From: Neobacillus drentensis | Lineage (GTDB): Bacteria; Bacillota; Bacilli; Bacillales; Cytobacillaceae | Assembly: GCF_021560175.1 (NCBI RefSeq) | Contig: NZ_CP091110.1 | Span: forward strand, 1,230,001-1,294,000 | Length of the DNA: 64,000 nucleotides | Direction of reading: 5' to 3' | In this document: one piece after another, positions 1 to 64,000 of the stretch | Layout of the letters: each line of letters starts with the position of its first letter | Numbering within the stretch: the first letter of the stretch is position 1 | The notes under the pieces: model-generated | Told to the model about the DNA's origin: nothing | Database searches by the model: none | The model's input: only the letters and a program-made list of their open reading frames with translations | Translations under genes and position numbers: made by a program

Positions 1-51
1 GTGACGGAAGAACAATTTGCTGACTGGATTCAGCCTGAAAAGATGGTGTAA
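1..51 (+). CDS. fumC: Fumarate hydratase class II, C-terminal end (partial)
   Basis: Only the last 16 codons and the TAA stop are inside the window; the gene begins upstream. The readable tail (VTEEQFADWIQPEKMV) has the pattern that ends class II fumarases of Bacillus, a TEEQF stretch followed by a P-E-x-M-V terminus. Class II fumarase interconverts fumarate and malate in the TCA cycle in the cytoplasm. The identification rests on this short tail only. A related lyase of the same superfamily, such as aspartase, is the main alternative. A GC-rich hairpin follows 14 bases after the stop. Confidence 0.6.
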   Translation: MTEEQFADWIQPEKMV

Positions 52-64
52 TTGGACAGTGAAA

Positions 65-89
65 GCCCCCTCCGTTAATAGGAGGGGGC
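65..89 (+). terminator. Hairpin terminator after fumC
   Basis: A perfect 9-bp stem (gccccctcc / ggagggggc) encloses a 7-base loop. The T-run after it is weak on both strands, so termination is inferred from the position between the convergent fumC end and the SASP gene. Confidence 0.55.
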
Positions 90-130
90 TAAGCCATATT
101 ATTAATTTGTCCAATAAAGTTTGTTAAAGA

Positions 131-337
131 TTAGCGTTGGAATCCGCCGCCAAGTTGAGATTCTGCCATAGCTACAAGACGCTTAGTGATTTCTCCTCCG
201 ACAGAACCGTTCGCACGTGAAGTAGTATCTGCACCAAGATTCACGCCAAATTCTTGAGCGATTTCATACTTCATTTGGTTAAGTGCTTGCTCGACGCCTG
301 GTACTAAAAGTTGATTAGAGTTGTTGTTACTTGCCAT
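131..337 (-). CDS. Alpha/beta-type small acid-soluble spore protein (SASP)
   Basis: This 68-residue protein binds and protects DNA in dormant spores and is degraded at germination by the GPR protease. The family hallmarks are visible: an NQLLVPG start of the conserved core, a GPR-type cleavage segment (EIAQEFGV), and the second conserved block with [15 protein letters not shown]. Length is typical of the family (60-75 residues). An RBS (gaggagtg) lies upstream of the ATG on the minus strand. Genomes of this group carry several near-identical paralogues, so no specific ssp letter is assigned. SASP genes normally depend on sigma-G in the forespore; I could not find a convincing sigma-G promoter here. 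Confidence 0.95.
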
Positions 338-663
338 AGTTGAATAACACTCCTCTTATTAATTTTGGGGTCAGTATGGAATTGAACCATAATATTGCCA
401 CCTGGCCTAACCCATATTATCAATAGTGTTGATAAAGAATATTAGTAATTGGAGATGCTTCAGTTTGGTTGGATGATCCGGAGTTGCACCGGATACTACC
501 CTTGTTGGCTTCATCCATCGGTGTAATTGTTGCTTTGTAATCTTTATTATGATTAATTTTTAAAGTTCTATTCAAAAAAAACGACTAGAAATTTATTCCA
601 TTACATACGAAGTTTAAGTTAACGCAAACTAACAATATCTTATAAATAAAAGGGTGAACTATA
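338..663. other. Intergenic stretch, 326 bases, without a supported gene
   Basis: This gap separates the divergent SASP and zinc-ribbon genes and must hold both promoters. It contains a 6-bp hairpin at 476-494 (atccgg / ccggat). Very short open frames exist on both strands (16 and 23 codons on plus, 32 on minus), none with a convincing RBS and recognisable product. The minus-strand frame around 420-545 reads open for about 45 codons but has no start codon, so it could be a decayed gene remnant. Nothing firmer can be said. Confidence 0.4.
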
Positions 664-906
664 TTGGCGATATGCCCAGTTTGTAATGGTTTAAGAGAAG
701 TTTATTTAATGTGTACGAATTGCGGGGAACCAATGTTAGAAAGTGGTCGTCTTATTGATTTTTTTGATGATTACAGTCCCTATATGGAAATTGATTTAAT
801 GAAACTTGAGGATGGCTATCCTGATACAAATTCAGGCCAAAAGTGTCCACACTTGTATAGATGCCCCAGCTGCCACAGTGATGAAGTGATTTTTATAAAA
901 GAATGA
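664..906 (+). CDS. Small zinc-ribbon protein, function unknown
   Basis: The 80-residue product has two CxxC pairs near the N terminus (CPVC at residues 4-7, CTNC at 17-20) and a third near the C terminus (CPSC), which suggests one or two zinc ribbons. The middle is acidic and aromatic (FFDDYSPYMEIDLM). The start is a TTG with an aagggtg RBS about eight bases upstream. I do not recognise a named family. It stands alone between the SASP gene and msmX and converges on msmX. Confidence 0.7.
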   Translation: MAICPVCNGLREVYLMCTNCGEPMLESGRLIDFFDDYSPYMEIDLMKLEDGYPDTNSGQKCPHLYRCPSCHSDEVIFIKE

Positions 907-928
907 CCCCGTTACCTAGATAACGGGG
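907..928 (-). terminator. Hairpin between the zinc-ribbon gene and msmX
   Basis: An 8-bp stem ccccgtta / taacgggg with a 6-base loop lies just after the plus-strand stop. The T-richer tail is on the minus strand (tcattctttta), so it probably ends msmX transcription and may act both ways. Confidence 0.55.
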
Positions 929-946
929 CCGGATCCTCTATAACAA

Positions 947-2059
947 TTATCTTTCGTTTACAGTTCTAATACGTGATTCAGATTCAGTATCAAAGAAATG
1001 CGCCTTATTTAAGTCAAAAGCAAGTTCAATCGCATCTCCAGGCTGAACTTCTGCACGTGAATCTAAACGGGCAACGAAATCCTGTCCGCCAATGCTAGAA
1101 TAAACCATCATTTCTGCACCAGTTAACTCGGCAACATCAACATTCGCTTTAATTTTTGTACCAGCTGATGCTTCGATAAAGACAGGTTCATCATGGATAT
1201 CTTCTGGACGTACACCAAGGATGATTTCTTTTCCAACATAACCTTGTTCACGAAGAAACTTCATTTTTCCTTCTGGAACTGCAATTGAAGTATTGCCAAT
1301 CACGAATTTTCCATCTTGTAGTTTCCCATTAAAGAAGTTCATAGCAGGAGAGCCGATAAAGCCGCCAACAAAGACATTTTCAGGCTTTTCATAAACTTCT
1401 TTAGGTGAACCGACCTGCTGAATGACCCCGTCCTTCATAACAACTAAACGTGTTGCCATTGTCATCGCTTCTGTTTGGTCGTGGGTAACGTAAATAGTAG
1501 TAGTATCTAGACGGCGGTGTAGTTTGGCAATCTCAGCACGCATCGCAACACGAAGCTTAGCATCTAAGTTTGATAAAGGCTCGTCCATTAAGAAAACTTT
1601 TGCATCACGAACAATTGCACGGCCGAGGGCAACACGCTGACGCTGACCTCCTGATAGTGCTTTTGGTTTACGTGTTAAGTATGCTTCTAAACCAAGGATT
1701 TTTGCTGCTTCTTTAACACGGCGGTCGATTTCATCTTTTGGAAATTTACGTAATTTTAATCCAAATGCCATGTTATCATATACAGTCATGTGCGGGTAAA
1801 GAGCGTAGTTTTGGAAAACCATCGCGATATCACGATCTTTAGGAGCAACATCGTTTACTCTTTTTCCATCAATGTAAAAGTCACCTTTTGAAATATCTTC
1901 AAGTCCTGCAATCATTCGAAGTGTTGTAGATTTACCGCAGCCAGATGGACCTACGAACACGATAAATTCCTTATCTTCGATATGCAAGTTGAAGTCCTGT
2001 ACAGCTGTTACTTTATTATCGTAAATTTTATAAATATGATCTAATTTTAATTCTGCCAT
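947..2059 (-). CDS. msmX: Sugar ABC transporter ATPase MsmX (UgpC/MalK type)
   Basis: MsmX energises several carbohydrate ABC importers from the cytoplasmic face. The 370-residue protein shows Walker A (GPSGCGKST, about residue 37), Q-loop, an LSGGQRQRVALGRA signature, Walker B (VFLMDEPLSNLD), the H-loop region (YVTHDQTEAM) and a C-terminal MalK-like regulatory domain (VRPEDI). Length fits the family (about 365). No permease or binding-protein gene lies beside it, as expected for an ATPase shared by several importers; in B. subtilis msmX also stands apart and next to a PucR-type gene. RBS gggaggt precedes the ATG. A near-consensus cre sequence lies 46 bases upstream of the start. Confidence 0.93.
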   Translation of the reverse strand: MAELKLDHIYKIYDNKVTAVQDFNLHIEDKEFIVFVGPSGCGKSTTLRMIAGLEDISKGDFYIDGKRVNDVAPKDRDIAMVFQNYALYPHMTVYDNMAFGLKLRKFPKDEIDRRVKEAAKILGLEAYLTRKPKALSGGQRQRVALGRAIVRDAKVFLMDEPLSNLDAKLRVAMRAEIAKLHRRLDTTTIYVTHDQTEAMTMATRLVVMKDGVIQQVGSPKEVYEKPENVFVGGFIGSPAMNFFNGKLQDGKFVIGNTSIAVPEGKMKFLREQGYVGKEIILGVRPEDIHDEPVFIEASAGTKIKANVDVAELTGAEMMVYSSIGGQDFVARLDSRAEVQPGDAIELAFDLNKAHFFDTESESRIRTVNER

Positions 2060-2104
2060 TTGTGTTACCTCCCTGAATAAGTTGTATCTTTAGTGTACAG
2101 GGAA

Positions 2105-2118
2105 TGAAAACATTTACA
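2105..2118 (-). promoter_or_regulatory. Candidate CcpA (cre) site upstream of msmX
   Basis: The plus-strand sequence tgaaaacatttaca matches the quasi-palindromic cre consensus TGWAANCGNTNWCA at all fixed positions except the central G, which is A. It sits in the msmX leader or promoter region, where CcpA control of a sugar transporter would make sense. Function is inferred. Confidence 0.4.
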
Positions 2119-2165
2119 TATAGACAGGTTGCACAAAAAGTGAAAACGCTTTTTTGGGCATGTTG

Positions 2166-3068
2166 TCATTTCTGCTGTTCATAAAGGAGGCAAGCTAGGA
2201 AGACAGTAAAAGCTCCATAAAAATCCTTAAGACTGATCCCTGACTTTTCGATAAATTTATCGATTCGATACTGTAGTGTATTTCGATGAATATATAATTT
2301 TTTTGCTGTCATACTGGCATTCAAATTGTTTTCAAGAAAGACTTTGATCGTGGCAAACACTTCATGATCTTCTTTGAATAGCTCAACGATTTCTTGGCTA
2401 ACTTTATTTTTTAATTCGAGCGGCAAGTGAAAAGCTAAATAAGCAGGAAAAACTCGTTCAAAAGTAAAGATATTTGACTGCCCCATCCGTGAAACGGCAA
2501 AAGAAAAATACTCCTTTTCTTGAAGAAATTTACTTGGTAATTGCTCGGTAAATCCACTTGGTTTACCAATGTAAAAAGAAATTTTTACATAAAAGTCGCT
2601 TTCAAGTGTTTCAGACATGGAAAGAATCTCTTCCTCTGAAAGGGCCATGGTATTCTTTTCTTCAATAACAATCCCTCTGCTTCCGCTTTCCCAAATAATC
2701 ATTATGTCTTCCGTAAAAAAACCTTTTAAAGCGGATTCTATTTCAGGTTGATTGGTTTCAGCTCCGTTTATATTGAACTGGATAATTCTAAGCGTATTTC
2801 CAGCTAGGTGGTTTGGTAACGGACCATTTGAATATAGAAAATCATGCCATACTTTTACAGTCGGAGGGAGGCTCGAGTTCTGGAATTCTACTAAAGAATA
2901 GAGTGTTTTAAGGAGGCTCACTTCTCGTTCATTGAGCTCAGTTTTTGGAATCCCAATCCATTCCTCCTCTGCTTCACTGCAGAAATATAGATATCGATCT
3001 GATGGATTTTCGGGCTTGCTGGGAAAAAGAATGGAATTTTGGTAGAGTGACATTATTTTTTTTATCAT
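2166..3068 (-). CDS. yxkF: PucR/CdaR-type helix-turn-helix regulator
   Basis: The 300-residue protein ends in the PucR-family HTH (residues about 245-298: NLNASMTAKKLYIHRNTLQY then RIDKF). This C-terminal HTH is typical of sugar-diacid and purine regulators such as CdaR and PucR. The N-terminal two thirds show no domain I can name. It lies directly upstream of msmX on the same strand with a 106-base gap, and the same pair (yxkF-msmX) occurs in B. subtilis. A role in carbohydrate regulation is suggested by context only. RBS ggggaa precedes the ATG. Confidence 0.8.
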   Translation of the reverse strand: MIKKIMSLYQNSILFPSKPENPSDRYLYFCSEAEEEWIGIPKTELNEREVSLLKTLYSLVEFQNSSLPPTVKVWHDFLYSNGPLPNHLAGNTLRIIQFNINGAETNQPEIESALKGFFTEDIMIIWESGSRGIVIEEKNTMALSEEEILSMSETLESDFYVKISFYIGKPSGFTEQLPSKFLQEKEYFSFAVSRMGQSNIFTFERVFPAYLAFHLPLELKNKVSQEIVELFKEDHEVFATIKVFLENNLNASMTAKKLYIHRNTLQYRIDKFIEKSGISLKDFYGAFTVFLACLLYEQQK

Positions 3069-3144
3069 GTATGATTTCCCCGTTTTTAAAGATTTTCAGG
3101 CTTTAGGCAATATTATACCAATTGTAGGGCAGAGCATAAAAGAT

Positions 3145-3184
3145 AAATGGCTGCACCCAACTTAATTATTAGGTACAGCCATTT
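3145..3184 (-). terminator. Hairpin after the 61-residue acidic gene
   Basis: A 9-bp stem aaatggctg / cagccattt encloses about 22 bases. The minus-strand tail is AT-rich (atttatctttt). It lies just past the stop of the gene ending at 3190, between it and the PucR-type gene. Confidence 0.5.
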
Positions 3185-3189
3185 CAAAT

Positions 3190-3375
3190 TTATTCAATTT
3201 CAGCTGGTGGTTCTTCTTTAGGAAGGTCACGTGCTTCTTCAATATTCGCCGCATCTTCGCGGGCATGGACTGAACCGCCGGACAAACCTTCATTGATCAT
3301 ACGGTCTACATCTACGAAAGCCTTATCTCTGCCTTCGAAGGCAGATTCCTTAGAAGTGAGATTATCTTTAATCAT
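3190..3375 (-). CDS. Small acidic conserved protein, function unknown
   Basis: The product has 61 residues, is acidic, and ends in a proline/glutamate-rich tail (PKEEPPAEIE). The reading frame is open 40 codons further upstream, but the ATG at 3375 is chosen because it has a good RBS (aaagggtg, eight bases away) and because the N-terminal extension is basic and unlike the rest. Motifs such as EGLSGGSV and HARED look conserved and structured, but I cannot assign a named family. It is adjacent to yheE and may be a spore-associated small protein; that is inference from neighbours. Confidence 0.65.
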   Translation of the reverse strand: MIKDNLTSKESAFEGRDKAFVDVDRMINEGLSGGSVHAREDAANIEEARDLPKEEPPAEIE

Positions 3376-3507
3376 GTGAGTCACCCTTTCCTCTGACACA
3401 AATGAACCAGAGATTTTTCCAATTTGGCCGCGGGTTAATCTCCTCGCATAAGAAGAGATGATGATCTTATTGTGCGGAAAAATGTAAAGTTTCATGCATT
3501 TTTTACG

Positions 3508-3717
3508 CTAATCATAAACATGATAAAGCATTAACTCATGAATCTGGCTCGTTACTACTTCAAGGTCCTCCTGTTCAGGTGCCTCATTCATCCATTCAAT
3601 GGCTCCCGTTTGGTGGTAGGTTCCCGTATATCGTTTTTTCTTAAAATAAAAGGAAATAGTCCAGCCCGGAATATGTTGATTTGAAAAAAGGGGTTTATAT
3701 TGAAAGTGTAAAATCAT
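3508..3717 (-). CDS. yheE: YheE family protein (DUF5342)
   Basis: This 69-residue protein resembles the B. subtilis YheE family in size and in its location at the end of the yheCD cluster. It has an aromatic N-terminal half (MILHFQYKPLFS, then WTISFYFKKKRYTGTYH) and an acidic C-terminal half. No enzymatic motif is visible. RBS ggaggagagg is strong. The gap to the YheCD-like gene upstream is 80 bases, so co-transcription with that spore cluster is possible. Function is unknown. Confidence 0.75.
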   Translation of the reverse strand: MILHFQYKPLFSNQHIPGWTISFYFKKKRYTGTYHQTGAIEWMNEAPEQEDLEVVTSQIHELMLYHVYD

Positions 3718-3797
3718 CAGCCATCCTCTCCTCCTTAAAGACTCCTATACGTATAGCTTACCTTGTCTTTAGGAATAGGGAAATCTTTTCTTTCGGC

Positions 3798-4841
3798 TTA
3801 GGAGGATTCTTCAATGAGTTGAAGAAATAAGCAACATAGGTTTTCAATTTTCTTTTTCTCAATCTCTTCTTCATCAAAGCTCATGGGTTTTGAATTTACC
3901 TCGTAAATATAATATCTTCCTGTTTTACTTACTCCTGCATCAATGGTAAATTCACCGAAGTATCCATAATAGTTGGATAGCGATTTACCGACACTGGGAA
4001 TAATCGTCTGAAAAAATACATCATGCTCTTTTGATTTTAACAGCTGATAGGGAAGGAGGCTTCCCCCTGATGAGATATGAGTAGTGATTTCTTGTTCCTG
4101 AGAAAGGCGAATTCCTACTCCTGAAAGGGTGTAATCATTATGATTGGCATGTGCTAGAATTCGAAAATCAAAACGTTTGCCTTCATACTCTGCAGATTGA
4201 ATTTCTTCCTGTGCTATATATCGTTTCTTCAGTAGTTCTTCGTTCCATTCCTCCCAAAAATGAGTAAAGGATGAGTAGGTTTTTTGTTTAAGAATGCCAT
4301 CCAGTTGTATTCCTGAAGGACCGTCCATCCGTAAACGGACAATACCTTTTCCCTTTGAAGATTGAGTGGGTTTTAAATAAATGCCCCCGAATTCCATGAG
4401 ATAGTTTAATAATTCGTTATGCCTCTGTACAAGGATGGTTTTCGGCAAATAATTCTGGAGAATGTGATCACCTTTTAATAGTTGATACAGTTCATATTTG
4501 TCGATAAAACAAGGATTAAAAAAAGGTATATTCTTTTCCTTTAAACGTGAAAATAACCATTTGCTCTTTTCTTCCTGTTCTGAAGTACGAAACGGGATAC
4601 GGTTATAGACTAAATCCGGGAAGGGGAAGGACTTCTTTTTCCAACGGTTTTCCTCAGGTGAATAATAATAGCCGTATATAAAATCATCCTCTACATCTTC
4701 CGGTGTAAATACAAAGCTTACTCCATTAAGTGAAATAAGTTTTTTTTGGATTTCTATAAATAGTGGACCATTACCGGCAATGGTTCCCTTTGATTTCCTT
4801 GCTGTCAAGATACCAATCAATGGGGTGCCATCGGTTTTCAT
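3798..4841 (-). CDS. YheC/YheD family ATP-grasp spore coat-associated protein (copy 4)
   Basis: This is the last and shortest (347 residues) of four tandem YheC/YheD-type proteins. The family has an ATP-grasp fold and is linked to the endospore coat in B. subtilis; the substrate is not known. Visible family features are PDLVYNRIPFR near residue 75, the ATP-grasp lysine region IYLKPTQSSKGKGI, the SGGSLLP segment and the final metal-binding motif YEVNSKPMSF. Compared with copies 2 and 3 it lacks the N-terminal 100-residue beta domain. Its ATG overlaps the end of the upstream gene by four bases (ATGA), which points to translational coupling. Confidence 0.85.
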   Translation of the reverse strand: MKTDGTPLIGILTARKSKGTIAGNGPLFIEIQKKLISLNGVSFVFTPEDVEDDFIYGYYYSPEENRWKKKSFPFPDLVYNRIPFRTSEQEEKSKWLFSRLKEKNIPFFNPCFIDKYELYQLLKGDHILQNYLPKTILVQRHNELLNYLMEFGGIYLKPTQSSKGKGIVRLRMDGPSGIQLDGILKQKTYSSFTHFWEEWNEELLKKRYIAQEEIQSAEYEGKRFDFRILAHANHNDYTLSGVGIRLSQEQEITTHISSGGSLLPYQLLKSKEHDVFFQTIIPSVGKSLSNYYGYFGEFTIDAGVSKTGRYYIYEVNSKPMSFDEEEIEKKKIENLCCLFLQLIEESS

Positions 4842-6202
4842 TTAAAGATTTCCTCTGGGTGTAATAAGGCTTGCTCAGTTAGAAAAACGGCAAACGCAAT
4901 GGATAATTTCCGGGTTAATAAATCAAATTCCTTTAATTCCGGATGACTAAAGATTGACCTTCCTGGTTTAGAATTTGCTTCAAACAGCCAAACATCACCG
5001 TTTCGATCAATTCCTAAATCAAAACCAATCTCACCAATAATACCCTCAATAGTATGATCGAGTGCTTTACTTAGCAAAAGAGCGGCCTCTCTTAGTTTTT
5101 CACTGAAAGTTTCAGCTTCTTCTTCAGGGAAAATTTCACCAACTGTTTTTATTTCCCCGCCGCTTCTTGCATGGGTGGTGACACTGCCTTGCCCCGCAAT
5201 TTTTCCGGCAAGGGCTGTTATCTGCCATTTACCATGTTCGTCTTTATTTGTATGGACGCGAAAATCAACTGGGCGCTGGTCGATTCTAAGCAGTTGAATT
5301 CCTTGCTGGACTAACATTCTATCGAGTGATTGGTTTGCAAACACCGATTGGAATAATCGTTCCAAGCTGGCGTATTTTCGTAAACGATTAGTCCCTGTAT
5401 CGTCTTGATACCGGCAATAATAATCGTTCGTGTGTTTGTCGAAGATAACTTGATGAACACCATGACCTAGACTGCCATTCTTGGGCTTTATAACAACATG
5501 ACCAAACTTGGAAAGCATGGTTTCAATTGAGGAAAAGGATGTAAACGGATGGGTCTCAGGTAAATAGGCTGTAACAGATGAGTCTTGCTGCAGTCTTTCA
5601 TAAATATCAAGTTTATTAAAGAATCCAGGGTTGTACCAGGGAATCAGATATTCTGTTTGGAGGCGGTTTCTCACTTTAATTAATTTTGGATTTTCCTCAC
5701 TTTTTCGATTCGGCAGGCGGTCATAGACCACATTGGGGAAAGGGACTTCAACTGTTTGCCAAGCATTATCCTGAAAGAAATACCCTTCCATCGTTCCCTG
5801 CTCCCAATTAATATGCTGCTCTCCAAAAACAAAGGCATACGCACCGACAGATCGATTGACAGAAAGCAGCTTCGAAAAAAATAAGGTCCGTTCACCAATT
5901 GGCTGTTCTGGGTATGAAGTAAATCCAGCCGTAAAAATCCCAACTAACGGACCAATATAAAGAGCCTCATCCTCTAGAAAGGCATGCAGAGGAACTCTAA
6001 AATAGGGGAAATGGATCGTCTCTTGGATTTTCCTGCTGATGACAATTCGGTCATCTTTGTCCGGATGGGGGTAAAATTCAACTTCCATTGATTTTGAGCC
6101 AAAAGCGATTTTTTTAATTTCTTTACCCTGAAGCAGCTTAGAAGGACAAAAGACAATTAACTGATCATTTTGTGCCACTTCAATGAGATAATGTTTTCTC
6201 AT
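4838..6202 (-). CDS. YheC/YheD family ATP-grasp spore coat-associated protein (copy 3)
   Basis: A 454-residue member of the YheC/YheD family. The frame is open further upstream, but the ATG at 6202 has a good RBS (aaggaagg) and begins the conserved MRKHYLIEV region; a longer form would run deep into the preceding gene. An N-terminal beta-rich domain (about 1-100) precedes the ATP-grasp core: PNVVYDRLPNR, VVIKPKNGSLGHGV, ARSGGEIK, GEIGFDLGID and FEANSKPGRS near the C terminus. It overlaps the upstream family member by 23 bases and the downstream one by 4, so all four appear to be one translationally coupled operon. Confidence 0.87.
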   Translation of the reverse strand: MRKHYLIEVAQNDQLIVFCPSKLLQGKEIKKIAFGSKSMEVEFYPHPDKDDRIVISRKIQETIHFPYFRVPLHAFLEDEALYIGPLVGIFTAGFTSYPEQPIGERTLFFSKLLSVNRSVGAYAFVFGEQHINWEQGTMEGYFFQDNAWQTVEVPFPNVVYDRLPNRKSEENPKLIKVRNRLQTEYLIPWYNPGFFNKLDIYERLQQDSSVTAYLPETHPFTSFSSIETMLSKFGHVVIKPKNGSLGHGVHQVIFDKHTNDYYCRYQDDTGTNRLRKYASLERLFQSVFANQSLDRMLVQQGIQLLRIDQRPVDFRVHTNKDEHGKWQITALAGKIAGQGSVTTHARSGGEIKTVGEIFPEEEAETFSEKLREAALLLSKALDHTIEGIIGEIGFDLGIDRNGDVWLFEANSKPGRSIFSHPELKEFDLLTRKLSIAFAVFLTEQALLHPEEIFK

Positions 6203-7283
6203 AATAGACCTTCCTTTCCGTTTGATCATGCTCTGAAAGGTACTTTCCGTAAAGGAGCGGTTTGGTGTAGAGGGATTCTTGTAATTCTGGGTTCGTCGAT
6301 AAAAGAACTTTCCTGCCTGGTTTAGAGTTAATATCAAGTATCCAGATTGACCCGTCTTTGGCAATGCCGATATCTATTCCAATTTCAAATAGAGGCATAA
6401 ACGCATGTTCTAGAGGAGAAGGGAGACTGGTAAGAATAAAATTTAGCTCCTGCTGTAAATATTCAGCTTTAGCAGGCGGAAGGGAAATGAGCCATTCTTT
6501 AAAATTGATTACATTCCCTCCGGCAGCTAAATTTGATAGAATTCCGCCTGTCGTTCCAATCCGAATACCCCGTCCTTGTTCTCCCCATACTCCCCGTTCA
6601 TTTTTTTGTAAGAGAATCCGGATATCAAAGGGCTTGTGGTCTTTATTTGAAAGTTCCAAATAGGGCTGCAATAAATAACTTCGCTGGTTTAATAGAAGCT
6701 TGAGCCATTGAATAAGCTTTGCTTCATTTGGAAAGATTCGGGAAATAATTCTTTTTTGTTTTTCTGTTTTAACATGTATCGTTTTTTCACTTTTCTTTAA
6801 ATAGTAAATACCGTATCCTTGGGAACCATTAATCGGTTTTAAAATTATTTTTTTCTTTAGTGTAAGTTCCTTCAAGATGCTTTCAACATCTGAAACTGCC
6901 TGTGTTGAAGGTAAATAGGAAGCTAGTTTAGTCGTTTTTAAAGTTTGATAAAGTTCCCATTTATTCGGTAATCCATAGCCTAAAAAGGTAATATCATTTC
7001 GGCTTTTTAACCATGTGACAATGGTCAAGCATTGTTTAGAATGTTCATCTTCTCCGTAAAAACAACGATCATAAATAATAGTTGGGATTGGAATGGTGCA
7101 TTCCAACCAAGAAGCTGTACTTGAATCAAACTTTGCCCCTTTAACGTGGAGGTTATGTGGATCTATATCGGAAGGAATAAACCTGAAAACCTCCATCTCC
7201 AATGACTCAGCGCGGTTAGCCAATTCATTTATATAGGCATTTTCACTTTCCCTATTTAATGTCATAATTCCAAATGTTAACAA
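6180..7283 (-). CDS. YheC/YheD family ATP-grasp spore coat-associated protein (copy 2)
   Basis: A 367-residue YheC/YheD family protein without the N-terminal beta domain. Motifs: IYDRCFYGED, ILKPINGSQGYGIYYLKK (ATP-grasp lysine), a glycine-rich TTGGILSNLAAGGN, GIDIGIAKDG and LDINSKPGRK. The chosen start is TTG at 7283, with aaaggagg nine bases upstream inside the previous gene; the alternative ATG at 7265 lacks a good RBS. Only one base separates it from the stop of the preceding gene. The exact substrate of this family is not known to me; the fold predicts ATP-dependent carboxylate ligation. Confidence 0.87.
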   Translation of the reverse strand: MLTFGIMTLNRESENAYINELANRAESLEMEVFRFIPSDIDPHNLHVKGAKFDSSTASWLECTIPIPTIIYDRCFYGEDEHSKQCLTIVTWLKSRNDITFLGYGLPNKWELYQTLKTTKLASYLPSTQAVSDVESILKELTLKKKIILKPINGSQGYGIYYLKKSEKTIHVKTEKQKRIISRIFPNEAKLIQWLKLLLNQRSYLLQPYLELSNKDHKPFDIRILLQKNERGVWGEQGRGIRIGTTGGILSNLAAGGNVINFKEWLISLPPAKAEYLQQELNFILTSLPSPLEHAFMPLFEIGIDIGIAKDGSIWILDINSKPGRKVLLSTNPELQESLYTKPLLYGKYLSEHDQTERKVYYEKTLSH

Positions 7284-7284
7284 T

Positions 7285-8664
7285 TTATATTTCCTCCTTT
7301 ATAACGGCTGTATCAAATGCAAGAATGGTACAGAACTGGATAATGGCCTTGGCAGAGGGTCTGATTTTTGTTAAACCATCCTCAAAGTTTTTGGATGGCT
7401 TAGAATTCACCTCGATTAACCATGGTTTTCCATCATGATCAACGCCAATGTCGATCCCAAGTTCTCCAATAATGCCTCGTGAATTTCGGTTTAAAATCGA
7501 AGCAGTCTCGAGTGCCAATTCTTTCATTTGGGCTAGTACTTCTATAGATTTGTTATCACTTATGCACGTTCTTAATGCATTTAATGGTCGTGTAAGGGTG
7601 CCGCCTCTAGCTAGATTTGAGACGAACTCTTGATTTGCTGCAATCCTGGCTACAGTTGAGGTTACCCTCCAACCGTTATCCAAATTTTGATGGCATAGAA
7701 CTCTGAAATCCATCAAAGCTGACTGATAAGACAACAATGGAATTCCTTGTTGAATAATATAAATCCGATCATGGATAAAGGGCTTGATTTGTTGATATAG
7801 TTCATCTAACGAAAAAGGTCCCCCTTTTTTAGCTGCCAAGGATTTTAACGAGGTTTCAAAAGTGTAAAGAGAATCCGGGGTACGTGTTACTTTAAAAATA
7901 TTTCGGCCTTGGCTTCCATGGATAGGCTTTAGAAAAAGGGTGTGATGTTTTTGTGCCAGGTCATAAAAATGTTCTTTCGAAAATAGTTTTGTTTCAGGTA
8001 GATAAGAATCTAGACTTTTTTCACTTTTTAGGTGTTCGTAAACTTCCCACTTCGAAAGAAAGCGGTCGTTAAAGAACGGTATCAATAATTGCGCAACTTT
8101 TTCTCGAAAATGTTTAAAGTCCTTTTTATACTCCCGTGCTCTAGAATGGATCCGGTTATAAATAACATCCGGGACAGGCAGCTGTGCAGCAGTCCATTTT
8201 CCATCTTCGCAATAATATCCTTGACTTAAAAACTGTTCATAAGAAAAAACGTAGAAAAATCCACCATTCTCACTAAATCCTTGTTGAAGTTCCTCACAAA
8301 ACAAATGAATGGAGCGAAATTTCGGTCCAGTGTGTTTGTTTTCAATTGAATCTGTCAATAAAGCTGCCACAGGTCCAAGCTTTAAGGTTTGACCCTCAGG
8401 AAGAACCATTGCTTGAAATTTAATGGGGTGAATAGGGAGATAAAAGGATTCCATAAAATCCTCGGAAACATGAATTGTATGCTCCGGTAAGTCTTCGGTT
8501 TGAACGATCGCAGGAATGGTTTTTCTGCCGATCGAGATGTTTAGCTCACTGTGCTGATTTAATTGTAGCTGCTTGCACAATTGGGCAGACATTTGGATAA
8601 CATTCTTATCTTTGTCTGTTAATTTTTTCGGTACAATTAGGATCGAGGTTAATGAAAATGACAT
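7285..8664 (-). CDS. YheC/YheD family ATP-grasp spore coat-associated protein (copy 1)
   Basis: First gene of the four-member array, 459 residues. A GTG at 8670 is in frame, but the ATG at 8664 has aggag five bases upstream and is preferred. Domain order: beta-rich N-terminal domain (about 1-110, LTSILIVPKKLTDKD), then the ATP-grasp core with PDVIYNRIHSR, LFLKPIHGSQGRNIFK, ARGGTLTRP, GELGIDIGVDHDGKPWLIEV and NSKPSKNF. The gene is divergent from yheA, and the roughly 150-base gap between them must hold both promoters. In B. subtilis the equivalent locus has two members (yheC, yheD). Confidence 0.88.
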   Translation of the reverse strand: MSFSLTSILIVPKKLTDKDKNVIQMSAQLCKQLQLNQHSELNISIGRKTIPAIVQTEDLPEHTIHVSEDFMESFYLPIHPIKFQAMVLPEGQTLKLGPVAALLTDSIENKHTGPKFRSIHLFCEELQQGFSENGGFFYVFSYEQFLSQGYYCEDGKWTAAQLPVPDVIYNRIHSRAREYKKDFKHFREKVAQLLIPFFNDRFLSKWEVYEHLKSEKSLDSYLPETKLFSKEHFYDLAQKHHTLFLKPIHGSQGRNIFKVTRTPDSLYTFETSLKSLAAKKGGPFSLDELYQQIKPFIHDRIYIIQQGIPLLSYQSALMDFRVLCHQNLDNGWRVTSTVARIAANQEFVSNLARGGTLTRPLNALRTCISDNKSIEVLAQMKELALETASILNRNSRGIIGELGIDIGVDHDGKPWLIEVNSKPSKNFEDGLTKIRPSAKAIIQFCTILAFDTAVIKEEI

Positions 8665-8815
8665 ACTCACTCCTCATTTTCTTGGATATTGGGCATTAGT
8701 TGATATAAGTAATTTATGTAAAGGCTTGAGAAATGGTGATTTGAACATTCTCGCAATAAATAGAATAGTTTGTTATAGTTGTGAAGATGTTTATACAAAA
8801 AGGAGTGGCTTAAAA

Positions 8816-9163
8816 ATGGCAGTTAATTTATATGATTCAGCCTACGCATTAGAAACAGCAATTCGTCAAAGCAATGAGTATATACAATTACAGCAGGCTT
8901 ATAGCGAAGTAAATGCAGACCCTCAAGCAAAACAAATGTTTGATCAGTTTAGACAAATGCAGATGAACTTGCAGCAAAAACAAATGATGGGCCAAAATAT
9001 TTCTGAGCAGGAAATCCAGCAGGCTCAATCAACGGTTGGCCTTGTTCAGCAGAATCAAAAAATAGCCCGTCTAATGGAAGCAGAACAGCGAATGAGCATG
9101 GTGATTGGCGAATTAAACAAAGTTATTATGAAGCCATTAGAAGATTTATACGGAAACCTCTAA
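8816..9163 (+). CDS. yheA: YheA, YlbF/YmcA-family protein
   Basis: This 115-residue protein belongs to the YlbF/YmcA (DUF964) family, small helical proteins that in B. subtilis include subunits of the RNase Y-associated Y-complex. Visible are the N-terminal LYDSAYALETAIRQSNEY helix and a glutamine-rich central helix (QMNLQQKQMMGQ). The open frame extends far upstream, but ATG 8816 has a clear aaggagtgg RBS and gives the normal family length (about 117). A role of YheA itself in RNA turnover is inferred from the family. A strong terminator follows at once. Confidence 0.9.
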   Translation: MAVNLYDSAYALETAIRQSNEYIQLQQAYSEVNADPQAKQMFDQFRQMQMNLQQKQMMGQNISEQEIQQAQSTVGLVQQNQKIARLMEAEQRMSMVIGELNKVIMKPLEDLYGNL

Positions 9164-9171
9164 AATGAATT

Positions 9172-9210
9172 GAAAGCCTTCGGTCGCAAAACCGAAGGCT
9201 TTCTCTTTTT
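9172..9210 (+). terminator. Rho-independent terminator after yheA
   Basis: A perfect 13-bp stem (gaaagccttcggt / accgaaggctttc) with a 6-base loop is followed by a T-rich tail (tctttttgttc). Confidence 0.92.
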
Positions 9211-9280
9211 GTTCTATATACCCCCAAAAAATCATAAAAGTGTTATAAAGGTAATTTCACCAAGAACAGGGGGCAACATA

Positions 9281-10150
9281 ATGATTTATCGCTTGCTTGC
9301 GCTAAATATTGATGGCACGCTACTCCAATGGAATGGGAAAATCCATAAATCAACTAGGGAAGCAATTGAATATGTTCAGCAAAAAGGGATTTATGTAACA
9401 TTGGTTACATCGCGAAGCTTCCCCTCAGCTAAGAAGGTGGCGAAGGCGTTAAAAATAACAGCTCCCCTTATTACCCACCAAGGGGCATTTATTGCCAGTA
9501 CAGTGGAGAAGCCTGTTTATGTTAAAAGAATTGATGAAGACATTACGTATGATGCGATTCGTTTTTTAGAAGCATTGCCGTGTCAAATCAGGCTAGTCCA
9601 TGAGCAATTTTCATTAGCCAATAAATTAAAGCTTAATAATCAGTTACTGGCTAAAACTGTATTTACTTCAGGAGATCCCGTTTTCTATTCCCAGCAATTT
9701 GTGTCTTCTTTAAGCGAGTATTTACATGACCAGCCAGTAACATCTCCTAAAATAGAGGTGTACTTTGAAGATGAGCGGGACCTTAGCGATGCAGTTCAGG
9801 CATTAAGAAAAATGTTTACAGAGATTGACGTGATCCAATTGGATTCTTTAAGATTAGATATTGTTCCGGCCGGTGTTTCTAAGCTAGCAGGATTATCATA
9901 CTTAGGCAACCAACTGGGGATCAAGCGAAGTGAAATGGTTTATATTGGTGATGGGCTAGATGATATCCCATTAATCGCAGCAGCAGGGCTAGGGGTGGCA
10001 ATGTGGAATGCCGATTTTGAAGTAAAAAAGGCTTCCGATTGGGTAACCAGATCAAAAAATGAACATGGTGTCGCCTACATGGTAAAAGAACACTTCCGCA
10101 AGCAGCAGCCAATTGAATTTTTAAAAAAAATGAAGATCATCAAAAATTAA
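9281..10150 (+). CDS. yhaX: YhaX, Cof-type HAD-IIB family protein with Asn at the nucleophile position
   Basis: A 289-residue Cof-like HAD protein, a class that dephosphorylates sugar phosphates or flavin precursors. Motif I reads ALNIDGTLL: the position normally held by the nucleophilic Asp of DxDGT is Asn9, while Asp11 is kept. Motif II (TLVTSRS), a motif III lysine region (GVSKLAGL) and motif IV (IGDGLDDIPLI) are present. The start at 9281 has an agggggc RBS; the frame is open upstream through the yheA terminator, which cannot be coding. The Asn suggests loss of, or altered, phosphatase activity. I recall that B. subtilis YhaX has the same ALNIDGT sequence, so this may be a family trait. 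Confidence 0.85.
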   Translation: MIYRLLALNIDGTLLQWNGKIHKSTREAIEYVQQKGIYVTLVTSRSFPSAKKVAKALKITAPLITHQGAFIASTVEKPVYVKRIDEDITYDAIRFLEALPCQIRLVHEQFSLANKLKLNNQLLAKTVFTSGDPVFYSQQFVSSLSEYLHDQPVTSPKIEVYFEDERDLSDAVQALRKMFTEIDVIQLDSLRLDIVPAGVSKLAGLSYLGNQLGIKRSEMVYIGDGLDDIPLIAAAGLGVAMWNADFEVKKASDWVTRSKNEHGVAYMVKEHFRKQQPIEFLKKMKIIKN

Positions 10151-10161
10151 GTAAACAGGGG

Positions 10162-10198
10162 GATATCATGGCAAATGCTTTGATATCTCTGCTTTTTA
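10162..10198 (+). terminator. Probable terminator after yhaX
   Basis: A 7-bp AT-rich stem gatatca / tgatatc is followed by tctgctttttag. The stem is weak but the position, 11 bases after the stop, fits. Confidence 0.5.
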
Positions 10199-10367
10199 GA
10201 AGACCTTTTGAGGAATGTCTTGCTCCAGCACCTAGGGGTTCAAGGCGGTTCCTCTTTTCCATTTGACCTTGTTTTCTTGATTTTGTACACTTAAGAGAGT
10301 TTAGAAATGTCTAGCATAAGCAGCAGAAGAAGGGTTCTTGTGCTTTTTATATGAAAGGTGATTAACT

Positions 10368-11879
10368 TTGCGAATTTCGATTATTGGGATAGAGGATGAA
10401 AGATTTAACCGGCAATTGCAGCTTATTGCCAATTTGTTTTTTGAGGAATCCGAGATTTTTATGGGGATTCAAAGCGATGCAGATGTTCAAATAAAGTTTA
10501 CACTACAGGTCCAAGACCTTGTAACTGTAGAAGCTGAATTAAAGGACCAGAATGGAAAAGTACTGTTCACTAATTATCAGAAAAAAATGATTTTATCAGT
10601 TACCGTCAAGGAACAGTTTAAACAAATTAAGAATGCAGTAGCTCATGTTTATTTAACATTACTTCAGGACTGGACAGGCATTACGCAAAAATGGGGGGTT
10701 TTAACAGGGATTAGACCTACAAAATTACTTCATCGGAAAGTGCAGGAAGGCATACCGCAAAAAGAGGCTCATCAGCAATTAAAAGAGGATTACTTAATTA
10801 GCGATGAGAAGATTGAGTTGATGCAGCATATTGTTGACCGCCAGCTTGCTGTTGTTCCTGACCTATATTCGCTGCAAAAAGAAGTCAGTATTTATATCGG
10901 TATCCCGTTTTGTCCAACCAAATGCGCTTATTGCACATTTCCTGCTTATGCTATTAATGGCAGGCAAGGGTCTGTCGATTCTTTCTTGGGAGGCCTTCAT
11001 TATGAAATGCAAAAGGTCGGTGCTTGGCTAAAGGAAAAAGGTGTCAGAATCACAACGGTTTACTATGGTGGAGGCACCCCCACTAGTATTACAGCGGAAG
11101 AAATGGATATGCTTTACGAAGAAATGTATACTTCGTTTCCTGATGTTGAAAACATTCGGGAAATTACGGTAGAGGCTGGGCGCCCTGATACGATTACACC
11201 TGAAAAATTAGAAATCCTAAAAAAGTGGAATATTGACCGGATTAGTATAAATCCACAATCTTATACTCAAGAGACCTTAAAGGCGATCGGAAGACATCAC
11301 ACCGTTACCGAAACAATTGAAAAATACCATTTGGCTCGTCAAATGGGCATGAACAATATTAATATGGACTTAATTATCGGTTTACCGGGTGAGGGGCTGG
11401 ATGAATTTACCCATTCCTTAACAGAAACAGAAAAATTAATGCCTGAGTCGCTGACCGTTCATACGCTGTCATTCAAGAGAGCCTCAGAAATGACAAAAAA
11501 TAAAGACAAGTATAAGGTTGCCCCGCGTCAAGAAGTAGAAAAAATGATGGAGCTTGCTGAAAATTGGACCAAAGCTCATAGCTATGTACCTTATTACTTA
11601 TACCGTCAAAAAAATATCCTTGGAAATCTTGAGAATGTCGGGTATTCATTCCCTAATCAAGAAAGCATCTATAATATTATGATTATGGAAGAGCAGCAAA
11701 CCATTATAGGACTTGGCTGTGGTGCTGCAAGTAAATTTATTAATCCGGTAACAGGGAAGATCACTCATTTTGCCAATCCGAAGGACCCTAAATCGTATAA
11801 TGACAACTTTGAAAAATATACGCAAGATAAACTTACGATATTAGAAGAATTATTCTCAGAAGAAGGTTCCCCTGCTTAA
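10368..11879 (+). CDS. hemZ: Oxygen-independent coproporphyrinogen III oxidase-like HemZ (radical SAM)
   Basis: A 503-residue radical SAM protein, matching B. subtilis HemZ in size. It acts in haem biosynthesis, converting coproporphyrinogen III to protoporphyrinogen by oxidative decarboxylation without oxygen. An N-terminal domain of about 160 residues precedes the [4Fe-4S] motif CPTKCAYCTF near residue 182 and the SAM-binding YYGGGTPT segment. The C-terminal HemN-like region (NILGNLENVGYS) is present. The start is TTG with gaaaggtg upstream; no better start exists nearby. Together with hemE, hemH and hmoB it forms a haem theme in the window. Confidence 0.93.
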   Translation: MRISIIGIEDERFNRQLQLIANLFFEESEIFMGIQSDADVQIKFTLQVQDLVTVEAELKDQNGKVLFTNYQKKMILSVTVKEQFKQIKNAVAHVYLTLLQDWTGITQKWGVLTGIRPTKLLHRKVQEGIPQKEAHQQLKEDYLISDEKIELMQHIVDRQLAVVPDLYSLQKEVSIYIGIPFCPTKCAYCTFPAYAINGRQGSVDSFLGGLHYEMQKVGAWLKEKGVRITTVYYGGGTPTSITAEEMDMLYEEMYTSFPDVENIREITVEAGRPDTITPEKLEILKKWNIDRISINPQSYTQETLKAIGRHHTVTETIEKYHLARQMGMNNINMDLIIGLPGEGLDEFTHSLTETEKLMPESLTVHTLSFKRASEMTKNKDKYKVAPRQEVEKMMELAENWTKAHSYVPYYLYRQKNILGNLENVGYSFPNQESIYNIMIMEEQQTIIGLGCGAASKFINPVTGKITHFANPKDPKSYNDNFEKYTQDKLTILEELFSEEGSPA

Positions 11880-11899
11880 ATATAAGCGGGGATTTTTTA
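11869..11899 (+). terminator. Rho-independent terminator after hemZ
   Basis: The stem cccctgctt / aagcgggg overlaps the last codons of hemZ and is followed by attttttat. Confidence 0.85.
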
Positions 11900-12043
11900 T
11901 ATTAGGGAGATGGAGGTTGACTAAGAGTACTGTCAAGATCAAACCTTCATTAAGAAAATTCAATATATTTCGAATGCTTATTTTTATTGTTCTTCATTCC
12001 ATATATAATGGAATTGGATGAATAAAATGGGAGGAGATGTGGA

Positions 12044-12835
12044 ATGTCTATTAATTTTGTAACGGATAAGGTAAATTTACGAGTGAATGGCCGTGTTGCC
12101 ACGATTGAATTAAACCGGCCGGAGGCATTAAATGCAATGGACATAGACGTTATAAAGGGGCTAGTTTGCAAGCTGAAGGAGATTAGTGAGTCTGATGAAA
12201 TCGATATTTTGGTCATAACAGGAAAAGGAAAAGCCTTTTCAGCCGGCGGCGATATAAAAACCATGCTGTCTAATATGAATGAGGCGGATTTCTTTCCAGT
12301 GATGGATTACATCAGCGAATTAATTATTACTTTATACAGCCTGCCAAAATTAACGATTAGTGCTGTTTCTGGTGCAGCTGCCGGGTTAGGATTTAGTTTG
12401 GCGCTAGCGACTGATTATATTATCGCAGATGAAACTAGTAAGCTAGCAATGAATTTTATTGGTATTGGCTTAATTCCCGATGGCGGAGCACACTTCTTTT
12501 TAGAAAAAAGATTAGGAGAAACCAAGGCTAAGCAGGTCATTTGGGACGGAAAAATGTTAAGTGCCGACGAAGCATATAAACTAGGATTAATCCAAGAAGT
12601 AGCAGAAGGCAGCCTTCAGGAAACGTTAGAGGAAAGGGTACAAGATTGGTTAAGCCGTCCTGTTCAGGCCATGATTAAAACCAAAAAAATAATGGCTGAG
12701 GAGAATCGTCCCCAATTACTTAAAGTACTGGAGTTAGAGAAATACGGGCAGCAAAAAATGCGTGAAACACTGGACCACCGTGAAGGGATTCGGGCTTTTC
12801 TCGAAAAAAGGAAACCGAAATTCATAGGAAAATAA
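12044..12835 (+). CDS. yhaR: Enoyl-CoA hydratase/isomerase family protein YhaR
   Basis: A 263-residue crotonase-fold protein. The family hydrates or isomerises enoyl-CoA thioesters. The oxyanion-hole regions are visible (GKGKAFSAGGDIKTML and VSGAAAGLGFSLALATDYII), and the usual second catalytic-Glu region reads GLIPDGGAHFFLEKR, with Asp at the position often held by Glu or Asp in this family. RBS gggaggag precedes the ATG. It stands between hemZ and the convergent yhzD, as in B. subtilis. A specific substrate cannot be given. Confidence 0.88.
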   Translation: MSINFVTDKVNLRVNGRVATIELNRPEALNAMDIDVIKGLVCKLKEISESDEIDILVITGKGKAFSAGGDIKTMLSNMNEADFFPVMDYISELIITLYSLPKLTISAVSGAAAGLGFSLALATDYIIADETSKLAMNFIGIGLIPDGGAHFFLEKRLGETKAKQVIWDGKMLSADEAYKLGLIQEVAEGSLQETLEERVQDWLSRPVQAMIKTKKIMAEENRPQLLKVLELEKYGQQKMRETLDHREGIRAFLEKRKPKFIGK

Positions 12836-12873
12836 AGCAAACAAAGAAGCCCAAGGGCTTCTTTGTTTGCTTT
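12834..12873. terminator. Bidirectional terminator between yhaR and yhzD
   Basis: A very long perfect stem of about 19 bp (aaagcaaacaaagaagccc / gggcttctttgtttgcttt) with a two-base loop overlaps both stop codons of the convergent genes. Confidence 0.88.
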
Positions 12874-13057
12874 ATGAATGAAATAATAAAAGCTTGCCGC
12901 TAGGTGAAGTTAATCGATGTGTCTTTTCTAGTAATTTTTTTTCTTGTAATAGTTGTTCCCCTTGTTTCTTTGCAGCCTCATCATTTTCAGCTTGAAGATT
13001 TTCTTCTAATAATTTTTCCCCATTTGCCTCGAAAGCTGTTAATTTATAAGTTTTCAT
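12872..13057 (-). CDS. yhzD: YhzD-like protein
   Basis: A 61-residue protein of the Bacillus-specific YhzD-like family. It begins KTYKLTAFEANGEKLLEE and ends in a PSGKLLLFHS stretch. The ATG at 13057 is preferred over an upstream in-frame TTG because gggggat lies seven bases before it, and it gives the normal family length of 61. The family has no known function. It is convergent with yhaR, as in B. subtilis. Confidence 0.82.
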   Translation of the reverse strand: MKTYKLTAFEANGEKLLEENLQAENDEAAKKQGEQLLQEKKLLEKTHRLTSPSGKLLLFHS

Positions 13058-13223
13058 CGACAATCCCCCTCATGTATCAATGTTTAGTAGGAGCCGGCGT
13101 TTATTCATTAGCCGTTTCTATTATAATTTTATTTTCACACAATTCTTTAAATTTTTCAAAATAAAAAAGTTGAAACCAAAATATGGTATATTCGTATTAA
13201 AAAGAAGGAAAGGGGTGCGTAAT

Positions 13224-14123
13224 ATGGTACTCAAACTTGAACATGTTACCAAAAGGTTTGGTCAATTTACGGCGGTTAATGATTTATCAATAACGGTACC
13301 CGAAAAGGAAATGTTTGGATTCCTAGGGGCAAACGGCGCCGGCAAAACGACAACATTTAGGATGATATTAGGACTACTGGATAGCTCGGGAGGCCGGATT
13401 ACTTGGGATGACCTCCCCATTGATTATTCCACTAGCCATTTGGTCGGCTATTTGCCTGAGGAAAGAGGCTTATATCCAAAATTAAAAGTACGTGATCAAA
13501 TAGTCTATTTAGCAAGACTGAGAGGAATGCAAAAGACGGAGGCATTAGTGGAATTAAAATCGTGGTTAAAGCTTTTTAAAATTCCAGACTATGAGAATAA
13601 GAAGGTTGAAGAGCTTTCAAAGGGAAACCAGCAGAAAATCCAGTTTATAGCGGCGGTAGTCCATAAACCTAAATTATTAATTTTAGATGAGCCGTTCAGC
13701 GGCCTTGACCCTGTTAATGTAGAGATGCTAAAGGAAGCGGTTTTAACCTTAAAGGAAAATGGAGCAACAATCGTGTTCTCGAGTCATCGGATGGAGCATG
13801 TGGAGGAGATGTGTGAACACCTATGTATCTTACATAACGGCAGTCCGGTCGTAAGTGGCTCGTTAAAAGAGATCAAACGGGAATTTGGCAAAAAGAATTT
13901 AGTGATTCATGCAGATTTTCCCTTAGATTCATTGAAGAATTACCCTGGGGTCGTGAAAGCTAAAGTGACCATGGAGGGCATTCACCTGCAAATTGATGGG
14001 GAGGAAGTTGCGGGGAGAATCCTTAAAGACATTGTCGATAAAGGGTTTATACGTAAATTTGCTCTTGAAGAGCCTTCATTAAATGATATCTTTATTGAGA
14101 AAGTAGGTAATTCTTATGAATAG
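13224..14123 (+). CDS. yhaQ: ABC transporter ATP-binding protein YhaQ (NatA-like)
   Basis: A 299-residue ABC ATPase that pairs with the permease YhaP to form an exporter related to the Na+ extruder NatAB. Visible are Walker A (GANGAGKTTT), an unusual but family-typical signature (ELSKGNQQKIQFIAAV), Walker B (LLILDEPFSGLDP) and the H-loop (VFSSHRMEHVEE). The start at 13224 has aggaaagggg as RBS; the frame is open upstream but without a better start. The stop overlaps the yhaP start by eight bases. The substrate is not known. Confidence 0.92.
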   Translation: MVLKLEHVTKRFGQFTAVNDLSITVPEKEMFGFLGANGAGKTTTFRMILGLLDSSGGRITWDDLPIDYSTSHLVGYLPEERGLYPKLKVRDQIVYLARLRGMQKTEALVELKSWLKLFKIPDYENKKVEELSKGNQQKIQFIAAVVHKPKLLILDEPFSGLDPVNVEMLKEAVLTLKENGATIVFSSHRMEHVEEMCEHLCILHNGSPVVSGSLKEIKREFGKKNLVIHADFPLDSLKNYPGVVKAKVTMEGIHLQIDGEEVAGRILKDIVDKGFIRKFALEEPSLNDIFIEKVGNSYE

Positions 14124-15369
14124 TTTCTGGATTATCTTATTTCATACCTATCTTAATAAGCTCAAAACGAAATCGTTTATTATCACGACATTATTAACCA
14201 TTGTCATTGTCTTAGCGATCACGAATATTAATAATATCATCGATTTATTTGATAAAAATGGCGGAAAGGAAAAGGTTGCGGTAATTGACCAATCCGGCCA
14301 GCTTTATGAGCCATATAAACAGCAAATAAAAAGTGTTAATACGGATATTCAACTGACTTTTTACAAAGGCAGTGAAAAGCAGGCGGAAAGATTAGTTGAA
14401 AAAGGTGAATTTACAGGAGTTATACAACTGCATGTAAACGAGCAGAAGCTGCCTGAAGCTACCTATAAAGCCAAAAGTATCGCCGATTCAACCTTATATA
14501 CGGATCTTCAAACAGGATTGCAGCAGCTTAAAACGATGCTTGCAGCCTCACAGATTAATTTAGCGCCGGATCAGCTGCAAAAACTTTATGAACCCGTCTC
14601 GTTTAAAAAAATGGCCCTTGAAAAAAATGCAAAAACGGAAGAGGAGTTAAACCAGGCAAGAGGATTAGTCTATGTCTTGCTATTTGTTATCTATTTTGCC
14701 GTGATTATGTATGCCAACATGATTGCGATGGAAGTTGCAACCGAAAAATCTTCACGTGTTATGGAGATTTTAATATCAAGTGTTTCTCCAATTAAACAAA
14801 TGTTTGCCAAAATAGTGGGAATTGGATTATTAAGCCTGACCCAATTAGCGGTTTTTTTAGTGGTTGGTTATTATTCATTTATGAGAAATATGGAGTCATT
14901 AAAGGATGGTTTTTTCGGAGTATACGGTTTTGAAGAAATCCCAACCGCGACCATTGTGTATGCAGTTATTTTCTTTATTCTTGGTTATTTTCTATATGCC
15001 ACACTCGCAGCCTTTTTGGGGTCGCTTGTCAGCAGGATTGAAGATGTACAGCAGATGATTACACCAATGACCTTAATGGTGGTTGCTGGCTTTATGATTG
15101 CCATGTTTGGACTTGGTAAGCCTGACGCCCCATTTATTACTGTAACATCCTATATTCCTTTCTTCACACCGATGATTATGTTTTTACGGGTAGGTATGCT
15201 GACAATCCCGGCCTGGGAGGCAATCATAGGAATCATCATCCTTATTGCAACCATCGCAATACTTGCTATTTTTGGTGCCCGTGTATACCGCGGCGGTGTG
15301 TTAATGTATGGAAAATCGAACTCCTATAAAGATATTAAAAAGGCATTACAACTAACAAAAAACGAATAA
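14116..15369 (+). CDS. yhaP: ABC-2 type permease YhaP (NatB-like)
   Basis: A 417-residue membrane protein. One transmembrane segment lies near the N terminus (about 20-40), followed by an extracytoplasmic domain of roughly 130 residues, then five or six segments from about residue 190 to the C terminus. This is the layout of NatB/YhaP-type ABC-2 exporters. The conserved EKSSRVMEILISSVSP motif, found in ABC-2 permeases, follows the second segment. It is translationally coupled to yhaQ and closed by a good terminator. Confidence 0.92.
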   Translation: MNSFWIILFHTYLNKLKTKSFIITTLLTIVIVLAITNINNIIDLFDKNGGKEKVAVIDQSGQLYEPYKQQIKSVNTDIQLTFYKGSEKQAERLVEKGEFTGVIQLHVNEQKLPEATYKAKSIADSTLYTDLQTGLQQLKTMLAASQINLAPDQLQKLYEPVSFKKMALEKNAKTEEELNQARGLVYVLLFVIYFAVIMYANMIAMEVATEKSSRVMEILISSVSPIKQMFAKIVGIGLLSLTQLAVFLVVGYYSFMRNMESLKDGFFGVYGFEEIPTATIVYAVIFFILGYFLYATLAAFLGSLVSRIEDVQQMITPMTLMVVAGFMIAMFGLGKPDAPFITVTSYIPFFTPMIMFLRVGMLTIPAWEAIIGIIILIATIAILAIFGARVYRGGVLMYGKSNSYKDIKKALQLTKNE

Positions 15370-15376
15370 GAATAAA

Positions 15377-15410
15377 GGGTCTTACCACTTTTGGTAAGGC
15401 CCTTTTTTTT
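15377..15410 (+). terminator. Rho-independent terminator after yhaP
   Basis: Stem gggtcttacca / tggtaaggccc, short loop, then eight T. Confidence 0.92.
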
Positions 15411-15412
15411 AA

Positions 15413-15424
15413 GAACGTGCATTC
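15413..15424 (+). promoter_or_regulatory. Candidate LexA (SOS) box before yhaO
   Basis: The sequence GAACgtgcATTC matches the Bacillus LexA core GAAC-N4-GTTC with one change (G to A). It lies 22 bases before a TACAAT hexamer at 15446-15451, so it would overlap the -35 region of a yhaO promoter. From memory, the B. subtilis yhaONM operon belongs to the LexA regulon, which fits. Binding is inferred. Confidence 0.5.
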
Positions 15425-15479
15425 GCGTTTTGGGATTAAAGGTGCTACAATGGAGAAAAGATGGTGAAAGGAATATTTT

Positions 15480-16700
15480 ATGAAAAAGATATCGTTTATC
15501 CATGCAGCCGACCTGCATTTAGACAGTCCCATGGTTGGTTTAAAGCATTTGCCGGAAAATATCTTTAATCGAGTAAAAGAGAGTACATTTACTGCATTGA
15601 AAAAACTAACCATAACTGCGATTGAGCGGAATGTTGATTTTGTCATCATTGCAGGAGATATATTTGATGGTGAGGATCGCAGTTTACGTGCACAGGCTCG
15701 TTTTCGTAAGGAAATGCTTAAACTTAACGACGAAAAAATCCCGGTCTATATCGTTCATGGTAATCATGACCATTTAAATGGCTCTTGGGTTCACCTTGAC
15801 ATGCCAGAAAATGTTCATGTTTTTGGAAACAAGGTTGAAAAAAGGGAGTTAATAACAAAAAGCGGTACCAAAGTCCATCTATACGGATTTAGTTATGGAA
15901 CACGACATATTTTTGAACGAAAAATCGATGAGTACGACAAAATAGAGGGCGCAGATTACCATATTGGAATTCTTCATGGAAATGAGAGTTCCGGAACAGA
16001 CCACGATAATTACGCGCCATTTACAGTAAAGGATCTCGTTCAGAAAAATTTTGATTATTGGGCGCTGGGACACATCCATAAACGTTCAGAATTGTCTTTG
16101 AATCCTCCTATTATTTATCCCGGTAATATCCAAGGAAGAAATAAAAAGGAATTGGGAAGTAAAGGTTTCTATCATGTTACGTTTACAGATGGGGATGCAA
16201 CAATGGACTATATTAAGGCTTCCGATATTATTTGGGAGGAATTAACCGTTAATGCCGAGACAGCCGTTAGCTTTGACGATCTCTTCCATTTATGCCGAAT
16301 AGCCATTAATGAAATAAGAAGAGAACGTAACGGAACACTACTAACCCTTAAGTTGAAAAATACACAGCTAGCAGATATGCGCGAACAGAAAAGTATCGAT
16401 AATGAATTGCTTGAACTTCTCTTAGAGGATGAAAGTGAAGAAGAGTCCTTTGTTTGGGTAGCGGATTTGAAATTCAATGAAAAATTGCCTTTCGATAAAG
16501 AAAAAATAAAAACGGAAGCCAATTTTTATGGAGAATTATTTGAGGTCATCGACCATTTTGATCAAACCGAGCAAGCCTTAGCACCACTTTATGAGCATCC
16601 ATTAGCAAGAAAATACTTACCGCATTTAGAAACGGCAGAGAAAGATGAATTACTTAGAAAAACAGAAAAATTAATAATTGAATTACTTTATCAGGCCTAA
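15480..16700 (+). CDS. yhaO: DNA repair exonuclease YhaO (SbcD/Mre11-like)
   Basis: A 406-residue calcineurin-like phosphoesterase of the SbcD/Mre11 type. Metal-binding motifs appear in order: HAADLHLDSP (residues 7-16), IIAGDIFDGED, VHGNHDHLNG, then GILHGNE and WALGHIHKR. The C-terminal third is family-specific. It is predicted to be a nuclease that works with YhaN, as SbcD does with SbcC. The stop is 15 bases before yhaN, so the two are co-transcribed. Confidence 0.9.
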   Translation: MKKISFIHAADLHLDSPMVGLKHLPENIFNRVKESTFTALKKLTITAIERNVDFVIIAGDIFDGEDRSLRAQARFRKEMLKLNDEKIPVYIVHGNHDHLNGSWVHLDMPENVHVFGNKVEKRELITKSGTKVHLYGFSYGTRHIFERKIDEYDKIEGADYHIGILHGNESSGTDHDNYAPFTVKDLVQKNFDYWALGHIHKRSELSLNPPIIYPGNIQGRNKKELGSKGFYHVTFTDGDATMDYIKASDIIWEELTVNAETAVSFDDLFHLCRIAINEIRRERNGTLLTLKLKNTQLADMREQKSIDNELLELLLEDESEEESFVWVADLKFNEKLPFDKEKIKTEANFYGELFEVIDHFDQTEQALAPLYEHPLARKYLPHLETAEKDELLRKTEKLIIELLYQA

Positions 16701-16715
16701 TTAAGGAGAAGCGGA

Positions 16716-19715
16716 ATGAAAATTCTAGAAATATACATTTATGGATACGGCCAATTAGAAAATGTAATCATTAAGTCTCTTTCAGATTATCAAGTTTTTT
16801 ATGGTGAGAATGAAGCAGGGAAATCCACCTTGATGGCTTTCATCCATGGCATTTTATTCGGTTTCCCAACCAAACAGTCATCCGAGCTGCGCTATGAACC
16901 AAAACATAGTACGAAGTACGGTGGAAAGCTTAGAATTTATCATGAAGAGCATGGATTTGCTGTGATTGAACGTGTAAAGGGGAAAGCCGCAGGGGATGTA
17001 AAGGTGATGATGGATAATGGGACTGCCGGCGGTGAGGAGCTCCTAAAACAATTGTTGGGTAACTTTGATAAAAGCTTGTTTCAGGCCGTTTTCTCCTTTA
17101 ATTTACAGGGGCTTCAGAACATTCACCAAATGAAGGGCGAAGAAATTGGCAAGTTTTTATTTTCAGCAGGGACCCTTGGCACTGAGCAGTTGGCCAAAGC
17201 CGAAAACTTTTTGCAAAAAGAACTAGATGTACGTTTTAAGCCATCAGGTAAGAAACCAATTTTGAATGAAAAATTACAGGAACTTCATGAATTAAAAGGT
17301 CAATTAAAAAAGGCTGCAGCGAGGAATAATGAATACGAGGAACTTCAACGAAAAAAAGAGGCATTGCATCAAGAGATCGATCTAAGGAATGCTGCGATTC
17401 AAGAAACTGACGAAAAAATCAATAAACTTAAAGAATGGAAGAGAATCGAATCTGTTGTAAAAGAAGAAATTTGGACCGAAAAAGAGCTAAAGGAGTTAGG
17501 AACAATCGACTTCCCCGCTCGCGGGATTGAAAGACTGGAAAAAATAAATCAGCTGATTCATCCCGTTATAGCCGAAATTACCAGTATCACTGCTAGAGTA
17601 GAAGGATTACAAGAAGAATTAACCGGTATTGGCCCTGATCTTGAATTCCTAGAAAACGAGCCCTCCATTTTAACATTACTTGACCAAGTTCCTATTATTG
17701 AACAATTAACATTAGAGAAAAAGCAATCTGAACAGAAACTCTCAGATTATGAAGAAAAGCTTTCGGTAACAAGAGAAAAACTTCATTTGCCCCTAACAGA
17801 GGATGAAATCCTCATGATTAATACAAATATTTACATGAAAAACCAAGTAGAAATGGTTACTCAAAAAAAACAAAGGTTAGAAGAAGTAAAGGAAGAGTTA
17901 GATAGTCAATATCAAGAGGAAAAAGAAGCGCTTGATCAATTAGAAAAAGAGGTTCGTTTCGCTGAAAGTAAGATATTGCTCCAAAAAGAGAGAATTCAAA
18001 TCGAGGAGCAGATAAGTCAGCGGAATGATAAACAGAGCTTAGAATGGGAATTAAAATCAATACAAGAAAAAATAGAATACTACCAGCATGAAAATGAGCG
18101 AAGTCAAGCGGCCAAAAAAAAGCTGCAAAGTGATCGGAAACTTCAGATGTTTCTTTTTGCGTCAATTTTATTTGGAGTATTTTTATATGGGCTAATTACA
18201 ATGCAATGGTTCCTGCTGATTGTTGGCTTAGCAGGGTGTATTGGTTTTGTCCTTTTTTGGATGAAAGGGGCAAAACAGACGAAAGAAGACAGCATTTTGC
18301 AAAAGATTGCTGAACTAAAAGAAAAGGAAAAAGCTTTGCAACAAAAGCTTCAGACATCCGAATATCTCGATGTTAAATCACTTGAGAATCAATTACTTGT
18401 TGATAATCAAAGGCGTCAGGAGTTGCAATTGTTAAAACTCAAGTTAAAGCAGCAACAATCCCTATTTGAAAAGATCATCTCTAAATTTGAGGACTGGGAA
18501 TTAGCAACAGAACAAAATAAAGAAAAACTCCTTTTTATTAGTAAAGAGTTAAATATCCCTGAATATATTGCCGTCAGTTTTTTAGCAGAGGCATTTGCGT
18601 ATATTGAACAGTATAAATCGATTTGTCGAGATAAAAATCAGTTTGCACGAAGGATCAACGAAATTAATCATCAACAATCTTTAGTGGAGGAAGGATTAAG
18701 GTCAATAGAAGAGCGCTTTTTACAAGAAAAGGGCCATGATTTACACACTTCAGCCTATCTATTACGAAACAAACTCAAGGAAGAACATGAAAAGCAAATT
18801 ATGAGCAAAGAAAGAGCAAAGAAGCTAGAAGAAATTAAAGCAGATTTAGCTCAAAAAGTACAAGAACTAGAACTTTTACAAATAGAACATCATAAACTCT
18901 TACAAGCTGCAAAGGTAGATTCAGAGCAAGAATTCTACATTTTAGGGGAAAAGGCAAAAAAACATGAGGAACTGCTTGAGAGACAACGCTCTCTGCACAA
19001 CCAACTCCAATATTCTCTCCTCTCTGAAGTGGAGAAAGAAGGCTTTTTATCCATATATGACTGCGAGGGGCTAATTAAGCAATGGGAGTTTGACATCCAG
19101 CAATTACAAGAAAAGCTGAAAAAGGATCGAGATGAGATGGCTGCCATAAATTTTGAAATTCAGGTTCTCGAAGAGGGTGGGGTATACACTGACATTCTCC
19201 ATCAGTTTAAACAAAAGAACTATGAATTGGAAGAGGCAGCCAAAGAATGGTCTGTCTATCGTATGGCGCAAGCGGTGCTGGCCGAAACCATTGATAAATA
19301 TAAAAATGTGCATTTGCCAAGAATGCTTGTAAAGGCAGAGGAGTACATGTCTATTTTAACAGATGGAAGCTACAATAGAATTCATTTGCAAAAGTCAGGT
19401 ACAGGTTTTCTAGTTGAACGGGATGACCACACTGTCTTTGAAGCAAATGAGTTAAGTCAAGCGACAACTGAACAATTATATGTTTCAATTCGATTGGCTT
19501 TGGCTACAACACTTTATGATAAATATCAGTTTCCTATTATCATCGATGATAGTTTCGTGAATTTTGATGCAAAAAGAACGCAAAAGGTGATTGAACTTCT
19601 TCGTGGATTGAAACAAAATCAGGTCCTATTTTTTACTTGTCATGAGCATTTATTAGCTCATTTCCAAAAGGAAAATGTTCTTCGTTTGGAAAAAGGTGCT
19701 GTTCAGACTACTTAA
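16716..19715 (+). CDS. yhaN: SbcC/Rad50-like ATPase YhaN with a central membrane hairpin
   Basis: A 999-residue ABC-type ATPase with the SMC/Rad50 plan: Walker A in ENEAGKSTLMAFIHG near residue 36, long coiled coils (about 170-470 and 530-880), and a C-terminal half-site with Walker B (IIIDDSFVNFD) and the D-loop. An unusual part is a strongly hydrophobic stretch at about residues 478-520 containing two likely membrane segments (FLFASILFGVFLYGLI and WFLLIVGLAGCIGFVLF), where Rad50 proteins carry a zinc hook. No CxxC hook is seen. With YhaO it should form an SbcCD-like nuclease that is membrane-tethered. B. subtilis YhaN is of similar length (about 960). Confidence 0.9.
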   Translation: MKILEIYIYGYGQLENVIIKSLSDYQVFYGENEAGKSTLMAFIHGILFGFPTKQSSELRYEPKHSTKYGGKLRIYHEEHGFAVIERVKGKAAGDVKVMMDNGTAGGEELLKQLLGNFDKSLFQAVFSFNLQGLQNIHQMKGEEIGKFLFSAGTLGTEQLAKAENFLQKELDVRFKPSGKKPILNEKLQELHELKGQLKKAAARNNEYEELQRKKEALHQEIDLRNAAIQETDEKINKLKEWKRIESVVKEEIWTEKELKELGTIDFPARGIERLEKINQLIHPVIAEITSITARVEGLQEELTGIGPDLEFLENEPSILTLLDQVPIIEQLTLEKKQSEQKLSDYEEKLSVTREKLHLPLTEDEILMINTNIYMKNQVEMVTQKKQRLEEVKEELDSQYQEEKEALDQLEKEVRFAESKILLQKERIQIEEQISQRNDKQSLEWELKSIQEKIEYYQHENERSQAAKKKLQSDRKLQMFLFASILFGVFLYGLITMQWFLLIVGLAGCIGFVLFWMKGAKQTKEDSILQKIAELKEKEKALQQKLQTSEYLDVKSLENQLLVDNQRRQELQLLKLKLKQQQSLFEKIISKFEDWELATEQNKEKLLFISKELNIPEYIAVSFLAEAFAYIEQYKSICRDKNQFARRINEINHQQSLVEEGLRSIEERFLQEKGHDLHTSAYLLRNKLKEEHEKQIMSKERAKKLEEIKADLAQKVQELELLQIEHHKLLQAAKVDSEQEFYILGEKAKKHEELLERQRSLHNQLQYSLLSEVEKEGFLSIYDCEGLIKQWEFDIQQLQEKLKKDRDEMAAINFEIQVLEEGGVYTDILHQFKQKNYELEEAAKEWSVYRMAQAVLAETIDKYKNVHLPRMLVKAEEYMSILTDGSYNRIHLQKSGTGFLVERDDHTVFEANELSQATTEQLYVSIRLALATTLYDKYQFPIIIDDSFVNFDAKRTQKVIELLRGLKQNQVLFFTCHEHLLAHFQKENVLRLEKGAVQTT

Positions 19716-19770
19716 TAGAGTACTAGCTGGATATGGTATACTCTAATTATCGGAAGGGAGAGTGAAGAGG

Positions 19771-20715
19771 TTGAGCAAGGGTATATTACAGTATGATGTT
19801 GGAGAACAAGTTGAATTATACCTTTTAATAAAGAGTTCGACAAAGGGAATTGCCAGTAATGGGAAACCATTTTTGACATTAATTCTGCAAGACCAAAGCG
19901 GGGAAATTGAGGCGAAGCTTTGGGATGCTGGGGCAGATGATGAAAAGAATTATGCAGCACAGACAATTGTAAAAATACTTGGGGAACTTCAAAACTACCG
20001 TGGGAAAAGTCAGTTAAAAATCCGTCAAATTCGAAAAACTGGCCCTTCTGATGGTGTAAGGCTAGATGATTTTCTTGTGACTGCCCCTGTTAGTCAGGAA
20101 GAAATGATGAGTAAGTTGACCCAATATATATTTGAAATGAAAAATCCAAATATCCAAAGGGTCACCCGGCATTTAATAAAAAAGCATCAAAAGGCTTTCT
20201 TGGAATATCCTGCCGCAACGAAAAATCATCATGAATTTGTTTCAGGGCTTGCCTATCACGTTGTCAGTATGTTGGACTTGGCCAAAGCAATAGCATCCTT
20301 ATACCCCAGCCTTGATAAGGATTTACTCTATGCAGGAGTTATTTTGCATGATATGGGAAAGGTTATGGAATTATCAGGACCCATTTCAACGACCTATACG
20401 ATTGAAGGGAATTTACTTGGACACATTACCATTATGATCACCGAAATTGGTAAGGCAGCTGAGGAACTAGGCATTACAGGGGAAGAAGTATTAATCCTCC
20501 AGCACCTGGTTTTAAGCCATCATGGTAAAGCAGAGTGGGGAAGTCCCAAACCCCCTTTGATAAAGGAAGCAGAAATCCTTCATTATATTGATAATCTTGA
20601 TGCAAAAATGAACATGCTCGACCGGGCCCTTGAGAGAGTAAAGCCAGGGGAATATACGGAGCGCATATTTGCCTTAGATAACCGCGCTTTTTATAAGCCG
20701 GTATTCCATAAGTAA
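19771..20715 (+). CDS. yhaM: 3'-5' exoribonuclease YhaM
   Basis: YhaM is a 3'-to-5' exonuclease acting on RNA (and single-stranded DNA). An N-terminal OB-fold domain (about 10-110; [11 protein letters not shown]) is followed by an HD domain: [16 protein letters not shown] (about residue 150) and the catalytic HDMGKV. A GTG at 19762 is in frame, but TTG 19771 gives the family-typical N terminus ([13 protein letters not shown]) and the 314-residue length. It follows yhaN by 55 bases, which suggests an operon yhaO-yhaN-yhaM and a link between RNA decay and DNA repair. Terminator follows. Confidence 0.92.
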
Positions 20716-20721
20716 TACTAG

Positions 20722-20750
20722 AAAATAACCCGATTTGGGTTATTTTTTTT
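20722..20750 (+). terminator. Rho-independent terminator after yhaM
   Basis: Stem aataaccc / gggttatt, loop gattt, followed by a run of T. Confidence 0.88.
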
Positions 20751-20841
20751 GGAGAAAAATGAATACTTTAGGTTTAGATGAAATATGTTGTAATAAAAGA
20801 AAACCTAAAGTGGACAAACATAGTGAAGGGAGCAGGGGACA

Positions 20842-21030
20842 TTGACAATACCTATTTGGATTTATGCAGTGGTAGCAGGAATAGTAATTAGCGCTCTAAT
20901 GGCGATTAAAACAGGGCGGGAAGAGCGGCAAGTAGAAATGGAAAGTATCGAGCGTGAAGGAGAAATTTATATTAAACGACTTGAGCGGGAGAAGGAAAAA
21001 CGTGAGGAATTGAGAGCACCCGGTGAATAA
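20842..21030 (+). CDS. yhaL: YhaL, small membrane-anchored sporulation protein
   Basis: A 62-residue protein with one N-terminal membrane segment (about residues 4-22) and a highly charged cytoplasmic tail rich in Glu, Arg and Lys that should be helical. Size, topology and position between yhaM and prsA match B. subtilis YhaL, a sporulation-linked protein. The start is TTG with an agcagggg RBS. Its molecular role is not known. Confidence 0.83.
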   Translation: MTIPIWIYAVVAGIVISALMAIKTGREERQVEMESIEREGEIYIKRLEREKEKREELRAPGE

Positions 21031-21072
21031 ATGACGGGAAGAAAGCACTGATATAAACGAAAGACATTATAA

Positions 21073-21104
21073 AAAGCGGAAGCCCTGATATGGGCTTCCG
21101 CTTT
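21073..21104. terminator. Bidirectional terminator between yhaL and prsA
   Basis: A 13-bp stem aaagcggaagccc / gggcttccgcttt with a 6-base loop, flanked by A-run and T-run, serves the convergent genes. Confidence 0.9.
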
Positions 21105-21137
21105 CTTATGTTCTTAGCTCACTGTATCTTCGCTTCT

Positions 21138-22010
21138 TTATTGCGCAGGAGTAGTTGTTGGTTTCAGAGCATTCTTTAAGTCTTTGTCATTAACTTTTAC
21201 ATCAGCTGCTTTTAACTCGCTCTGCATTGCTTTGTTAATATCATCACTTGTTAGTTTAGATGATTTGACCTGATATTCGATATCTTTCTTCATTTCATCA
21301 TAAGACTTCTTCTCTTTTTTCTCAGTAACTTGAATGATATGGTATCCAAATTGTGTTTTTACTGGTGCACTAATTTCATTTACCTTAAGAGCGTATGCAC
21401 CTTTAATAAAATCAGCATCGTATTGGTCTTTATTTGTATTATTGATCGTACCTAGATCACCGCCGTTTTGAGCAGAAGCAGTATCAGTTGAATATTTTTT
21501 TGCAAGATCCTCAAATTTTGCACCGCCATCAAGCTGTTTCTTAACGTCAAGTGCAGTTTTCTCATCTTTAACAAGAATATGACGAACCTTAATGTCAGGC
21601 TGGTAGGAAGCATAATAATCCTTTAATTCTTTATCTGTTACCTTAACATTTTTCATTGCAGCTTTTTCTTGTAACATACCGAGTTTCATGGTTTTCTTTA
21701 GGTCAGCTTCGTTTTTATAACCGTACTGTGCAAGAGTCGCATCAAAATTGGTACCAAGCTGTTCTTTTAAGTCGCTCACTTTTGCATTTAACTCTGCATC
21801 CGTGACTTTGTACTTTTTAGATAGCACCTTTTCGTATACCAGTTGTTGAAGGGCCTGCTGACCGTATTTATCCTTCATTGTATTATATAATTCTTCTTGA
21901 GTAACATTCCCAGCTTTACTTTCTGCCACTTTTTCTGAACTAGTTTGATTACATGCGCCTAGTGCAAGTACACTGCCAGCCATTGTAAGGGCTAAAATCC
22001 ATTTTTTCAT
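21138..22010 (-). CDS. prsA: Foldase lipoprotein PrsA (parvulin-type peptidyl-prolyl isomerase)
   Basis: PrsA helps secreted proteins fold outside the membrane. The 290-residue protein begins with a lipoprotein signal whose lipobox is LALGAC, making Cys20 the lipidated residue. A PpiC-type parvulin domain covers about residues 135-230 (VRHILVKDEKTA, DLGTINNTN, then FGYHIIQVTEKKEKK), flanked by helical N- and C-terminal regions. Length fits the Bacillus orthologue (292). RBS lies before the ATG at 22010. Confidence 0.96.
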   Translation of the reverse strand: MKKWILALTMAGSVLALGACNQTSSEKVAESKAGNVTQEELYNTMKDKYGQQALQQLVYEKVLSKKYKVTDAELNAKVSDLKEQLGTNFDATLAQYGYKNEADLKKTMKLGMLQEKAAMKNVKVTDKELKDYYASYQPDIKVRHILVKDEKTALDVKKQLDGGAKFEDLAKKYSTDTASAQNGGDLGTINNTNKDQYDADFIKGAYALKVNEISAPVKTQFGYHIIQVTEKKEKKSYDEMKKDIEYQVKSSKLTSDDINKAMQSELKAADVKVNDKDLKNALKPTTTPAQ

Positions 22011-22233
22011 GCTGAAATCTCTCCTAAATAGTTAAATTCTGTGAAAAGGTTTGTCCACAATGTTTACTATAACATAAATGGGTACGGCTGCAAAAATAAA
22101 AGTGTACGTATTTATCGAAATTTCAAACAAAATAAGCTTCTTGGACTTTTCCATAAAAAATGAGCTAAGTGCCTAAACGAAATCAAACCTTCATGAATAG
22201 TATATCTTAGTAAATGAAAAAGGAGGTTTTATG

Positions 22234-22320
22234 ATGAGTGGAGGATATGGCGGAGGATTTGCTCTAATTGTAGTCCTTTTCATCCTATTGATTATTGTTG
22301 GGGCTTCTTGGGTTTATTAA
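22234..22320 (+). CDS. YjcZ-like tiny membrane peptide (copy 1)
   Basis: The 28-residue peptide starts MSGGYGGGF, continues as a single hydrophobic helix (ALIVVLFILLIIVGASW) and ends WVY. This is the YjcZ/sporulation tiny-membrane-peptide family, known from spore-forming Bacillaceae. A consensus aaaggagg lies before it; ATG 22234 is preferred over 22231 for RBS spacing. Its twin follows 33 bases later. Confidence 0.88.
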   Translation: MSGGYGGGFALIVVLFILLIIVGASWVY

Positions 22321-22353
22321 TTTAAGAAAATGACAATGAGGGGAGGCTAAATT

Positions 22354-22446
22354 ATGTCTGGTGGAGCAGGTTACGGTGGAGGATTTGCATTAGTTGTAGT
22401 TCTTTTCATCCTATTGATTATCATTGGAGCATCTTGGATTTACTAA
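22354..22446 (+). CDS. YjcZ-like tiny membrane peptide (copy 2)
   Basis: The 30-residue twin of the preceding gene begins MSGGAGYGGGF and has the same hydrophobic core (LVVVLFILLIIIGASW) and WIY end. The RBS is gggaggc. The two copies differ mainly by insertion of two residues in the glycine-rich head and by V/I changes. They are probably co-transcribed and end at the shared terminator. Confidence 0.88.
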   Translation: MSGGAGYGGGFALVVVLFILLIIIGASWIY

Positions 22447-22467
22447 TTAGAAGTAATTAAAAATAAA

Positions 22468-22504
22468 AAGCGATGAGAATTACCTCATCGCTTCGCTTTT
22501 TTTA
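22468..22504 (+). terminator. Rho-independent terminator after the YjcZ-like pair
   Basis: Stem aagcgatgag / ctcatcgctt with a 6-base loop, then cgcttttttta. Confidence 0.88.
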
Positions 22505-22545
22505 TTCTAACCTTTATGAGTACATATCCGAATTTCCTTGATGGA

Positions 22546-22728
22546 TTATGTATAGAGGATTTCTAAGTAAGAAGAAATCAATAAAATGGTAATGAGCACA
22601 TTAATGGTACGGAATACCTTATGCTGGTTCTCTTCCGGTATCTCTTTTTGGATACAAAGGGAATTAGTCATTTTATTTACATAAAATAAAATAAAAATTG
22701 CGAAGACAATAAAAATGGAGATCATCAT
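22546..22728 (-). CDS. Small two-segment membrane protein, unknown
   Basis: The 60-residue product has two hydrophobic helices (about 3-18 and 42-56) separated by a charged loop (CIQKEIPEENQHKVFR). The RBS gggaggg is five bases before the first of two adjacent ATG codons, so it is very likely translated. I do not recognise a family. It lies convergent to the YjcZ-like pair. Confidence 0.65.
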   Translation of the reverse strand: MMISIFIVFAIFILFYVNKMTNSLCIQKEIPEENQHKVFRTINVLITILLISSYLEILYT

Positions 22729-23005
22729 TGATTCCCTCCCAGATGGTTTACTTATGTTTCTTCAGTGATAGTTGTTTCTCAAATATCCCTGGTGAAGCTT
22801 TTAATCGTTCGCTTCCACTTTTTTATACAATATCAAAAAAAATAAAAAAAAGATAGTAAAAAAGAATGGAAGTTTTCTAGAACTTGATGGAGTCGAAATA
22901 TTTGCAATTATTTTTTCGATTATAGGACAAAAAGGTTTACCCATCCCTTTAAAAGGTGAATAATGAACATAGGTAAAGTAAGGTAATGAAAAGAGGCGTT
23001 AAAGT

Positions 23006-23344
23006 ATGAATGAACACGATCTTCTTTTGCATAGGATCAATCTTCTTGAATTTCATCAAAGGCTGTTAATTAAATTGCTAAGCCATCCCAATAATGACTT
23101 TTATCGGTTAATCATTGAAAACGGGCTTTCGGAACGGGAAGTCAACAATTTCTACCGTTTGTGTGATGAATTAACCGTGAAACTGGCAGAACAAAAAGCG
23201 GAAGGCTTCGTTCATTTCCATCCGCTTCTTAATCAATTATCAGCTGGGCTGCCTGCTCATTTAAAATTGGAAGAGGTCGTGAAGGCCTGCTTACAGCAAA
23301 GATTGTTCGAGCCTCTTTTTATGGAGTTACGAAAATATCTATAA
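23006..23344 (+). CDS. yhaI: YhaI family protein (DUF1878)
   Basis: This 112-residue helical protein matches the B. subtilis YhaI family (DUF1878, 113 residues) in length, location before scoC and pattern: HRINLLEFHQRLLIKLL, FYRLIIENGLSEREV, YRLCDEL and AEGFVHFHPLLNQL. No catalytic motif is visible and the function is unknown. It converges on scoC with an 11-base gap. Confidence 0.85.
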   Translation: MNEHDLLLHRINLLEFHQRLLIKLLSHPNNDFYRLIIENGLSEREVNNFYRLCDELTVKLAEQKAEGFVHFHPLLNQLSAGLPAHLKLEEVVKACLQQRLFEPLFMELRKYL

Positions 23345-23355
23345 GACAGGACATA

Positions 23356-23937
23356 TTAAACTAAGTTTTGTTCCGTCTTTTTTACTTTTTTCAATGTGCC
23401 ATTTTCTTCAACAAACTCACTTTCAATATTATGGAAAGAACGTTCAAAGATTTCCATAAAATCTTCGCCATAAATGTTACGGACAATGGCCATCATTTCA
23501 ATTATTTCTGGAAATTTTCCATACAAATCTCGAAGTGGTAACGCCCCTGAATAAACTGCATTTTCTTTTGGCTGATAGGTTTCCATTGATTGAAGCAGAA
23601 TCTCTTCACCTTTGTCTGTCAGTTGAATATAGGTATTTCGCTTGTCATTTTCCTTTTTTGAAAAATTCAGCAAACCTCGTTCTTCTAACTTTTTTGAAAA
23701 ATTAAAAGCTGTTGAGACATGCATGACCCCAAATTTTGCCACGTCAGAGATGGAAGCTCCATTCAAATGATAAGCGATCCAGAGAATATGATGTTCATTA
23801 ATATTTAAATCATAGGGTTTAATCCATTGCTGCCAATCTTTTTCAATTGATTTCCATAGCGCTTTACTTAATTGAGTTATACGCTGGCTAAAAATCATTG
23901 CTTCCTTTAACGAATATTGTTTCTCAGTCATCCCCAT
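23356..23937 (-). CDS. scoC: ScoC/Hpr, MarR-family transition-state regulator
   Basis: ScoC represses exoprotease genes, peptide transport and sporulation initiation during growth in B. subtilis. The 193-residue protein keeps the highly conserved [20 protein letters not shown] and [20 protein letters not shown] blocks, and the winged helix with [20 protein letters not shown] as the recognition helix. GTG 23943, ATG 23937 and ATG 23931 are all possible starts; the RBS aggtg favours 23937 or 23931. It is somewhat shorter at the C terminus than B. subtilis Hpr (203). Confidence 0.93.
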
Positions 23938-24096
23938 TTTCACCTACTTTTAATTTCTCTTTTTATCATTATGCCAATAAAATAAAAATTAATAAAGTAT
24001 AAATTCACAAAATTTTTAGAAATTGCACAATTTTTATCTTGATTTTATGTTTTTTAGTAAAATCTACTTGATATGATGTTCAAAAGGGTAGTTAGA

Positions 24097-24459
24097 TTAT
24101 TTATTATTATCTGAAATTTCATCTTCCAATTCTTGAATGGTATTTTTCATTTCATTAATTTCTTTTTGAATCCGCTCCTGTTGAGGGCTTACTTCTTCTT
24201 CCCATTGTGCAAGGGCCGATTTTACTTCTGTTAAAAATGTTGAGATCTGTGCACGTCCTTCTTTTGATGCATGAATAGCAGAGTTTTTTAGCTCCAATAA
24301 GTTCTTCTGTATGACTTGTAATTGATTTAGTACACTCTGCGTATTTTCCTTCATTTTCTCCCTGGTTACTTTACCTGAATTTGGAGCAGTCAGTAATACA
24401 CTAACTCCGGCAGCAAGCCCTCCTGTCATTAATCCGTATAGAAATGATTTAACTTTCAT
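24097..24459 (-). CDS. yhaH: YhaH, YtxH-type membrane-anchored protein
   Basis: A 120-residue protein with one N-terminal membrane segment (KSFLYGLMTGGLAAGVSVLL) followed by the APNSG(K)xxR motif of the YtxH/YhaH family and a long helical, probably coiled-coil tail ending in acidic residues. ATG 24459 is chosen over TTG 24477, since the ggagg would overlap the latter. Family members respond to general stress in B. subtilis; the role here is inferred. Confidence 0.82.
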   Translation of the reverse strand: MKVKSFLYGLMTGGLAAGVSVLLTAPNSGKVTREKMKENTQSVLNQLQVIQKNLLELKNSAIHASKEGRAQISTFLTEVKSALAQWEEEVSPQQERIQKEINEMKNTIQELEDEISDNNK

Positions 24460-24624
24460 TTTACTTACTACCTCCAAATTGGCTATTTTAAAAAAATTTT
24501 CCTGTATAGAGTAATTCCCTCTACCTTTTCCCCTTAAACAAGTCCTTCATAGGAATGGACGATAACTCATATAAATAGTTACAACTATTGTTCGATAAGG
24601 ATTCAAGTAGGGAGGAACAAAGGG

Positions 24625-24816
24625 ATGAAGACTGCAGCAGTAATTCTTTTTATTTTAAGTGCGATCCTGCTCTTTGGCACACTTAAATATTTAGTTGAAT
24701 TAAAAAGACCTGGTGTATACCCACCTAAACAAGTCTTAAAGAAAAGAGCAGCCGGGCTAGCCGGATTTGCCTGTATTTGTTTGTTAATTGCGTTGTCTCT
24801 GTCATATTTTCTCTAA
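24625..24816 (+). CDS. Small two-segment membrane protein, unknown
   Basis: The 63-residue product has two membrane helices (about 3-24 and 44-62) separated by a positively charged loop (ELKRPGVYPPKQVLKKRAAG). The RBS gggagg is well placed. No family recognised. It converges with trpP and shares a bidirectional terminator. Confidence 0.7.
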   Translation: MKTAAVILFILSAILLFGTLKYLVELKRPGVYPPKQVLKKRAAGLAGFACICLLIALSLSYFL

Positions 24817-24824
24817 AAGTAATT

Positions 24825-24856
24825 TAAGAAAAGAACCCTAGAGGGTTCTTTTCTTA
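24825..24856. terminator. Bidirectional terminator before the trpP stop
   Basis: A 14-bp stem taagaaaagaaccc / gggttcttttctta with a tetraloop and natural A/T flanks. Confidence 0.88.
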
Positions 24857-24870
24857 ACAGATCCCGTGGA

Positions 24871-25398
24871 TTACTTCTGAATCACGGAAGCTGATGTTAA
24901 TTTAGTTCTCTTAACAATCGATTGAGCTACTGGATACAAAATAACCATAACGACCGTATTTAGAACAGTTGCAGGTAATACAGCGGCTACGAATAACGCT
25001 GTAAATGGGGCAGGTAAACTTGCGATAAAGAAGGCCGCACTTAAAAATACAGTTCCTGAAATCAATGTACCGATGGCAGTTAAAACTCCCACACTAACAA
25101 TCGAAGTCCGGTATTTGTTTAAGGCTAAAAATAAACCGAAAAAGACTAATGCAGTAATCGGCTTTTCAATGATATTTGGAATTGTACCTCCAGGAAAACT
25201 TGTTGTGATGCCAGACAATACACCTGTTACAATTGCGAGCAGCATGACACTTTTTATTTCTGGAATAAGAATAATTCCTAAAAACATCATGGCAAGCATC
25301 ATATCCGGCTTAATACTAAGGAATGCTGGCATTACTGTATGCAATACGACCCCTATCCCCGCTAAAAGTGCTAAAACGACAAGATTCTTTGTATTCAT
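24871..25398 (-). CDS. trpP: Tryptophan transporter TrpP
   Basis: A 175-residue membrane protein with five or six transmembrane helices, matching B. subtilis TrpP (YhaG, 172 residues), which imports tryptophan. Typical stretches are VLHTVMPAFLSIKPDMMLAM, where the last part is conserved, and SFPGGTIPNIIEKPITA. The leader contains a textbook TRAP target overlapping the RBS, so translation should be shut down when tryptophan is plentiful. A sigma-A-type promoter lies about 80 bases upstream. Confidence 0.92.
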   Translation of the reverse strand: MNTKNLVVLALLAGIGVVLHTVMPAFLSIKPDMMLAMMFLGIILIPEIKSVMLLAIVTGVLSGITTSFPGGTIPNIIEKPITALVFFGLFLALNKYRTSIVSVGVLTAIGTLISGTVFLSAAFFIASLPAPFTALFVAAVLPATVLNTVVMVILYPVAQSIVKRTKLTSASVIQK

Positions 25399-25400
25399 TT

Positions 25401-25438
25401 CTCATCTCTCCTCTGCTATCCTAAGCTATTTGTTTCTC
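25401..25438 (-). promoter_or_regulatory. TRAP (MtrB) binding site in the trpP leader
   Basis: Read on the minus strand, six triplets TAG-TAG-TAG-GAG-GAG-GAG follow each other, each separated by exactly two bases (25428 down to 25401), with one more GAG nine bases upstream. The trp RNA-binding attenuation protein binds such GAG/UAG arrays. The last triplets overlap the Shine-Dalgarno region and end two bases before the ATG, so bound TRAP would block ribosome access, as known for B. subtilis trpP. Confidence 0.85.
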
Positions 25439-25478
25439 CTGCAGTGCACTCATTGCCTGCAGCGAGAAACTTACACTC

Positions 25479-25507
25479 ATTATACCATATTACGATAATA
25501 TTTTTAA
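25479..25507 (-). promoter_or_regulatory. Sigma-A-type promoter of trpP
   Basis: On the minus strand TTAAAA (25507-25502) and TATAAT (25484-25479) are separated by 17 bases. The -10 is consensus, with the leader containing the TRAP target downstream. Confidence 0.6.
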
Positions 25508-25552
25508 AGAAGTAATTTTCAGAAAATTTACGTTTAACCCTTGTTAAATGAA

Positions 25553-25972
25553 CTATAGTTGTTTGTGAATTTTTGAAGCCATTTCCTGTAACATTTGTGG
25601 GGTATAATCACTTTGATTGTTTTTCCATACAGCGCCGAAGCCATCACCTTTTCCATAGCGCGGGATCAAATGCAAATGGAAGTGAAAGACAGATTGTCCT
25701 GCGTGTTCACCATTATTATTAATGGAGTTTAACCCGATAGGTTCAAATTCCCTTTTTAAAGCATTGGCAATAGAAGGTACTACTTCATATAGGTTTCGGG
25801 CAATTTCGGGTGTTAACTCATATATGTTTTCTTTATGTATTTTCGGAATAACAAGGGTATGGCCTTTTGTTACCTGACTGATATCTAAAAAGGCTAAAAC
25901 ATGTTCATTCTCAAAAACTTTGGCAGCCGGAATTTCTCCATTTACAATCTTACAAAAAATACAATCACTCAT
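25553..25972 (-). CDS. hit: HIT family protein Hit
   Basis: A 139-residue histidine-triad nucleotide hydrolase/transferase. The N terminus has the zinc-type CIFCKIVNGEIPA motif, and the catalytic triad HFHLHLIP places His97, His99 and His101 in the active site. Family members hydrolyse purine nucleoside phosphoramidates or dinucleotides; the cellular substrate is not known. It lies divergent from ecsA, with the long intergenic region between them, as in B. subtilis. Confidence 0.93.
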   Translation of the reverse strand: MSDCIFCKIVNGEIPAAKVFENEHVLAFLDISQVTKGHTLVIPKIHKENIYELTPEIARNLYEVVPSIANALKREFEPIGLNSINNNGEHAGQSVFHFHLHLIPRYGKGDGFGAVWKNNQSDYTPQMLQEMASKIHKQL

Positions 25973-26019
25973 ACATACAGCCCCTTTTAAAAATGTTTGT
26001 ATTATTTTACCATGAAAAA

Positions 26020-26051
26020 TAGGAAAAAGACAGGATCCGCGTGGAATCCTG
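26020..26051 (-). terminator. Minus-strand terminator-like hairpin upstream of hit
   Basis: On the minus strand, caggat...atcctg (26051-26031) is followed by tctttttcctattttt. It sits upstream of hit, not downstream of any known gene, so it implies a minus-strand transcript from the 26.05-26.59 kb stretch, or a leader structure of hit. Confidence 0.5.
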
Positions 26052-26107
26052 CCTTCCCGAAGGGGAATGCTTCAAATCTGCGTTCATTTAGGAATGTTCT
26101 TTGATAA

Positions 26108-26381
26108 ACACCTCATTTTTCATAGAGTGTTTTTTTATAAAGATACATCATTGTTCAAGCTGACCATCCCCTATATGTTTTTATTGGTTACCTACCTTTA
26201 AAAACGGGTCGTGATCTGCGGTAAACACCTCATTTGCCGTTTATTTTTTAAGATAAACAGTTGAGTGTTACTTGAACTCTAAATGGTTAGCATGCACATT
26301 GTACAAAACAACCATCCCCTTATCTGAATCGAATAGAAGCTCACTTGTTTGAAAGGAAATTGTCTTTAGCAGACACCTCAT
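26108..26381. repeat. Spaced repeat units in the hit-ecsA intergenic region
   Basis: ACACCTCAT occurs at 26108, 26225 and 26373. ACCATCCCCT occurs at 26163 and 26311. The second motif precedes the first by exactly 62 bases in two units that are 148 bases apart, and both of those units begin cattgtwcaa about 14 bases earlier. Between the motifs the sequence differs. The unit at 26108 can pair aacacctc with gagtgtt and is followed by seven T on the plus strand. The whole gap from 25973 to 26609 holds no convincing protein gene. These units may be small-RNA genes or regulatory leaders. Confidence 0.5.
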
Positions 26382-26525
26382 CTCAAATTTTGATGAATCA
26401 CTTCATCGGAATAAGTTATTTCCCCTTCGAATATTATGATGTCCGTTTGTTAAAGTTTTATTCCAAAAAGATAAGAAAAATTGAATTTCTATTTTTTATG
26501 GTTGTTATTTGTTAAAATTAAATAA

Positions 26526-26550
26526 ATGAATTCACGTCTTTTGAATTCAT
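26526..26550. promoter_or_regulatory. Dyad symmetry upstream of ecsA
   Basis: The two arms atgaattca and tgaattcat are perfect inverted repeats seven bases apart. A further gaattc follows at 26562. There is no T-run, so it looks more like an operator or mRNA leader hairpin than a terminator. It ends 60 bases before the ecsA start. Confidence 0.4.
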
Positions 26551-26609
26551 GAATACATAGATGAATTCTTTCTGATCACGATAAACTTGAAATGGAAGGA
26601 CGTTTGGGA

Positions 26610-27350
26610 ATGGCTTTATTAAAAATTGATCATTTAGTCGGCGGCTATACGAGAAATCCTGTCTTAAAGGATGTTTCCTTTGACGTAAAAGAAAAGGAGA
26701 TTGTTGGTCTAATTGGGCTAAATGGGGCAGGGAAGAGTACAACCATTAAACATATTATCGGGCTTATGGAACCTCATAAAGGTACGATTCAAATTAATGG
26801 CCAGTCCTTTATGGAAAATAAAGAATCCTATCGCCGTTTATTTACATTTGTTCCAGAGACACCGGTTTTATATGAGGAACTTACCTTAGATGAGCACTTA
26901 AGGTTAACCGCCATGGCTTATGGTTTAGATGAACCAACCTTTAAAGAAAGGATTTCTCCGTTGCTCTCCGAATTTCGGATGGAAAAACGCTTAAAATGGT
27001 TTCCGGCTCATTTCTCAAAGGGAATGAAACAAAAGGTCATGATTATGTGTGCCTTCTTGGTTCAGCCCTCCCTTTACATTGTGGATGAACCTTTTGTTGG
27101 ACTTGATCCACTTGGAATTCAATCACTTCTTGATTTAATGAAAAAGATGAAAGATAACGGTGCAGGAATATTAATGTCAACCCATATTCTTGCAACAGCT
27201 GAGAAGTACTGTGATCGCTTTGTTATTCTCCATGAAGGGAAAATTCGGGCCAAAGGCACACTGACTGAATTAAGGGAACAATTTTCGATGCCCACAGCAT
27301 CGCTGGATGATTTGTATATTCAATTAACAAAGGAAGAAAATTATGTTTGA
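26610..27350 (+). CDS. ecsA: ABC transporter ATP-binding protein EcsA
   Basis: A 246-residue ABC ATPase. In B. subtilis EcsAB is needed for intramembrane proteolysis by RasP, normal protein secretion and competence. Walker A (GLNGAGKSTT), the stretch ETPVLYEELTLDEHL, the signature region FSKGMKQKVMIMCAFL, Walker B (LYIVDEPFVGLDP) and STHILATAEKYCD closely follow EcsA. ATG 26610 matches the family N terminus (MALLKIDHLVGGYTRNPVLK) and has ggaagga as RBS; an in-frame ATG lies 18 bases upstream. It overlaps ecsB by eight bases. Confidence 0.94.
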   Translation: MALLKIDHLVGGYTRNPVLKDVSFDVKEKEIVGLIGLNGAGKSTTIKHIIGLMEPHKGTIQINGQSFMENKESYRRLFTFVPETPVLYEELTLDEHLRLTAMAYGLDEPTFKERISPLLSEFRMEKRLKWFPAHFSKGMKQKVMIMCAFLVQPSLYIVDEPFVGLDPLGIQSLLDLMKKMKDNGAGILMSTHILATAEKYCDRFVILHEGKIRAKGTLTELREQFSMPTASLDDLYIQLTKEENYV

Positions 27351-28560
27351 TGAAAATAAGCTTTGGAGGGACCGTGCCGGCGGTCGAATGAAGGACATAG
27401 GAAGGTATTTACGTTATATTTTCAATGGTCACATTGTGATTGTCTTATTATTTTTAATTGGAACCGCCGCATATTATTATCAAGACTGGATTAAGACTCT
27501 TTCGCCGAATTTTCCCGCTGAGTTGGTTATAGCAGCCATTATTGGAATTTTCGTTACCTATAGTCCGGTTTATAATTTTTTGCTTGAAGCGGACAAGGTG
27601 TTTCTACTTCCTTTAGAGGAGAGATTAAAGGGGTATTTTCTCCGTTCAGGGATGGCAAGCTTCGTGTTTCAAGGATATATCCTATTATTAGTTTTTGCTG
27701 TCTTAATGCCTATCTATGCGCATGTCAGCGGGAATGGATTTGGATCGTTTATTCCATTTTTACTCCTTTTGCTTGTTCTCAAGGCTTGGAATTTAGCCGC
27801 TGCGTGGAAAATTCAATTTTACGTGGAAACAGCTGTCCACCGCTGGGATTACCTTATTCGTTATTTCATAAATGCAGTTTTTGCCTATCTTTTGTTAAAA
27901 CAAGCAAATCTTCTTATTCTCTTAGTAATCGGAGTAATTATGGCTTTTTATTATTACTCCTTTCACGTAAAGACAACGAAAATGGGGTTAAAATGGGATC
28001 AATTAATTGAAGCAGAAGAAAAGAGGATGGCCTCTTTTTATCGGCTCGCTAATTTATTTACAGATGTCCCAAAATTAAAAGATACGGTTAAAAGAAGGAA
28101 ATATCTTGATCTGTTCATTAGCAGGATTCCATTTTCACAAGAAAAAACCTACTTATACTTATTCACAAGGACGTTTTTACGTTCATCCGACTACCTGGGA
28201 TTGTTTGTCAGGCTGACGGTCATTGGTATCATGGCAGTTTATTTTATTTCCTTTGGAATTGGACAGCTTTTACTGACCATTTTATTTATATACTTAACGG
28301 GATTTCAATTACTGCCATTATGGAATCATCATCAAAATAAGCTTTGGGTGGATTTATACCCGGTCTCGACAGGTGATAAGACAACATCCTTCCATTTTCT
28401 GCTAATGATCCTATTAGTGGTCCAATCCCTTATCTTTGCGTTATTAATTTTGCTTAAGGGAGAATGGTACTATTCACTGCTTGTTTTAGGAACAGGGGTC
28501 GTGTTTAGCTATTTCTTTGTTTATTTTTATAGTAAGAGCCGGTTAAAGAAAATAACCTGA
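27343..28560 (+). CDS. ecsB: ABC transporter permease EcsB
   Basis: A 405-residue integral membrane protein with about eight hydrophobic segments (for example IVIVLLFLIGTAAYYY near residue 34 and YYSLLVLGTGVVFSYFFVYF near the C terminus). It is the membrane partner of EcsA. The family is peculiar to Firmicutes, and the exported substrate is unknown. Translational coupling to ecsA through the overlap is evident, and a terminator separates it from ecsC. Confidence 0.93.
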   Translation: MFDENKLWRDRAGGRMKDIGRYLRYIFNGHIVIVLLFLIGTAAYYYQDWIKTLSPNFPAELVIAAIIGIFVTYSPVYNFLLEADKVFLLPLEERLKGYFLRSGMASFVFQGYILLLVFAVLMPIYAHVSGNGFGSFIPFLLLLLVLKAWNLAAAWKIQFYVETAVHRWDYLIRYFINAVFAYLLLKQANLLILLVIGVIMAFYYYSFHVKTTKMGLKWDQLIEAEEKRMASFYRLANLFTDVPKLKDTVKRRKYLDLFISRIPFSQEKTYLYLFTRTFLRSSDYLGLFVRLTVIGIMAVYFISFGIGQLLLTILFIYLTGFQLLPLWNHHQNKLWVDLYPVSTGDKTTSFHFLLMILLVVQSLIFALLILLKGEWYYSLLVLGTGVVFSYFFVYFYSKSRLKKIT

Positions 28561-28562
28561 GG

Positions 28563-28588
28563 CCCCCTTTTTTGGGGGATTTTTTTTT
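28563..28588 (+). terminator. Rho-independent terminator after ecsB
   Basis: Stem ccccc / ggggg with a T6 loop, followed by at and eight T. Confidence 0.88.
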
Positions 28589-28652
28589 GGAACTATTGGT
28601 CTGTTTTGCTCGTATAGATTACTAAAATAATAATGAGAGGAGTTGGTCCTAT

Positions 28653-29375
28653 TTGAATGAATATGAAGTTAAAGTTTATGAAGAAGTGGAAGAATGGAAA
28701 CGTAGAATAATCAAACGTTCAGGGATGATGAATCGGATTTCCAAGAAAGCCCAAGTGAAAATAAATGAATGGATTCCAGAAAAAGTACATGAAATGATGA
28801 CAGAGAGCATTAAAGCAATGGTAAAGGCAACGTTATTTGGCTCTCAGCTCACTACCAATAGAGATCAAGCAAACGGTTTAACTCTAGCTGAAAGAGATGA
28901 ACTAGTTCGAAAAAAGATTTCCGTTTATCAAAAAACAGCCATTGTTGAAGGAGCAGGTACAGGGGCAGGAGGAATACTACTGGGGCTGGCCGACTTTCCA
29001 TTGCTTCTGACCATAAAAATGAAATTTCTGTTTGAGGCAGCATCCATCTATGGGTTTGATACAAAAAAATATGAGGAAAGATTATTCATTCTTCATGTAT
29101 TTCAATTAGCTTTTTCAAGTGATGAAATCCGGAAAAATACCTTATCAGAAATTGAACAATGGGAACAGAGAAAAATCGAACTAACAGAAATGGATTGGCG
29201 CAAGTTTCAGCAGGAATACAGGGATTATATTGATCTCGCCAAGCTTTTTCAGCTTGTGCCTGGAATTGGAGCTTTCGTTGGTGCTTATGCTAATCATAAT
29301 CTTCTAAAAACGTTAGGTGACACTGCGATGAATTGTTATCGCTTAAGACTGCTGCAAAAAGCCCCTGAACTCTAA
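28653..29375 (+). CDS. ecsC: EcsC family protein
   Basis: A 240-residue protein of the EcsC family, matching B. subtilis EcsC (236). The glycine-rich central region EGAGTGAGGILLGLADFPLL and the second glycine-rich VPGIGAFVGAYAN near the C terminus are family hallmarks and resemble membrane-interacting segments. Its function is unknown and, unlike EcsAB, it is dispensable for secretion in B. subtilis. Start is TTG with gagaggag upstream. It is separated from ecsB by a terminator, so it may have its own promoter. Confidence 0.9.
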   Translation: MNEYEVKVYEEVEEWKRRIIKRSGMMNRISKKAQVKINEWIPEKVHEMMTESIKAMVKATLFGSQLTTNRDQANGLTLAERDELVRKKISVYQKTAIVEGAGTGAGGILLGLADFPLLLTIKMKFLFEAASIYGFDTKKYEERLFILHVFQLAFSSDEIRKNTLSEIEQWEQRKIELTEMDWRKFQQEYRDYIDLAKLFQLVPGIGAFVGAYANHNLLKTLGDTAMNCYRLRLLQKAPEL

Positions 29376-29385
29376 GTTAGGGGCT
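29360..29385 (-). terminator. Terminator for yhaA (minus strand)
   Basis: The dyad agcccct...aggggct overlaps the ecsC stop. Only the minus strand has a T-run after it (cttttttgcag), so it mainly ends yhaA. Confidence 0.75.
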
Positions 29386-29393
29386 AGCCATTC

Positions 29394-30569
29394 TTATTCG
29401 CTATGGACGCTCAGTGCGGCCGAACCTAACGTTTTAGCAGCAATTAGCATCGCTTTCTCATTAATATCAAATCTGGGGTGATGATGTGGGTATCCATCTT
29501 CTTCTCGTACTGGTTTTGCACCGGTGAAAAAGAAGGTACCGGGAACCTTTTCTAAATAATAGGCAAAATCTTCCCCACCCATTTCCGGTTCTGTTTCCTC
29601 AATGTTCGTAACCTCGGGAACAAACCGGGCACAACGGATGAGAAGCTCCGTTTCCTTTTCATGGTTAACAACGGGCGGATAACCTCTGTAGTAGTCAAAC
29701 TGATAGGAACTGCTTGATGTATAACATGTTCCATGTATGATTTTTTCCATTTCCTCTTCAATAAACTGTCTGACTTCTTCATTAAATGTCCGAACTGTCC
29801 CTGTCAGCTTGGCTTTATCAGCAATTACATTAAAAGCATTTTCTGCAATAAAGGAAGCCACTGTAACCACTGCCGCATGCACAGGGCTAACCTTACGGCT
29901 GACAATCTGCTGGAGATTAACAACAAGCTGTGAAGCAGTCACAATCGCATCTCGTGTTTTATGGGGCTGTGCTCCATGACCGCCTTTTCCTTGTATTTCT
30001 ATCTCAAATCGGTCAGCAGCTGCCATCATTGGTCCCGTTCGATATTGGATTGTGCCTGTAGGTTCACTTGCCCAAAGATGAGTTCCAAAAATGACATCGA
30101 CTCCTTCTAAACAGCCCGATTCAATCATAGTTGCAGCGCCGCCGGGTGCATATTCTTCGGCATGTTGATGAATAAAAACATAGTTTCCTTCTAATTCATC
30201 TCTAAGCTCATTTAATGTTTTTGCAAGAATAAGAAGTGTAGCGGTATGGCCGTCATGTCCACATGCATGCATAACGCCGGGGACTAATGATTTGTATGGT
30301 ACATCCTTTTCATCTTGAATTGGTAATGCGTCAAAATCTGCCCGTAATGCCACCGTTTTACCTGGGTTTTTACCATAAACCTTTGCCACTACACCATTGT
30401 CTCCAACTTGTCCCGCTACTTCTATATTCAGTTTCTCATAATAGTCTTGAATAAACCTAGCAGTGTTATATTCCTGGAACGATAATTCTGGATGCTGATG
30501 AAGGTAGCGGCGGATGGAGATCATTTCATCGTAGTAACCTTCTAATTTAGTGAATAGGTTGTTTAACAT
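29394..30569 (-). CDS. yhaA: M20 family amidohydrolase YhaA
   Basis: A 391-residue zinc amidohydrolase of the M20D family (N-acyl amino acid or aminoacyl-type substrates). Visible metal sites are MHACGHDGHTA (about residue 99-109) with catalytic Asp following, HQHAEEYAPGGA (Glu pair), GTHLWA and, near the C terminus, GGEDFAYYLEKVPGTFFFTGA with HHPRFDINE. The dimerisation domain includes GKGGHGAQPHKTRDAI. Length fits B. subtilis YhaA (about 396). The specific substrate is not known. Confidence 0.92.
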   Translation of the reverse strand: MLNNLFTKLEGYYDEMISIRRYLHQHPELSFQEYNTARFIQDYYEKLNIEVAGQVGDNGVVAKVYGKNPGKTVALRADFDALPIQDEKDVPYKSLVPGVMHACGHDGHTATLLILAKTLNELRDELEGNYVFIHQHAEEYAPGGAATMIESGCLEGVDVIFGTHLWASEPTGTIQYRTGPMMAAADRFEIEIQGKGGHGAQPHKTRDAIVTASQLVVNLQQIVSRKVSPVHAAVVTVASFIAENAFNVIADKAKLTGTVRTFNEEVRQFIEEEMEKIIHGTCYTSSSSYQFDYYRGYPPVVNHEKETELLIRCARFVPEVTNIEETEPEMGGEDFAYYLEKVPGTFFFTGAKPVREEDGYPHHHPRFDINEKAMLIAAKTLGSAALSVHSE

Positions 30570-30715
30570 AGATAATCCCCCTTATGGTTAAAATTAAAGA
30601 ATGTATTTTCAAACAATTTTAACACTTTTACCGCTATTATATAGATTTTTATAATGATTTTTTTTATACTTTTAAAAGTATGTAAACAAAGAGAATCAAG
30701 GGATGGGATCGGATT

Positions 30716-31351
30716 TTGAAAAGTAAATCTTTTGTTTTTCTAATAATCGCTGTTTTAATTGCTTTATATACGTCTGTTAAAGTAGCTATACACAGCACTT
30801 TTTGGATGGATGATTATGCCGCAGGCTTGTTTGCACACGTGCCTCGTACGGCTATTCCATTTTTTACTCAAGTGTCGGAGTTGGGGGATAAACTAGGAAT
30901 AGGCATTGTTGCCTTGTTCATGTTAGCGTGGTTACTGTTGAAAAGGCGGGACTTTGCTGGGGGAGCCATGCTCGCTTTATCAATAGCTTTAGCGAATGAA
31001 CTTTATAAGATATTAAAAAATTGGTTTGTCCGTCCAAGACCTGATTTAGAACACCTGGTACAGGTTGAAAGCTATAGTTATCCAAGCGGGCATGCACTGG
31101 TAGGTATGGTGCTTTACTTTACAGCTGCTTATTTATTAATCGAGGGCATAAAGTCAAAAGCAGCCAAATGGCTCGTTGCCTTATTAGCAGTAGTCATACT
31201 ACTTTTCATCGGTGCCAGCCGAATTTTCTTACAAGTCCATTATCTTTCTGATGTATTGGGCGGGTATGCGTTAGGATTTATATGGGCTGTTATTTGGATA
31301 TTTTTCTATCATTCTTTTAAACAGCGATATACAAAGAAGAGGCCGAGCTAA
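30716..31351 (+). CDS. PAP2-superfamily membrane phosphatase
   Basis: A 211-residue integral membrane protein with about six helices. The three PAP2 motifs are intact: KNWFVRPRPD (motif 1), YPSGHALVG (motif 2) and ASRIFLQVHYLSDVLGGY (motif 3), so a phospholipid or undecaprenyl-diphosphate phosphatase is expected, acting at the outer face. The start is TTG with gggatgg upstream. It is not part of the B. subtilis synteny between yhaA and yhfA, so it may be a local insertion. A BcrC-like versus PgpB-like role cannot be told apart. Confidence 0.88.
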   Translation: MKSKSFVFLIIAVLIALYTSVKVAIHSTFWMDDYAAGLFAHVPRTAIPFFTQVSELGDKLGIGIVALFMLAWLLLKRRDFAGGAMLALSIALANELYKILKNWFVRPRPDLEHLVQVESYSYPSGHALVGMVLYFTAAYLLIEGIKSKAAKWLVALLAVVILLFIGASRIFLQVHYLSDVLGGYALGFIWAVIWIFFYHSFKQRYTKKRPS

Positions 31352-31368
31352 TCCCGGCCTTTTCTTTA
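31340..31368 (+). terminator. Terminator after the PAP2 gene
   Basis: Stem aggccg / cggcct overlaps the stop and is followed by tttctttatatttt. Confidence 0.75.
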
Positions 31369-31374
31369 TATTTT

Positions 31375-31557
31375 GGCTGTGTTAAAGGGTATTGTTAATT
31401 TTAGCATGTTGATTGGAGCGGAAGGCGGCGAAGACTCCTGCGGGAGTACGGGGCCGGGGAGACCCCGCAGGCGCAGGTGCGCCGAGGAGGCTCCCCGGCA
31501 CGCCCGCGGAAAGCGAAGCCGCCTGAGCGGAAATCAACATTCAAGATAAACACAGCC
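31375..31557. repeat. 183-base inverted-repeat element, copy 1
   Basis: The element is bounded by ggctgtgtta and, inverted, aaacacagcc, and contains inner inverted ends tgttgatt (31407) / aatcaaca (31532). The GC-rich core can fold into nested hairpins (gactcctgcgggagt; ggagaccccgcaggcgcagg; gaggaggctccccgg). A second copy of the same length lies inverted at 41827-42009. The last base overlaps the stop codon of yhfA. Open frames inside are by-products of its base composition. Similar GC-rich intergenic repeats are common in Bacillaceae. A non-autonomous mobile element (MITE-like) is the likely nature. Confidence 0.85.
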
Positions 31558-32954
31558 TATATTAAAAACATCGCGACGATTGTTGTGACGACTAGCCCAA
31601 TAAAGACAGGGAGTAGGTTTCTTCTAGCCAATTCAAACGGGTCAACATTACAAATAGCAGCAGCAGGAATTAAAGCCCACGGTACAAGAGTTCCACCGCC
31701 CACCCATATCGCTGCAATTTGCCCTAGCGCAGTAAGGGTAGCTGCGCCTTTACCGATAGCAGCCGCGAATAAACTTGCAATGGACCCGGCTAGTGAGATT
31801 CCCGAGAAGCCTGAACCATCTAAGCCGGTAATCGCACCCACGGCTGTTAATGTGACTGCACTTACTTCTTTACTCAGTGGGACAATGCCGGCAAGAGCTA
31901 CACCGAGGTCATTAACAATCCCATTCGAGGTTTTTGGTAAGTACTCTCCGATGATTTTTGTAAAACCGCTGTCGCCAAGATAGAAGAATGCGGCTATTGG
32001 AATAACTGGCCCAAAAACCTTAAATCCAAATTGGAAGCCCTCAATTAAATATTGAGTTGTTTTTTCAAGCCCTTTATTCTTATGACTTGTGACAGTAATA
32101 AGAAGAAGAATTAGAATAGAGGTTCCACCGATTAAGGCGGTTGCATCTCCGCCTGCTAAATCGAGAATGGACATAGCAATAACGTCCGCTATAAATAACA
32201 AGGGAACCAAAATTGCGAAAAAGCGTCTTTGGGCGAGTGTTAAGAGGACAGGTTTGTTGCTTTCTTCCACAGAGGATTCAGGCAATATGGACGAAGTGGT
32301 TTGAAGGGTCCCGCGCTTCATATCTCTCCTTAAAAAATAGAAGGCGGTAATCGTGGTGACTAGCCCCATAATAAAAACGAGTGGTATGCTGGCATTAATG
32401 ACATCCTGAATGGGAAGTCCAGCTGCATCTGCCGTAAGTTTAGGGGCTGCTTGGATGACAAAGTCACCTGATAAGGCGATTCCGTGTCCAAACAAATTCA
32501 TCGCCATGGCAACTCCAAGTGCAGGCAACCCTGCTCTAATTGCTACTGGAAGTAGAACGGCACCAAGCAGGGCAACGGCAGGGGATGGCCAAAAGAACCA
32601 AGAAGTGACCATCATTAAAATCCCAATCGTCCAATAGGCAAGCCCTGGATTTCGGATTAGTTTTCGAAAAGGTGAAATCATCACATCATTTATTCCCGTT
32701 GACGTTAGCGTACTGCTCATTGCTACAATTATCGAAATCACAAGTATAGTTGATAATAGTTCGGTGATAGCATAGCTAAAACTGTTAAAGATACTGCTGA
32801 CAGAATGACTTAAACTGCCAGTGGCAGTCAGAGCAATTAAAAAAATTCCGACAATACACACAATGGTCGTATCCCTTCTCATGACCATAAATCCGATAAT
32901 TAGAATAATAAAGGCTACATATATCCAATGAAGGGCGGTTAGTTGAATAAGCAT
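31557..32954 (-). CDS. yhfA: YhfA-like multi-pass membrane transporter
   Basis: A 465-residue protein with about 11-12 hydrophobic segments and an ion-transporter look, such as NNxxx-type loops and glycine/alanine-rich helices (GVAMAMNLFGHGIALSGDF, GVALAGIVPLSKEVSAVTL, GSIASLFAAAIGKGAATL). Size and position before hmoB match B. subtilis YhfA (463), an uncharacterised predicted transporter. A soluble loop near residue 210-235 is charged. I cannot name the substrate; distant kinship to the citrate/anion or NhaC-type superfamily is possible. Confidence 0.75.
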   Translation of the reverse strand: MLIQLTALHWIYVAFIILIIGFMVMRRDTTIVCIVGIFLIALTATGSLSHSVSSIFNSFSYAITELLSTILVISIIVAMSSTLTSTGINDVMISPFRKLIRNPGLAYWTIGILMMVTSWFFWPSPAVALLGAVLLPVAIRAGLPALGVAMAMNLFGHGIALSGDFVIQAAPKLTADAAGLPIQDVINASIPLVFIMGLVTTITAFYFLRRDMKRGTLQTTSSILPESSVEESNKPVLLTLAQRRFFAILVPLLFIADVIAMSILDLAGGDATALIGGTSILILLLITVTSHKNKGLEKTTQYLIEGFQFGFKVFGPVIPIAAFFYLGDSGFTKIIGEYLPKTSNGIVNDLGVALAGIVPLSKEVSAVTLTAVGAITGLDGSGFSGISLAGSIASLFAAAIGKGAATLTALGQIAAIWVGGGTLVPWALIPAAAICNVDPFELARRNLLPVFIGLVVTTIVAMFLI

Positions 32955-33080
32955 ATTAAACTCCTCCTTTCTTCCAAAAGGGCTATAGCCCTGTTTTGGA
33001 TGTAATACAGAATATGTAATCTGTATTAAGTGGTGAAATGGAGGAATAAAAAAAAATGGAGGATAATCTCCATTAGAAAA

Positions 33081-33581
33081 TTAAGATTTATTATCGCCTG
33101 CAATCGTATATTTACTAACATACGGTGTACTTGTAAAAATCTTTTGCTGGCCGTCAAAGCTAGCTTTTAGTTGATCCAGTGGGGAATTGGCTCCCTGCCA
33201 TTTTAGATAGAAAGATTGGTGTTCCCAAACCGTCATAATAATATAAGGATTTGAAGATTCGGGGCGGAGTAATCGCAGTGCTGTTAATCCTTGGGTGTTT
33301 ACAATCGTTTTTGCTTGTTGTTTAAACTGATGTTCAAATAAGGGACGTCCTTCATCCGTAACGGAGATGTTATGCATGACCACAAACCCTTTTTGTTGTA
33401 ACTGTCCATTGGATTCTAAAACCTCATACTTTCGTGGTTCGTTAAAAACAGTTTGACCATTGGTTTCATGCAGCAACAAGGCACCGTTTTCATTCAGCAT
33501 CGCCACCATAAGTTCATGATTATATTTATTTTCAATCTTCTTTAAAAAATCGAGTGTCCCGGCAGTTATATAAACATTCAT
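33081..33581 (-). CDS. hmoB: Haem-degrading monooxygenase HmoB
   Basis: A 166-residue protein of the HmoB (YhgC) type, which opens the haem ring to release iron. A variable N-terminal half (MNVYITAGTLDFL) is joined to a C-terminal ABM-type domain with ALRLLRPESSNPYIIMTVWE and the SFYLKWQ segment. The ATG at 33581 gives exactly the B. subtilis length and has a tagggggaa RBS; the open frame further upstream is unlikely to be translated. It is divergent from hemE, which links haem turnover and synthesis by position. Confidence 0.9.
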   Translation of the reverse strand: MNVYITAGTLDFLKKIENKYNHELMVAMLNENGALLLHETNGQTVFNEPRKYEVLESNGQLQQKGFVVMHNISVTDEGRPLFEHQFKQQAKTIVNTQGLTALRLLRPESSNPYIIMTVWEHQSFYLKWQGANSPLDQLKASFDGQQKIFTSTPYVSKYTIAGDNKS

Positions 33582-33826
33582 ACTTTTTCCCCCTAATTTA
33601 ATCATCTTCATTATTCTATACTTATTCATCATCCGTATTCTTGCTGATAGATGAAACAAATTCAGAAACATAAAAACGACTATTTTTTGACAGATAGTAT
33701 CGTAAGCTATACACAAATAGGATTAATAGGTATAGTGAAGACAGCTTTGTATACCAATGGTTTTTAATTTTATCGCCAATATATTAAAATGGAAAACAGA
33801 CAGTCTTTGAAAGGTGGACATTCTTC

Positions 33827-34873
33827 ATGACAAGAAAAATTAATGAAACATTTTTAAAAGCCGCAAAGGGAGAAAAGACCGATTACGTACCTGTGTGGTA
33901 TATGCGCCAGGCGGGCCGCTCGCAGCCAGAGTATAGAGAAATAAAAGAAAAATATTCCTTATTTGAGATTACACATCAGCCAGAGCTATGTGCTTATGTT
34001 ACACGCTTGCCTGTAGAACAATATAACGTCGATGCCGCCATTTTATATAAAGATATTATGACACCGCTCCCAGCTATAGGAGTGGAAGTAGAAATTAAGG
34101 GTGGAGTTGGCCCGGTCATTGATAAACCGATTCGTTCTCTAGCTGATGTAGAAAAATTAGGTGAAATACACCCTGAAGAAGATGTTCCCTATGTATTGGA
34201 TACGATTAAATTATTAACACAAGAACAGTTAAATGTTCCATTAATCGGTTTTTCAGGTGCTCCGTTTACTCTTGCCAGTTATATGATTGAAGGCGGTCCA
34301 TCCAAAAACTATAATAAGACCAAAGCTTTCATGTATGCAGAGCCAAAGGCATGGTTTGCATTAATGGACAAACTCGGCGATATGATTATTACATATGTAA
34401 AATCGCAAATTAAAGCTGGTGCAAAAGCCATCCAAATCTTCGATTCATGGGTGGGTGCCTTGAATGTAGAAGATTACCGTTACTTCATTAAGCCAGTCAT
34501 GAATCGAATTTTTACCTCCTTAAAAGAGGAAAATGTTCCGCTCATTATGTTCGGCGTAGGTGCAAGTCATCTTGCCTTAGAATGGAATGAACTTCCGCTC
34601 GATGTGGTTGGTCTTGATTGGCGTCTGCCGATTCGTCAGGCTAGAGAAATGGGTATTCAAAAAACGGTACAAGGCAACCTTGATCCGGCGATTCTTTTAG
34701 CTCCTTGGGAAGTTATTGAAGAGAGGGCTAAAGCAATATTAGACCAAGGAATGGCTCAGGACGGTTATATCTTTAATTTGGGTCATGGTGTATTCCCATC
34801 CGTTAATCCAGACACATTAAAACGATTAACTTCTTTTATCCATGATTATTCAGCAACGAAAGTAAGCCGTTAA
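33827..34873 (+). CDS. hemE: Uroporphyrinogen III decarboxylase HemE
   Basis: HemE removes four carboxyl groups from uroporphyrinogen III to give coproporphyrinogen III in the cytoplasm. The 348-residue protein carries the family signatures [15 protein letters not shown] near residue 22 (with the two substrate-binding arginines) and [18 protein letters not shown], and the catalytic Asp region [10 protein letters not shown]. The length is normal. RBS aaaggtgg precedes the ATG. A 151-base gap with a terminator separates it from hemH. Confidence 0.96.
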
Positions 34874-34940
34874 TTCTTAAAAGTAAGACATTAAATTGGT
34901 AAGCAGTCCAATTTTTTGGCACAATATAGTAAGCTGTTTC

Positions 34941-34981
34941 AAAAAGGCATTAAAAGGTAGAAAGCCTATAATGCCTTTTTA
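34941..34981 (+). terminator. Terminator between hemE and hemH
   Basis: Stem aaaggcatta / taatgccttt with an inner aggtagaaagcct loop region, then tttttac. It may reduce read-through into hemH. Confidence 0.75.
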
Positions 34982-35024
34982 CATAAATCAGACAAAGTAG
35001 GACACATAAATGAGGTGCAATTAA

Positions 35025-35954
35025 ATGACAAAAAAACGTATGGGCCTGCTAGTTATGGCATATGGTACCCCCTATTCATTAGATGATTTAATACCATACT
35101 ATACCCATATTCGCCATGGCCGTAAACCAACACCTGAAATGATCGAGGATCTCAGGAATCGTTACGAGGCAATTGGAGGGATTTCTCCATTAGCGAGAAT
35201 TACACTTGACCAGGCAGAAAAGCTTGAACAACATCTTAATCAAATACAAGATGAGATCGAATTTAAAATGTATTTAGGTTTAAAACATATCGAACCATTT
35301 ATTGAAGATGCGGTAAAAAAGATGCATGAAGATGGGATTGAAGAGGCTGTTAGTCTTGTGCTGGCCCCGCACTTTTCTACCTTTAGTGTAAAATCTTACA
35401 ATGGAAGAGCCGTAGAAGAAGCAGAAAAATTAGGCGGACTTACAATCAAAACGATTGAAAGCTGGTACAAGGAACCCCAATTTATTAGCTATTGGGTTGA
35501 TAAAATAAAAGCAATTTTTGACCAAATGACGCTAGCGGAAAAGGAGAAGGCTGTATTAATCGTTTCTGCCCACAGCTTGCCGGAGAAAATTCTTCAGTTT
35601 GGCGATCCATATCCAAGCCAACTTCAAGAAACGGCTGATTTAATCGCCAACCAAGCAGGTATTGAAAATTATGAAATAGGCTGGCAAAGCGCTGGAAATA
35701 CTCCAGAGCCGTGGATTGGTCCGGATGTGCAGGACTTAACAAGAGACCTGTATGAAAGGAAACAATATACTTCTTTTGTTTATGCACCGGTAGGTTTCGT
35801 GTGTGAACATCTTGAGGTTCTTTACGATAATGACATCGAATGTAAAACCGTAACAGATCAATTAGGGGCAAAGTACTACCGCCCGGAAATGCCTAATGCG
35901 AAAGATGAATTTATCGATTGTTTATCGACCGTCATCTTAAAGAGATTAGTTTAA
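35025..35954 (+). CDS. hemH: Ferrochelatase HemH (coproporphyrin type)
   Basis: HemH inserts Fe(II) into the porphyrin; Firmicute enzymes of this type use coproporphyrin III. The 309-residue protein keeps the catalytic positions of B. subtilis HemH: Tyr13 (AYGTPY), His183 (SAHSLPEK) and Glu264 ([11 protein letters not shown]). RBS gaggtg precedes the ATG. hemY, which follows hemH in B. subtilis, is missing here; yhfI comes next. Confidence 0.96.
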
Positions 35955-35999
35955 CTAGAATCGGTTTATAAAAGCCGGGTTTTAAATAATATTCCAATC

Positions 36000-36031
36000 A
36001 GAAGCTGTTCAGTCAAGTCAGCTTCTTTTTT
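36000..36031 (+). terminator. Rho-independent terminator after hemH
   Basis: Stem agaagctg / cagcttct with an 11-base loop, then a run of T. Confidence 0.85.
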
Positions 36032-36097
36032 CTATATCATGAATAGATGCTGTTTTTTGAGTATATTAAAGTTAGACTACGATTTGGAGGGGAACAT

Positions 36098-36832
36098 ATG
36101 AAATTGACAGTTATCGGATATTGGGGAGGTTACCCCAAAAAGAATGAAGCAAGTTCAGGCTATTTAGTAGAACATGAAGGATTTCAGTTATTAATCGATT
36201 GTGGGAGTGGTGTACTCTCAAAGCTTCAAAATGTTTTACAGCCTGAGGAATTGGATGCCGTCATTCTCTCCCATTATCACCCGGATCATAATGCTGATAT
36301 TGGGGTATTGCAGCATGCTAGGTTAATACAAGGATTCCTGGGAAATGAACTGGCTAATCTGCCTGTTTACGGGCATTCTTTTGATGAGCAAGAGTTTAGC
36401 AAACTAACCTATAAAACCATAACAAAAGGTATAGCCTATAATCCTGATACAGTTCTATCTGCAGGCCCGTTTACTATCTCATTTTTGAAAACGAATCATC
36501 CTGTTCCCTGTTATGCCATGAGAATAGAGGCAGGCGGAAAGGTTCTCGTTTATACCGGTGATAGTTCATTTAAAGAAGAATTCATTGAATTTAGTCAGGA
36601 TGCAGATGTTCTTCTATGTGAATGTAATTTTTATGGAAATCAAAGCGGTAAGTCGGCTGGGCATATGAATAGTATTGAGGCAGGTCAGCTTGCCGAGAGA
36701 GCTGGGGTAAAGCAGCTAATTCTTACACACCTGCCGCATTATGGAAACCTGGATGAGCTGATTACAGAGGCATCCCGAGAATTTAGCGGTATAATAAAAC
36801 GTGCAAATGAATTACTATCTATATCACTTTAA
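36098..36832 (+). CDS. yhfI: Metallo-beta-lactamase-fold hydrolase YhfI
   Basis: A 244-residue MBL-fold protein of the RNase Z-like branch. Metal ligands: SHYHPDHNADI (HxHxDH, with the first two His in SHYHPDH), TNHPVPCYAMRIE, YTGDSSF and, at the end, LTHLPHYG. ATG 36098 has a strong ggaggggaac RBS and gives the 244-residue length of B. subtilis YhfI. The substrate is unknown; phosphodiester substrates are likely from the subfamily. It is 15 bases before lplJ and probably co-transcribed. Confidence 0.9.
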   Translation: MKLTVIGYWGGYPKKNEASSGYLVEHEGFQLLIDCGSGVLSKLQNVLQPEELDAVILSHYHPDHNADIGVLQHARLIQGFLGNELANLPVYGHSFDEQEFSKLTYKTITKGIAYNPDTVLSAGPFTISFLKTNHPVPCYAMRIEAGGKVLVYTGDSSFKEEFIEFSQDADVLLCECNFYGNQSGKSAGHMNSIEAGQLAERAGVKQLILTHLPHYGNLDELITEASREFSGIIKRANELLSISL

Positions 36833-36847
36833 GAAGGGGAAATGACG

Positions 36848-37837
36848 ATGTTATTTATTGATAACAAAGGGATTACCGATCCTCATATAAATCTGGCGAT
36901 TGAAGAATATGCCTTGAAAAACCTCGATATAAACGAAACCTATTTATTATTTTACATAAATGAACCATCGATTATTATAGGAAAAAATCAAAACACGATT
37001 GAAGAAATCAATACCGATTATGTTGAAACGAATGGAATACATGTCGTCCGCAGATTATCAGGAGGTGGTGCAGTATACCATGATCTTGGCAATCTAAACT
37101 TTAGTTTTATTACCAAGGATGATGGGGAGAGCTTCCATAATTTCCAAAAATTCACTGAGCCAGTCGTTGAAGCGTTGCAAAAATTAGGGGTAAACGCCAT
37201 GTTAAGCGGTCGAAATGACTTAGAAGTTGAGGGAAGAAAAATTTCAGGAAATGCCCAATTTTCTACAAAGGGCAGAATGTTTAGTCATGGAACTCTGATG
37301 CTTAATTCAGAAATCGAGAACGTAGTGTCAGCTTTAAAAGTTAAAAAGGATAAGATTGAATCAAAAGGAATTAAATCTGTCCGCAGCCGGGTCGCTAACA
37401 TTTCAGAATTTTTAACAAAAAAGGTAAGTATTGAAGAATTTCGTTCCTTATTGTTAAAGAATATTTTCGGTGCACAAGATGATATACCGGAATATAGTTT
37501 AACAGAAGAGGATTGGGAAAAAATTCACCAGCTTTCCAAAGAACGATACCAAAACTGGGATTGGAATTATGGCAAATCCCCGAAGTTTAATCTTCAACAT
37601 TCGCACCGTTTCCCCGTCGGTTCAATCGATGTTCGCTTAGATGTGAATAAAGGATTAATCGAGAACTGTAAAATATATGGTGACTTTTTTGGTGTCGGTG
37701 AAGTAAATGAAATTGAGAGGAAACTCACAGGCATTCGCTATGATAAAAGGGAAATCGAACAAGTTCTTTCAGACATAGATACAAAGCATTACTTTGGAAA
37801 TATATCAAAAGAGGAATTTATTAATTTAATCTATTAA
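36848..37837 (+). CDS. lplJ: Lipoate-protein ligase LplJ
   Basis: LplJ attaches free lipoate to lipoyl domains through lipoyl-AMP. The 329-residue protein contains VVRRLSGGGAVYHDLGNLNF, the family lipoate/ATP-binding loop, then SGRNDLEVEGRKISGNAQ with the catalytic-type lysine, and SHGTLM. ATG 36848 (MLFIDNKG) matches the B. subtilis N terminus and lies eight bases from the aagaagggg RBS; an ATG six bases earlier is possible. A C-terminal accessory domain is present (about 250-329). Confidence 0.95.
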   Translation: MLFIDNKGITDPHINLAIEEYALKNLDINETYLLFYINEPSIIIGKNQNTIEEINTDYVETNGIHVVRRLSGGGAVYHDLGNLNFSFITKDDGESFHNFQKFTEPVVEALQKLGVNAMLSGRNDLEVEGRKISGNAQFSTKGRMFSHGTLMLNSEIENVVSALKVKKDKIESKGIKSVRSRVANISEFLTKKVSIEEFRSLLLKNIFGAQDDIPEYSLTEEDWEKIHQLSKERYQNWDWNYGKSPKFNLQHSHRFPVGSIDVRLDVNKGLIENCKIYGDFFGVGEVNEIERKLTGIRYDKREIEQVLSDIDTKHYFGNISKEEFINLIY

Positions 37838-37844
37838 CAAGAAG

Positions 37845-37873
37845 GCGATGTCATGAAGACATCGCTGTTTTTT
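37845..37873 (+). terminator. Rho-independent terminator after lplJ
   Basis: Stem gcgatgtc / gacatcgc, loop atgaa, then tgttttttat. Confidence 0.88.
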
Positions 37874-37894
37874 ATCCTTTTTTACGTATTATAC

Positions 37895-37923
37895 TTGAAT
37901 ACTTAAAATTCAGGAAATATAAT
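37895..37923 (+). promoter_or_regulatory. Sigma-A-type promoter of the acyl-CoA ligase gene
   Basis: TTGAAT (37895-37900) and TATAAT (37918-37923) are separated by 17 bases. The FadR box begins 19 bases after the -10. Confidence 0.75.
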
Positions 37924-37941
37924 ATATTTAGAAAATTAATA

Positions 37942-37959
37942 TGAATGATTATTCATTCA
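37942..37959 (+). promoter_or_regulatory. FadR operator upstream of the acyl-CoA ligase gene
   Basis: TGAATGATTATTCATTCA matches the Bacillus FadR consensus TGAATGAMTANTCATTCA at all but one degenerate position and is a near-perfect palindrome. It lies between the promoter and the RBS, where a bound repressor would block elongation. Long-chain acyl-CoA releases FadR in B. subtilis. Confidence 0.88.
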
Positions 37960-37972
37960 GAGGAGGGTAATG

Positions 37973-39535
37973 ATGAATATTTCAGCGCAGCTTCAAGAAA
38001 CCGCGAAGAAATTTGCCGATAAACCCGCTTATTTTTTTATGGGGCAACAGGGTACCTATGCCGAATTAGATGAAGCTATACAGAAGTTTGCTTCAGGATT
38101 AGAAAAATTGGGAATCAAGCAAGGAGACCACATTGCTCTATTATTGGGGAATTCACCACATTTTGTCATCAGTCTATATGGGGCATTACGGCTTGGAGTA
38201 ACCGTAATACCCGTAAATCCCATCTACACCGCAGATGAAATTGGCTTTATCTTAAATAATGGAGATGTTAAAGCGGTCGTTGCACTTGATTTAGCCTTAC
38301 CTCTGGCAGAAAAAATGCATACCTTACTGCCAAGGATAGAGCACTATATCTTTTGTGAAACAAAGCCCAATAGTCTCGTCTTATCAGAAATAGAAAGTCT
38401 TACTGTTTATTCTAAAATGAAATCGTTTACAGAAATAATCGCCTCTGGTGAACAATCATTTCAAGGTCCAATCGTTAGGGACGAAGATGTGGCGATTATC
38501 CTTTATACTTCTGGAACAACCGGAAAACCAAAGGGTGCTATGTTAACCCATAAAAATATATATAGCAACGCGAAGGATGTTGGCGACTACTTAAAAATGA
38601 ATCAGGAGGACAGAGTTGTCACCGTTCTCCCAATGTTTCACGTTTTTTGTCTGACCGTGGTTCTAAATGCCCCATTACTAAGCGGAGCAACCCTATTAAT
38701 TGCACCGAAATTTAGCCCAAAAGAAGTTTTTTCGTTAATAAAGGAACATACGGCGACTGTCTTTGCAGGTGTACCGACCATGTATAACTTCCTCCATCAA
38801 TATCCAGATGGCGATCCTAATGACCTTAAATCCTTACGTTTATGTATTTCCGGTGGAGCATCCTTGCCTGTAGCATTATTAAAGAATTTTGAGAAAAAAT
38901 TTAATGTGGTCATTTCAGAGGGCTACGGATTATCGGAAGCATCACCAGTAACCTCCTTTAATCCGCTTGATCGCCCGCGCAAACCTGGATCAATTGGCAT
39001 GTCGATTCTCCGAGTGGAAAATAAAATTGTGGACGGACTTGGACAAGATGTTCCAATCGGAGCTGTTGGAGAATTAATTGTTCGCGGGCCGAATGTGATG
39101 AAAGGGTATTATAAAATGCCTGAAGAAACACAAGCCGCCATTCGAGATGGCTGGCTTCATACCGGAGATATGGCAAGAATGGATGAAGAAGGCTACTTTT
39201 ACATTGTTGATCGGAAAAAGGATTTGATTATTGTAGGCGGTTACAATGTTTACCCGCGTGAAGTAGAGGAAGTAATTTATAATCACCATGATGTGGTGGA
39301 GGTCGCCGTAGTTGGTGTGCCTGATCCCAATCAAGGTGAGGCAGTTAATGCCTATGTCGTCAGTAAAAATCCTGCACTAACTTTCGGACAGCTTCAGGAA
39401 TATTGCAGAGAGCATCTTGCCAAGTATAAAGTGCCGACAACGATTGAATTTATAGATGAACTTCCCAAGAACACGACTGGAAAAATACTTAGACGGGCTC
39501 TTAAAAATATAATCTCGCAAAAAGTAAACAATTAA
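37973..39535 (+). CDS. lcfB: Long-chain acyl-CoA synthetase (YhfL/LcfB)
   Basis: A 520-residue AMP-forming acyl-CoA ligase. Motifs appear in order: the phosphate-binding loop [64 protein letters not shown] and the catalytic lysine in [11 protein letters not shown]. It activates fatty acids for beta-oxidation at the inner membrane face. The second of two adjacent ATGs gives better spacing to ggaggg. The FadR box confirms a fatty acid role. In B. subtilis yhfL occupies this place. Confidence 0.93.
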
Positions 39536-39547
39536 AAAATTTTTTGT

Positions 39548-39574
39548 AAGGCAGGCATTTTGCCTGCCTTTTTA
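39548..39574 (+). terminator. Rho-independent terminator after lcfB
   Basis: A 10-bp stem aaggcaggca / tgcctgcctt with a 3-base loop, then T-rich tail. Confidence 0.9.
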
Positions 39575-39603
39575 GAATTCTCTATTAAGGGAGGGGAGAA
39601 AAA

Positions 39604-40380
39604 ATGGATCAAGTATTACTTGAGATTCAAAATCATATCGCCGTCATTACGATTAATCGTGCAGAAGCATTAAATGCTTTTAATTACGATACGCTGCTAG
39701 AATTAAAACAAAAAATAGAACTTATCTGTATAAATCAAGAGGTACGTGCGGTTATTTTCACTGGTGCCGGAGAGAAGGCTTTTAGCGTTGGCGCAGATTT
39801 AAAAGAACGAAAACATTTAACTGAGGAGCAAGTGAAGAGAAATTTATTTAAAATCAATGAGGTTTTTAACGATATTGACCTGCTTCCTCAGCCTACAATC
39901 GCGGCGATAAATGGGTTTGCATTCGGCGGGGGGATGGAGCTTGCTTTAGCCTGTGATTTTCGGATTGCAGCTCAGACTGCTGTGATGGGATTAACAGAAA
40001 CAAGTTTGGCCATTATTCCGGGTGCGGGCGGCACTCAGCGTCTTCCTAGATTAGTCGGGCAGGCAAAAGCACTGGAACTCATCCTAACGGCAAAACGGCT
40101 TACAGCAAACGATGCAGATCATTATGGGCTGCTTACAAAAGTGGTTGACCCGAGTAATCTGTTAAGTGAATGTTTTTCTTTTTGCTCAAAGCTGTTAGCA
40201 AACGGACCAGTTGCCCTGCAGCAGGCTAAGTTTGCGATTAAAAATGGAATGAATACCGACTTACATACAGGCCTGCAAATCGAACGGAAGGCATATGAGG
40301 TCACCCTCAAAACGGAGGACCGCATCGAAGCATTACAAGCTTTTTCCGAAAAGAGGAAACCAAACTTTAAAGGAAAATAA
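39604..40380 (+). CDS. Enoyl-CoA hydratase (crotonase family)
   Basis: A 258-residue crotonase. Oxyanion-hole segments are GAGEKAFSVGADLKERK and INGFAFGGGMELALACDFRI; the two catalytic Glu regions read GGMELA and LTETSLAIIPGAGGTQRLPR, so a genuine hydratase activity is likely. RBS gggaggggag is strong. It directly follows lcfB after a terminator, so it may have its own promoter in the 30-base gap or rely on read-through. B. subtilis has no gene here. No FadR box was seen directly before it. Confidence 0.9.
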   Translation: MDQVLLEIQNHIAVITINRAEALNAFNYDTLLELKQKIELICINQEVRAVIFTGAGEKAFSVGADLKERKHLTEEQVKRNLFKINEVFNDIDLLPQPTIAAINGFAFGGGMELALACDFRIAAQTAVMGLTETSLAIIPGAGGTQRLPRLVGQAKALELILTAKRLTANDADHYGLLTKVVDPSNLLSECFSFCSKLLANGPVALQQAKFAIKNGMNTDLHTGLQIERKAYEVTLKTEDRIEALQAFSEKRKPNFKGK

Positions 40381-40409
40381 CATGGTGCCTGTCACCATGT
40401 TTTTTTTTA
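40381..40409 (+). terminator. Rho-independent terminator after the crotonase gene
   Basis: Stem catggtg / caccatg with a 5-base loop and nine T. Confidence 0.9.
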
Positions 40410-40499
40410 TAAGACCGTCTTTTCGTTTTCTTAGTTCTAATTCCGCCTTTTTAAACTAAACTAGGTATAGAGAGGTTGTACAAAAAGGGGGACAGAATC

Positions 40500-41774
40500 A
40501 TGGTACGAAAAATGGGGGTCTATGCGGTTTTGGCCTTTTGTTTATATGGTTTGTTTATTTATTGGTATTTATTTCATTTTGCTAATACCTCATTACCATT
40601 TGAATATCAAGGCTCCAAGGCAGACCCATCAACTTTCCTAAATGGAAGGGAGTTAGACTTAAGCGAAGAGTATTCAAAGATTAGAAATTTATTGTTTTTT
40701 TTGTCTACTCCATTTGAATGGCTTTTTTATTTTCTTATCCTTTTATTTGGGTTTTCAAAGGCCTTTAAGCGCTGGGCGGATCAATCAGCAAAGGTAAAAG
40801 CACTGCGAATGCCAATTTATTTAATCTGGCTATCCCTTTTTGCCTTTGCAGCTACTTTCCCGCTGAACTATATCAGCTATTCATTATCTCGAACCTATCA
40901 TATTTCAACCCAGACATTTGCCTCCTGGATGAAAGATGAATTAATTGATTTCTGGATTAACTATGGCACATGGTTGATTATTGTCCCAGTTCTTTACTGG
41001 TTAATGAAAAAAAGTCAAAAGCGCTGGTGGCTTTATGGCTGGCTGTTATCCGTTCCTTTTACATTATTTATGATGTTCCTGCAGCCGGTTGTGATTGACC
41101 CGTTATACAATGATTTCTACCCACTTAAAAATAAGGAACTGGAAACTAAGATTTTAGCATTGGCAGAGAAAGCACATATTCCAGCACAGCATGTTTTTGA
41201 GGTCAACATGGCGGATAAAACAAACGCCTTAAACGCTTATGTTAGCGGGATTGGCTCGAATGCCAGGATTGTTCTTTGGGATACAACCTTAAACAGGTTA
41301 AATGATAATCAAATCTTATTTATAATGGCTCATGAAATTTGTCATTACGTTGAAAAACATATTTATTTTGGAATAGCGGGTTATTTGCTGTTATCCTTGC
41401 TGGGACTTTATTTAACCTACAAAATAATGAACTGGACCGTAAGAAAATGGGGCAAGGAACTGAAAATAGATGATGTAAGAGATATTCGCTCCTTGCCGTT
41501 ATTTTTTATGATTTTATCCCTGCTTTTATTTTTAGCGAGCCCGCTCACTAATCTTGCATCTCGTTATGAGGAAAAGCGTGCTGATCAGTATGCAATCGAA
41601 ATGACCAAAAATCCGGAGGCTGCTATTAGCTCCTTCCAGGAATTAACCCGGTCTGGATTAAGTGAGGTAAACCCGCCATTACTGGTGAAAATATTCCGGT
41701 ATACCCATCCATCCATGCTAGATCGAATTTCTATGTTAGAAGAATATGAAATTACCCATCGAAACCAACAATAA
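40500..41774 (+). CDS. yhfN: M48 family membrane zinc metalloprotease YhfN
   Basis: A 424-residue CAAX-prenyl-protease-1/HtpX-like peptidase. The zinc motif HEICH (His278, Glu279, His282) follows MA, and the third ligand Glu lies in SRYEEKRADQYAIEM, near residue 356. About seven membrane segments flank the catalytic region. ATG 40500 is preferred because gggggac lies eight bases upstream. Family members cleave membrane proteins at the cytoplasmic side; substrates in Bacillus are not known. B. subtilis YhfN has 426 residues. Confidence 0.92.
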   Translation: MVRKMGVYAVLAFCLYGLFIYWYLFHFANTSLPFEYQGSKADPSTFLNGRELDLSEEYSKIRNLLFFLSTPFEWLFYFLILLFGFSKAFKRWADQSAKVKALRMPIYLIWLSLFAFAATFPLNYISYSLSRTYHISTQTFASWMKDELIDFWINYGTWLIIVPVLYWLMKKSQKRWWLYGWLLSVPFTLFMMFLQPVVIDPLYNDFYPLKNKELETKILALAEKAHIPAQHVFEVNMADKTNALNAYVSGIGSNARIVLWDTTLNRLNDNQILFIMAHEICHYVEKHIYFGIAGYLLLSLLGLYLTYKIMNWTVRKWGKELKIDDVRDIRSLPLFFMILSLLLFLASPLTNLASRYEEKRADQYAIEMTKNPEAAISSFQELTRSGLSEVNPPLLVKIFRYTHPSMLDRISMLEEYEITHRNQQ

Positions 41775-41787
41775 CTATTTCTTTGTG

Positions 41788-41814
41788 GCCCAAGATTCAT
41801 ATCTTGGGCTTTTC
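41788..41814 (+). terminator. Rho-independent terminator after yhfN
   Basis: A 9-bp stem gcccaagat / atcttgggc with tetraloop tcat, then ttttctttt. Confidence 0.9.
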
Positions 41815-41826
41815 TTTTCCATAAAT

Positions 41827-42009
41827 GGCTGTGTTAAACTTGAATGTTGATTTCCGTTCCAGGCGCGAGCGGTTCGCGGGCGGTCCGGGGAGCCTCCTCG
41901 GCGCTTAAGCGCCTGTGGGGTCTCCCCAGCCCCGTACTCCCGCAGGAGTCTTCGCTCCCTCCACTCCAATCAACATGGCTCAAATATCAACAGTATTCTT
42001 AACATAGCC
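41827..42009. repeat. 183-base inverted-repeat element, copy 2 (inverted)
   Basis: This copy begins ggctgtgtta and ends with the inverted ttaacatagcc, 183 bases in total, the same length as copy 1. Its sequence aligns end to end with the reverse complement of copy 1: gaatgttgatttccg, then ggggagcctcctcggcgc, ggggtctcccc, ccccgtactcccgcaggag and caatcaacat in the same order. Differences are mostly paired changes in the GC-rich stems. It lies just past the yhfN terminator. Confidence 0.85.
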
Positions 42010-42013
42010 AAAT

Positions 42014-42039
42014 AAAAAAACCGCCAATTTCTCAGCGGT
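42014..42039 (-). terminator. Terminator after yhzC (minus strand)
   Basis: Minus-strand stem accgc...gcggt followed by tttttttattt, just beyond the yhzC stop. Confidence 0.65.
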
Positions 42040-42047
42040 CGAGCATC

Positions 42048-42284
42048 TTAGGTTCCGAATCGCTTGTTAATCTTAATTAGCTCATTAGAAAGAAGTTGAA
42101 AGGTCTTTTTGTCCCGGGTATCAATGGCCTTGTCAATTTTACGCAGCAACTTTTCCTTTTCTACATTCAACTGGATTTCCGATAGCAGCATCTCGATGTA
42201 TAAATCCTGGACGAAGTTCTCTTTCATACGGGCTCGTTTCATGGCACCAATTTTCATTAATTCTTGGTATGACTTATCATTCAT
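42048..42284 (-). CDS. yhzC: YhzC, IDEAL domain protein
   Basis: A 78-residue protein with an IDEAL-type helical domain in its C-terminal half (LLSEIQLNVEKEKLLRKIDK through AIDTRDKKTFQLLSNEL). IDEAL domains occur in small Firmicute regulatory partners. ATG 42284 (MNDKSYQELM) is preferred, with agaggtga five bases upstream. It is divergent from comK, exactly as yhzC is in B. subtilis. A role linked to ComK is suggested only by position. Confidence 0.85.
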   Translation of the reverse strand: MNDKSYQELMKIGAMKRARMKENFVQDLYIEMLLSEIQLNVEKEKLLRKIDKAIDTRDKKTFQLLSNELIKINKRFGT

Positions 42285-42477
42285 GAAAATCACCTCTGAG
42301 CTTTTTTAAAGTATATGGTTTTTTTGCCATAATATCAATAATATTTAAAATTTTCTGTTAGTATTATTCTTGACAAATAATTGTGAATACTTTCGGAACA
42401 ATTCAAAGAAATTAAGGGAGTAAAAATTAAAAAGTGGTAAGATATGGTGGATAATATGTAACAAAGGGGTTGGGATT

Positions 42478-43038
42478 TTGCCGCAAAAACAAACGGGAGA
42501 TTATATAGTGAATTCTTGTACCATGTATATAAAGCCGGAAGAGTATGGAAATAAGTTATTTTCGCTAATTGGTGAAGTCGAAGATGAAATCCTTTCTCCA
42601 CTTAAACCATTTAGTATCATTCAAAAAAGTTGCGCTTATTATGGTGTAGATTATGAAGGCAGAAGGAAAGGGACACGGTTATTAATTGACTATTCACGTA
42701 AGCTTCCAATTGTCATTGAGCCCATTAACAACATCTATACATTCTGCACCGCTTCCCCAGAGAGTCCAAAATGTATCTGGTTCTTCGCTGAACATATCAA
42801 AGATTATCGGCGTGTTTCCGCACGGGAAACATTGGTCATTTTCCGCTATAATCAAACTCACATTTTCCCTGTTTCCTATAACACATTTAATACCCAAATG
42901 CTGCGGACATCTTATTTACAAATGAAGCTAATACAAAGAGTGGAGTTTAGTAAGAAACAATTAGCTTTTATGCTCCATGGGACAAAGCCTTCAAAGGCAT
43001 CAGAGAGCAATGAGCTTTATTTGAATGAAAGAAAATAA
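42478..43038 (+). CDS. comK: Competence transcription factor ComK
   Basis: ComK is the master activator of DNA-uptake genes. The 186-residue protein keeps the conserved QKSCAYYGVDYEGRRKGT region, corresponding to RSCRFFGSSYAGRKAGT in B. subtilis, and the FPVSYNTFNTQMLRTSYLQ block. The start is TTG with ggggttggga upstream; no ATG gives a complete N terminus. The roughly 190-base upstream region is very AT-rich, with TTGACA at 42371. I could not fix ComK boxes with confidence. Shorter C terminus than B. subtilis ComK (192). Confidence 0.92.
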   Translation: MPQKQTGDYIVNSCTMYIKPEEYGNKLFSLIGEVEDEILSPLKPFSIIQKSCAYYGVDYEGRRKGTRLLIDYSRKLPIVIEPINNIYTFCTASPESPKCIWFFAEHIKDYRRVSARETLVIFRYNQTHIFPVSYNTFNTQMLRTSYLQMKLIQRVEFSKKQLAFMLHGTKPSKASESNELYLNERK

Positions 43039-43042
43039 GTGA

Positions 43043-43408
43043 CTATCTGGACATGTCTCTTTTGGATAAGTATGTTTCTAATAACTCCTGGACTTTGTTT
43101 CGAATTCTTGGATTAAAATAATTATGGTTTTCTTCGTAGCCTTTGTAGATAAACATATACATTGTAAAAGCTTCATCCCGGTTCGTCTCAATTACCTTTA
43201 GGTTGTTCTTCTTCATATACTGTTTAACCTCAGCTAACTCGCGTTGAATTTTCTTCATGGTTTCTTCTATTAAATTTAAATAGGGTTTTTTTAATTTAAA
43301 AGGGCTGGTTGTTACAACGTTTAAATCACGATTAAGGATAATAAGGACCATTGGTAAATAAATGGCCTTTTCCATGATGTCACGCTCATCCTCCGGAATT
43401 CTGGTCAT
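43043..43408 (-). CDS. yhjD: YhjD family protein
   Basis: A 121-residue helical protein without recognisable catalytic motif. Its length and conserved stretches (EKAIYLPMVLIILNRDL, SPFKLKKPYL, YMFIYKGYEE) agree with the B. subtilis YhjD family (120 residues), and it lies near yhjE and sipV as in that species. It converges with comK, leaving four bases between the stops. A LexA-like box lies 28 bases upstream of the ATG. Confidence 0.8.
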   Translation of the reverse strand: MTRIPEDERDIMEKAIYLPMVLIILNRDLNVVTTSPFKLKKPYLNLIEETMKKIQRELAEVKQYMKKNNLKVIETNRDEAFTMYMFIYKGYEENHNYFNPRIRNKVQELLETYLSKRDMSR

Positions 43409-43435
43409 TTTTCATCTTCTCCCTTCATAAAAATA

Positions 43436-43447
43436 GAACGAGTGTTC
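43436..43447 (-). promoter_or_regulatory. Candidate LexA (SOS) box before yhjD
   Basis: GAACgagtGTTC has the exact Bacillus LexA core GAAC-N4-GTTC, and the N4 fits the RNRY pattern. The outer C and C positions of the 14-base consensus are changed. From memory, yhjD is linked to the LexA regulon in B. subtilis. Regulation is inferred. Confidence 0.5.
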
Positions 43448-43497
43448 TGGATTAATTTTATCAAAAACAGACTGAAATATGCAATAGGTGATTAGTG

Positions 43498-43529
43498 AAA
43501 GAAAGCTTGTCAAATGACAAGCTTTCTTT
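43498..43529. other. Perfect 15-bp dyad with two-base loop
   Basis: The arms aaagaaagcttgtca and tgacaagctttcttt are fully complementary. It looks like a bidirectional terminator, but no gene ends here; it lies between the divergent yhjD and LCP genes. It may be the end of a short untranslated transcript or a protein-binding palindrome. Confidence 0.5.
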
Positions 43530-43661
43530 GTTGCAAAAATAAAGAAAGATATGAGAAAGTTTTTATTAATAGAAGGAGATTGGATGGGGGAAAATGAATT
43601 AAAATGAGGATACAAAAAAAGAATAACACCGTCATATAAACTGAAGGGATAACGTGGACAA

Positions 43662-44615
43662 ATGGATGATAAACAAATGAGAGCTGATAGACATCAAAAA
43701 AAGAAAAAGAAAAGGTGGACGTCCATTTTACTTGTGTGTCTGCTGTTGATAGGTGGAGTAACTGGATATGCTTATTATCAATATAAACAAGGGGTTAATC
43801 AATCATTAAAAAAACTCAACAATGATAAAAAAGATACAAACGTGGTTTATGATTTTTCAGGGCAAAAAGATCAGTATGGAGATACAAATGTCTTGCTGCT
43901 TGGCAGTGATGCACGGGGAAATGAAAAGTCCCGCTCCGACACCATAATGATCCTTCATTATAACGAAAATAAAGGGACCTTCAAACTAACATCGATTATG
44001 CGGGACAGCTATGTCGCCATTCCGGGTCATGCTAAACATAAAATTAACTCTGCTTTTGCACGCGGCGGCCCTGAATTAATGAGGCAAACGATTAAGCAAA
44101 ATTTTGATATTGATTTGCAATACTATGCTATTGTTGATTTTCAAGGGTTTGCCCAGCTTATTGATGAATTATTTCCAAATGGTGTAGAAATGAATGTAGA
44201 AAAGAAAATGTCAGCGAATGTTGACCCTCCGTTAGAACCTGGTCAGCAAAAACTAAATGGTGCCCAGATGCTGAGTTACGTTCGCTTTCGTCATGATGCG
44301 ATAGGTGACTTTGGACGTGTTGAACGACAGCAGAAAGCAATAAAGGCCATAAAGGATCAATTAAGTGGACTTAAAACGGTTGCCAAACTTCCTAAACTTA
44401 TTGGGGTGGTTACACCGTATATAAATACAAATATGCCCACCACTGATGGAGTTTTTATGGCGAAAGAATTCCTAACAGGTGACCAAAATATTGAAACCCT
44501 CCGAATTCCCATTGATAATAGCTTTACAGAGCCGCGGATAAGTGGAGAAGGAGCGGTACTTAAAATTGATGTTGAGAAAAATAAACAGGCACTCCATCAA
44601 TTTATAACACAGTAG
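43662..44615 (+). CDS. LytR-CpsA-Psr (LCP) family cell-wall glycopolymer ligase
   Basis: LCP proteins attach teichoic acids and related polymers to peptidoglycan outside the membrane. The 317-residue protein has a basic cytoplasmic N terminus, one signal-anchor (about residues 21-40, ILLVCLLLIGGVTGYAYY) and the LCP domain: LLGSDARGNEKSRSDTIMIL (catalytic Asp and Arg), TSIMRDSYVAIPG, KINSAFARGGPEL and YVRFRHDAIGDFGRVERQQK. It resembles TagT/TagU/TagV but I cannot tell which. Start ATG 43662, although its aaggga RBS is rather far (about 12 bases); ATG 43677 is an alternative. Confidence 0.92.
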   Translation: MDDKQMRADRHQKKKKKRWTSILLVCLLLIGGVTGYAYYQYKQGVNQSLKKLNNDKKDTNVVYDFSGQKDQYGDTNVLLLGSDARGNEKSRSDTIMILHYNENKGTFKLTSIMRDSYVAIPGHAKHKINSAFARGGPELMRQTIKQNFDIDLQYYAIVDFQGFAQLIDELFPNGVEMNVEKKMSANVDPPLEPGQQKLNGAQMLSYVRFRHDAIGDFGRVERQQKAIKAIKDQLSGLKTVAKLPKLIGVVTPYINTNMPTTDGVFMAKEFLTGDQNIETLRIPIDNSFTEPRISGEGAVLKIDVEKNKQALHQFITQ

Positions 44616-44642
44616 GATTTATTTAATAAAGGAGAAAGCGGG

Positions 44643-45308
44643 ATGGACTTCGAAACATTTAAAGCTTGGTTTACACTTGAACATATCATGAGCCTTATAC
44701 AGGAGTATCGGGCTCTTGGTCCGATACCAGGCATCTTGTTGATTATTGTGGAAGCATTTTTGCCGTTTCTCCCTTTATTTGTATTTGTAATGGCAAATGC
44801 CAATGCCTTTGGTCTATGGCTGGGTTTTTTGTATTCTTGGCTTGGGGCTTGTTTAGGTGCTATTCTTGTTTTTCTTTTAATTAGAAAGTTTGGACAAAAA
44901 CGGCTATTATCTTTTCTGCCCAAACACCCAAAAGTCCGCAAACTTATGGATTGGGTGGAACGTCATGGGTTTAGCCCTCTTTTTCTACTAGTATGTTTTC
45001 CGTTTACCCCATCAGCACTAGTAAACATTGTTGCTGGTCTTTCGAAAATCAGCTTGGCTCAGTACATGCTGGCCGTGTGTATTGGGAAAATGGTAATGAT
45101 TTTTACCATAAGTTTTATCGGTTACGATCTCCATTCATTGATCACCAAACCTCTTCGCACGGTCACAGTTTTCATTGTTATCTTTATACTTTGGTTTGTA
45201 GGGAAAAGAATTGAAGTTAAAATGAATAAGCGTTTAGAATTTGACCATAATGGAGAAATAGATAGAAAGAAAGAAAAGGAGAAACGGAGGAGTGTCAATG
45301 AAGATTGA
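44643..45308 (+). CDS. yhjE: TVP38/TMEM64 (DedA-like) membrane protein YhjE
   Basis: A 221-residue protein with about five membrane segments and the SNARE-associated/VTT domain (GLSKISLAQYMLAVCIGKM; FPFTPSALVNIVAG holds the conserved proline-rich re-entrant region). The family is implicated in lipid scrambling or membrane transport. The C-terminal tail is very basic (RKKEKEKRRS). It overlaps sipV by 11 bases and follows the LCP gene by 27, so the three probably form an operon. B. subtilis has yhjE-sipV in the same order. Confidence 0.88.
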   Translation: MDFETFKAWFTLEHIMSLIQEYRALGPIPGILLIIVEAFLPFLPLFVFVMANANAFGLWLGFLYSWLGACLGAILVFLLIRKFGQKRLLSFLPKHPKVRKLMDWVERHGFSPLFLLVCFPFTPSALVNIVAGLSKISLAQYMLAVCIGKMVMIFTISFIGYDLHSLITKPLRTVTVFIVIFILWFVGKRIEVKMNKRLEFDHNGEIDRKKEKEKRRSVNED

Positions 45309-45852
45309 ATGGAAAAAAGAAGGATTAGAATGGATTAAGGCTTTTGCGATTGGAATTATTATTTTTGCGTTTATTCGAACTTTCTTCTTTTCTAATTATA
45401 TAGTAGAAGGCGAATCGATGATGCCGACTCTCCAGAACGGAAATAAACTTGTTGTCAATAAACTAGGGTATCAGGTTGGTGAGTTAAACCGATTTGATGT
45501 CATTGTCTTTCATGCTAATGAAAAAGAGGACTTCGTTAAGCGGATTATCGGTCTGCCAGGTGATCGGATTGAGTATCGGGATGATACGTTATATATAAAC
45601 GGCCATAAATATGAAGAACCCTTCTTAAATATGTATAAAAAGAAGTCCCCTGGATTGAAGTTAACAGGAGATTTTAGTTTAAAGGAAATTACCGGTGAAA
45701 ATATTGTGCCTGCAGGGAAATTATTCGTTCTTGGTGATAATCGCTTAGGGAGTTGGGACAGTCGTCAATTTGGCTTTATCAATGCCAGTCAAGTCGTCGG
45801 TAAAGTTGATTTGCGTTATTGGCCGTTAAATGAAATAAATGTTCACTTCTAA
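45298..45852 (+). CDS. sipV: Type I signal peptidase SipV
   Basis: SipV removes signal peptides from exported preproteins at the outer membrane face. The 184-residue protein has one N-terminal membrane segment and the catalytic dyad Ser40 (VEGESMMPTL) and Lys81 (DFVKRIIGLPGD), plus the late motif FVLGDNRLGSWDSRQFG. ATG 45298 has ggagg seven bases upstream; the earlier in-frame GTG would lie on top of the RBS. Slightly longer than B. subtilis SipV (168). Confidence 0.93.
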   Translation: MKIEWKKEGLEWIKAFAIGIIIFAFIRTFFFSNYIVEGESMMPTLQNGNKLVVNKLGYQVGELNRFDVIVFHANEKEDFVKRIIGLPGDRIEYRDDTLYINGHKYEEPFLNMYKKKSPGLKLTGDFSLKEITGENIVPAGKLFVLGDNRLGSWDSRQFGFINASQVVGKVDLRYWPLNEINVHF

Positions 45853-45868
45853 TAAAAATAGGACGGAG

Positions 45869-45898
45869 ACACGATTAGATGGAATCGTGTTTTTTTTT
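45869..45898 (+). terminator. Rho-independent terminator after sipV
   Basis: Stem acacgatt / aatcgtgt with a 6-base loop, then eight T. Confidence 0.92.
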
Positions 45899-46008
45899 CG
45901 TATTTTTTACCATTATTGGTTTAAACCCGTCCAGCTGAAAATCCAAACATTTGTACTCTTTTGTGATAGAATGGGAGATACAGAGTATAGGGAAGGGGAG
46001 GTTTTCTA

Positions 46009-49000
46009 GTGTCATTAAGAATGATTACCGGCCGGTCCGGAAGCGGAAAAACGGCATTGTTCCTCGATGAAATCCGTGACCGTCTTTTAGAAAATCCGGA
46101 AGGAAATCCGATTATTTATATCGTACCGGAACAAATGACATTTTTAACAGAATATCGTTTGGCGACAGACTCGCTCGTTGGCGGCATGATCCGTGCTCAG
46201 GTGTTCAGCTTTTCCCGTTTGGCATGGCGAATTCTGCAAGAAACAGGCGGAATTACCCGTTACCATTTAAGTAGTGTAGGCATGAACATGTTAATTCGTA
46301 AAATAATTGATGAACAAAAGGAAAATTTAAATATCTTTCAGCGTGCGGCAGATAAAAATGGTTTTGTTCAGCAGCTTGAACAAATGATTACTGAATTTAA
46401 GCGATATTGTATCAGCCCGGAGGATTTAATCCGAAAATCCACTCAGCTTGGAACCGATGGTTCCGTTTCGTCAGCATTGCATGATAAATTAACAGATTTA
46501 GAGAAGGTTTATTCGAAGTTTGAGGATGAAGTCTTTGGGAAATATATTGATTCAGAAGATTATTTCCGTCTTTTAGCAGAAAAAATCTCTGCCTCGGCCT
46601 ACTTAAAAGAAGCAGAAATTTATATAGATGGATTTTACAGCTTTACGCCGCAGGAATTTCAAATCATTGCTGAATTAATGAAGCAATGTAAACAAGTTTC
46701 TATTTCGATGACGACAGATCGTTTATCCATTGATTCAGCACCAGATGAACTCGATTTATTCCGCGCTTCGGCAGATGCCTGTTACAGCCTTCTTGATATA
46801 GCTAAAACATGGGGGATTGAAATAGACCCACCAATCATACTTACAGACCAAAAAAAGTGGACGGCCCCCTCCATCCGTCATTTAGAGAAACATTTTGATA
46901 CCCGTCCAGCTTTACCTTTTCATGGAGCAACTGAAATTCGAATTAGTCAGGCAGTTAATCGAAGAGCAGAGATTGAAGGGATTGCCAGGGAAATCCGGCA
47001 TGTAGTTCAAACTAGCGGTTACCGTTATCGTGATATTGCCTTATTAATTAGAAATGGCGGGGACTATCATGAAGTGATTGAACCTGTTTTTGACGATTAT
47101 CAACTGCCATATTTTATTGATCAGAAAAGGACCATGCTCAATCATCCCTTAATTGAATTAATTCGTTCAACACTAGAAATCATTAACTCTTTTTGGCGCT
47201 ATGAACCGGTATTTAGAGCGATTAAAACAGAATTGCTCTATCCACTTCAAGAGAATCCTGCTAAAATGCGGGAAAAGATGGACAGGCTTGAAAATTATTG
47301 CCTAGCCTATGGAATTAATGGCAGTAAATGGACCAAGAAGGACCGTTGGGGTTACCGGCGAATTAGAGGGCTTGAATTGACAGGAAGCGGGCAGACTGAT
47401 GCTGAAAAAGAGATGGAGAATGAATTAAATGAATTAAAGCTCCTAATTACAGCGCCAATTTTACGTTTGTCCAGACGTTTGAAAAAAGCTGATACCGGAC
47501 GAAAGCTTTGTGAGGCAATTTATTTATATCTAGAAGAATTGGATATACCCGATAAACTAGAGAATTGGAAGGTGGCTGCTGAGGAAAAGGGAAATCTTGT
47601 AAGAATGCGCGAGCATGAACAAGTATGGAATGCTGTGGTTGACCTGCTTGATCAATATGTAGAAATACTAGGGGAAGAGCAAGTTAGCTTAAAAGCCTTT
47701 ACTGCCATTTTAGAAGCAGGTTTTGATTCCTTACATTTTTCACTTATTCCACCCGCTCTAGACCAGATTCTCATCGGTGACCTGGAAAAATCGCGGCTAA
47801 ATGATAGTAAGATAGTATTTGTTGTTGGTGTAAATGAAGGGGTATTACCGGCAAAAATCTCAGATGAGGGCATTCTTGCTGAGGAGGACCGGGAGCTATT
47901 ATTAGCTGCAGGAATGAATGTGGCACCAAGCAGCCGAACCCGCCTGCTTGATGAAAACTTCCTTGCCTACAAAGCTTTCACCGCACCGTCGGAGTTTCTT
48001 TATGTAAGCTATCCTCTTGCTAATGATGAAGGGAAGGCCTTAATTCCTTCCTCTTACATTAAGCGTCTTAAAGATTTGTTCCCGGACATACAGGAGACTT
48101 ACTATATTGCAGATCCTTCAGAGCTTGACGAAAAGGGCCAGTTAGGTTTTGTATCTAATTTTACGACCACCTTGTCCTACCTAAACGCACAACTGCAATG
48201 GAAAAAGAGAAACTATCCAATCGCTGATTTGTGGTGGGATGTGTATAATTACTACCTCCAAAGTTCCTGGAAAAATAAGGCCGCCAAAGTATTGTCGAGT
48301 CTTTTTTATACAAATGGGACTGTTCAATTGTCCCCTGAGGTGGCAGATGCATTATATGGTGATATTATTCAAGCTAGCGTATCAAGAATGGAATTATATA
48401 ATGGATGTGCCTTTTCTCATTTTGCGCAGCATGGGTTAAAGCTTCGTGAGCGGCAAATCTTTCGTTTAGAAGCACCAGATATCGGGGAATTATTTCATGC
48501 TGCTTTAAAACAAATTGCCGAGACCGTAAATGAACAGAATCTTTCATGGGCCAAGTTAACCCGCCAGCAGTGTGAACATCTAGCCAAAGACGCAGTCAAA
48601 ACCTTGGCGCCAAAGCTGCAAAATGAAATCCTGCTAAGCTCAGAAAGACACCATTATATTCAGCGGAAGTTAGAACAAATTATTACCCGTGCCTCAATTG
48701 TTTTGAGCGATCATGCCAAGGTAAGTGGTTTCTCGCCGATTGGATTAGAATTAGCTTTTGGACCTAATGGGGAACTGCCGCCGTTAAGCTTCTCTTTAAA
48801 AAATGGAAAGAGAATGGAACTGGCTGGACGAATTGATCGGGTTGATCAAGCAAAAGCCGAGGATGATAGTGTCTTTTTAAGGGTAATCGATTATAAATCA
48901 AGCGAAAAAGATGTTAATTTAACAGAAGTATACTATGGTTTAGCCTTACAAATGCTGACCTACCTTGATATCGTCATGACACACTCTACTGAATTGGTGG

Positions 49001-49503
49001 AAATGAAAGCCAGTCCTGCTGGTGTCCTTTACTTTCACGTTCATAATCCTTTTATTAATACAAAGAAAATGCTGACCATTGATGAAATTGAAAATGAAAT
49101 CATGAAAAAGTTTAAAATGAATGGATTAATGCTCAGTGACCAAAAAGTAATCCAGCTGATGGACCAATCTCTAGAGTCTGGTGACTCACACATCGTCGCA
49201 GCTGGCATCAAGAAAGATGGAAATTTATCTAAGAAATCAAAGGTCGCCAGCTTAGAAGAATTTAATCAGTTAAGAAATCATGTTCGGACCATTTATCAAA
49301 ATACAGGTAATGCCATTATTAACGGTCAAATTGATATTTCACCATTTAAATTGAAGGACAAAACAGCTTGTACTTTCTGTTCCTATAAATCTGTTTGTCA
49401 GTTTGATGAATCAATTGATCATAATCATTTTCGGATTCTAACACCACATTCAAAGGATGAGGTATTAGAATTGATCAAAGGGGAGGGTTCTGAAAATGAA
49501 TAG
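46009..49503 (+). CDS. addB: ATP-dependent helicase/nuclease subunit B (AddB)
   Basis: AddB with AddA resects double-strand breaks to Chi and loads RecA. The 1164-residue protein has Walker A (GRSGSGKT, residues 8-15), an inactivated UvrD-like helicase fold and a C-terminal RecB-type nuclease (Asp961 and Lys963 in VIDYKSS). The iron-sulphur staple cysteines are all present: Cys800, Cys1121, Cys1124 and Cys1130, at positions nearly identical to B. subtilis AddB. GTG start with aaggggagg upstream. It overlaps addA by eight bases. Confidence 0.97.
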   Translation: MSLRMITGRSGSGKTALFLDEIRDRLLENPEGNPIIYIVPEQMTFLTEYRLATDSLVGGMIRAQVFSFSRLAWRILQETGGITRYHLSSVGMNMLIRKIIDEQKENLNIFQRAADKNGFVQQLEQMITEFKRYCISPEDLIRKSTQLGTDGSVSSALHDKLTDLEKVYSKFEDEVFGKYIDSEDYFRLLAEKISASAYLKEAEIYIDGFYSFTPQEFQIIAELMKQCKQVSISMTTDRLSIDSAPDELDLFRASADACYSLLDIAKTWGIEIDPPIILTDQKKWTAPSIRHLEKHFDTRPALPFHGATEIRISQAVNRRAEIEGIAREIRHVVQTSGYRYRDIALLIRNGGDYHEVIEPVFDDYQLPYFIDQKRTMLNHPLIELIRSTLEIINSFWRYEPVFRAIKTELLYPLQENPAKMREKMDRLENYCLAYGINGSKWTKKDRWGYRRIRGLELTGSGQTDAEKEMENELNELKLLITAPILRLSRRLKKADTGRKLCEAIYLYLEELDIPDKLENWKVAAEEKGNLVRMREHEQVWNAVVDLLDQYVEILGEEQVSLKAFTAILEAGFDSLHFSLIPPALDQILIGDLEKSRLNDSKIVFVVGVNEGVLPAKISDEGILAEEDRELLLAAGMNVAPSSRTRLLDENFLAYKAFTAPSEFLYVSYPLANDEGKALIPSSYIKRLKDLFPDIQETYYIADPSELDEKGQLGFVSNFTTTLSYLNAQLQWKKRNYPIADLWWDVYNYYLQSSWKNKAAKVLSSLFYTNGTVQLSPEVADALYGDIIQASVSRMELYNGCAFSHFAQHGLKLRERQIFRLEAPDIGELFHAALKQIAETVNEQNLSWAKLTRQQCEHLAKDAVKTLAPKLQNEILLSSERHHYIQRKLEQIITRASIVLSDHAKVSGFSPIGLELAFGPNGELPPLSFSLKNGKRMELAGRIDRVDQAKAEDDSVFLRVIDYKSSEKDVNLTEVYYGLALQMLTYLDIVMTHSTELVEMKASPAGVLYFHVHNPFINTKKMLTIDEIENEIMKKFKMNGLMLSDQKVIQLMDQSLESGDSHIVAAGIKKDGNLSKKSKVASLEEFNQLRNHVRTIYQNTGNAIINGQIDISPFKLKDKTACTFCSYKSVCQFDESIDHNHFRILTPHSKDEVLELIKGEGSENE

Positions 49504-52500
49504 TCTTGTGATTCCTCCGAAGCCTGAAGGGGTAACCTGGACGAACGACCAGTGGAAGGCTATTGCAGCTAGAGATAAGGATATCCTTGTTGCGGCTGCC
49601 GCTGGTTCGGGGAAAACGGCAGTACTGGTCGAAAGAATCATCCAAAAGATACTCTCTAAAGAAGAACCAATCGATGTGGATCAGTTACTAGTGGTTACGT
49701 TTACGAGTGCTTCCGCGGCAGAGATGAGACACCGAATTGGAGAAGCGCTAGAAAAGGCAATAGATCAAAATCCAGAGTCAAGAAATTTACGAAAACAGCT
49801 TAGCCTATTAAATAAGGCAACCATTTCGACGCTGCATTCTTTCTGTATGGAAGTTATCCGTAAATATTATTATTTAATTGATATTGACCCTGGTTTCCGC
49901 ATCGCTGATGTAACAGAGGCCCAATTAATTAGAGATGAAGTGATGGAAGAATTATTTGAAGAGGAATATGGAAAAAAAGATAATGAAGCATTTTTTAATT
50001 TGGTCGATTCGTTTACAAGTGACCGAAGTGATGCGGCCTTAATGGACATTGTTCGTTCCATTTACGACTTTGCTCAGTCCAATCCTCTTCCAGACAGTTA
50101 TTTGGAGAAAATTATTTCTATGTACCAGGTGGAGGAAATTGCGTCGATCGAGGACCTTCCTTTTATTGAGGCACTTCTTTTTGATAGTAAACTTCAATTA
50201 GAAGCGGCTAAAGAAATGATTGAGCAAGCGCTCGAGCTTACAAAGCTGCCAACTGGACCGGCACCTCGTGCAGAAAACTTTTTAGATGATTTACAGGTCA
50301 TTGACACCTTAATTTCAGCCGAACAGGATTCATGGAACACGCTTTACCAGGCCATGCAAACCTGGTCTTTCACAAGGGCTAAACAGGTAAAGGGTGATCA
50401 CTATGATAAGGAATTAACAGAAAAGGCCCAGAAACTGCGGGACAAGGCTAAGAAAAAAATTCAAGGTATAAAGGATGAACTCTTTTCACGACGTCCTGAA
50501 GGCTTTTTACGGGATATGGTAGAAATGCGTCCATTAATCGAAACACTAGTCTACCTTGTAAAAGAGTTTTCCAGCCGGTTTGCAAAGGCAAAACAGGAAA
50601 AAGGACTGGTCGATTATAACGACCTGGAACATTTTTGTCTTGCTATTTTAACAGAAGGAGTTTCGGAGGAAGGTGAATTCCTTCCATCAGAGGCAGCTCT
50701 CGCGTATCGGCTTCATTTTAAGGAAGTTTACTGCGATGAGTACCAAGATACGAATATGGTACAGGAGACCATTTTGAAGCTGGTGGCAAAGGATGAGGAA
50801 GAAAACGGCAATCTTTTTATGGTTGGGGACGTAAAGCAGTCTATTTACCGTTTTCGCTTAGCAGAACCACAGCTTTTTCTTTCCAAATATAATCGTTTCA
50901 CAGTGGATGGGTCCTCATCCGGACTCCGAATTGATTTGGCTCAAAACTTCCGAAGCCGGAAAGAGGTCCTTGATGCTACAAATTATCTCTTTAAACAGAT
51001 TATGGGGGTCAAGGTAGGAGAAATCCGTTATGATGAGGCGGCTGAACTTCGAAATGGTGCACCATATCCTGAAGATAGAGAATTTCCAGTAGAGATGATG
51101 CTCATTGACCAAAATGCGGAAAGTCATAAGGCGGAAGAAGTGGAAACAGGCGACGAAACAGATTTAGTAGAATTCGACACAGCCGATCTTGAACAATCAC
51201 AGTTAGAGGCAAGGGTGATTGCTGCTAAAATTAAGGAGCTGATCAGCGCTGGGGCCCCTGTATATAACGCCAAAACAAAAACAGAAAGACCTTTAATGTA
51301 TCGGGATGTGGTAATCCTTCTCCGCTCAATGACATGGGCACCGCAATTTATGGAGGAGTTCAAACAACAAGGAATCCCCATTTATGCCAATTTATCAACC
51401 GGTTATTTTGAAGCAACAGAAGTATCCATTATGTTGTCACTTCTTAGGGTTATTGATAATCCGTACCAAGATATTCCCCTTGCCTCTGTCTTGCGTTCCC
51501 CAATTGTTGGGTTAAACGAGGAGGAACTGTCGAAAATTCGGATCGGCAGGAAGAGCGGTTCGTTTTGGGAGGCTGTTACCGCCTTTTGTTTAAGTAAAAC
51601 AGCTGAAGTGAATGAAAACTTTTATGAAAAGGTTCGTGCTTTTTTTGACTTGTTAAAAGAATGGCGAGCGGTAGCCAGACAAGGTTCACTCTCAGAACTG
51701 ATCTGGCAGGTATATCGTGACACTCAATTTTATGACTTTGCTGGCGGGCTGCCTGGCGGTAAGCAGCGGCAGGCAAATTTACGCGCTTTATATGACAGGG
51801 CCCGTCAATATGAGCAGACATCTTTCCGCGGATTGTTTCGGTTTTTGCGATTTATTGAGCGCATGATGGATAGAGGAGACGATCTCGGCGCGGCTAGAGC
51901 ACTTGGTGAGCAAGAGGATGTTGTCCGAATCATGACCATCCATAGCAGTAAGGGATTGGAATTTCCCGTTGTATTTATGGCGGGAATGGCACGGAATTTT
52001 AATATGACTGACATTCGTAAACCATTTATGCTTGATAAAGAGCTTGGATTTGCAGCGAAATATGTGAATGCTGAAAAACGAATTTCTTATCCATCACTGC
52101 CTCAAATTGCCTTTAAACAGAAGAAAAGGATGGAAATGCTCGCTGAAGAAATGCGCGTGTTATATGTGGCAATGACAAGAGCAAAAGAAAAGCTGTATGT
52201 GACCGCAACATTAAAAGATGCCGGAAAACAAATCGACAAGTGGAAAGATGTTTCCTCCCATAACGAATGGCTATTGAAGGATTATGAAAGAGCTTCTGCC
52301 ACGAGTTATATGGACTGGATTGGACCTGCACTCATCCGTCATCGTGATTCTAGCGGGCTAAGGGAAGCGGGTGAGGAAAATTGGCAGGTAACGCCGGAGA
52401 TTTCAAACCATCCTTCTTCCTGGAAGATCACGTTGCAACATGCTGATGAAATAAAAAAACAGGCTATTTCCATTGAAAATGAAGAGGATCAACTGCTTAA

Positions 52501-53275
52501 AAAAGTTGAAAATTTAGAGCAGGTGCCATCTGAATCAAACCTAGCAGATGAAATACATGCCCGGCTTACTTGGGAATATCCTTTCCTTGGTGCTGCCAGC
52601 CATCGTTCAAAGCAATCTGTTTCTGAAATAAAACGTACCCGGGAACTAACAGATGAATACAGCAGTACAGAACTCCTTGGGCGTTTTCGAAAGTCCATCT
52701 TGAAACGGCCTAAGTTCATGCAGGAGAAACAATTAAGCCCCGCTGAACGTGGGACAGCCATGCACATGGTTATGCAGCATGTAGATTTGAAGAAAGAAGT
52801 GAATGAAAAAGAAATTGGTGAACAGTTAAACTGGATGGTAAACAATGAATTATTAACTCCTGAACAAAGTGAAGTAATTGATGCAAAATTAATTTCTCAA
52901 TTTTTTACTTCACCGCTCGGACAGAGGATTTTTAAAGCTAAAGCGGTTCATCGGGAAGTTCCTTTTACGGTTTCCTTACCTGCACATGATGTTTATCCTG
53001 ATTGGAATGAGGGGGATGAATCAGTGTTCGTACAAGGGATTATCGACTGCATCCTTGAGGATGAAAATGGCCTTGTGTTAATAGATTTTAAATCTGATGG
53101 AATAACTGACAGGTATAAAGGGGGCTTTCCTCAAGCCAAGGAAATCCTTGAAAAGCGTTATAAATTACAAATTAACTTATACACAAAAGCGATAGAACAG
53201 ATTTGGAAAAGAAATGTGACGGAACGATATTTATTTTTCTTTGACGGTGCACACATCTTGAAGCTGGAAAAATGA
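49496..53275 (+). CDS. addA: ATP-dependent helicase/nuclease subunit A (AddA)
   Basis: AddA is the motor helicase and second nuclease of the AddAB complex. The 1259-residue protein shows UvrD motifs in order: WTNDQWKAIAARDKDILVAA (Q motif), AAAGSGKTAVLVERI (Walker A), FTSASAAEMR, VYCDEYQDTNMVQ (Walker B), GDVKQSIYRFRLAEP, the late motifs IHSSKGLEFPVVF and LYVAMTRAKEKLYV. The C-terminal RecB-family nuclease has Asp1197 and Lys1199 (LVLIDFKSDG). It ends at a hairpin shared with the convergent gerP operon. Confidence 0.97.
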   Translation: MNSLVIPPKPEGVTWTNDQWKAIAARDKDILVAAAAGSGKTAVLVERIIQKILSKEEPIDVDQLLVVTFTSASAAEMRHRIGEALEKAIDQNPESRNLRKQLSLLNKATISTLHSFCMEVIRKYYYLIDIDPGFRIADVTEAQLIRDEVMEELFEEEYGKKDNEAFFNLVDSFTSDRSDAALMDIVRSIYDFAQSNPLPDSYLEKIISMYQVEEIASIEDLPFIEALLFDSKLQLEAAKEMIEQALELTKLPTGPAPRAENFLDDLQVIDTLISAEQDSWNTLYQAMQTWSFTRAKQVKGDHYDKELTEKAQKLRDKAKKKIQGIKDELFSRRPEGFLRDMVEMRPLIETLVYLVKEFSSRFAKAKQEKGLVDYNDLEHFCLAILTEGVSEEGEFLPSEAALAYRLHFKEVYCDEYQDTNMVQETILKLVAKDEEENGNLFMVGDVKQSIYRFRLAEPQLFLSKYNRFTVDGSSSGLRIDLAQNFRSRKEVLDATNYLFKQIMGVKVGEIRYDEAAELRNGAPYPEDREFPVEMMLIDQNAESHKAEEVETGDETDLVEFDTADLEQSQLEARVIAAKIKELISAGAPVYNAKTKTERPLMYRDVVILLRSMTWAPQFMEEFKQQGIPIYANLSTGYFEATEVSIMLSLLRVIDNPYQDIPLASVLRSPIVGLNEEELSKIRIGRKSGSFWEAVTAFCLSKTAEVNENFYEKVRAFFDLLKEWRAVARQGSLSELIWQVYRDTQFYDFAGGLPGGKQRQANLRALYDRARQYEQTSFRGLFRFLRFIERMMDRGDDLGAARALGEQEDVVRIMTIHSSKGLEFPVVFMAGMARNFNMTDIRKPFMLDKELGFAAKYVNAEKRISYPSLPQIAFKQKKRMEMLAEEMRVLYVAMTRAKEKLYVTATLKDAGKQIDKWKDVSSHNEWLLKDYERASATSYMDWIGPALIRHRDSSGLREAGEENWQVTPEISNHPSSWKITLQHADEIKKQAISIENEEDQLLKKVENLEQVPSESNLADEIHARLTWEYPFLGAASHRSKQSVSEIKRTRELTDEYSSTELLGRFRKSILKRPKFMQEKQLSPAERGTAMHMVMQHVDLKKEVNEKEIGEQLNWMVNNELLTPEQSEVIDAKLISQFFTSPLGQRIFKAKAVHREVPFTVSLPAHDVYPDWNEGDESVFVQGIIDCILEDENGLVLIDFKSDGITDRYKGGFPQAKEILEKRYKLQINLYTKAIEQIWKRNVTERYLFFFDGAHILKLEK

Positions 53276-53279
53276 AAAA

Positions 53280-53313
53280 ATGACATAGACCATTATGGTT
53301 TATGTCATTTTTA
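53280..53313. terminator. Bidirectional terminator between addA and gerPF
   Basis: A 13-bp stem atgacatagacca / tggtttatgtcat (one G-T pair) with a 3-base loop, flanked by A-run and T-run. Confidence 0.88.
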
Positions 53314-53529
53314 ATTATTCCCTGCAATAGGCTGATCAATTAGATTTGTGTCAAGTACATTGGTACCGCTTAAGCCAGTATTCGTCACAATGATTCCTCC
53401 GGTATTAAATCCTCCCGAACCGGAATATGTTTTAGAACTGCTTTTAGGCGAAATATAAACGGTATCACCAAATTGTACAATTCCTCCGCCTACATTAACA
53501 ATTTGCACTGGACCAAGAATTGCTGGCAT
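53311..53529 (-). CDS. gerPF: Spore germination protein GerPF
   Basis: The last gene of the gerP operon encodes 72 residues, close to GerPA in sequence (MPAILGPVQIVNVGGGIVQF, GDTVYISPKSSSKTYSGSGG, FNTGG). GerP proteins act in the coat and let germinants reach their receptors. ATG 53529 is chosen over an earlier in-frame TTG because it matches the family MPAI start. The gap to gerPE is 64 bases. Confidence 0.93.
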   Translation of the reverse strand: MPAILGPVQIVNVGGGIVQFGDTVYISPKSSSKTYSGSGGFNTGGIIVTNTGLSGTNVLDTNLIDQPIAGNN

Positions 53530-53593
53530 GAAAAACATCCTTTACAATTTTGAACTTACAGGTAAAAACCTTACTTGATGATAACTTATGCTG

Positions 53594-53983
53594 TTATTTC
53601 GTGTCTTGTTCATCCCCGCGAGGGAGAAGTTGACGGATATGCTTAATCCTTACTTCCATCGAAACATGTTTAGTATTGCCGACATGTAAGATAGAGGAGT
53701 TCGAGACCGCGGTAATATGAATCTTATTAGCTCTTATAAGAGGAGTAGCATTGTATCGCGATATTGAAATGGCTTCATTTATTGGCGGAAGTGGAAGTGG
53801 CATTCTAAAGATGGCATAAGAAGGAAAATTGCCTTCGTTTCCATGAAAAAATTCTGCTTCCCTTTGGACGGCAAGTGCCCGTGAAAATCCATTTAGGTAA
53901 CATGAATCTCCAAGTTGAATGATTGAGGAGAAGGCAACTTGGTTAACAAACAAGCGGTCAACACTAGAGGTTCGGGCTAGCAT
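53594..53983 (-). CDS. gerPE: Spore germination protein GerPE
   Basis: A 129-residue GerPE protein: MLARTSSVDRLFVNQVAFSS, IIQLGDSCYLNGFSRALAVQ and the later SSILHVGNTKHVSMEVRIKH stretch are family features. It overlaps gerPD by 20 bases, so it is part of the same transcript. It shares the (S)S-x-(I/L)-x-(I/V)-G repeat that runs through GerPA, B, D, E and F. Confidence 0.92.
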   Translation of the reverse strand: MLARTSSVDRLFVNQVAFSSIIQLGDSCYLNGFSRALAVQREAEFFHGNEGNFPSYAIFRMPLPLPPINEAISISRYNATPLIRANKIHITAVSNSSILHVGNTKHVSMEVRIKHIRQLLPRGDEQDTK

Positions 53984-54170
53984 AGCCTGGCGTCACATCC
54001 TGTTCCAAAGGAACAAACGGTCCAATAATCAGAGATTCCGCCGGCGTATCAAAAACGGAAGATAATTGGATTGTTTCCGCATCTCCAACCATAAATAATG
54101 AGGAACTTGCAACACCGATAATTTTAATATTTTCAACATGAAGGATGTGGTTGTGAACTTCAAAGTTCAT
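53964..54170 (-). CDS. gerPD: Spore germination protein GerPD
   Basis: A 68-residue GerPD (MNFEVHNHILHVENIKIIGV, ASSSLFMVGDAETI). Its ATG shares one base with the gerPC stop (TAATG), and its end overlaps gerPE. Slightly longer than B. subtilis GerPD (58), with the extra residues at the C terminus. Confidence 0.92.
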   Translation of the reverse strand: MNFEVHNHILHVENIKIIGVASSSLFMVGDAETIQLSSVFDTPAESLIIGPFVPLEQDVTPGYASPNL

Positions 54171-54784
54171 TATGGCTTCATTCCTTTCATATTTTCTGGT
54201 AAATTACTCAAGAAGGTCCATACCCCATTTTGGATTTCCTGCTTGATGGAATTAATAACGATCTCATCAAGCGAATCCTTTTTTTCTTCCGAGCGAACTT
54301 TTGCGGCGTTTGCCTTGAGATGAAAGTCTATTCTGTTAGGAAGCTGTCGAATAATATCTTCCTTAATAAAGGCTACATAGGAATCATTTGGCTGAATCGA
54401 TAACTGATTCTGAGCATCGACAATAATTTGAGGTAAGTCCGTTTCTAAATATTCATAAATAGCTTTCTCGACTTCCATTGATCGCTGCATTTGTTCCTTA
54501 GAGGATAAAGGAGTATTTAATGACTGGTTTTGTACAGCTAGGTCTTCAATTCCAGATAAATCATTAGGATTTAAACCAATATTTAGCGTGCCTTCGAGGG
54601 TCTCTACTTTCAATTGATCAAATTTATATTCAATTCTATCGACATGGACCACGGGCTTTTCTTGAATTTGCTTTAACTCTTTCTGTAATTTATTTACGTT
54701 TTGTTCTAGTGAAGAAATTCTCTGCTCTTGAGCTTGAATATACATTTGCATCCATTGAAGGTACTGATTAAGATCCTGATACAT
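54170..54784 (-). CDS. gerPC: Spore germination protein GerPC
   Basis: The largest GerP protein, 204 residues from ATG 54784, which has gggggtga as RBS. It is a coiled-coil protein at the N terminus (about 10-45, rich in Gln, Lys and Glu), then HVDRIEYKFDQLKVETLEGT and LNIGLNPND, typical for GerPC. In B. subtilis GerPC has a central structural role in the coat. Confidence 0.92.
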   Translation of the reverse strand: MYQDLNQYLQWMQMYIQAQEQRISSLEQNVNKLQKELKQIQEKPVVHVDRIEYKFDQLKVETLEGTLNIGLNPNDLSGIEDLAVQNQSLNTPLSSKEQMQRSMEVEKAIYEYLETDLPQIIVDAQNQLSIQPNDSYVAFIKEDIIRQLPNRIDFHLKANAAKVRSEEKKDSLDEIVINSIKQEIQNGVWTFLSNLPENMKGMKP

Positions 54785-54889
54785 AAGAATCACCCCCGCC
54801 AGCCATTTTCCCTTTTGTTCTAACTATATGCAGGGGGACCCAATGATTTGCTAACTTTATCGTCCATCCCAAAAAGGAAAGGACCTTTC

Positions 54890-55132
54890 TTATCTCCTTC
54901 TGACCGCAGCTTGTAACGGAACAGCGGGCGCTAAAATTTGCTCTCCTAGGGGGGCCATTTGTCCTCCAGGTTTTGTTCCTGCCGGTGCCGGTTGGGTGAA
55001 CCCTCCCGTATTATATAAATTGGCCTGGGGTTTTATAATACCAGCACTGCCAATTTGCAGGACAGAGGAATTGGTGATCCCGCCAATTTTAATAAAATGA
55101 ATATGAATGGATTGCTGGATATAAAAATTCAT
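54890..55132 (-). CDS. gerPB: Spore germination protein GerPB
   Basis: An 80-residue GerPB beginning MNFYIQQSIHIHFIKIGGIT and continuing NSSVLQIGSAGIIKP, as in the family. The C-terminal part is proline/alanine-rich. ATG 55132 has gggggatt eight bases upstream, so the in-frame extension upstream is not used. It lies 18 bases after gerPA. Confidence 0.93.
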   Translation of the reverse strand: MNFYIQQSIHIHFIKIGGITNSSVLQIGSAGIIKPQANLYNTGGFTQPAPAGTKPGGQMAPLGEQILAPAVPLQAAVRRR

Positions 55133-55150
55133 GATTAAATCCCCCATTCA

Positions 55151-55372
55151 TTACATATTAAGGAAATTATTTTGATCAATGACATCTGGATCACTTGTAT
55201 TGGTTGAACTTAATTGGTTATGAACTTGTAATTGCTCGCCGGTATTAAAGGAACCAGCACCAGAAAATGTTTTAGCGGTAGCGAACGGCATGATTTTATA
55301 GACATCACCAATATGGAAGACGGAACTGCTCCCAAGTGTTATAACCTGTGCAACTCCAACAATCGCCGGCAT
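55151..55372 (-). CDS. gerPA: Spore germination protein GerPA
   Basis: First gene of the operon, 73 residues like B. subtilis GerPA: MPAIVGVAQVITLGSSSVFH, IGDVYKIMPFATAKTFSGAG, SFNTGE. The ATG at 55372 has aagggtg upstream and matches the family start. The operon gerPABCDEF is complete and in the standard order, behind a sigma-K-type promoter. Confidence 0.94.
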   Translation of the reverse strand: MPAIVGVAQVITLGSSSVFHIGDVYKIMPFATAKTFSGAGSFNTGEQLQVHNQLSSTNTSDPDVIDQNNFLNM

Positions 55373-55457
55373 AAACAACACCCTTTTTTGAATTTCAGTT
55401 TTTATTTGTTAGTAACGTTAGATGGTAGGTCATATTTTTTGGATAGAATTACTTTAT

Positions 55458-55484
55458 TATCTTATGTCTGGGCGGTTGTAATGT
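55458..55484 (-). promoter_or_regulatory. Sigma-K-type promoter of the gerP operon
   Basis: On the minus strand AC (55484-55483) is followed after 16 bases by CATAAGATA (55466-55458), a full match to the sigma-K pattern AC-N16-CATANNNTA. It lies 86 bases before gerPA. Late mother-cell, sigma-K-dependent expression is known for gerP in B. subtilis. Confidence 0.65.
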
Positions 55485-55611
55485 GAATCATATGCCCAAA
55501 ATTTAATTGTTTGCTAGTGTTTATTTACGATCTTCCCTTACTTATTTTCGTATTTTTACCTCTCCTATGGTATGATAATCTCGAGCAGGACATACATAAG
55601 GAGGAATTATC

Positions 55612-55971
55612 GTGATTCATGCACATATTACAGCATGGCTTTTAGCTCTTATCCTATTCTTTGTGGCCATTTCATTAAATAAAAGTGGTAAAGCAAAGGG
55701 AGTTAAAATTATTCAAATGATCTTACGGGTACTATACTTGCTGATTATTGCGACAGGGGTAGGACTTCTTTTCTCAGTGTACAAAATCGATGTATGGTAT
55801 ATTTTAAAAGCGGTTGTAGGATTATGGGTAATTGGCTTATTTGAAATGATTCTTAGCCGGACCATTCATAAGCGAAGAACTTCTACTTTTTGGATTCAGT
55901 TTGTTGTTGCGTGGTTACTAGTACTATATTTAGGGTTTGTAAAATTGCCAATGTCATTTTTACACCCGTAA
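55612..55971 (+). CDS. yisL: YisL family membrane protein (DUF1516)
   Basis: A 119-residue protein with four membrane helices, matching YisL (118 residues). Features: MIHAHITAWLLALILFFVAI, an HxH near the N terminus and the AKGVKIIQMILRVLYLLIIA segment. GTG start with aaggagg seven bases upstream. Function unknown. In B. subtilis yisL also lies downstream of the gerP locus. Confidence 0.88.
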   Translation: MIHAHITAWLLALILFFVAISLNKSGKAKGVKIIQMILRVLYLLIIATGVGLLFSVYKIDVWYILKAVVGLWVIGLFEMILSRTIHKRRTSTFWIQFVVAWLLVLYLGFVKLPMSFLHP

Positions 55972-55977
55972 AAAATG

Positions 55978-56015
55978 AAGCTGCCGGAGTGAAGTAATTC
56001 GGCAGCTTTTTTTTT
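55978..56015 (+). terminator. Rho-independent terminator after yisL
   Basis: Stem aagctgccg / cggcagctt with a 13-base loop and a T-run. Confidence 0.9.
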
Positions 56016-56090
56016 AGTGACATGTTAACGATATAATAGTGACAACTTTAAAGTTTGGTTTTACTATTTAAAGAGGGAGGGGGAATACCT

Positions 56091-56363
56091 ATGCTAGTGA
56101 AGGTGTTTGCGAATCTTCGGCAAATTTGCGGAGGGGTAACCGTCGAGGTAAGTCCTGACGGTAATCGAGTGATTGATGTTTTAGATAAAATGATAGAAAT
56201 GTTTCCTGCGTTACAAGCTGAAATTTTTACGACTGAAAAAAGACTGCTTCCGTTTGTTCATGTGTATGTAAATGGCAGGAATATCATCCATCTTGATGAC
56301 CTTGAAACAAGGGTGAAGGATGAAGATCAATTTGCTCTCTTCCCGCCTGTAGCCGGAGGCTGA
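56091..56363 (+). CDS. MoaD/ThiS-like sulphur carrier protein
   Basis: A 90-residue ubiquitin-like protein ending in the diagnostic diglycine (PPVAGG). MoaD-type proteins carry sulphur as a C-terminal thiocarboxylate for pterin dithiolene synthesis. MLVKVFANLRQICGGVTVEV and the FPPVAGG end are typical. ATG 56091 has gggaggggg upstream. It is followed one base later by a 90-residue gene and lies near an AOR gene and an E1-like gene, so it probably serves the tungsten/molybdenum pterin cofactor of AOR. Confidence 0.85.
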   Translation: MLVKVFANLRQICGGVTVEVSPDGNRVIDVLDKMIEMFPALQAEIFTTEKRLLPFVHVYVNGRNIIHLDDLETRVKDEDQFALFPPVAGG

Positions 56364-56364
56364 T

Positions 56365-56637
56365 ATGTCAGAAATAGATTTAGAGTTTCGAGGAATCAAG
56401 ATAGACCATCTTGGCATGTATTTTCAAGAACTTGGGGCCATCCAGGTAACGGATACTTTTCCTTTTATCTATGAGGCTGAAGGGTGGAGCGGACAGATTT
56501 TATCAGAAGAGGAACTTGCGTTTACGGCCATCTTTAAGGTTAATGCAGTAAAGGTCCGTTTCATTGCTGAAGATGAAGATACATTGATGAAGGTTATAAA
56601 GAATTATCGTTATAAAACAACTAGGATTGGCGGATAG
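56365..56637 (+). CDS. 90-residue protein of the MoaD/AOR cassette, unknown
   Basis: The gene starts one base after the MoaD-like stop, so the two are translationally coupled. The 90-residue product begins MSEIDLEFRGIKIDHLGMYF and ends RYKTTRIGG, with a C-terminal Gly-Gly like a ubiquitin-like protein. It has a mixed alpha/beta composition and no cysteines. A relation to the MoaD-related C-terminal family (DUF1952) is possible, but I am not sure. A role in pterin cofactor assembly or AOR maturation is inferred from the neighbourhood. Confidence 0.6.
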   Translation: MSEIDLEFRGIKIDHLGMYFQELGAIQVTDTFPFIYEAEGWSGQILSEEELAFTAIFKVNAVKVRFIAEDEDTLMKVIKNYRYKTTRIGG

Positions 56638-56676
56638 AAAAGCATCTGCGAACGTTACCTTCGCAGATGCTTTTTT
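56638..56676. terminator. Bidirectional terminator between the MoaD operon and aor
   Basis: A 15-bp stem aaaagcatctgcgaa / ttcgcagatgctttt with a 7-base loop serves both convergent units. Confidence 0.9.
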
Positions 56677-56682
56677 GTCCTA

Positions 56683-58512
56683 TTACACTAATTGACTTTC
56701 AGAATCAATAATGCCTAATTCACGAAGCTTTTGTTCAGGGACTAATCCATCTTTCCAGCCGCGGACTTGATAATATTCTTCAAGCATAATATCCATCCGG
56801 CTTACATGACCTGCACTGTTTCCAGATGCAGGTTCTTCAGTAAACCGTTTTGGAAGGAAATCGTCTTCACGTTTATTAAAGCCTGCAAGGTTATTATAGT
56901 AACGCTCAAGATTGTAAATTCTTTCTCCGGCCTTCATCACATCATCAGCCGTCATTGGTATTCCAGTCATGGTACTGTACTGCTCTGCATAGTGCTCAGC
57001 ATTTTCCGAGAAAGAAGAGAACTTACAAATATTCATCGAATCTGAAAATGCCAGCATATCTTGGAATATTTTTAATAGTTCACCTTTTCCTTCTGGTTTT
57101 AATCGGTCGGTTGGCTCAGGTATACCTGCAATTTCACTAGCTACAGTGTAGCCGCGCAAGTGACAGGCACCACGGTTGCTAGTGGCATAACCAAGTCCGA
57201 TACCTTGGATTCCTCGTGGGTCGTAGGCCGGAATGGATTGACCTTTAACCGACATGGAAAGCTGTTGTGCACCCCAAGCAGCTGTTGCACGCGCAGGGCC
57301 TTCAGCAAGAATCCCGCCAAAACCTTCACGCAGGGCAATTTTTCTTGTTAATTCAATCATGGAGTCAGCGTCTCCCCAGATTAATTCTTCCTTTATAATC
57401 CCTTTTTCAAACGCTTCCATTGTTACGGAGAAGCAATGACCAAGCTCGATCGTATCGAGGCCGTATTCATTACAGCGGTCAATTAAATAAGAAATTGCTT
57501 GGGCGTCGCTTAAAAGACAGTTAGAGCCAAGTGACCAGGCAGATTCAAACTCTACACTTTCAACGCGCGTCTTATATTTACCATCTTTTACTTCTACTTC
57601 AATCTTGCAGCCTACCGGACAGGCATGGCAGGTGTTATTGGCAACACGAAGATGGGTGTTAACATATTCCCCACTGTGTTTTTCTGCCTCATCCCAGTGA
57701 GTTAGTTGCGAGTTTTTTGTTGGAAGCGCTCCCACTTCGTTGATTAGGTTTGTAAGCACATTCGTCCCATAGACGGATAATCCACCTTTGTTCGGTGCAG
57801 TTAAGCCGCCATCTAGTATTGCTTTAACAGCTTTCTTATTGGCTTCTTTGTATTCAGCCGCTAATTTAGGTGCAGGCATATTTCCTTTTTGGGCTGCTTT
57901 AATGACAATCGCTTTCATTTTCTTATAGCCTGCCACTGCGGCTGTTCCGCCCCGGCCGGCAGCACGATCATGCTCATTGATGAAAGCGGCAAAACGAACC
58001 GTATTTTCACCGGCTTGACCAATTGTCATGACACTTAGGTCTTGTTCACCGTATTGGTCTTTCATAGCTTGAATAAATGCTCTTGTGCTTGTTCCCCAAA
58101 GAGTAGAAGCATCGCGCAGTTCTGCTTTACCGTCTTCAATAAAAAGGTAAACAGGTTTATCACTTTTTCCTTTAAAAATAAGATTATCAATACCTGCCCA
58201 TTTAAGTCGTGCTGCGGTCCATCCGCCAATGTGAGAATCCGTAACTGTTCCTGTAAGCGGTGATTTAGTTACGACACAAAGACGTCCGCTCATCGACGAT
58301 CGAGTACCGGTGACAGGGCCTGTCATAAAACATAAAATGTTATCAGCAGATAATGGCTCAACTTCTGGGCCATTATCTAATACATATTTGACACCGAGAC
58401 CACGGCCGCCTATGTATTTTTTGGCATCCTCTTCATTAATAGGCCTGTAGTCCACTGTCCCACTTGTTAAGTCAACTAGAACTTCTTTGTTTTTGAAACC
58501 GCCAATACTCAT
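56683..58512 (-). CDS. aor: Aldehyde ferredoxin oxidoreductase (tungstopterin enzyme)
   Basis: AOR oxidises aldehydes to acids, or in reverse reduces acids, with ferredoxin as electron partner, using a tungsten bis-pterin and one [4Fe-4S] cluster. The 609-residue protein has the standard length and the cluster cysteines Cys295, Cys298, Cys302 (CHACPVGC) and Cys496, placed like those of Pyrococcus AOR (288, 291, 295, 494). Pterin-binding segments include GGRGLGVKYV, GRGGTAAVAGYKKMKAIVI and EFESAWSLGSNC. AOR is uncommon in Bacillaceae. The gene is convergent to the MoaD operon and divergent from the E1-like gene. Confidence 0.93.
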   Translation of the reverse strand: MSIGGFKNKEVLVDLTSGTVDYRPINEEDAKKYIGGRGLGVKYVLDNGPEVEPLSADNILCFMTGPVTGTRSSMSGRLCVVTKSPLTGTVTDSHIGGWTAARLKWAGIDNLIFKGKSDKPVYLFIEDGKAELRDASTLWGTSTRAFIQAMKDQYGEQDLSVMTIGQAGENTVRFAAFINEHDRAAGRGGTAAVAGYKKMKAIVIKAAQKGNMPAPKLAAEYKEANKKAVKAILDGGLTAPNKGGLSVYGTNVLTNLINEVGALPTKNSQLTHWDEAEKHSGEYVNTHLRVANNTCHACPVGCKIEVEVKDGKYKTRVESVEFESAWSLGSNCLLSDAQAISYLIDRCNEYGLDTIELGHCFSVTMEAFEKGIIKEELIWGDADSMIELTRKIALREGFGGILAEGPARATAAWGAQQLSMSVKGQSIPAYDPRGIQGIGLGYATSNRGACHLRGYTVASEIAGIPEPTDRLKPEGKGELLKIFQDMLAFSDSMNICKFSSFSENAEHYAEQYSTMTGIPMTADDVMKAGERIYNLERYYNNLAGFNKREDDFLPKRFTEEPASGNSAGHVSRMDIMLEEYYQVRGWKDGLVPEQKLRELGIIDSESQLV

Positions 58513-58722
58513 AAATTCCCCTCTTTTCCATTAAACTTTTTATATAAATCTCCTAACCAATGGCTAAGAAATATCTCCAAAATTTAGCTTTTCATCCAAT
58601 TTCTATTATACACTTTTACAATTATTATTAAAATTAAAAAAGTTTAGTAATATCAGATATTTATTTGTTAAGATAATAGTATTAGTGTTGGACCTGAAGT
58701 CGTTAGAGAAAAGAGGAAGCTC

Positions 58723-59751
58723 ATGAATGATTTAGCACGGTATTCGAGACAAATCCTTTTTCCTAGTATTGGGGAAGAAGGACAGAGGAATATGCTGAGG
58801 AGCCGGGTGGCAATCGTTGGGGCAGGGGCACTTGGTACGGTGATTGCCAATCATCTTGTTCGCTCTGGTGTAGGATATATAAGGTTAATCGATCGGGATT
58901 TAGTAGAATGGTCCAATCTGCAGCGGCAAATTCTCTATACAGAGGAGGATGCGCGCAGGCAGCTTCCAAAGGCCATCGCCGCTCAAGAAAGGCTGAAGGA
59001 TATCAATTCGACTGTTATGGTTGATGCCGTTATAGCCGACTTAAATCTGGACAATGCCGAAGAGTTATTAACAGGTATGGACGCTATCGTTGATGGAACT
59101 GATAATTTTATGACCCGTTTTTTAATTAATGATGTTGCTGTCAAGTATCGGATTCCCTGGGTACATGGAGCAGCAGTAAGTTCACGGGGAATGTTTGCTG
59201 TCATTAAACCGGGAGTAACCCCCTGTTACCGTTGTCTTTTTCCAAATGTTCCGAGCGGAAATGGAGAGACTTGTGATACAGTGGGTGTATTGTCACCCTT
59301 AACCGATATCATCGGATCTTTTCAGGCTATGGAAACAATGAAGCTATTAGTGGGGGCAGAAACCACTCCTAATCTAGAACAAATTGATATTTGGGACCTA
59401 TCTTCCATGCAAATGGATATTTCACAAGGCAGGAATCCTAATTGTCCTACATGTGGACAAGGTCATTTTGATTTTTTAGACCGCTCCTCAGGCCATCAGG
59501 TAGCTTATACAACCCTTTGCGGCCGCGATACAGTACAAATCAATCCAAGACATAAAAGAGAGTTAGATCTAAAGAAGACAGCCGGGAACCTTCTAAAAAG
59601 TGGAAAAGTATCGGTTAATGAATTTTTACTCCGTTTTTCTCCGGATGATGGAGTAACTATTGTGGTCTTTAAAGATGCCCGCGTTCTCATCCATGGAACA
59701 AATGATATAGCAAAAGCTAAACAGCTATACGCTAAATATATAGGAAGTTAA
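58723..59751 (+). CDS. MoeB/ThiF-family E1-like adenylyltransferase
   Basis: A 342-residue E1-like enzyme that adenylates the C-terminal glycine of MoaD/ThiS-type carriers. Visible: nucleotide-binding VAIVGAGALGTVIANHLVRS, LIDRDLVEWSNLQRQ, DGTDNFMTRFLINDVAVK, the zinc CxxC pairs CYRC and CPTC, and the ETCDTVGVLSP loop with the catalytic cysteine. A further C-terminal domain of about 85 residues after the zinc site is not a rhodanese by eye. Its partner is probably the MoaD-like protein 2.6 kb away, with the AOR gene between them. Confidence 0.88.
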   Translation: MNDLARYSRQILFPSIGEEGQRNMLRSRVAIVGAGALGTVIANHLVRSGVGYIRLIDRDLVEWSNLQRQILYTEEDARRQLPKAIAAQERLKDINSTVMVDAVIADLNLDNAEELLTGMDAIVDGTDNFMTRFLINDVAVKYRIPWVHGAAVSSRGMFAVIKPGVTPCYRCLFPNVPSGNGETCDTVGVLSPLTDIIGSFQAMETMKLLVGAETTPNLEQIDIWDLSSMQMDISQGRNPNCPTCGQGHFDFLDRSSGHQVAYTTLCGRDTVQINPRHKRELDLKKTAGNLLKSGKVSVNEFLLRFSPDDGVTIVVFKDARVLIHGTNDIAKAKQLYAKYIGS

Positions 59752-59788
59752 AAACCAAAAGGCTGGGATTTCCAGCCTTTTGGTTTTT
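59751..59788. terminator. Bidirectional terminator after the E1-like gene
   Basis: A 16-bp stem aaaaccaaaaggctgg / ccagccttttggtttt with a 5-base loop between convergent genes. Confidence 0.9.
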
Positions 59789-60350
59789 ATGAAATCATTT
59801 TTTCTATAACTAACCGTTTCCCAGTGTTTAACGTGAATTCAAACCGATCATTGACTTTTTCAAAGTAGCAAAAATGATGTTGTACGTTACAAATTTGTTC
59901 TTGATTATCAAATACCATAAAATTCACGCCATCTTTTCGATTTTCGTCCGATAAGAAGGATAAATGGTTATAACAGTAGATGCAGTCATAAATGGAAAAA
60001 TTTAATGAATTTAATGTTGTAACAAACTGGAAAAAGGCGTCATCATTCACTCCATCCAAAAGGCGCTCAAGAGAATAAATTAAATGTTTTTTCATTCTAA
60101 TCGTATCGTGATCACGAAGCATAATCGCTTCCTTCCCACAATGAATCTTTCCGGGTTCACCCACTATCCCTTTCTTCCAACGATTCAGCCGGAAAACCTC
60201 AATTTCTTGATGAACAAAATCATCTAACATCGTGGCTTCTTCTGTTTCCTCATCGAAAAAAATCCATTGATCATTTATTTGTTCAACGGTCCCTACATTG
60301 TATGCTCTTTGTTGAAAATCATATAGTTTTAATCGTTGTTGTCGATTCAT
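59787..60350 (-). CDS. DUF2777-like protein, function unknown
   Basis: A 187-residue protein starting MNRQQRLKLYDFQQRAYNVG. The ATG at 60350 has ggagg six bases upstream; the frame is open 15 codons further but without RBS. It looks like the Bacillus DUF2777 family, whose members begin MNRQQ and contain a WIFFDEETEEATMLDDF block; this assignment is from memory. There is a cysteine-rich short stretch (DCIYCYNHL). No function known. Confidence 0.65.
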   Translation of the reverse strand: MNRQQRLKLYDFQQRAYNVGTVEQINDQWIFFDEETEEATMLDDFVHQEIEVFRLNRWKKGIVGEPGKIHCGKEAIMLRDHDTIRMKKHLIYSLERLLDGVNDDAFFQFVTTLNSLNFSIYDCIYCYNHLSFLSDENRKDGVNFMVFDNQEQICNVQHHFCYFEKVNDRFEFTLNTGKRLVIEKMIS

Positions 60351-60583
60351 CTCTAACCTCCGTACACAGTTGCTTTCATTTTTCTTTTTTGACATCTTCG
60401 TGCCTTTTTATAACCAGGTTATTTTTGAAATCTTAAGTATAAAAAATTTTATCCAGAAGAATCCGTGTTCCATGTAGCATTTGTATCATTCTATTTAGGA
60501 CAATTAACCATTTAATCTGGGCTGAATAGTATAGAGCATGTAATACCTGTTCAGTTATTTATTTGTAAGGGAGTGAGATGCGA

Positions 60584-62431
60584 ATGTGCGGAATCTCAGG
60601 ATGGGTTAATTTTAATAAAGTAATAAAAAACGAAACGGAAACACTTGTGAAAATGGCGAATACATTGGCAAAAAGAGGTCCAGATGAAACAAATACCTGG
60701 CAGGATACACACGCCTGCTTTGGTCATAAAAGACTGATTGTGGTTGACCCTGAAGGTGGAAGACAGCCAATGACCAAACACAAAGAGGGTTTTGATTACA
60801 CCATTTGCTACAATGGAGAATTATATAACACTGAAGATCTTCGCAAAATCCTTCTTACTAAAGGATATTCTTTTAAAGGTCATTCTGATACAGAAGTACT
60901 GTTAACTGCCTATATAGAATGGGCGGAAGAGTGCGTCAATCATTTAAATGGAATCTTTGCTTTTGCTATTTGGGATCCAAAAAGAGAACAGCTCTTTATC
61001 GGACGAGACCGTCTTGGCGTCAAACCATTATTCTTTACAGAACATCAAAAAGGGATTATCTTTGCATCAGAAATTAAGGCTATTCTAGCTCATCCAGAAA
61101 TCAAAACAGAGATCACTCATGAGGGGCTGGCAGAGGTCCTTGGAGTAGGTCCTTCTAGAACACCAGGATCTGGTATTTTCAAAGGGATGCAAGAACTGCG
61201 GCCTGCCCATGCTTTAACTTTGTCACGAAACGGCTTAAAGGTTTGGCGTTATTGGAATGTAAAGAGTGAGGAACATAAGGAAAATGTGGAGGAAACAGCC
61301 GAAAAGGTACGATACTTAGTTACGGACGCAGTAACAAGACAGCTGGTTTCCGACGTACCATTGTGTACCTTTTTATCGGGCGGCCTTGATTCCAGTATTA
61401 TCACAGCGATTGCTGCGAAAGGATTTGCAGATCAGGGAAAGGGGCAGCTTCATACTTATTCGATTGATTATGAAGGAAATGACCTGCATTTCACTTCGAA
61501 TGAATTCCAGCCAGATGCAGATGGAACATTCATTCAAATGATGACGGAAAAGTTTGCTACCCAGCATCACAACAAAACCATCTCACAAGAACAATTAGTT
61601 CATGACCTGGTAGAGGCCACTGCTGTTCGAGATTTTCCTGGAATGGCGGATGTGGATTCCTCGCTGCTTTGGTTTTGTAAAGAAATTAAAAAGGATTTTG
61701 TTGTTAGTTTGTCTGGAGAATGTGCAGATGAGATTTTCGGTGGATATCCGTGGTTTCATCGTAAACAGGATTTAGAGCGGCCAGGTTTTCCTTGGATGCG
61801 TTCCGTTAACGAGCGGCAAAATCTTCTGAAGCCGTATTGGCGGGATCAATTAAAATTAAGTGAATTTTCTATGAATCAGTATCAACAGGCCATAGCTGAA
61901 GCTCCAAAATTCGAAGGCGAAAGCATGGAAGAAGCAAAGCGGAGAGAATTATTCTATATTAATATGACCTGGTTTATGACGACCTTACTTGATCGAAAAG
62001 ATAGAATGAGTATGGGGGCCAGCCTTGAGGTCCGGGTACCATTTGCCGACCATCGTCTTGTAGAATATCTGTGGAATATCCCATGGGATATGAAAATGTA
62101 TCGAGGCAGAGAAAAAGGACTTCTCCGCAAAGCTTTTGAAGGAATTCTGCCTGAAGAAGTCCTTTATCGGAAGAAAAGTCCATATCCAAAAACACATAAT
62201 CCTGAATATACTGCCGCTATACAAAAATGGATGGGTACCATCTTACAGGATAAATCTTCGATATTGCATGAGTTTTTCCAAAAGGAACAGCTTCAAAGCA
62301 TTGTGGAGACCGGCGGGGATTCATTTAAGGAGCCTTGGTTCGGCCAGCTAATGACAGGTCCGCAATTGTTAGCCTATCTTGTTCAGTTCCATACATGGTT
62401 TAAGAACTATAATATTAATATCGTAAATTAG
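60584..62431 (+). CDS. asnO: Asparagine synthetase (glutamine-hydrolysing), AsnO type
   Basis: A 615-residue class II glutamine amidotransferase plus ATP-pyrophosphatase that makes asparagine from aspartate. ATG 60584 must be used, since Cys2 (MCGISGW) is the amidase nucleophile; ATG 60578 would add two residues before it. The glutaminase domain has CYNGELYN and the synthetase domain has TFLSGGLDSSIIT and SLSGECADEIFGGYPWF. Length and location (yis region) fit B. subtilis AsnO (YisO, 614), which is sporulation-related. Confidence 0.93.
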   Translation: MCGISGWVNFNKVIKNETETLVKMANTLAKRGPDETNTWQDTHACFGHKRLIVVDPEGGRQPMTKHKEGFDYTICYNGELYNTEDLRKILLTKGYSFKGHSDTEVLLTAYIEWAEECVNHLNGIFAFAIWDPKREQLFIGRDRLGVKPLFFTEHQKGIIFASEIKAILAHPEIKTEITHEGLAEVLGVGPSRTPGSGIFKGMQELRPAHALTLSRNGLKVWRYWNVKSEEHKENVEETAEKVRYLVTDAVTRQLVSDVPLCTFLSGGLDSSIITAIAAKGFADQGKGQLHTYSIDYEGNDLHFTSNEFQPDADGTFIQMMTEKFATQHHNKTISQEQLVHDLVEATAVRDFPGMADVDSSLLWFCKEIKKDFVVSLSGECADEIFGGYPWFHRKQDLERPGFPWMRSVNERQNLLKPYWRDQLKLSEFSMNQYQQAIAEAPKFEGESMEEAKRRELFYINMTWFMTTLLDRKDRMSMGASLEVRVPFADHRLVEYLWNIPWDMKMYRGREKGLLRKAFEGILPEEVLYRKKSPYPKTHNPEYTAAIQKWMGTILQDKSSILHEFFQKEQLQSIVETGGDSFKEPWFGQLMTGPQLLAYLVQFHTWFKNYNINIVN

Positions 62432-62476
62432 GCCTTTCAATTTCAAGAAAGATTATTTAAAAATTATTATTAAAAT

Positions 62477-62505
62477 TTGGAATAAAGGCAGGATTAGATT
62501 AAAAT
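62477..62505 (+). promoter_or_regulatory. Candidate sigma-A promoter before the GH13-like gene
   Basis: TTGGAA (62477-62482) and TAAAAT (62500-62505) are 17 bases apart, with an expected start site near 62512, directly before a GC-containing hairpin. Confidence 0.5.
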
Positions 62506-62512
62506 ATTTAGT

Positions 62513-62542
62513 GGAAGAGGGAACCTTTCCTCTTCCTTTTTT
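62513..62542 (+). terminator. Terminator-like hairpin between asnO and the GH13-like gene
   Basis: An 8-bp stem ggaagagg / cctcttcc with an 8-base loop and six T ends two bases before the RBS aaggagg of the next gene. It can terminate asnO, or serve as leader attenuator or 5'-end stabiliser of the next mRNA. Confidence 0.75.
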
Positions 62543-62557
62543 AAGGAGGAAAATGCC

Positions 62558-64000
62558 GTGAAAAAAATAACGTTATTATTATTAACCTTTTTACTTTGCT
62601 CAAGCCTTCCTGCTCATGCGGAAATAAAAAAGGAAAACCGCTTATGGCAGGATGAATCCATTTACTCGCTTATGGTGGACCGTTTTAATGATGGAAATAT
62701 AAAAAATGATCTTAATGTAGACGCGAAAAACCCCTTAGCGTACAATGGCGGTGATTTTCAGGGGATCATTGACAAATTAGATTACATACATGATATGGGC
62801 TTTACAGCCATTCGGTTAACTCCAATCTTTGATAATACACAAAATGGGTACCATGGTTATTGGGTAAAGGACTTTTATAAAACCGATGAGCATTTTGGCA
62901 CAATCAAGACTTTTCAGGAGCTTGTAAAAGAAGCTCATAAGCGAAAAATGAGAGTTATTATTGATTTTGTGGCTAATAATACCGCTGCGGATCATCCGTG
63001 GGTAAGTGATCCTGCCAAAAAGAATTGGTATCACCCCAATCAGGAAAATGATGAAGGAACGAATGGCTGGGTAGATGGTTTGCCTGACCTTAATCAGGAC
63101 AACCCTGAAGTAAATAAATATCTGATAGATGCCGCCAAATGGTGGATTACCAAAACGGATATCGACGGGTATAGCCTGCCCGAAGTCAATCAAGTTCCAT
63201 TAAGTTTCTGGACTGATTTTTCAAAAGCCGTTAAGAAAGTGAAGAAGGATTTCTTCTTAATGGGTGTCCCGCAGGATAATGCGGCAATAGATGTAGCTAA
63301 GTATCAGAACGCAGGAATCGACAGCGTATTCGATAATGCGAAAAGTAAGAATATGAGAAAGGCGTTTGCCACCACAAACCAATCCTTTTCTGATTTGGAC
63401 GTATCTTCAAATCACAATGGAAAACCAGAATTAATGGCGAACTTTTTTGATAATGAGTATACAGCAAGATTTACGGCTGATATCGTGGAGAAACGACAAT
63501 TTCCAGGTTCTCGGTGGAAAACTGCGTTGACATATCTATATACAACCCCAGGTATACCGATTTATTATTATGGAACGGACATAGCCTTAAATGGTGGAAA
63601 AACTCCTGATAATCGCAGGCAAATGAATTTCCGGACTGAGAAGGACCTGATTGACTATACCACCAAAATTTCCGAGTTAAGAAATAAGCTGCCTTCTTTA
63701 ACAAGAGGGACCATGGAAATGCTCTATGATAAAGGCGGGATGGTTGTTTATAAGCGCATTTATAAGGGCGAAACTTCGATTATTGCAATTAATAATTCCA
63801 CAAAATCACAAAAGGTGATTTTAACGGACAAGCAATTAGCTGCTGATAAGGAACTTCGTGGTTTACTTGCCGGGGATATAGTCCGCAGTCACAAGAATGA
63901 CTACATCCTTATAGTAGACCGGGATAATTCGGAAATCTATGTCCTTACTGAAAAAAGCGGCATTAACTTTACCTTTATTGCGGCTTTAGTTGGAGTGGGG
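62558..64000 (+). CDS. Secreted alpha-amylase-fold (GH13) protein lacking catalytic residues (partial, runs off the window)
   Basis: 481 codons are inside the window; the stop is beyond it. GTG 62558 follows aaggagg. A signal peptide (KKITLLLLTFLLCSSLPAHA) precedes a GH13 barrel: IYSLMVDRFNDG, GDFQGIIDKLDYIHDMGFTA, and the four conserved regions. All are degenerate: region I DFVANN (His replaced by Asn141), region II DGYSLPEV (Arg replaced by Ser206, nucleophile Asp by Pro208), region III LMGVPQ (acid/base Glu replaced by Val237), region IV FFDNEY (NHD replaced by N-Glu300-Tyr301). The C-terminal end (GINFTFIAALVGVG) looks like the start of a membrane anchor. It is therefore likely a non-catalytic, wall-side carbohydrate-binding or structural protein. 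Confidence 0.85.
   Translation, partial: MKKITLLLLTFLLCSSLPAHAEIKKENRLWQDESIYSLMVDRFNDGNIKNDLNVDAKNPLAYNGGDFQGIIDKLDYIHDMGFTAIRLTPIFDNTQNGYHGYWVKDFYKTDEHFGTIKTFQELVKEAHKRKMRVIIDFVANNTAADHPWVSDPAKKNWYHPNQENDEGTNGWVDGLPDLNQDNPEVNKYLIDAAKWWITKTDIDGYSLPEVNQVPLSFWTDFSKAVKKVKKDFFLMGVPQDNAAIDVAKYQNAGIDSVFDNAKSKNMRKAFATTNQSFSDLDVSSNHNGKPELMANFFDNEYTARFTADIVEKRQFPGSRWKTALTYLYTTPGIPIYYYGTDIALNGGKTPDNRRQMNFRTEKDLIDYTTKISELRNKLPSLTRGTMEMLYDKGGMVVYKRIYKGETSIIAINNSTKSQKVILTDKQLAADKELRGLLAGDIVRSHKNDYILIVDRDNSEIYVLTEKSGINFTFIAALVGVG

Follow-up and report, generated by a model that had tools for sequence, protein, structure and literature searches.

The closest described relatives of the protein studied here belong to the bacterial alpha-amylase group GH13_45, whose marks are a Trp pair in helix alpha-3 and an LPDIx or LPDLx motif in CSR-V (PMC5347038, PMC11448133, both in their accessible text), together with a C-terminal region that holds a transmembrane helix and five aromatic residues (PMC11448133, likewise). 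According to the accessible parts of the same two reports, BmaN1 from Bacillus megaterium NL3 lacks two of the canonical triad residues and was reported to be active: the partially purified enzyme with its incomplete triad gave 8.4 U/mg (PMC5347038), and enzyme from E. coli gave 1.5–1.7 U/mg in the study that places BmaN1 in GH13_45 and describes a transmembrane helix near its C-terminus (PMC11448133). Members of the group without any triad were already noticed in 2017, when seven relatives (Nos 28–34) clustering with BaqA were found to have all three triad positions substituted "without an obvious regularity" (PMC5347038, accessible text). In that text we found no analysis of context, selection or repeated origin, and, judged by titles and the first lines of abstracts, no paper in the open literature searched that treats triad-less GH13_45 proteins in terms of operon loss or selection.

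A second point of comparison comes from animals. The ectodomains of 4F2hc and rBAT are anchored amylase-fold domains with no proven activity that serve as heavy subunits of transporters, and 4F2hc is without key catalytic residues and domain B (PMC8537225, accessible text).

Here we analyzed 64,000 nucleotides of Neobacillus drentensis DNA (the window), at the end of which lies a gene for a relative of the GH13_45 amylases that has lost its catalytic residues. Its link to a maltodextrin operon, the repeated origin of such genes, their genus-wide retention and a shift of constraint between domains were not found in our search of the open literature and are in that sense new here.

Architecture of the protein and its former active site

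The gene (62558..64000; plus strand, as are all its parts given below) starts with GTG, follows a ribosome-binding site (AAGGAGG, 62543..62549) and has its 3' part beyond the window. In a 20 kb stretch of the same genome the complete gene (L009:10558-12063) comprises 501 codons and a stop, so that the window omits its last 63 bases and the stop would end at 64063 in window numbering. The product begins with a putative signal peptide (residues 1–22, 62558..62623) that has a hydrophobic N-terminus and an AHA cleavage-like site; the N-terminus is hydrophobic in all 58 Neobacillus copies, that is, the window's and the 57 orthologues described below. Domain C (Pfam Alpha-amylase_C_2, 63707..63961) is followed by the start of a predicted transmembrane helix (63968..64000), with 60 further coding bases beyond the window. 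With the 20 residues encoded beyond the window included, the C-terminal stretch forms a complete, single transmembrane-like segment, which is followed by RGRKAKVN; three aromatic residues, all Phe, occur after residue 468. Such a hydrophobic segment is present in 58/58 genus copies and in 47/47 other copies with a non-intact catalytic set (105/105).

The fold and subfamily of the protein are clear. Pfam profiles match with E-values of 2.9e-48 (Alpha-amylase, PF00128) and 8.7e-32 (Alpha-amylase_C_2), with PF22026 listed alongside PF00128 for the barrel and domains B and C. The closest solved structures are GH13_45 amylases from Anoxybacillus and Geobacillus (5a2b, E = 1.8e-163; 4e2o, 1.3e-150), and the next best structure reaches only 3.8e-45. 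An AlphaFold2 model of the part inside the window, built with 43 relatives, has a pLDDT of 86.8 and superposes on 5a2c with a TM score of 0.95 by target and 0.89 by query at 55% identity (Foldseek), so that profiles and model both give the (beta/alpha)8 barrel with domains B and C that defines GH13. With its closest characterized enzymes in GH13_45, the protein also has that group's Trp pair (W195-W196, in AKWWITK) and CSR-V LPDL motif (GLPDLNQ). Compared with the GH13_45 amylases (GTA, 4e2o; Anoxybacillus, 5a2a-c; BaqA), it shows 51–55% fold-alignment identity with those of solved structure and has in common with them the A, B and C domains, the Trp pair, LPDL, the signal peptide and the C-terminal anchor region; unlike them, it has no triad, none of the Arg and His residues of regions I, II and IV, and no maltodextrin operon. 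Even a far diverged dead copy from Oceanobacillus (L163) is predicted to have a barrel, domain C and one long membrane helix.

Alignment to the solved enzymes and to 53 intact homologues (51 distinct genes) locates the losses. Of the Asp-Glu-Asp triad that an active GH13 enzyme has, the nucleophile is replaced in the window protein by P208, and its neighboring Arg by S206, in region II (IDGYSLPEVN, 63161..63190); the acid/base Glu is replaced by V237 in region III (FFLMGVP, 63251..63271); and the stabilizing Asp is replaced by Y301, and the preceding His by E300, in region IV (FFDNEY, 63443..63460). The His of region I (DFVANN, 62963..62980) is N141, and domain B follows directly (residues 142–187, 62981..63118). 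In written form the changes are D208P, E237V and D301Y in the triad and R206S, H141N and H300E in its support. The loss is general in the genus: an acidic triad residue at position 208, 237 or 301 is found in 0/58 copies, and the changes are not due to chance, since P208 and E300 occur in 58/58 and position 237 is I, V or L in 58/58.

The original prediction, made from the window's letters alone, had proposed a GH13 barrel with these six substitutions in an intact 481-codon frame with a signal peptide and a ribosome-binding site. The barrel is borne out by the profiles and by the comparison with 5a2c, all six substitutions were correctly named and, as suggested there, could be followed through the aligned regions of relatives, and the frame is real, running on to 501 codons. 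Its proposal of membrane anchoring also stood, and its placement on an outer membrane face did not: Gram-positive bacteria lack an outer membrane, and the protein is predicted to sit on the outside of the cytoplasmic membrane. Other acidic residues in the site, which it named as grounds for doubt, do not form a conserved alternative acid/base pair in the 58 copies.

Incomplete catalytic machinery within the same amylase group is common to the window protein, BmaN1 and Nos 28–34, and the latter might include the Neobacillus clade, as far as the accessible text of PMC5347038 specifies them. BmaN1, with Lys202/Asp203, Glu231 and His294, was reported to hydrolyze starch (PMC5347038, PMC11448133, accessible text), and the window protein might by analogy still be an enzyme with an unorthodox catalytic set, using the acid E209 one place past the lost nucleophile or the new E300. 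We consider this improbable. In place of the aberrant Lys-Asp, retained Glu and His of BmaN1 the window protein reads P208-E209, V237 and Y301; BmaN1 keeps its acid/base Glu231, whereas that residue is gone, replaced by I, V or L, in 58/58 genus copies; and R206, H141 and H300 are lost as well. As a replacement nucleophile E209 was rejected because it is not conserved, being A, G or Q in 6/58 genus copies, and E300 as a replacement catalytic acid because, invariant as it is, it stands alone, without a conserved acid/base pair. Judging from these residues, the window protein probably has no enzymatic activity. The former catalytic corner now holds an invariant set of its own in the genus (S37, R86, P208 and E300), perhaps a repacked core.

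Repeated loss of the triad and its link to a maltodextrin operon

We compared the window's locus with the best 80 matches of a larger scan, a sample whose counts are not prevalences, taking about 9 kb on each side where the contig allowed (the upstream side of L144 is off its contig). All of R206, D208, E237, H300 and D301 are present in 36 of these 81 loci, here called intact, and 45 loci lack at least one. In a tree of 79 rows built without the motif columns from this sample (L164, L172 and L144 left out), the state changes eight times, five of these changes are forced by supported branches, and a single origin appears in 0% of 200 bootstrap trees. A quick tree of 82 rows likewise gives eight changes, four of them forced, and on it, assuming no regain, each of six catalytic or supporting residues was lost 8 to 13 times. 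Non-intact copies thus arose repeatedly in Bacillaceae at one chromosomal place. In Bacillus methanolicus PB1 (L136), the nucleophile alone is lost among the five scored positions.

In a typical intact locus, genes for the binding protein and two permeases of a maltodextrin ABC transporter lead into the amylase gene, which is followed by a LacI-type gene; beyond the transporter genes, on the opposite strand, lies a cyclomaltodextrinase-like GH13 gene. The permease genes are found in 34/36 intact versus 2/45 non-intact loci of the window plus the best 80 (Fisher, 5e-18, kinship ignored). Among 40 order-level genomes, 26 have by our reading a GH13_45 gene, and MalF is encoded within 10 kb in 16/17 intact and 2/9 non-intact cases (Fisher, 4e-4). 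When only supported independent pairs are compared, operon and triad agree in an average of 4.9 of 5, and a sign test gives 0.0625 at five pairs, which is above 0.05. The outer flanks are largely alike in both kinds of locus, with YisL-, asnO-, SDR-, YajQ-, DegV- and YitT-like genes (named by eye). In the window, the frequent upstream neighbor is at 60578..62431 (plus strand) and encodes what we take from its sequence to be an asnO-like asparagine synthetase; it is context and lies outside the unit. Across the 81 loci, flanked by core genes, we saw neither a partner gene consistently in one operon with dead copies nor a transporter gene as their regular neighbor.

An absolute coupling of operon loss and triad loss is ruled out by exceptions. 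Non-intact copies lie beside mal genes at L135, G082/L082 and G092/L088 and near them at L143, and intact copies have no mal genes nearby at G085/L065, L170 and L172, the upstream part of L172 possibly being off its 4.7 kb contig. Two genomes have copies of both kinds. Bacillus sp. EB01 (L143:8992-16513) carries a dead GH13_45 gene (RSDQD) and, beyond malE/F/G, a second, intact copy (RDEHD). Paucisalibacillus globulus has a dead copy at the usual place (L152) and an intact one with mal genes elsewhere (L125), which groups with Fictibacillus, suggesting that L125 was acquired later.

Within Neobacillus the gene is independent of a maltodextrin transporter, since 35/60 genus genomes have no MalF relative of at least 60% identity: 34/60 have no match at E 1e-60, and G047 has a 38% match only. 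The other 25/60 have such a relative, which in no case shares a contig with the gene at a distance of 10 kb or less; in many genomes just the best 17 candidates were scored. In the window's own genome the one MalF relative (65% identity) is 0.75 Mb away, and a maltodextrin glucosidase model gave no match over its cut-off there, a result of little weight given that the model passes in only 1/14 control genomes.

Traces of the operon can be seen upstream of some dead genes. The motif TTTGACG-N-TAATCTTA (spacer 17–18) scores at least 13/15 in 10/35 intact loci, always inside the end of malG, and reaches the same score in 13/42 non-intact loci other than L135, 62–89 nt upstream of the start codon, a region in which none of the 60 shuffles per locus scored above 13; these counts are from the best 80 and omit L144, with its short upstream part, and L009. 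Since the motif had been derived from these very loci, a comparison of the spacers is the fairer test, as the spacer sequence can change without loss of a promoter. Set against nine malG ends (L100, the same stretch as L099, omitted), the spacers of 9/13 dead loci beat their shuffles at p < 0.08 and four did not (combined p 1e-8, with L123 and L131 being close relatives and so not fully independent). The simplest reading of these remains is that the upstream operon genes were deleted and the promoter in the malG tail was left in place.

The Neobacillus copies have a different promoter-like element from the malG-end motif of these thirteen loci. It reads TTGGAA-17-TAAAAT in the window (62477..62505), is common across the genus and appears to be of sigma-A type by eye; a pattern built from the same sequences matches 54 of the 57 genus copies for which 60 nt or more of upstream sequence were available (L017 left out). 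A sporulation promoter at this position was considered and dropped because of that sigma-A-like appearance. Between the element and the ribosome-binding site lies a hairpin followed by a T run (GGAAGAGG...CCTCTTCC, 62513..62542), which occurs 3' of the promoter-like element in 31/57 genus copies and is missing in a subclade. Terminator-like in form, it would come close to the start of the transcript and could serve as an attenuator or stabilize the mRNA as a stem-loop; Rfam matches to the upstream sequence fell far below the gathering score and were to unrelated sRNA families.

The dead genes could also be one ancient, separate paralogue family and not amylases orphaned again and again. They do cluster in a few large clades, and P. 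globulus and Bacillus sp. EB01 have both kinds, as such a family would allow. However, dead copies are interspersed with intact ones on the tree, with its eight changes and its lack of any single-origin bootstrap tree; the flanks are largely common to both; the lineages lose different residues; and thirteen dead loci keep malG-end remains. Of all the accounts weighed here, we give this one the least credence.

Some distance upstream in the window, 2–5 genes before asnO, a trio of genes encodes MoaD/ThiS-like (56055-56637, plus strand), aldehyde:ferredoxin-oxidoreductase-like (56683-58512, minus) and ThiF/MoeB-like (58723-59751, plus) products, as judged by eye; relatives of the latter two are near the gene in four named loci.

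Retention and shifted constraint in Neobacillus

In a scan of 100 related genomes, which has seven identical genes in common with the best-80 locus sample, 57 of 59 same-genus relatives have an orthologue, giving 58 copies with that of the window, and two (G039 and G050) have no GH13_45 copy. Orthologues with an intact triad exist, and all those in our set come from outside Neobacillus. Over 123 genus pairs with dS of 0.1–1.2, duplicates removed, the median dN/dS is 0.118 (range 0.084–0.302; a set of 145 pairs that included duplicates and mixed groups gave nearly the same domain values). The corresponding value for intact copies is 0.055 (eight pairs), so that genus rates are about twice as high, and non-intact copies outside the genus give a median of 0.169 in five usable pairs, with a maximum of 0.602 near saturation.

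The doubled rate, the two genomes without the gene, the outside-genus maximum and an internal stop in one copy (G080/L087) are what a functionless relic in slow decay might display. Decay would predict a dN/dS near 1 and frequent frameshifts, whereas the genus value stays low over dS up to 1.2, the anchor-like segment is present in every non-intact copy, the upstream element is kept in nearly all genus copies and the gene itself is present in 57 of 59 genus relatives. We therefore hold a relic to be very improbable. Purifying selection is also what the original prediction had implied in calling the frame not randomly decaying and in suggesting that dN/dS be measured; its own counter-scenario, a recent pseudogene, does not fit a genus in which all copies are without triad residues and selection is this evident. 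As far as sequence can say, the reading of the gene as a kept pseudoenzyme is right: barrel, catalytic loss, non-random decay and anchoring held up, with the outer-membrane wording as the part to be discarded and the suggested binding of sugar or partner proteins as a possibility. As a separate observation, the stop just mentioned, a TAG inside the frame of an order-level copy, indicates that true gene death also occurs in the GH13_45 family.

Constraint is not evenly distributed over the protein. Dividing the dN of each domain by the dS of the whole gene, with A1 and A2 as the barrel halves, we obtained genus versus intact rates of 0.177 versus 0.007 for domain B, 0.080 versus 0.040 for A1, 0.120 versus 0.039 for A2 and 0.081 versus 0.071 for domain C. 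The barrel and domain B are thus relaxed in the genus and domain C hardly, its constraint there being nearly that of the intact enzymes; the tail with the membrane segment evolves faster (0.149 versus 0.059) and is still hydrophobic. In dN/dS terms the constancy of domain C applies to the genus only, since five non-intact pairs outside it give 0.166. Domain B, the most relaxed part, is wholly gone in six genus copies (L076, L077, L079, L080, L081 and L084), with frames still open.

We also compared protein distances over disjoint pairs; because the intact copies come from a broader range of taxa (Clostridia, Exiguobacterium) than the genus copies, the domain ratios may be affected. The ratio of domain C to A1 is 3.15 in intact copies (25 pairs), 1.46 in other dead copies (20 pairs; p 2e-6 against intact) and 1.28 in the genus (28 pairs; p 3e-8). 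Relative to A1, domain B rises in both dead classes (p 0.009 and 0.019), A2 shows no class difference (p 0.79 and 0.27), and the anchor part has a lower ratio in dead copies outside the genus and not within it.

These patterns bear on whether the old cleft has turned into a lectin, which would bind an alpha-glucan or another surface sugar uncut and feed enzymes or transporters. Within the genus there is something to be said for it. Residues that we assign to subsites -1 and -2 from general knowledge of GH13 are largely kept (H99 in 57, Y101 in 48 with F in the other 10, W102 in 55, D351 in 58 and R353 in 51 of the 58 copies), the new invariant corner of S37, R86, P208 and E300 is compatible with a new pocket, and 25/60 genomes encode a MalF relative elsewhere. 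Conversely, among 47 dead copies from other lineages, R353 survives in 6, D351 in 19 (with E in 19 more) and W102 in 29; the remaining 35/60 genus genomes have no such MalF relative; and domain B, which forms one wall of the cleft, is the part most relaxed and, in six genus copies, deleted. With domain B lost in these copies and -2 residues lost in many others, the old sugar cleft is unlikely to be a shared working surface, and the residues point away from a cleft common to the dead lineages. We regard the lectin as unlikely, although it deserves more weight than an unorthodox enzyme.

A proposed surface role and its implications

Our results lead us to favor, with modest confidence, a model in which the window protein is a non-catalytic, membrane-anchored surface protein, orphaned from its operon, that would work through domain C, its shell and its anchor. 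A surface role of this kind is favored because constraint has moved and because the old cleft is not common to the dead lineages. The ancestor would have been a GH13_45 alpha-amylase in an operon of cyclomaltodextrinase, malE, malF, malG, amylase and a LacI-type regulator, sited between asnO and the SDR gene, and the window gene would be its in-place descendant. The operon may then have been lost from this spot, with the amylase gene staying behind. The catalytic residues would have decayed subsequently, with purifying selection still acting on export, anchoring, the fold and domain C, and we infer that operon loss came before triad loss. Instead of cutting starch, the protein would now hold a partner, either a protein or an envelope polymer, in a binding or scaffold role.

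That catalysis was lost repeatedly while one anchored protein stayed where it was on the chromosome suggests that the amylase had another job. A broader proposal, which we advance tentatively and rate as possible but short of probable, is that GH13_45 amylases are two-job proteins, in which starch cutting accompanies an older or parallel non-catalytic surface job of domain C and the anchor that outlives operon loss as catalysis dies. Such a second job becomes testable in culturable bacteria. If the proposal is true, these proteins would be to bacteria what the SLC3 heavy subunits are to animals, having evolved to that state several times. Like 4F2hc and rBAT, the window protein is predicted from its sequence to present an extracytoplasmic amylase-fold domain, dead or dispensable as an enzyme, on a single membrane helix. 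The likeness is one of plan and not of anchor homology: the anchor is N-terminal in SLC3 and C-terminal here, one group is found in animals and the other in Bacillaceae, and their origins were presumably independent.

The interest of the system lies in its repetition, with an amylase outlasting both its operon and its own catalysis. One practical implication is that many Bacillaceae genes that would be annotated as alpha-amylases are probably not amylases. GH13_45-like genes with about 51% identity also occur on Cytobacillus plasmids of 340–390 kb (NZ_CP085391.1, NZ_CP097350.1, NZ_CP085393.1 and NZ_CP015507.1).
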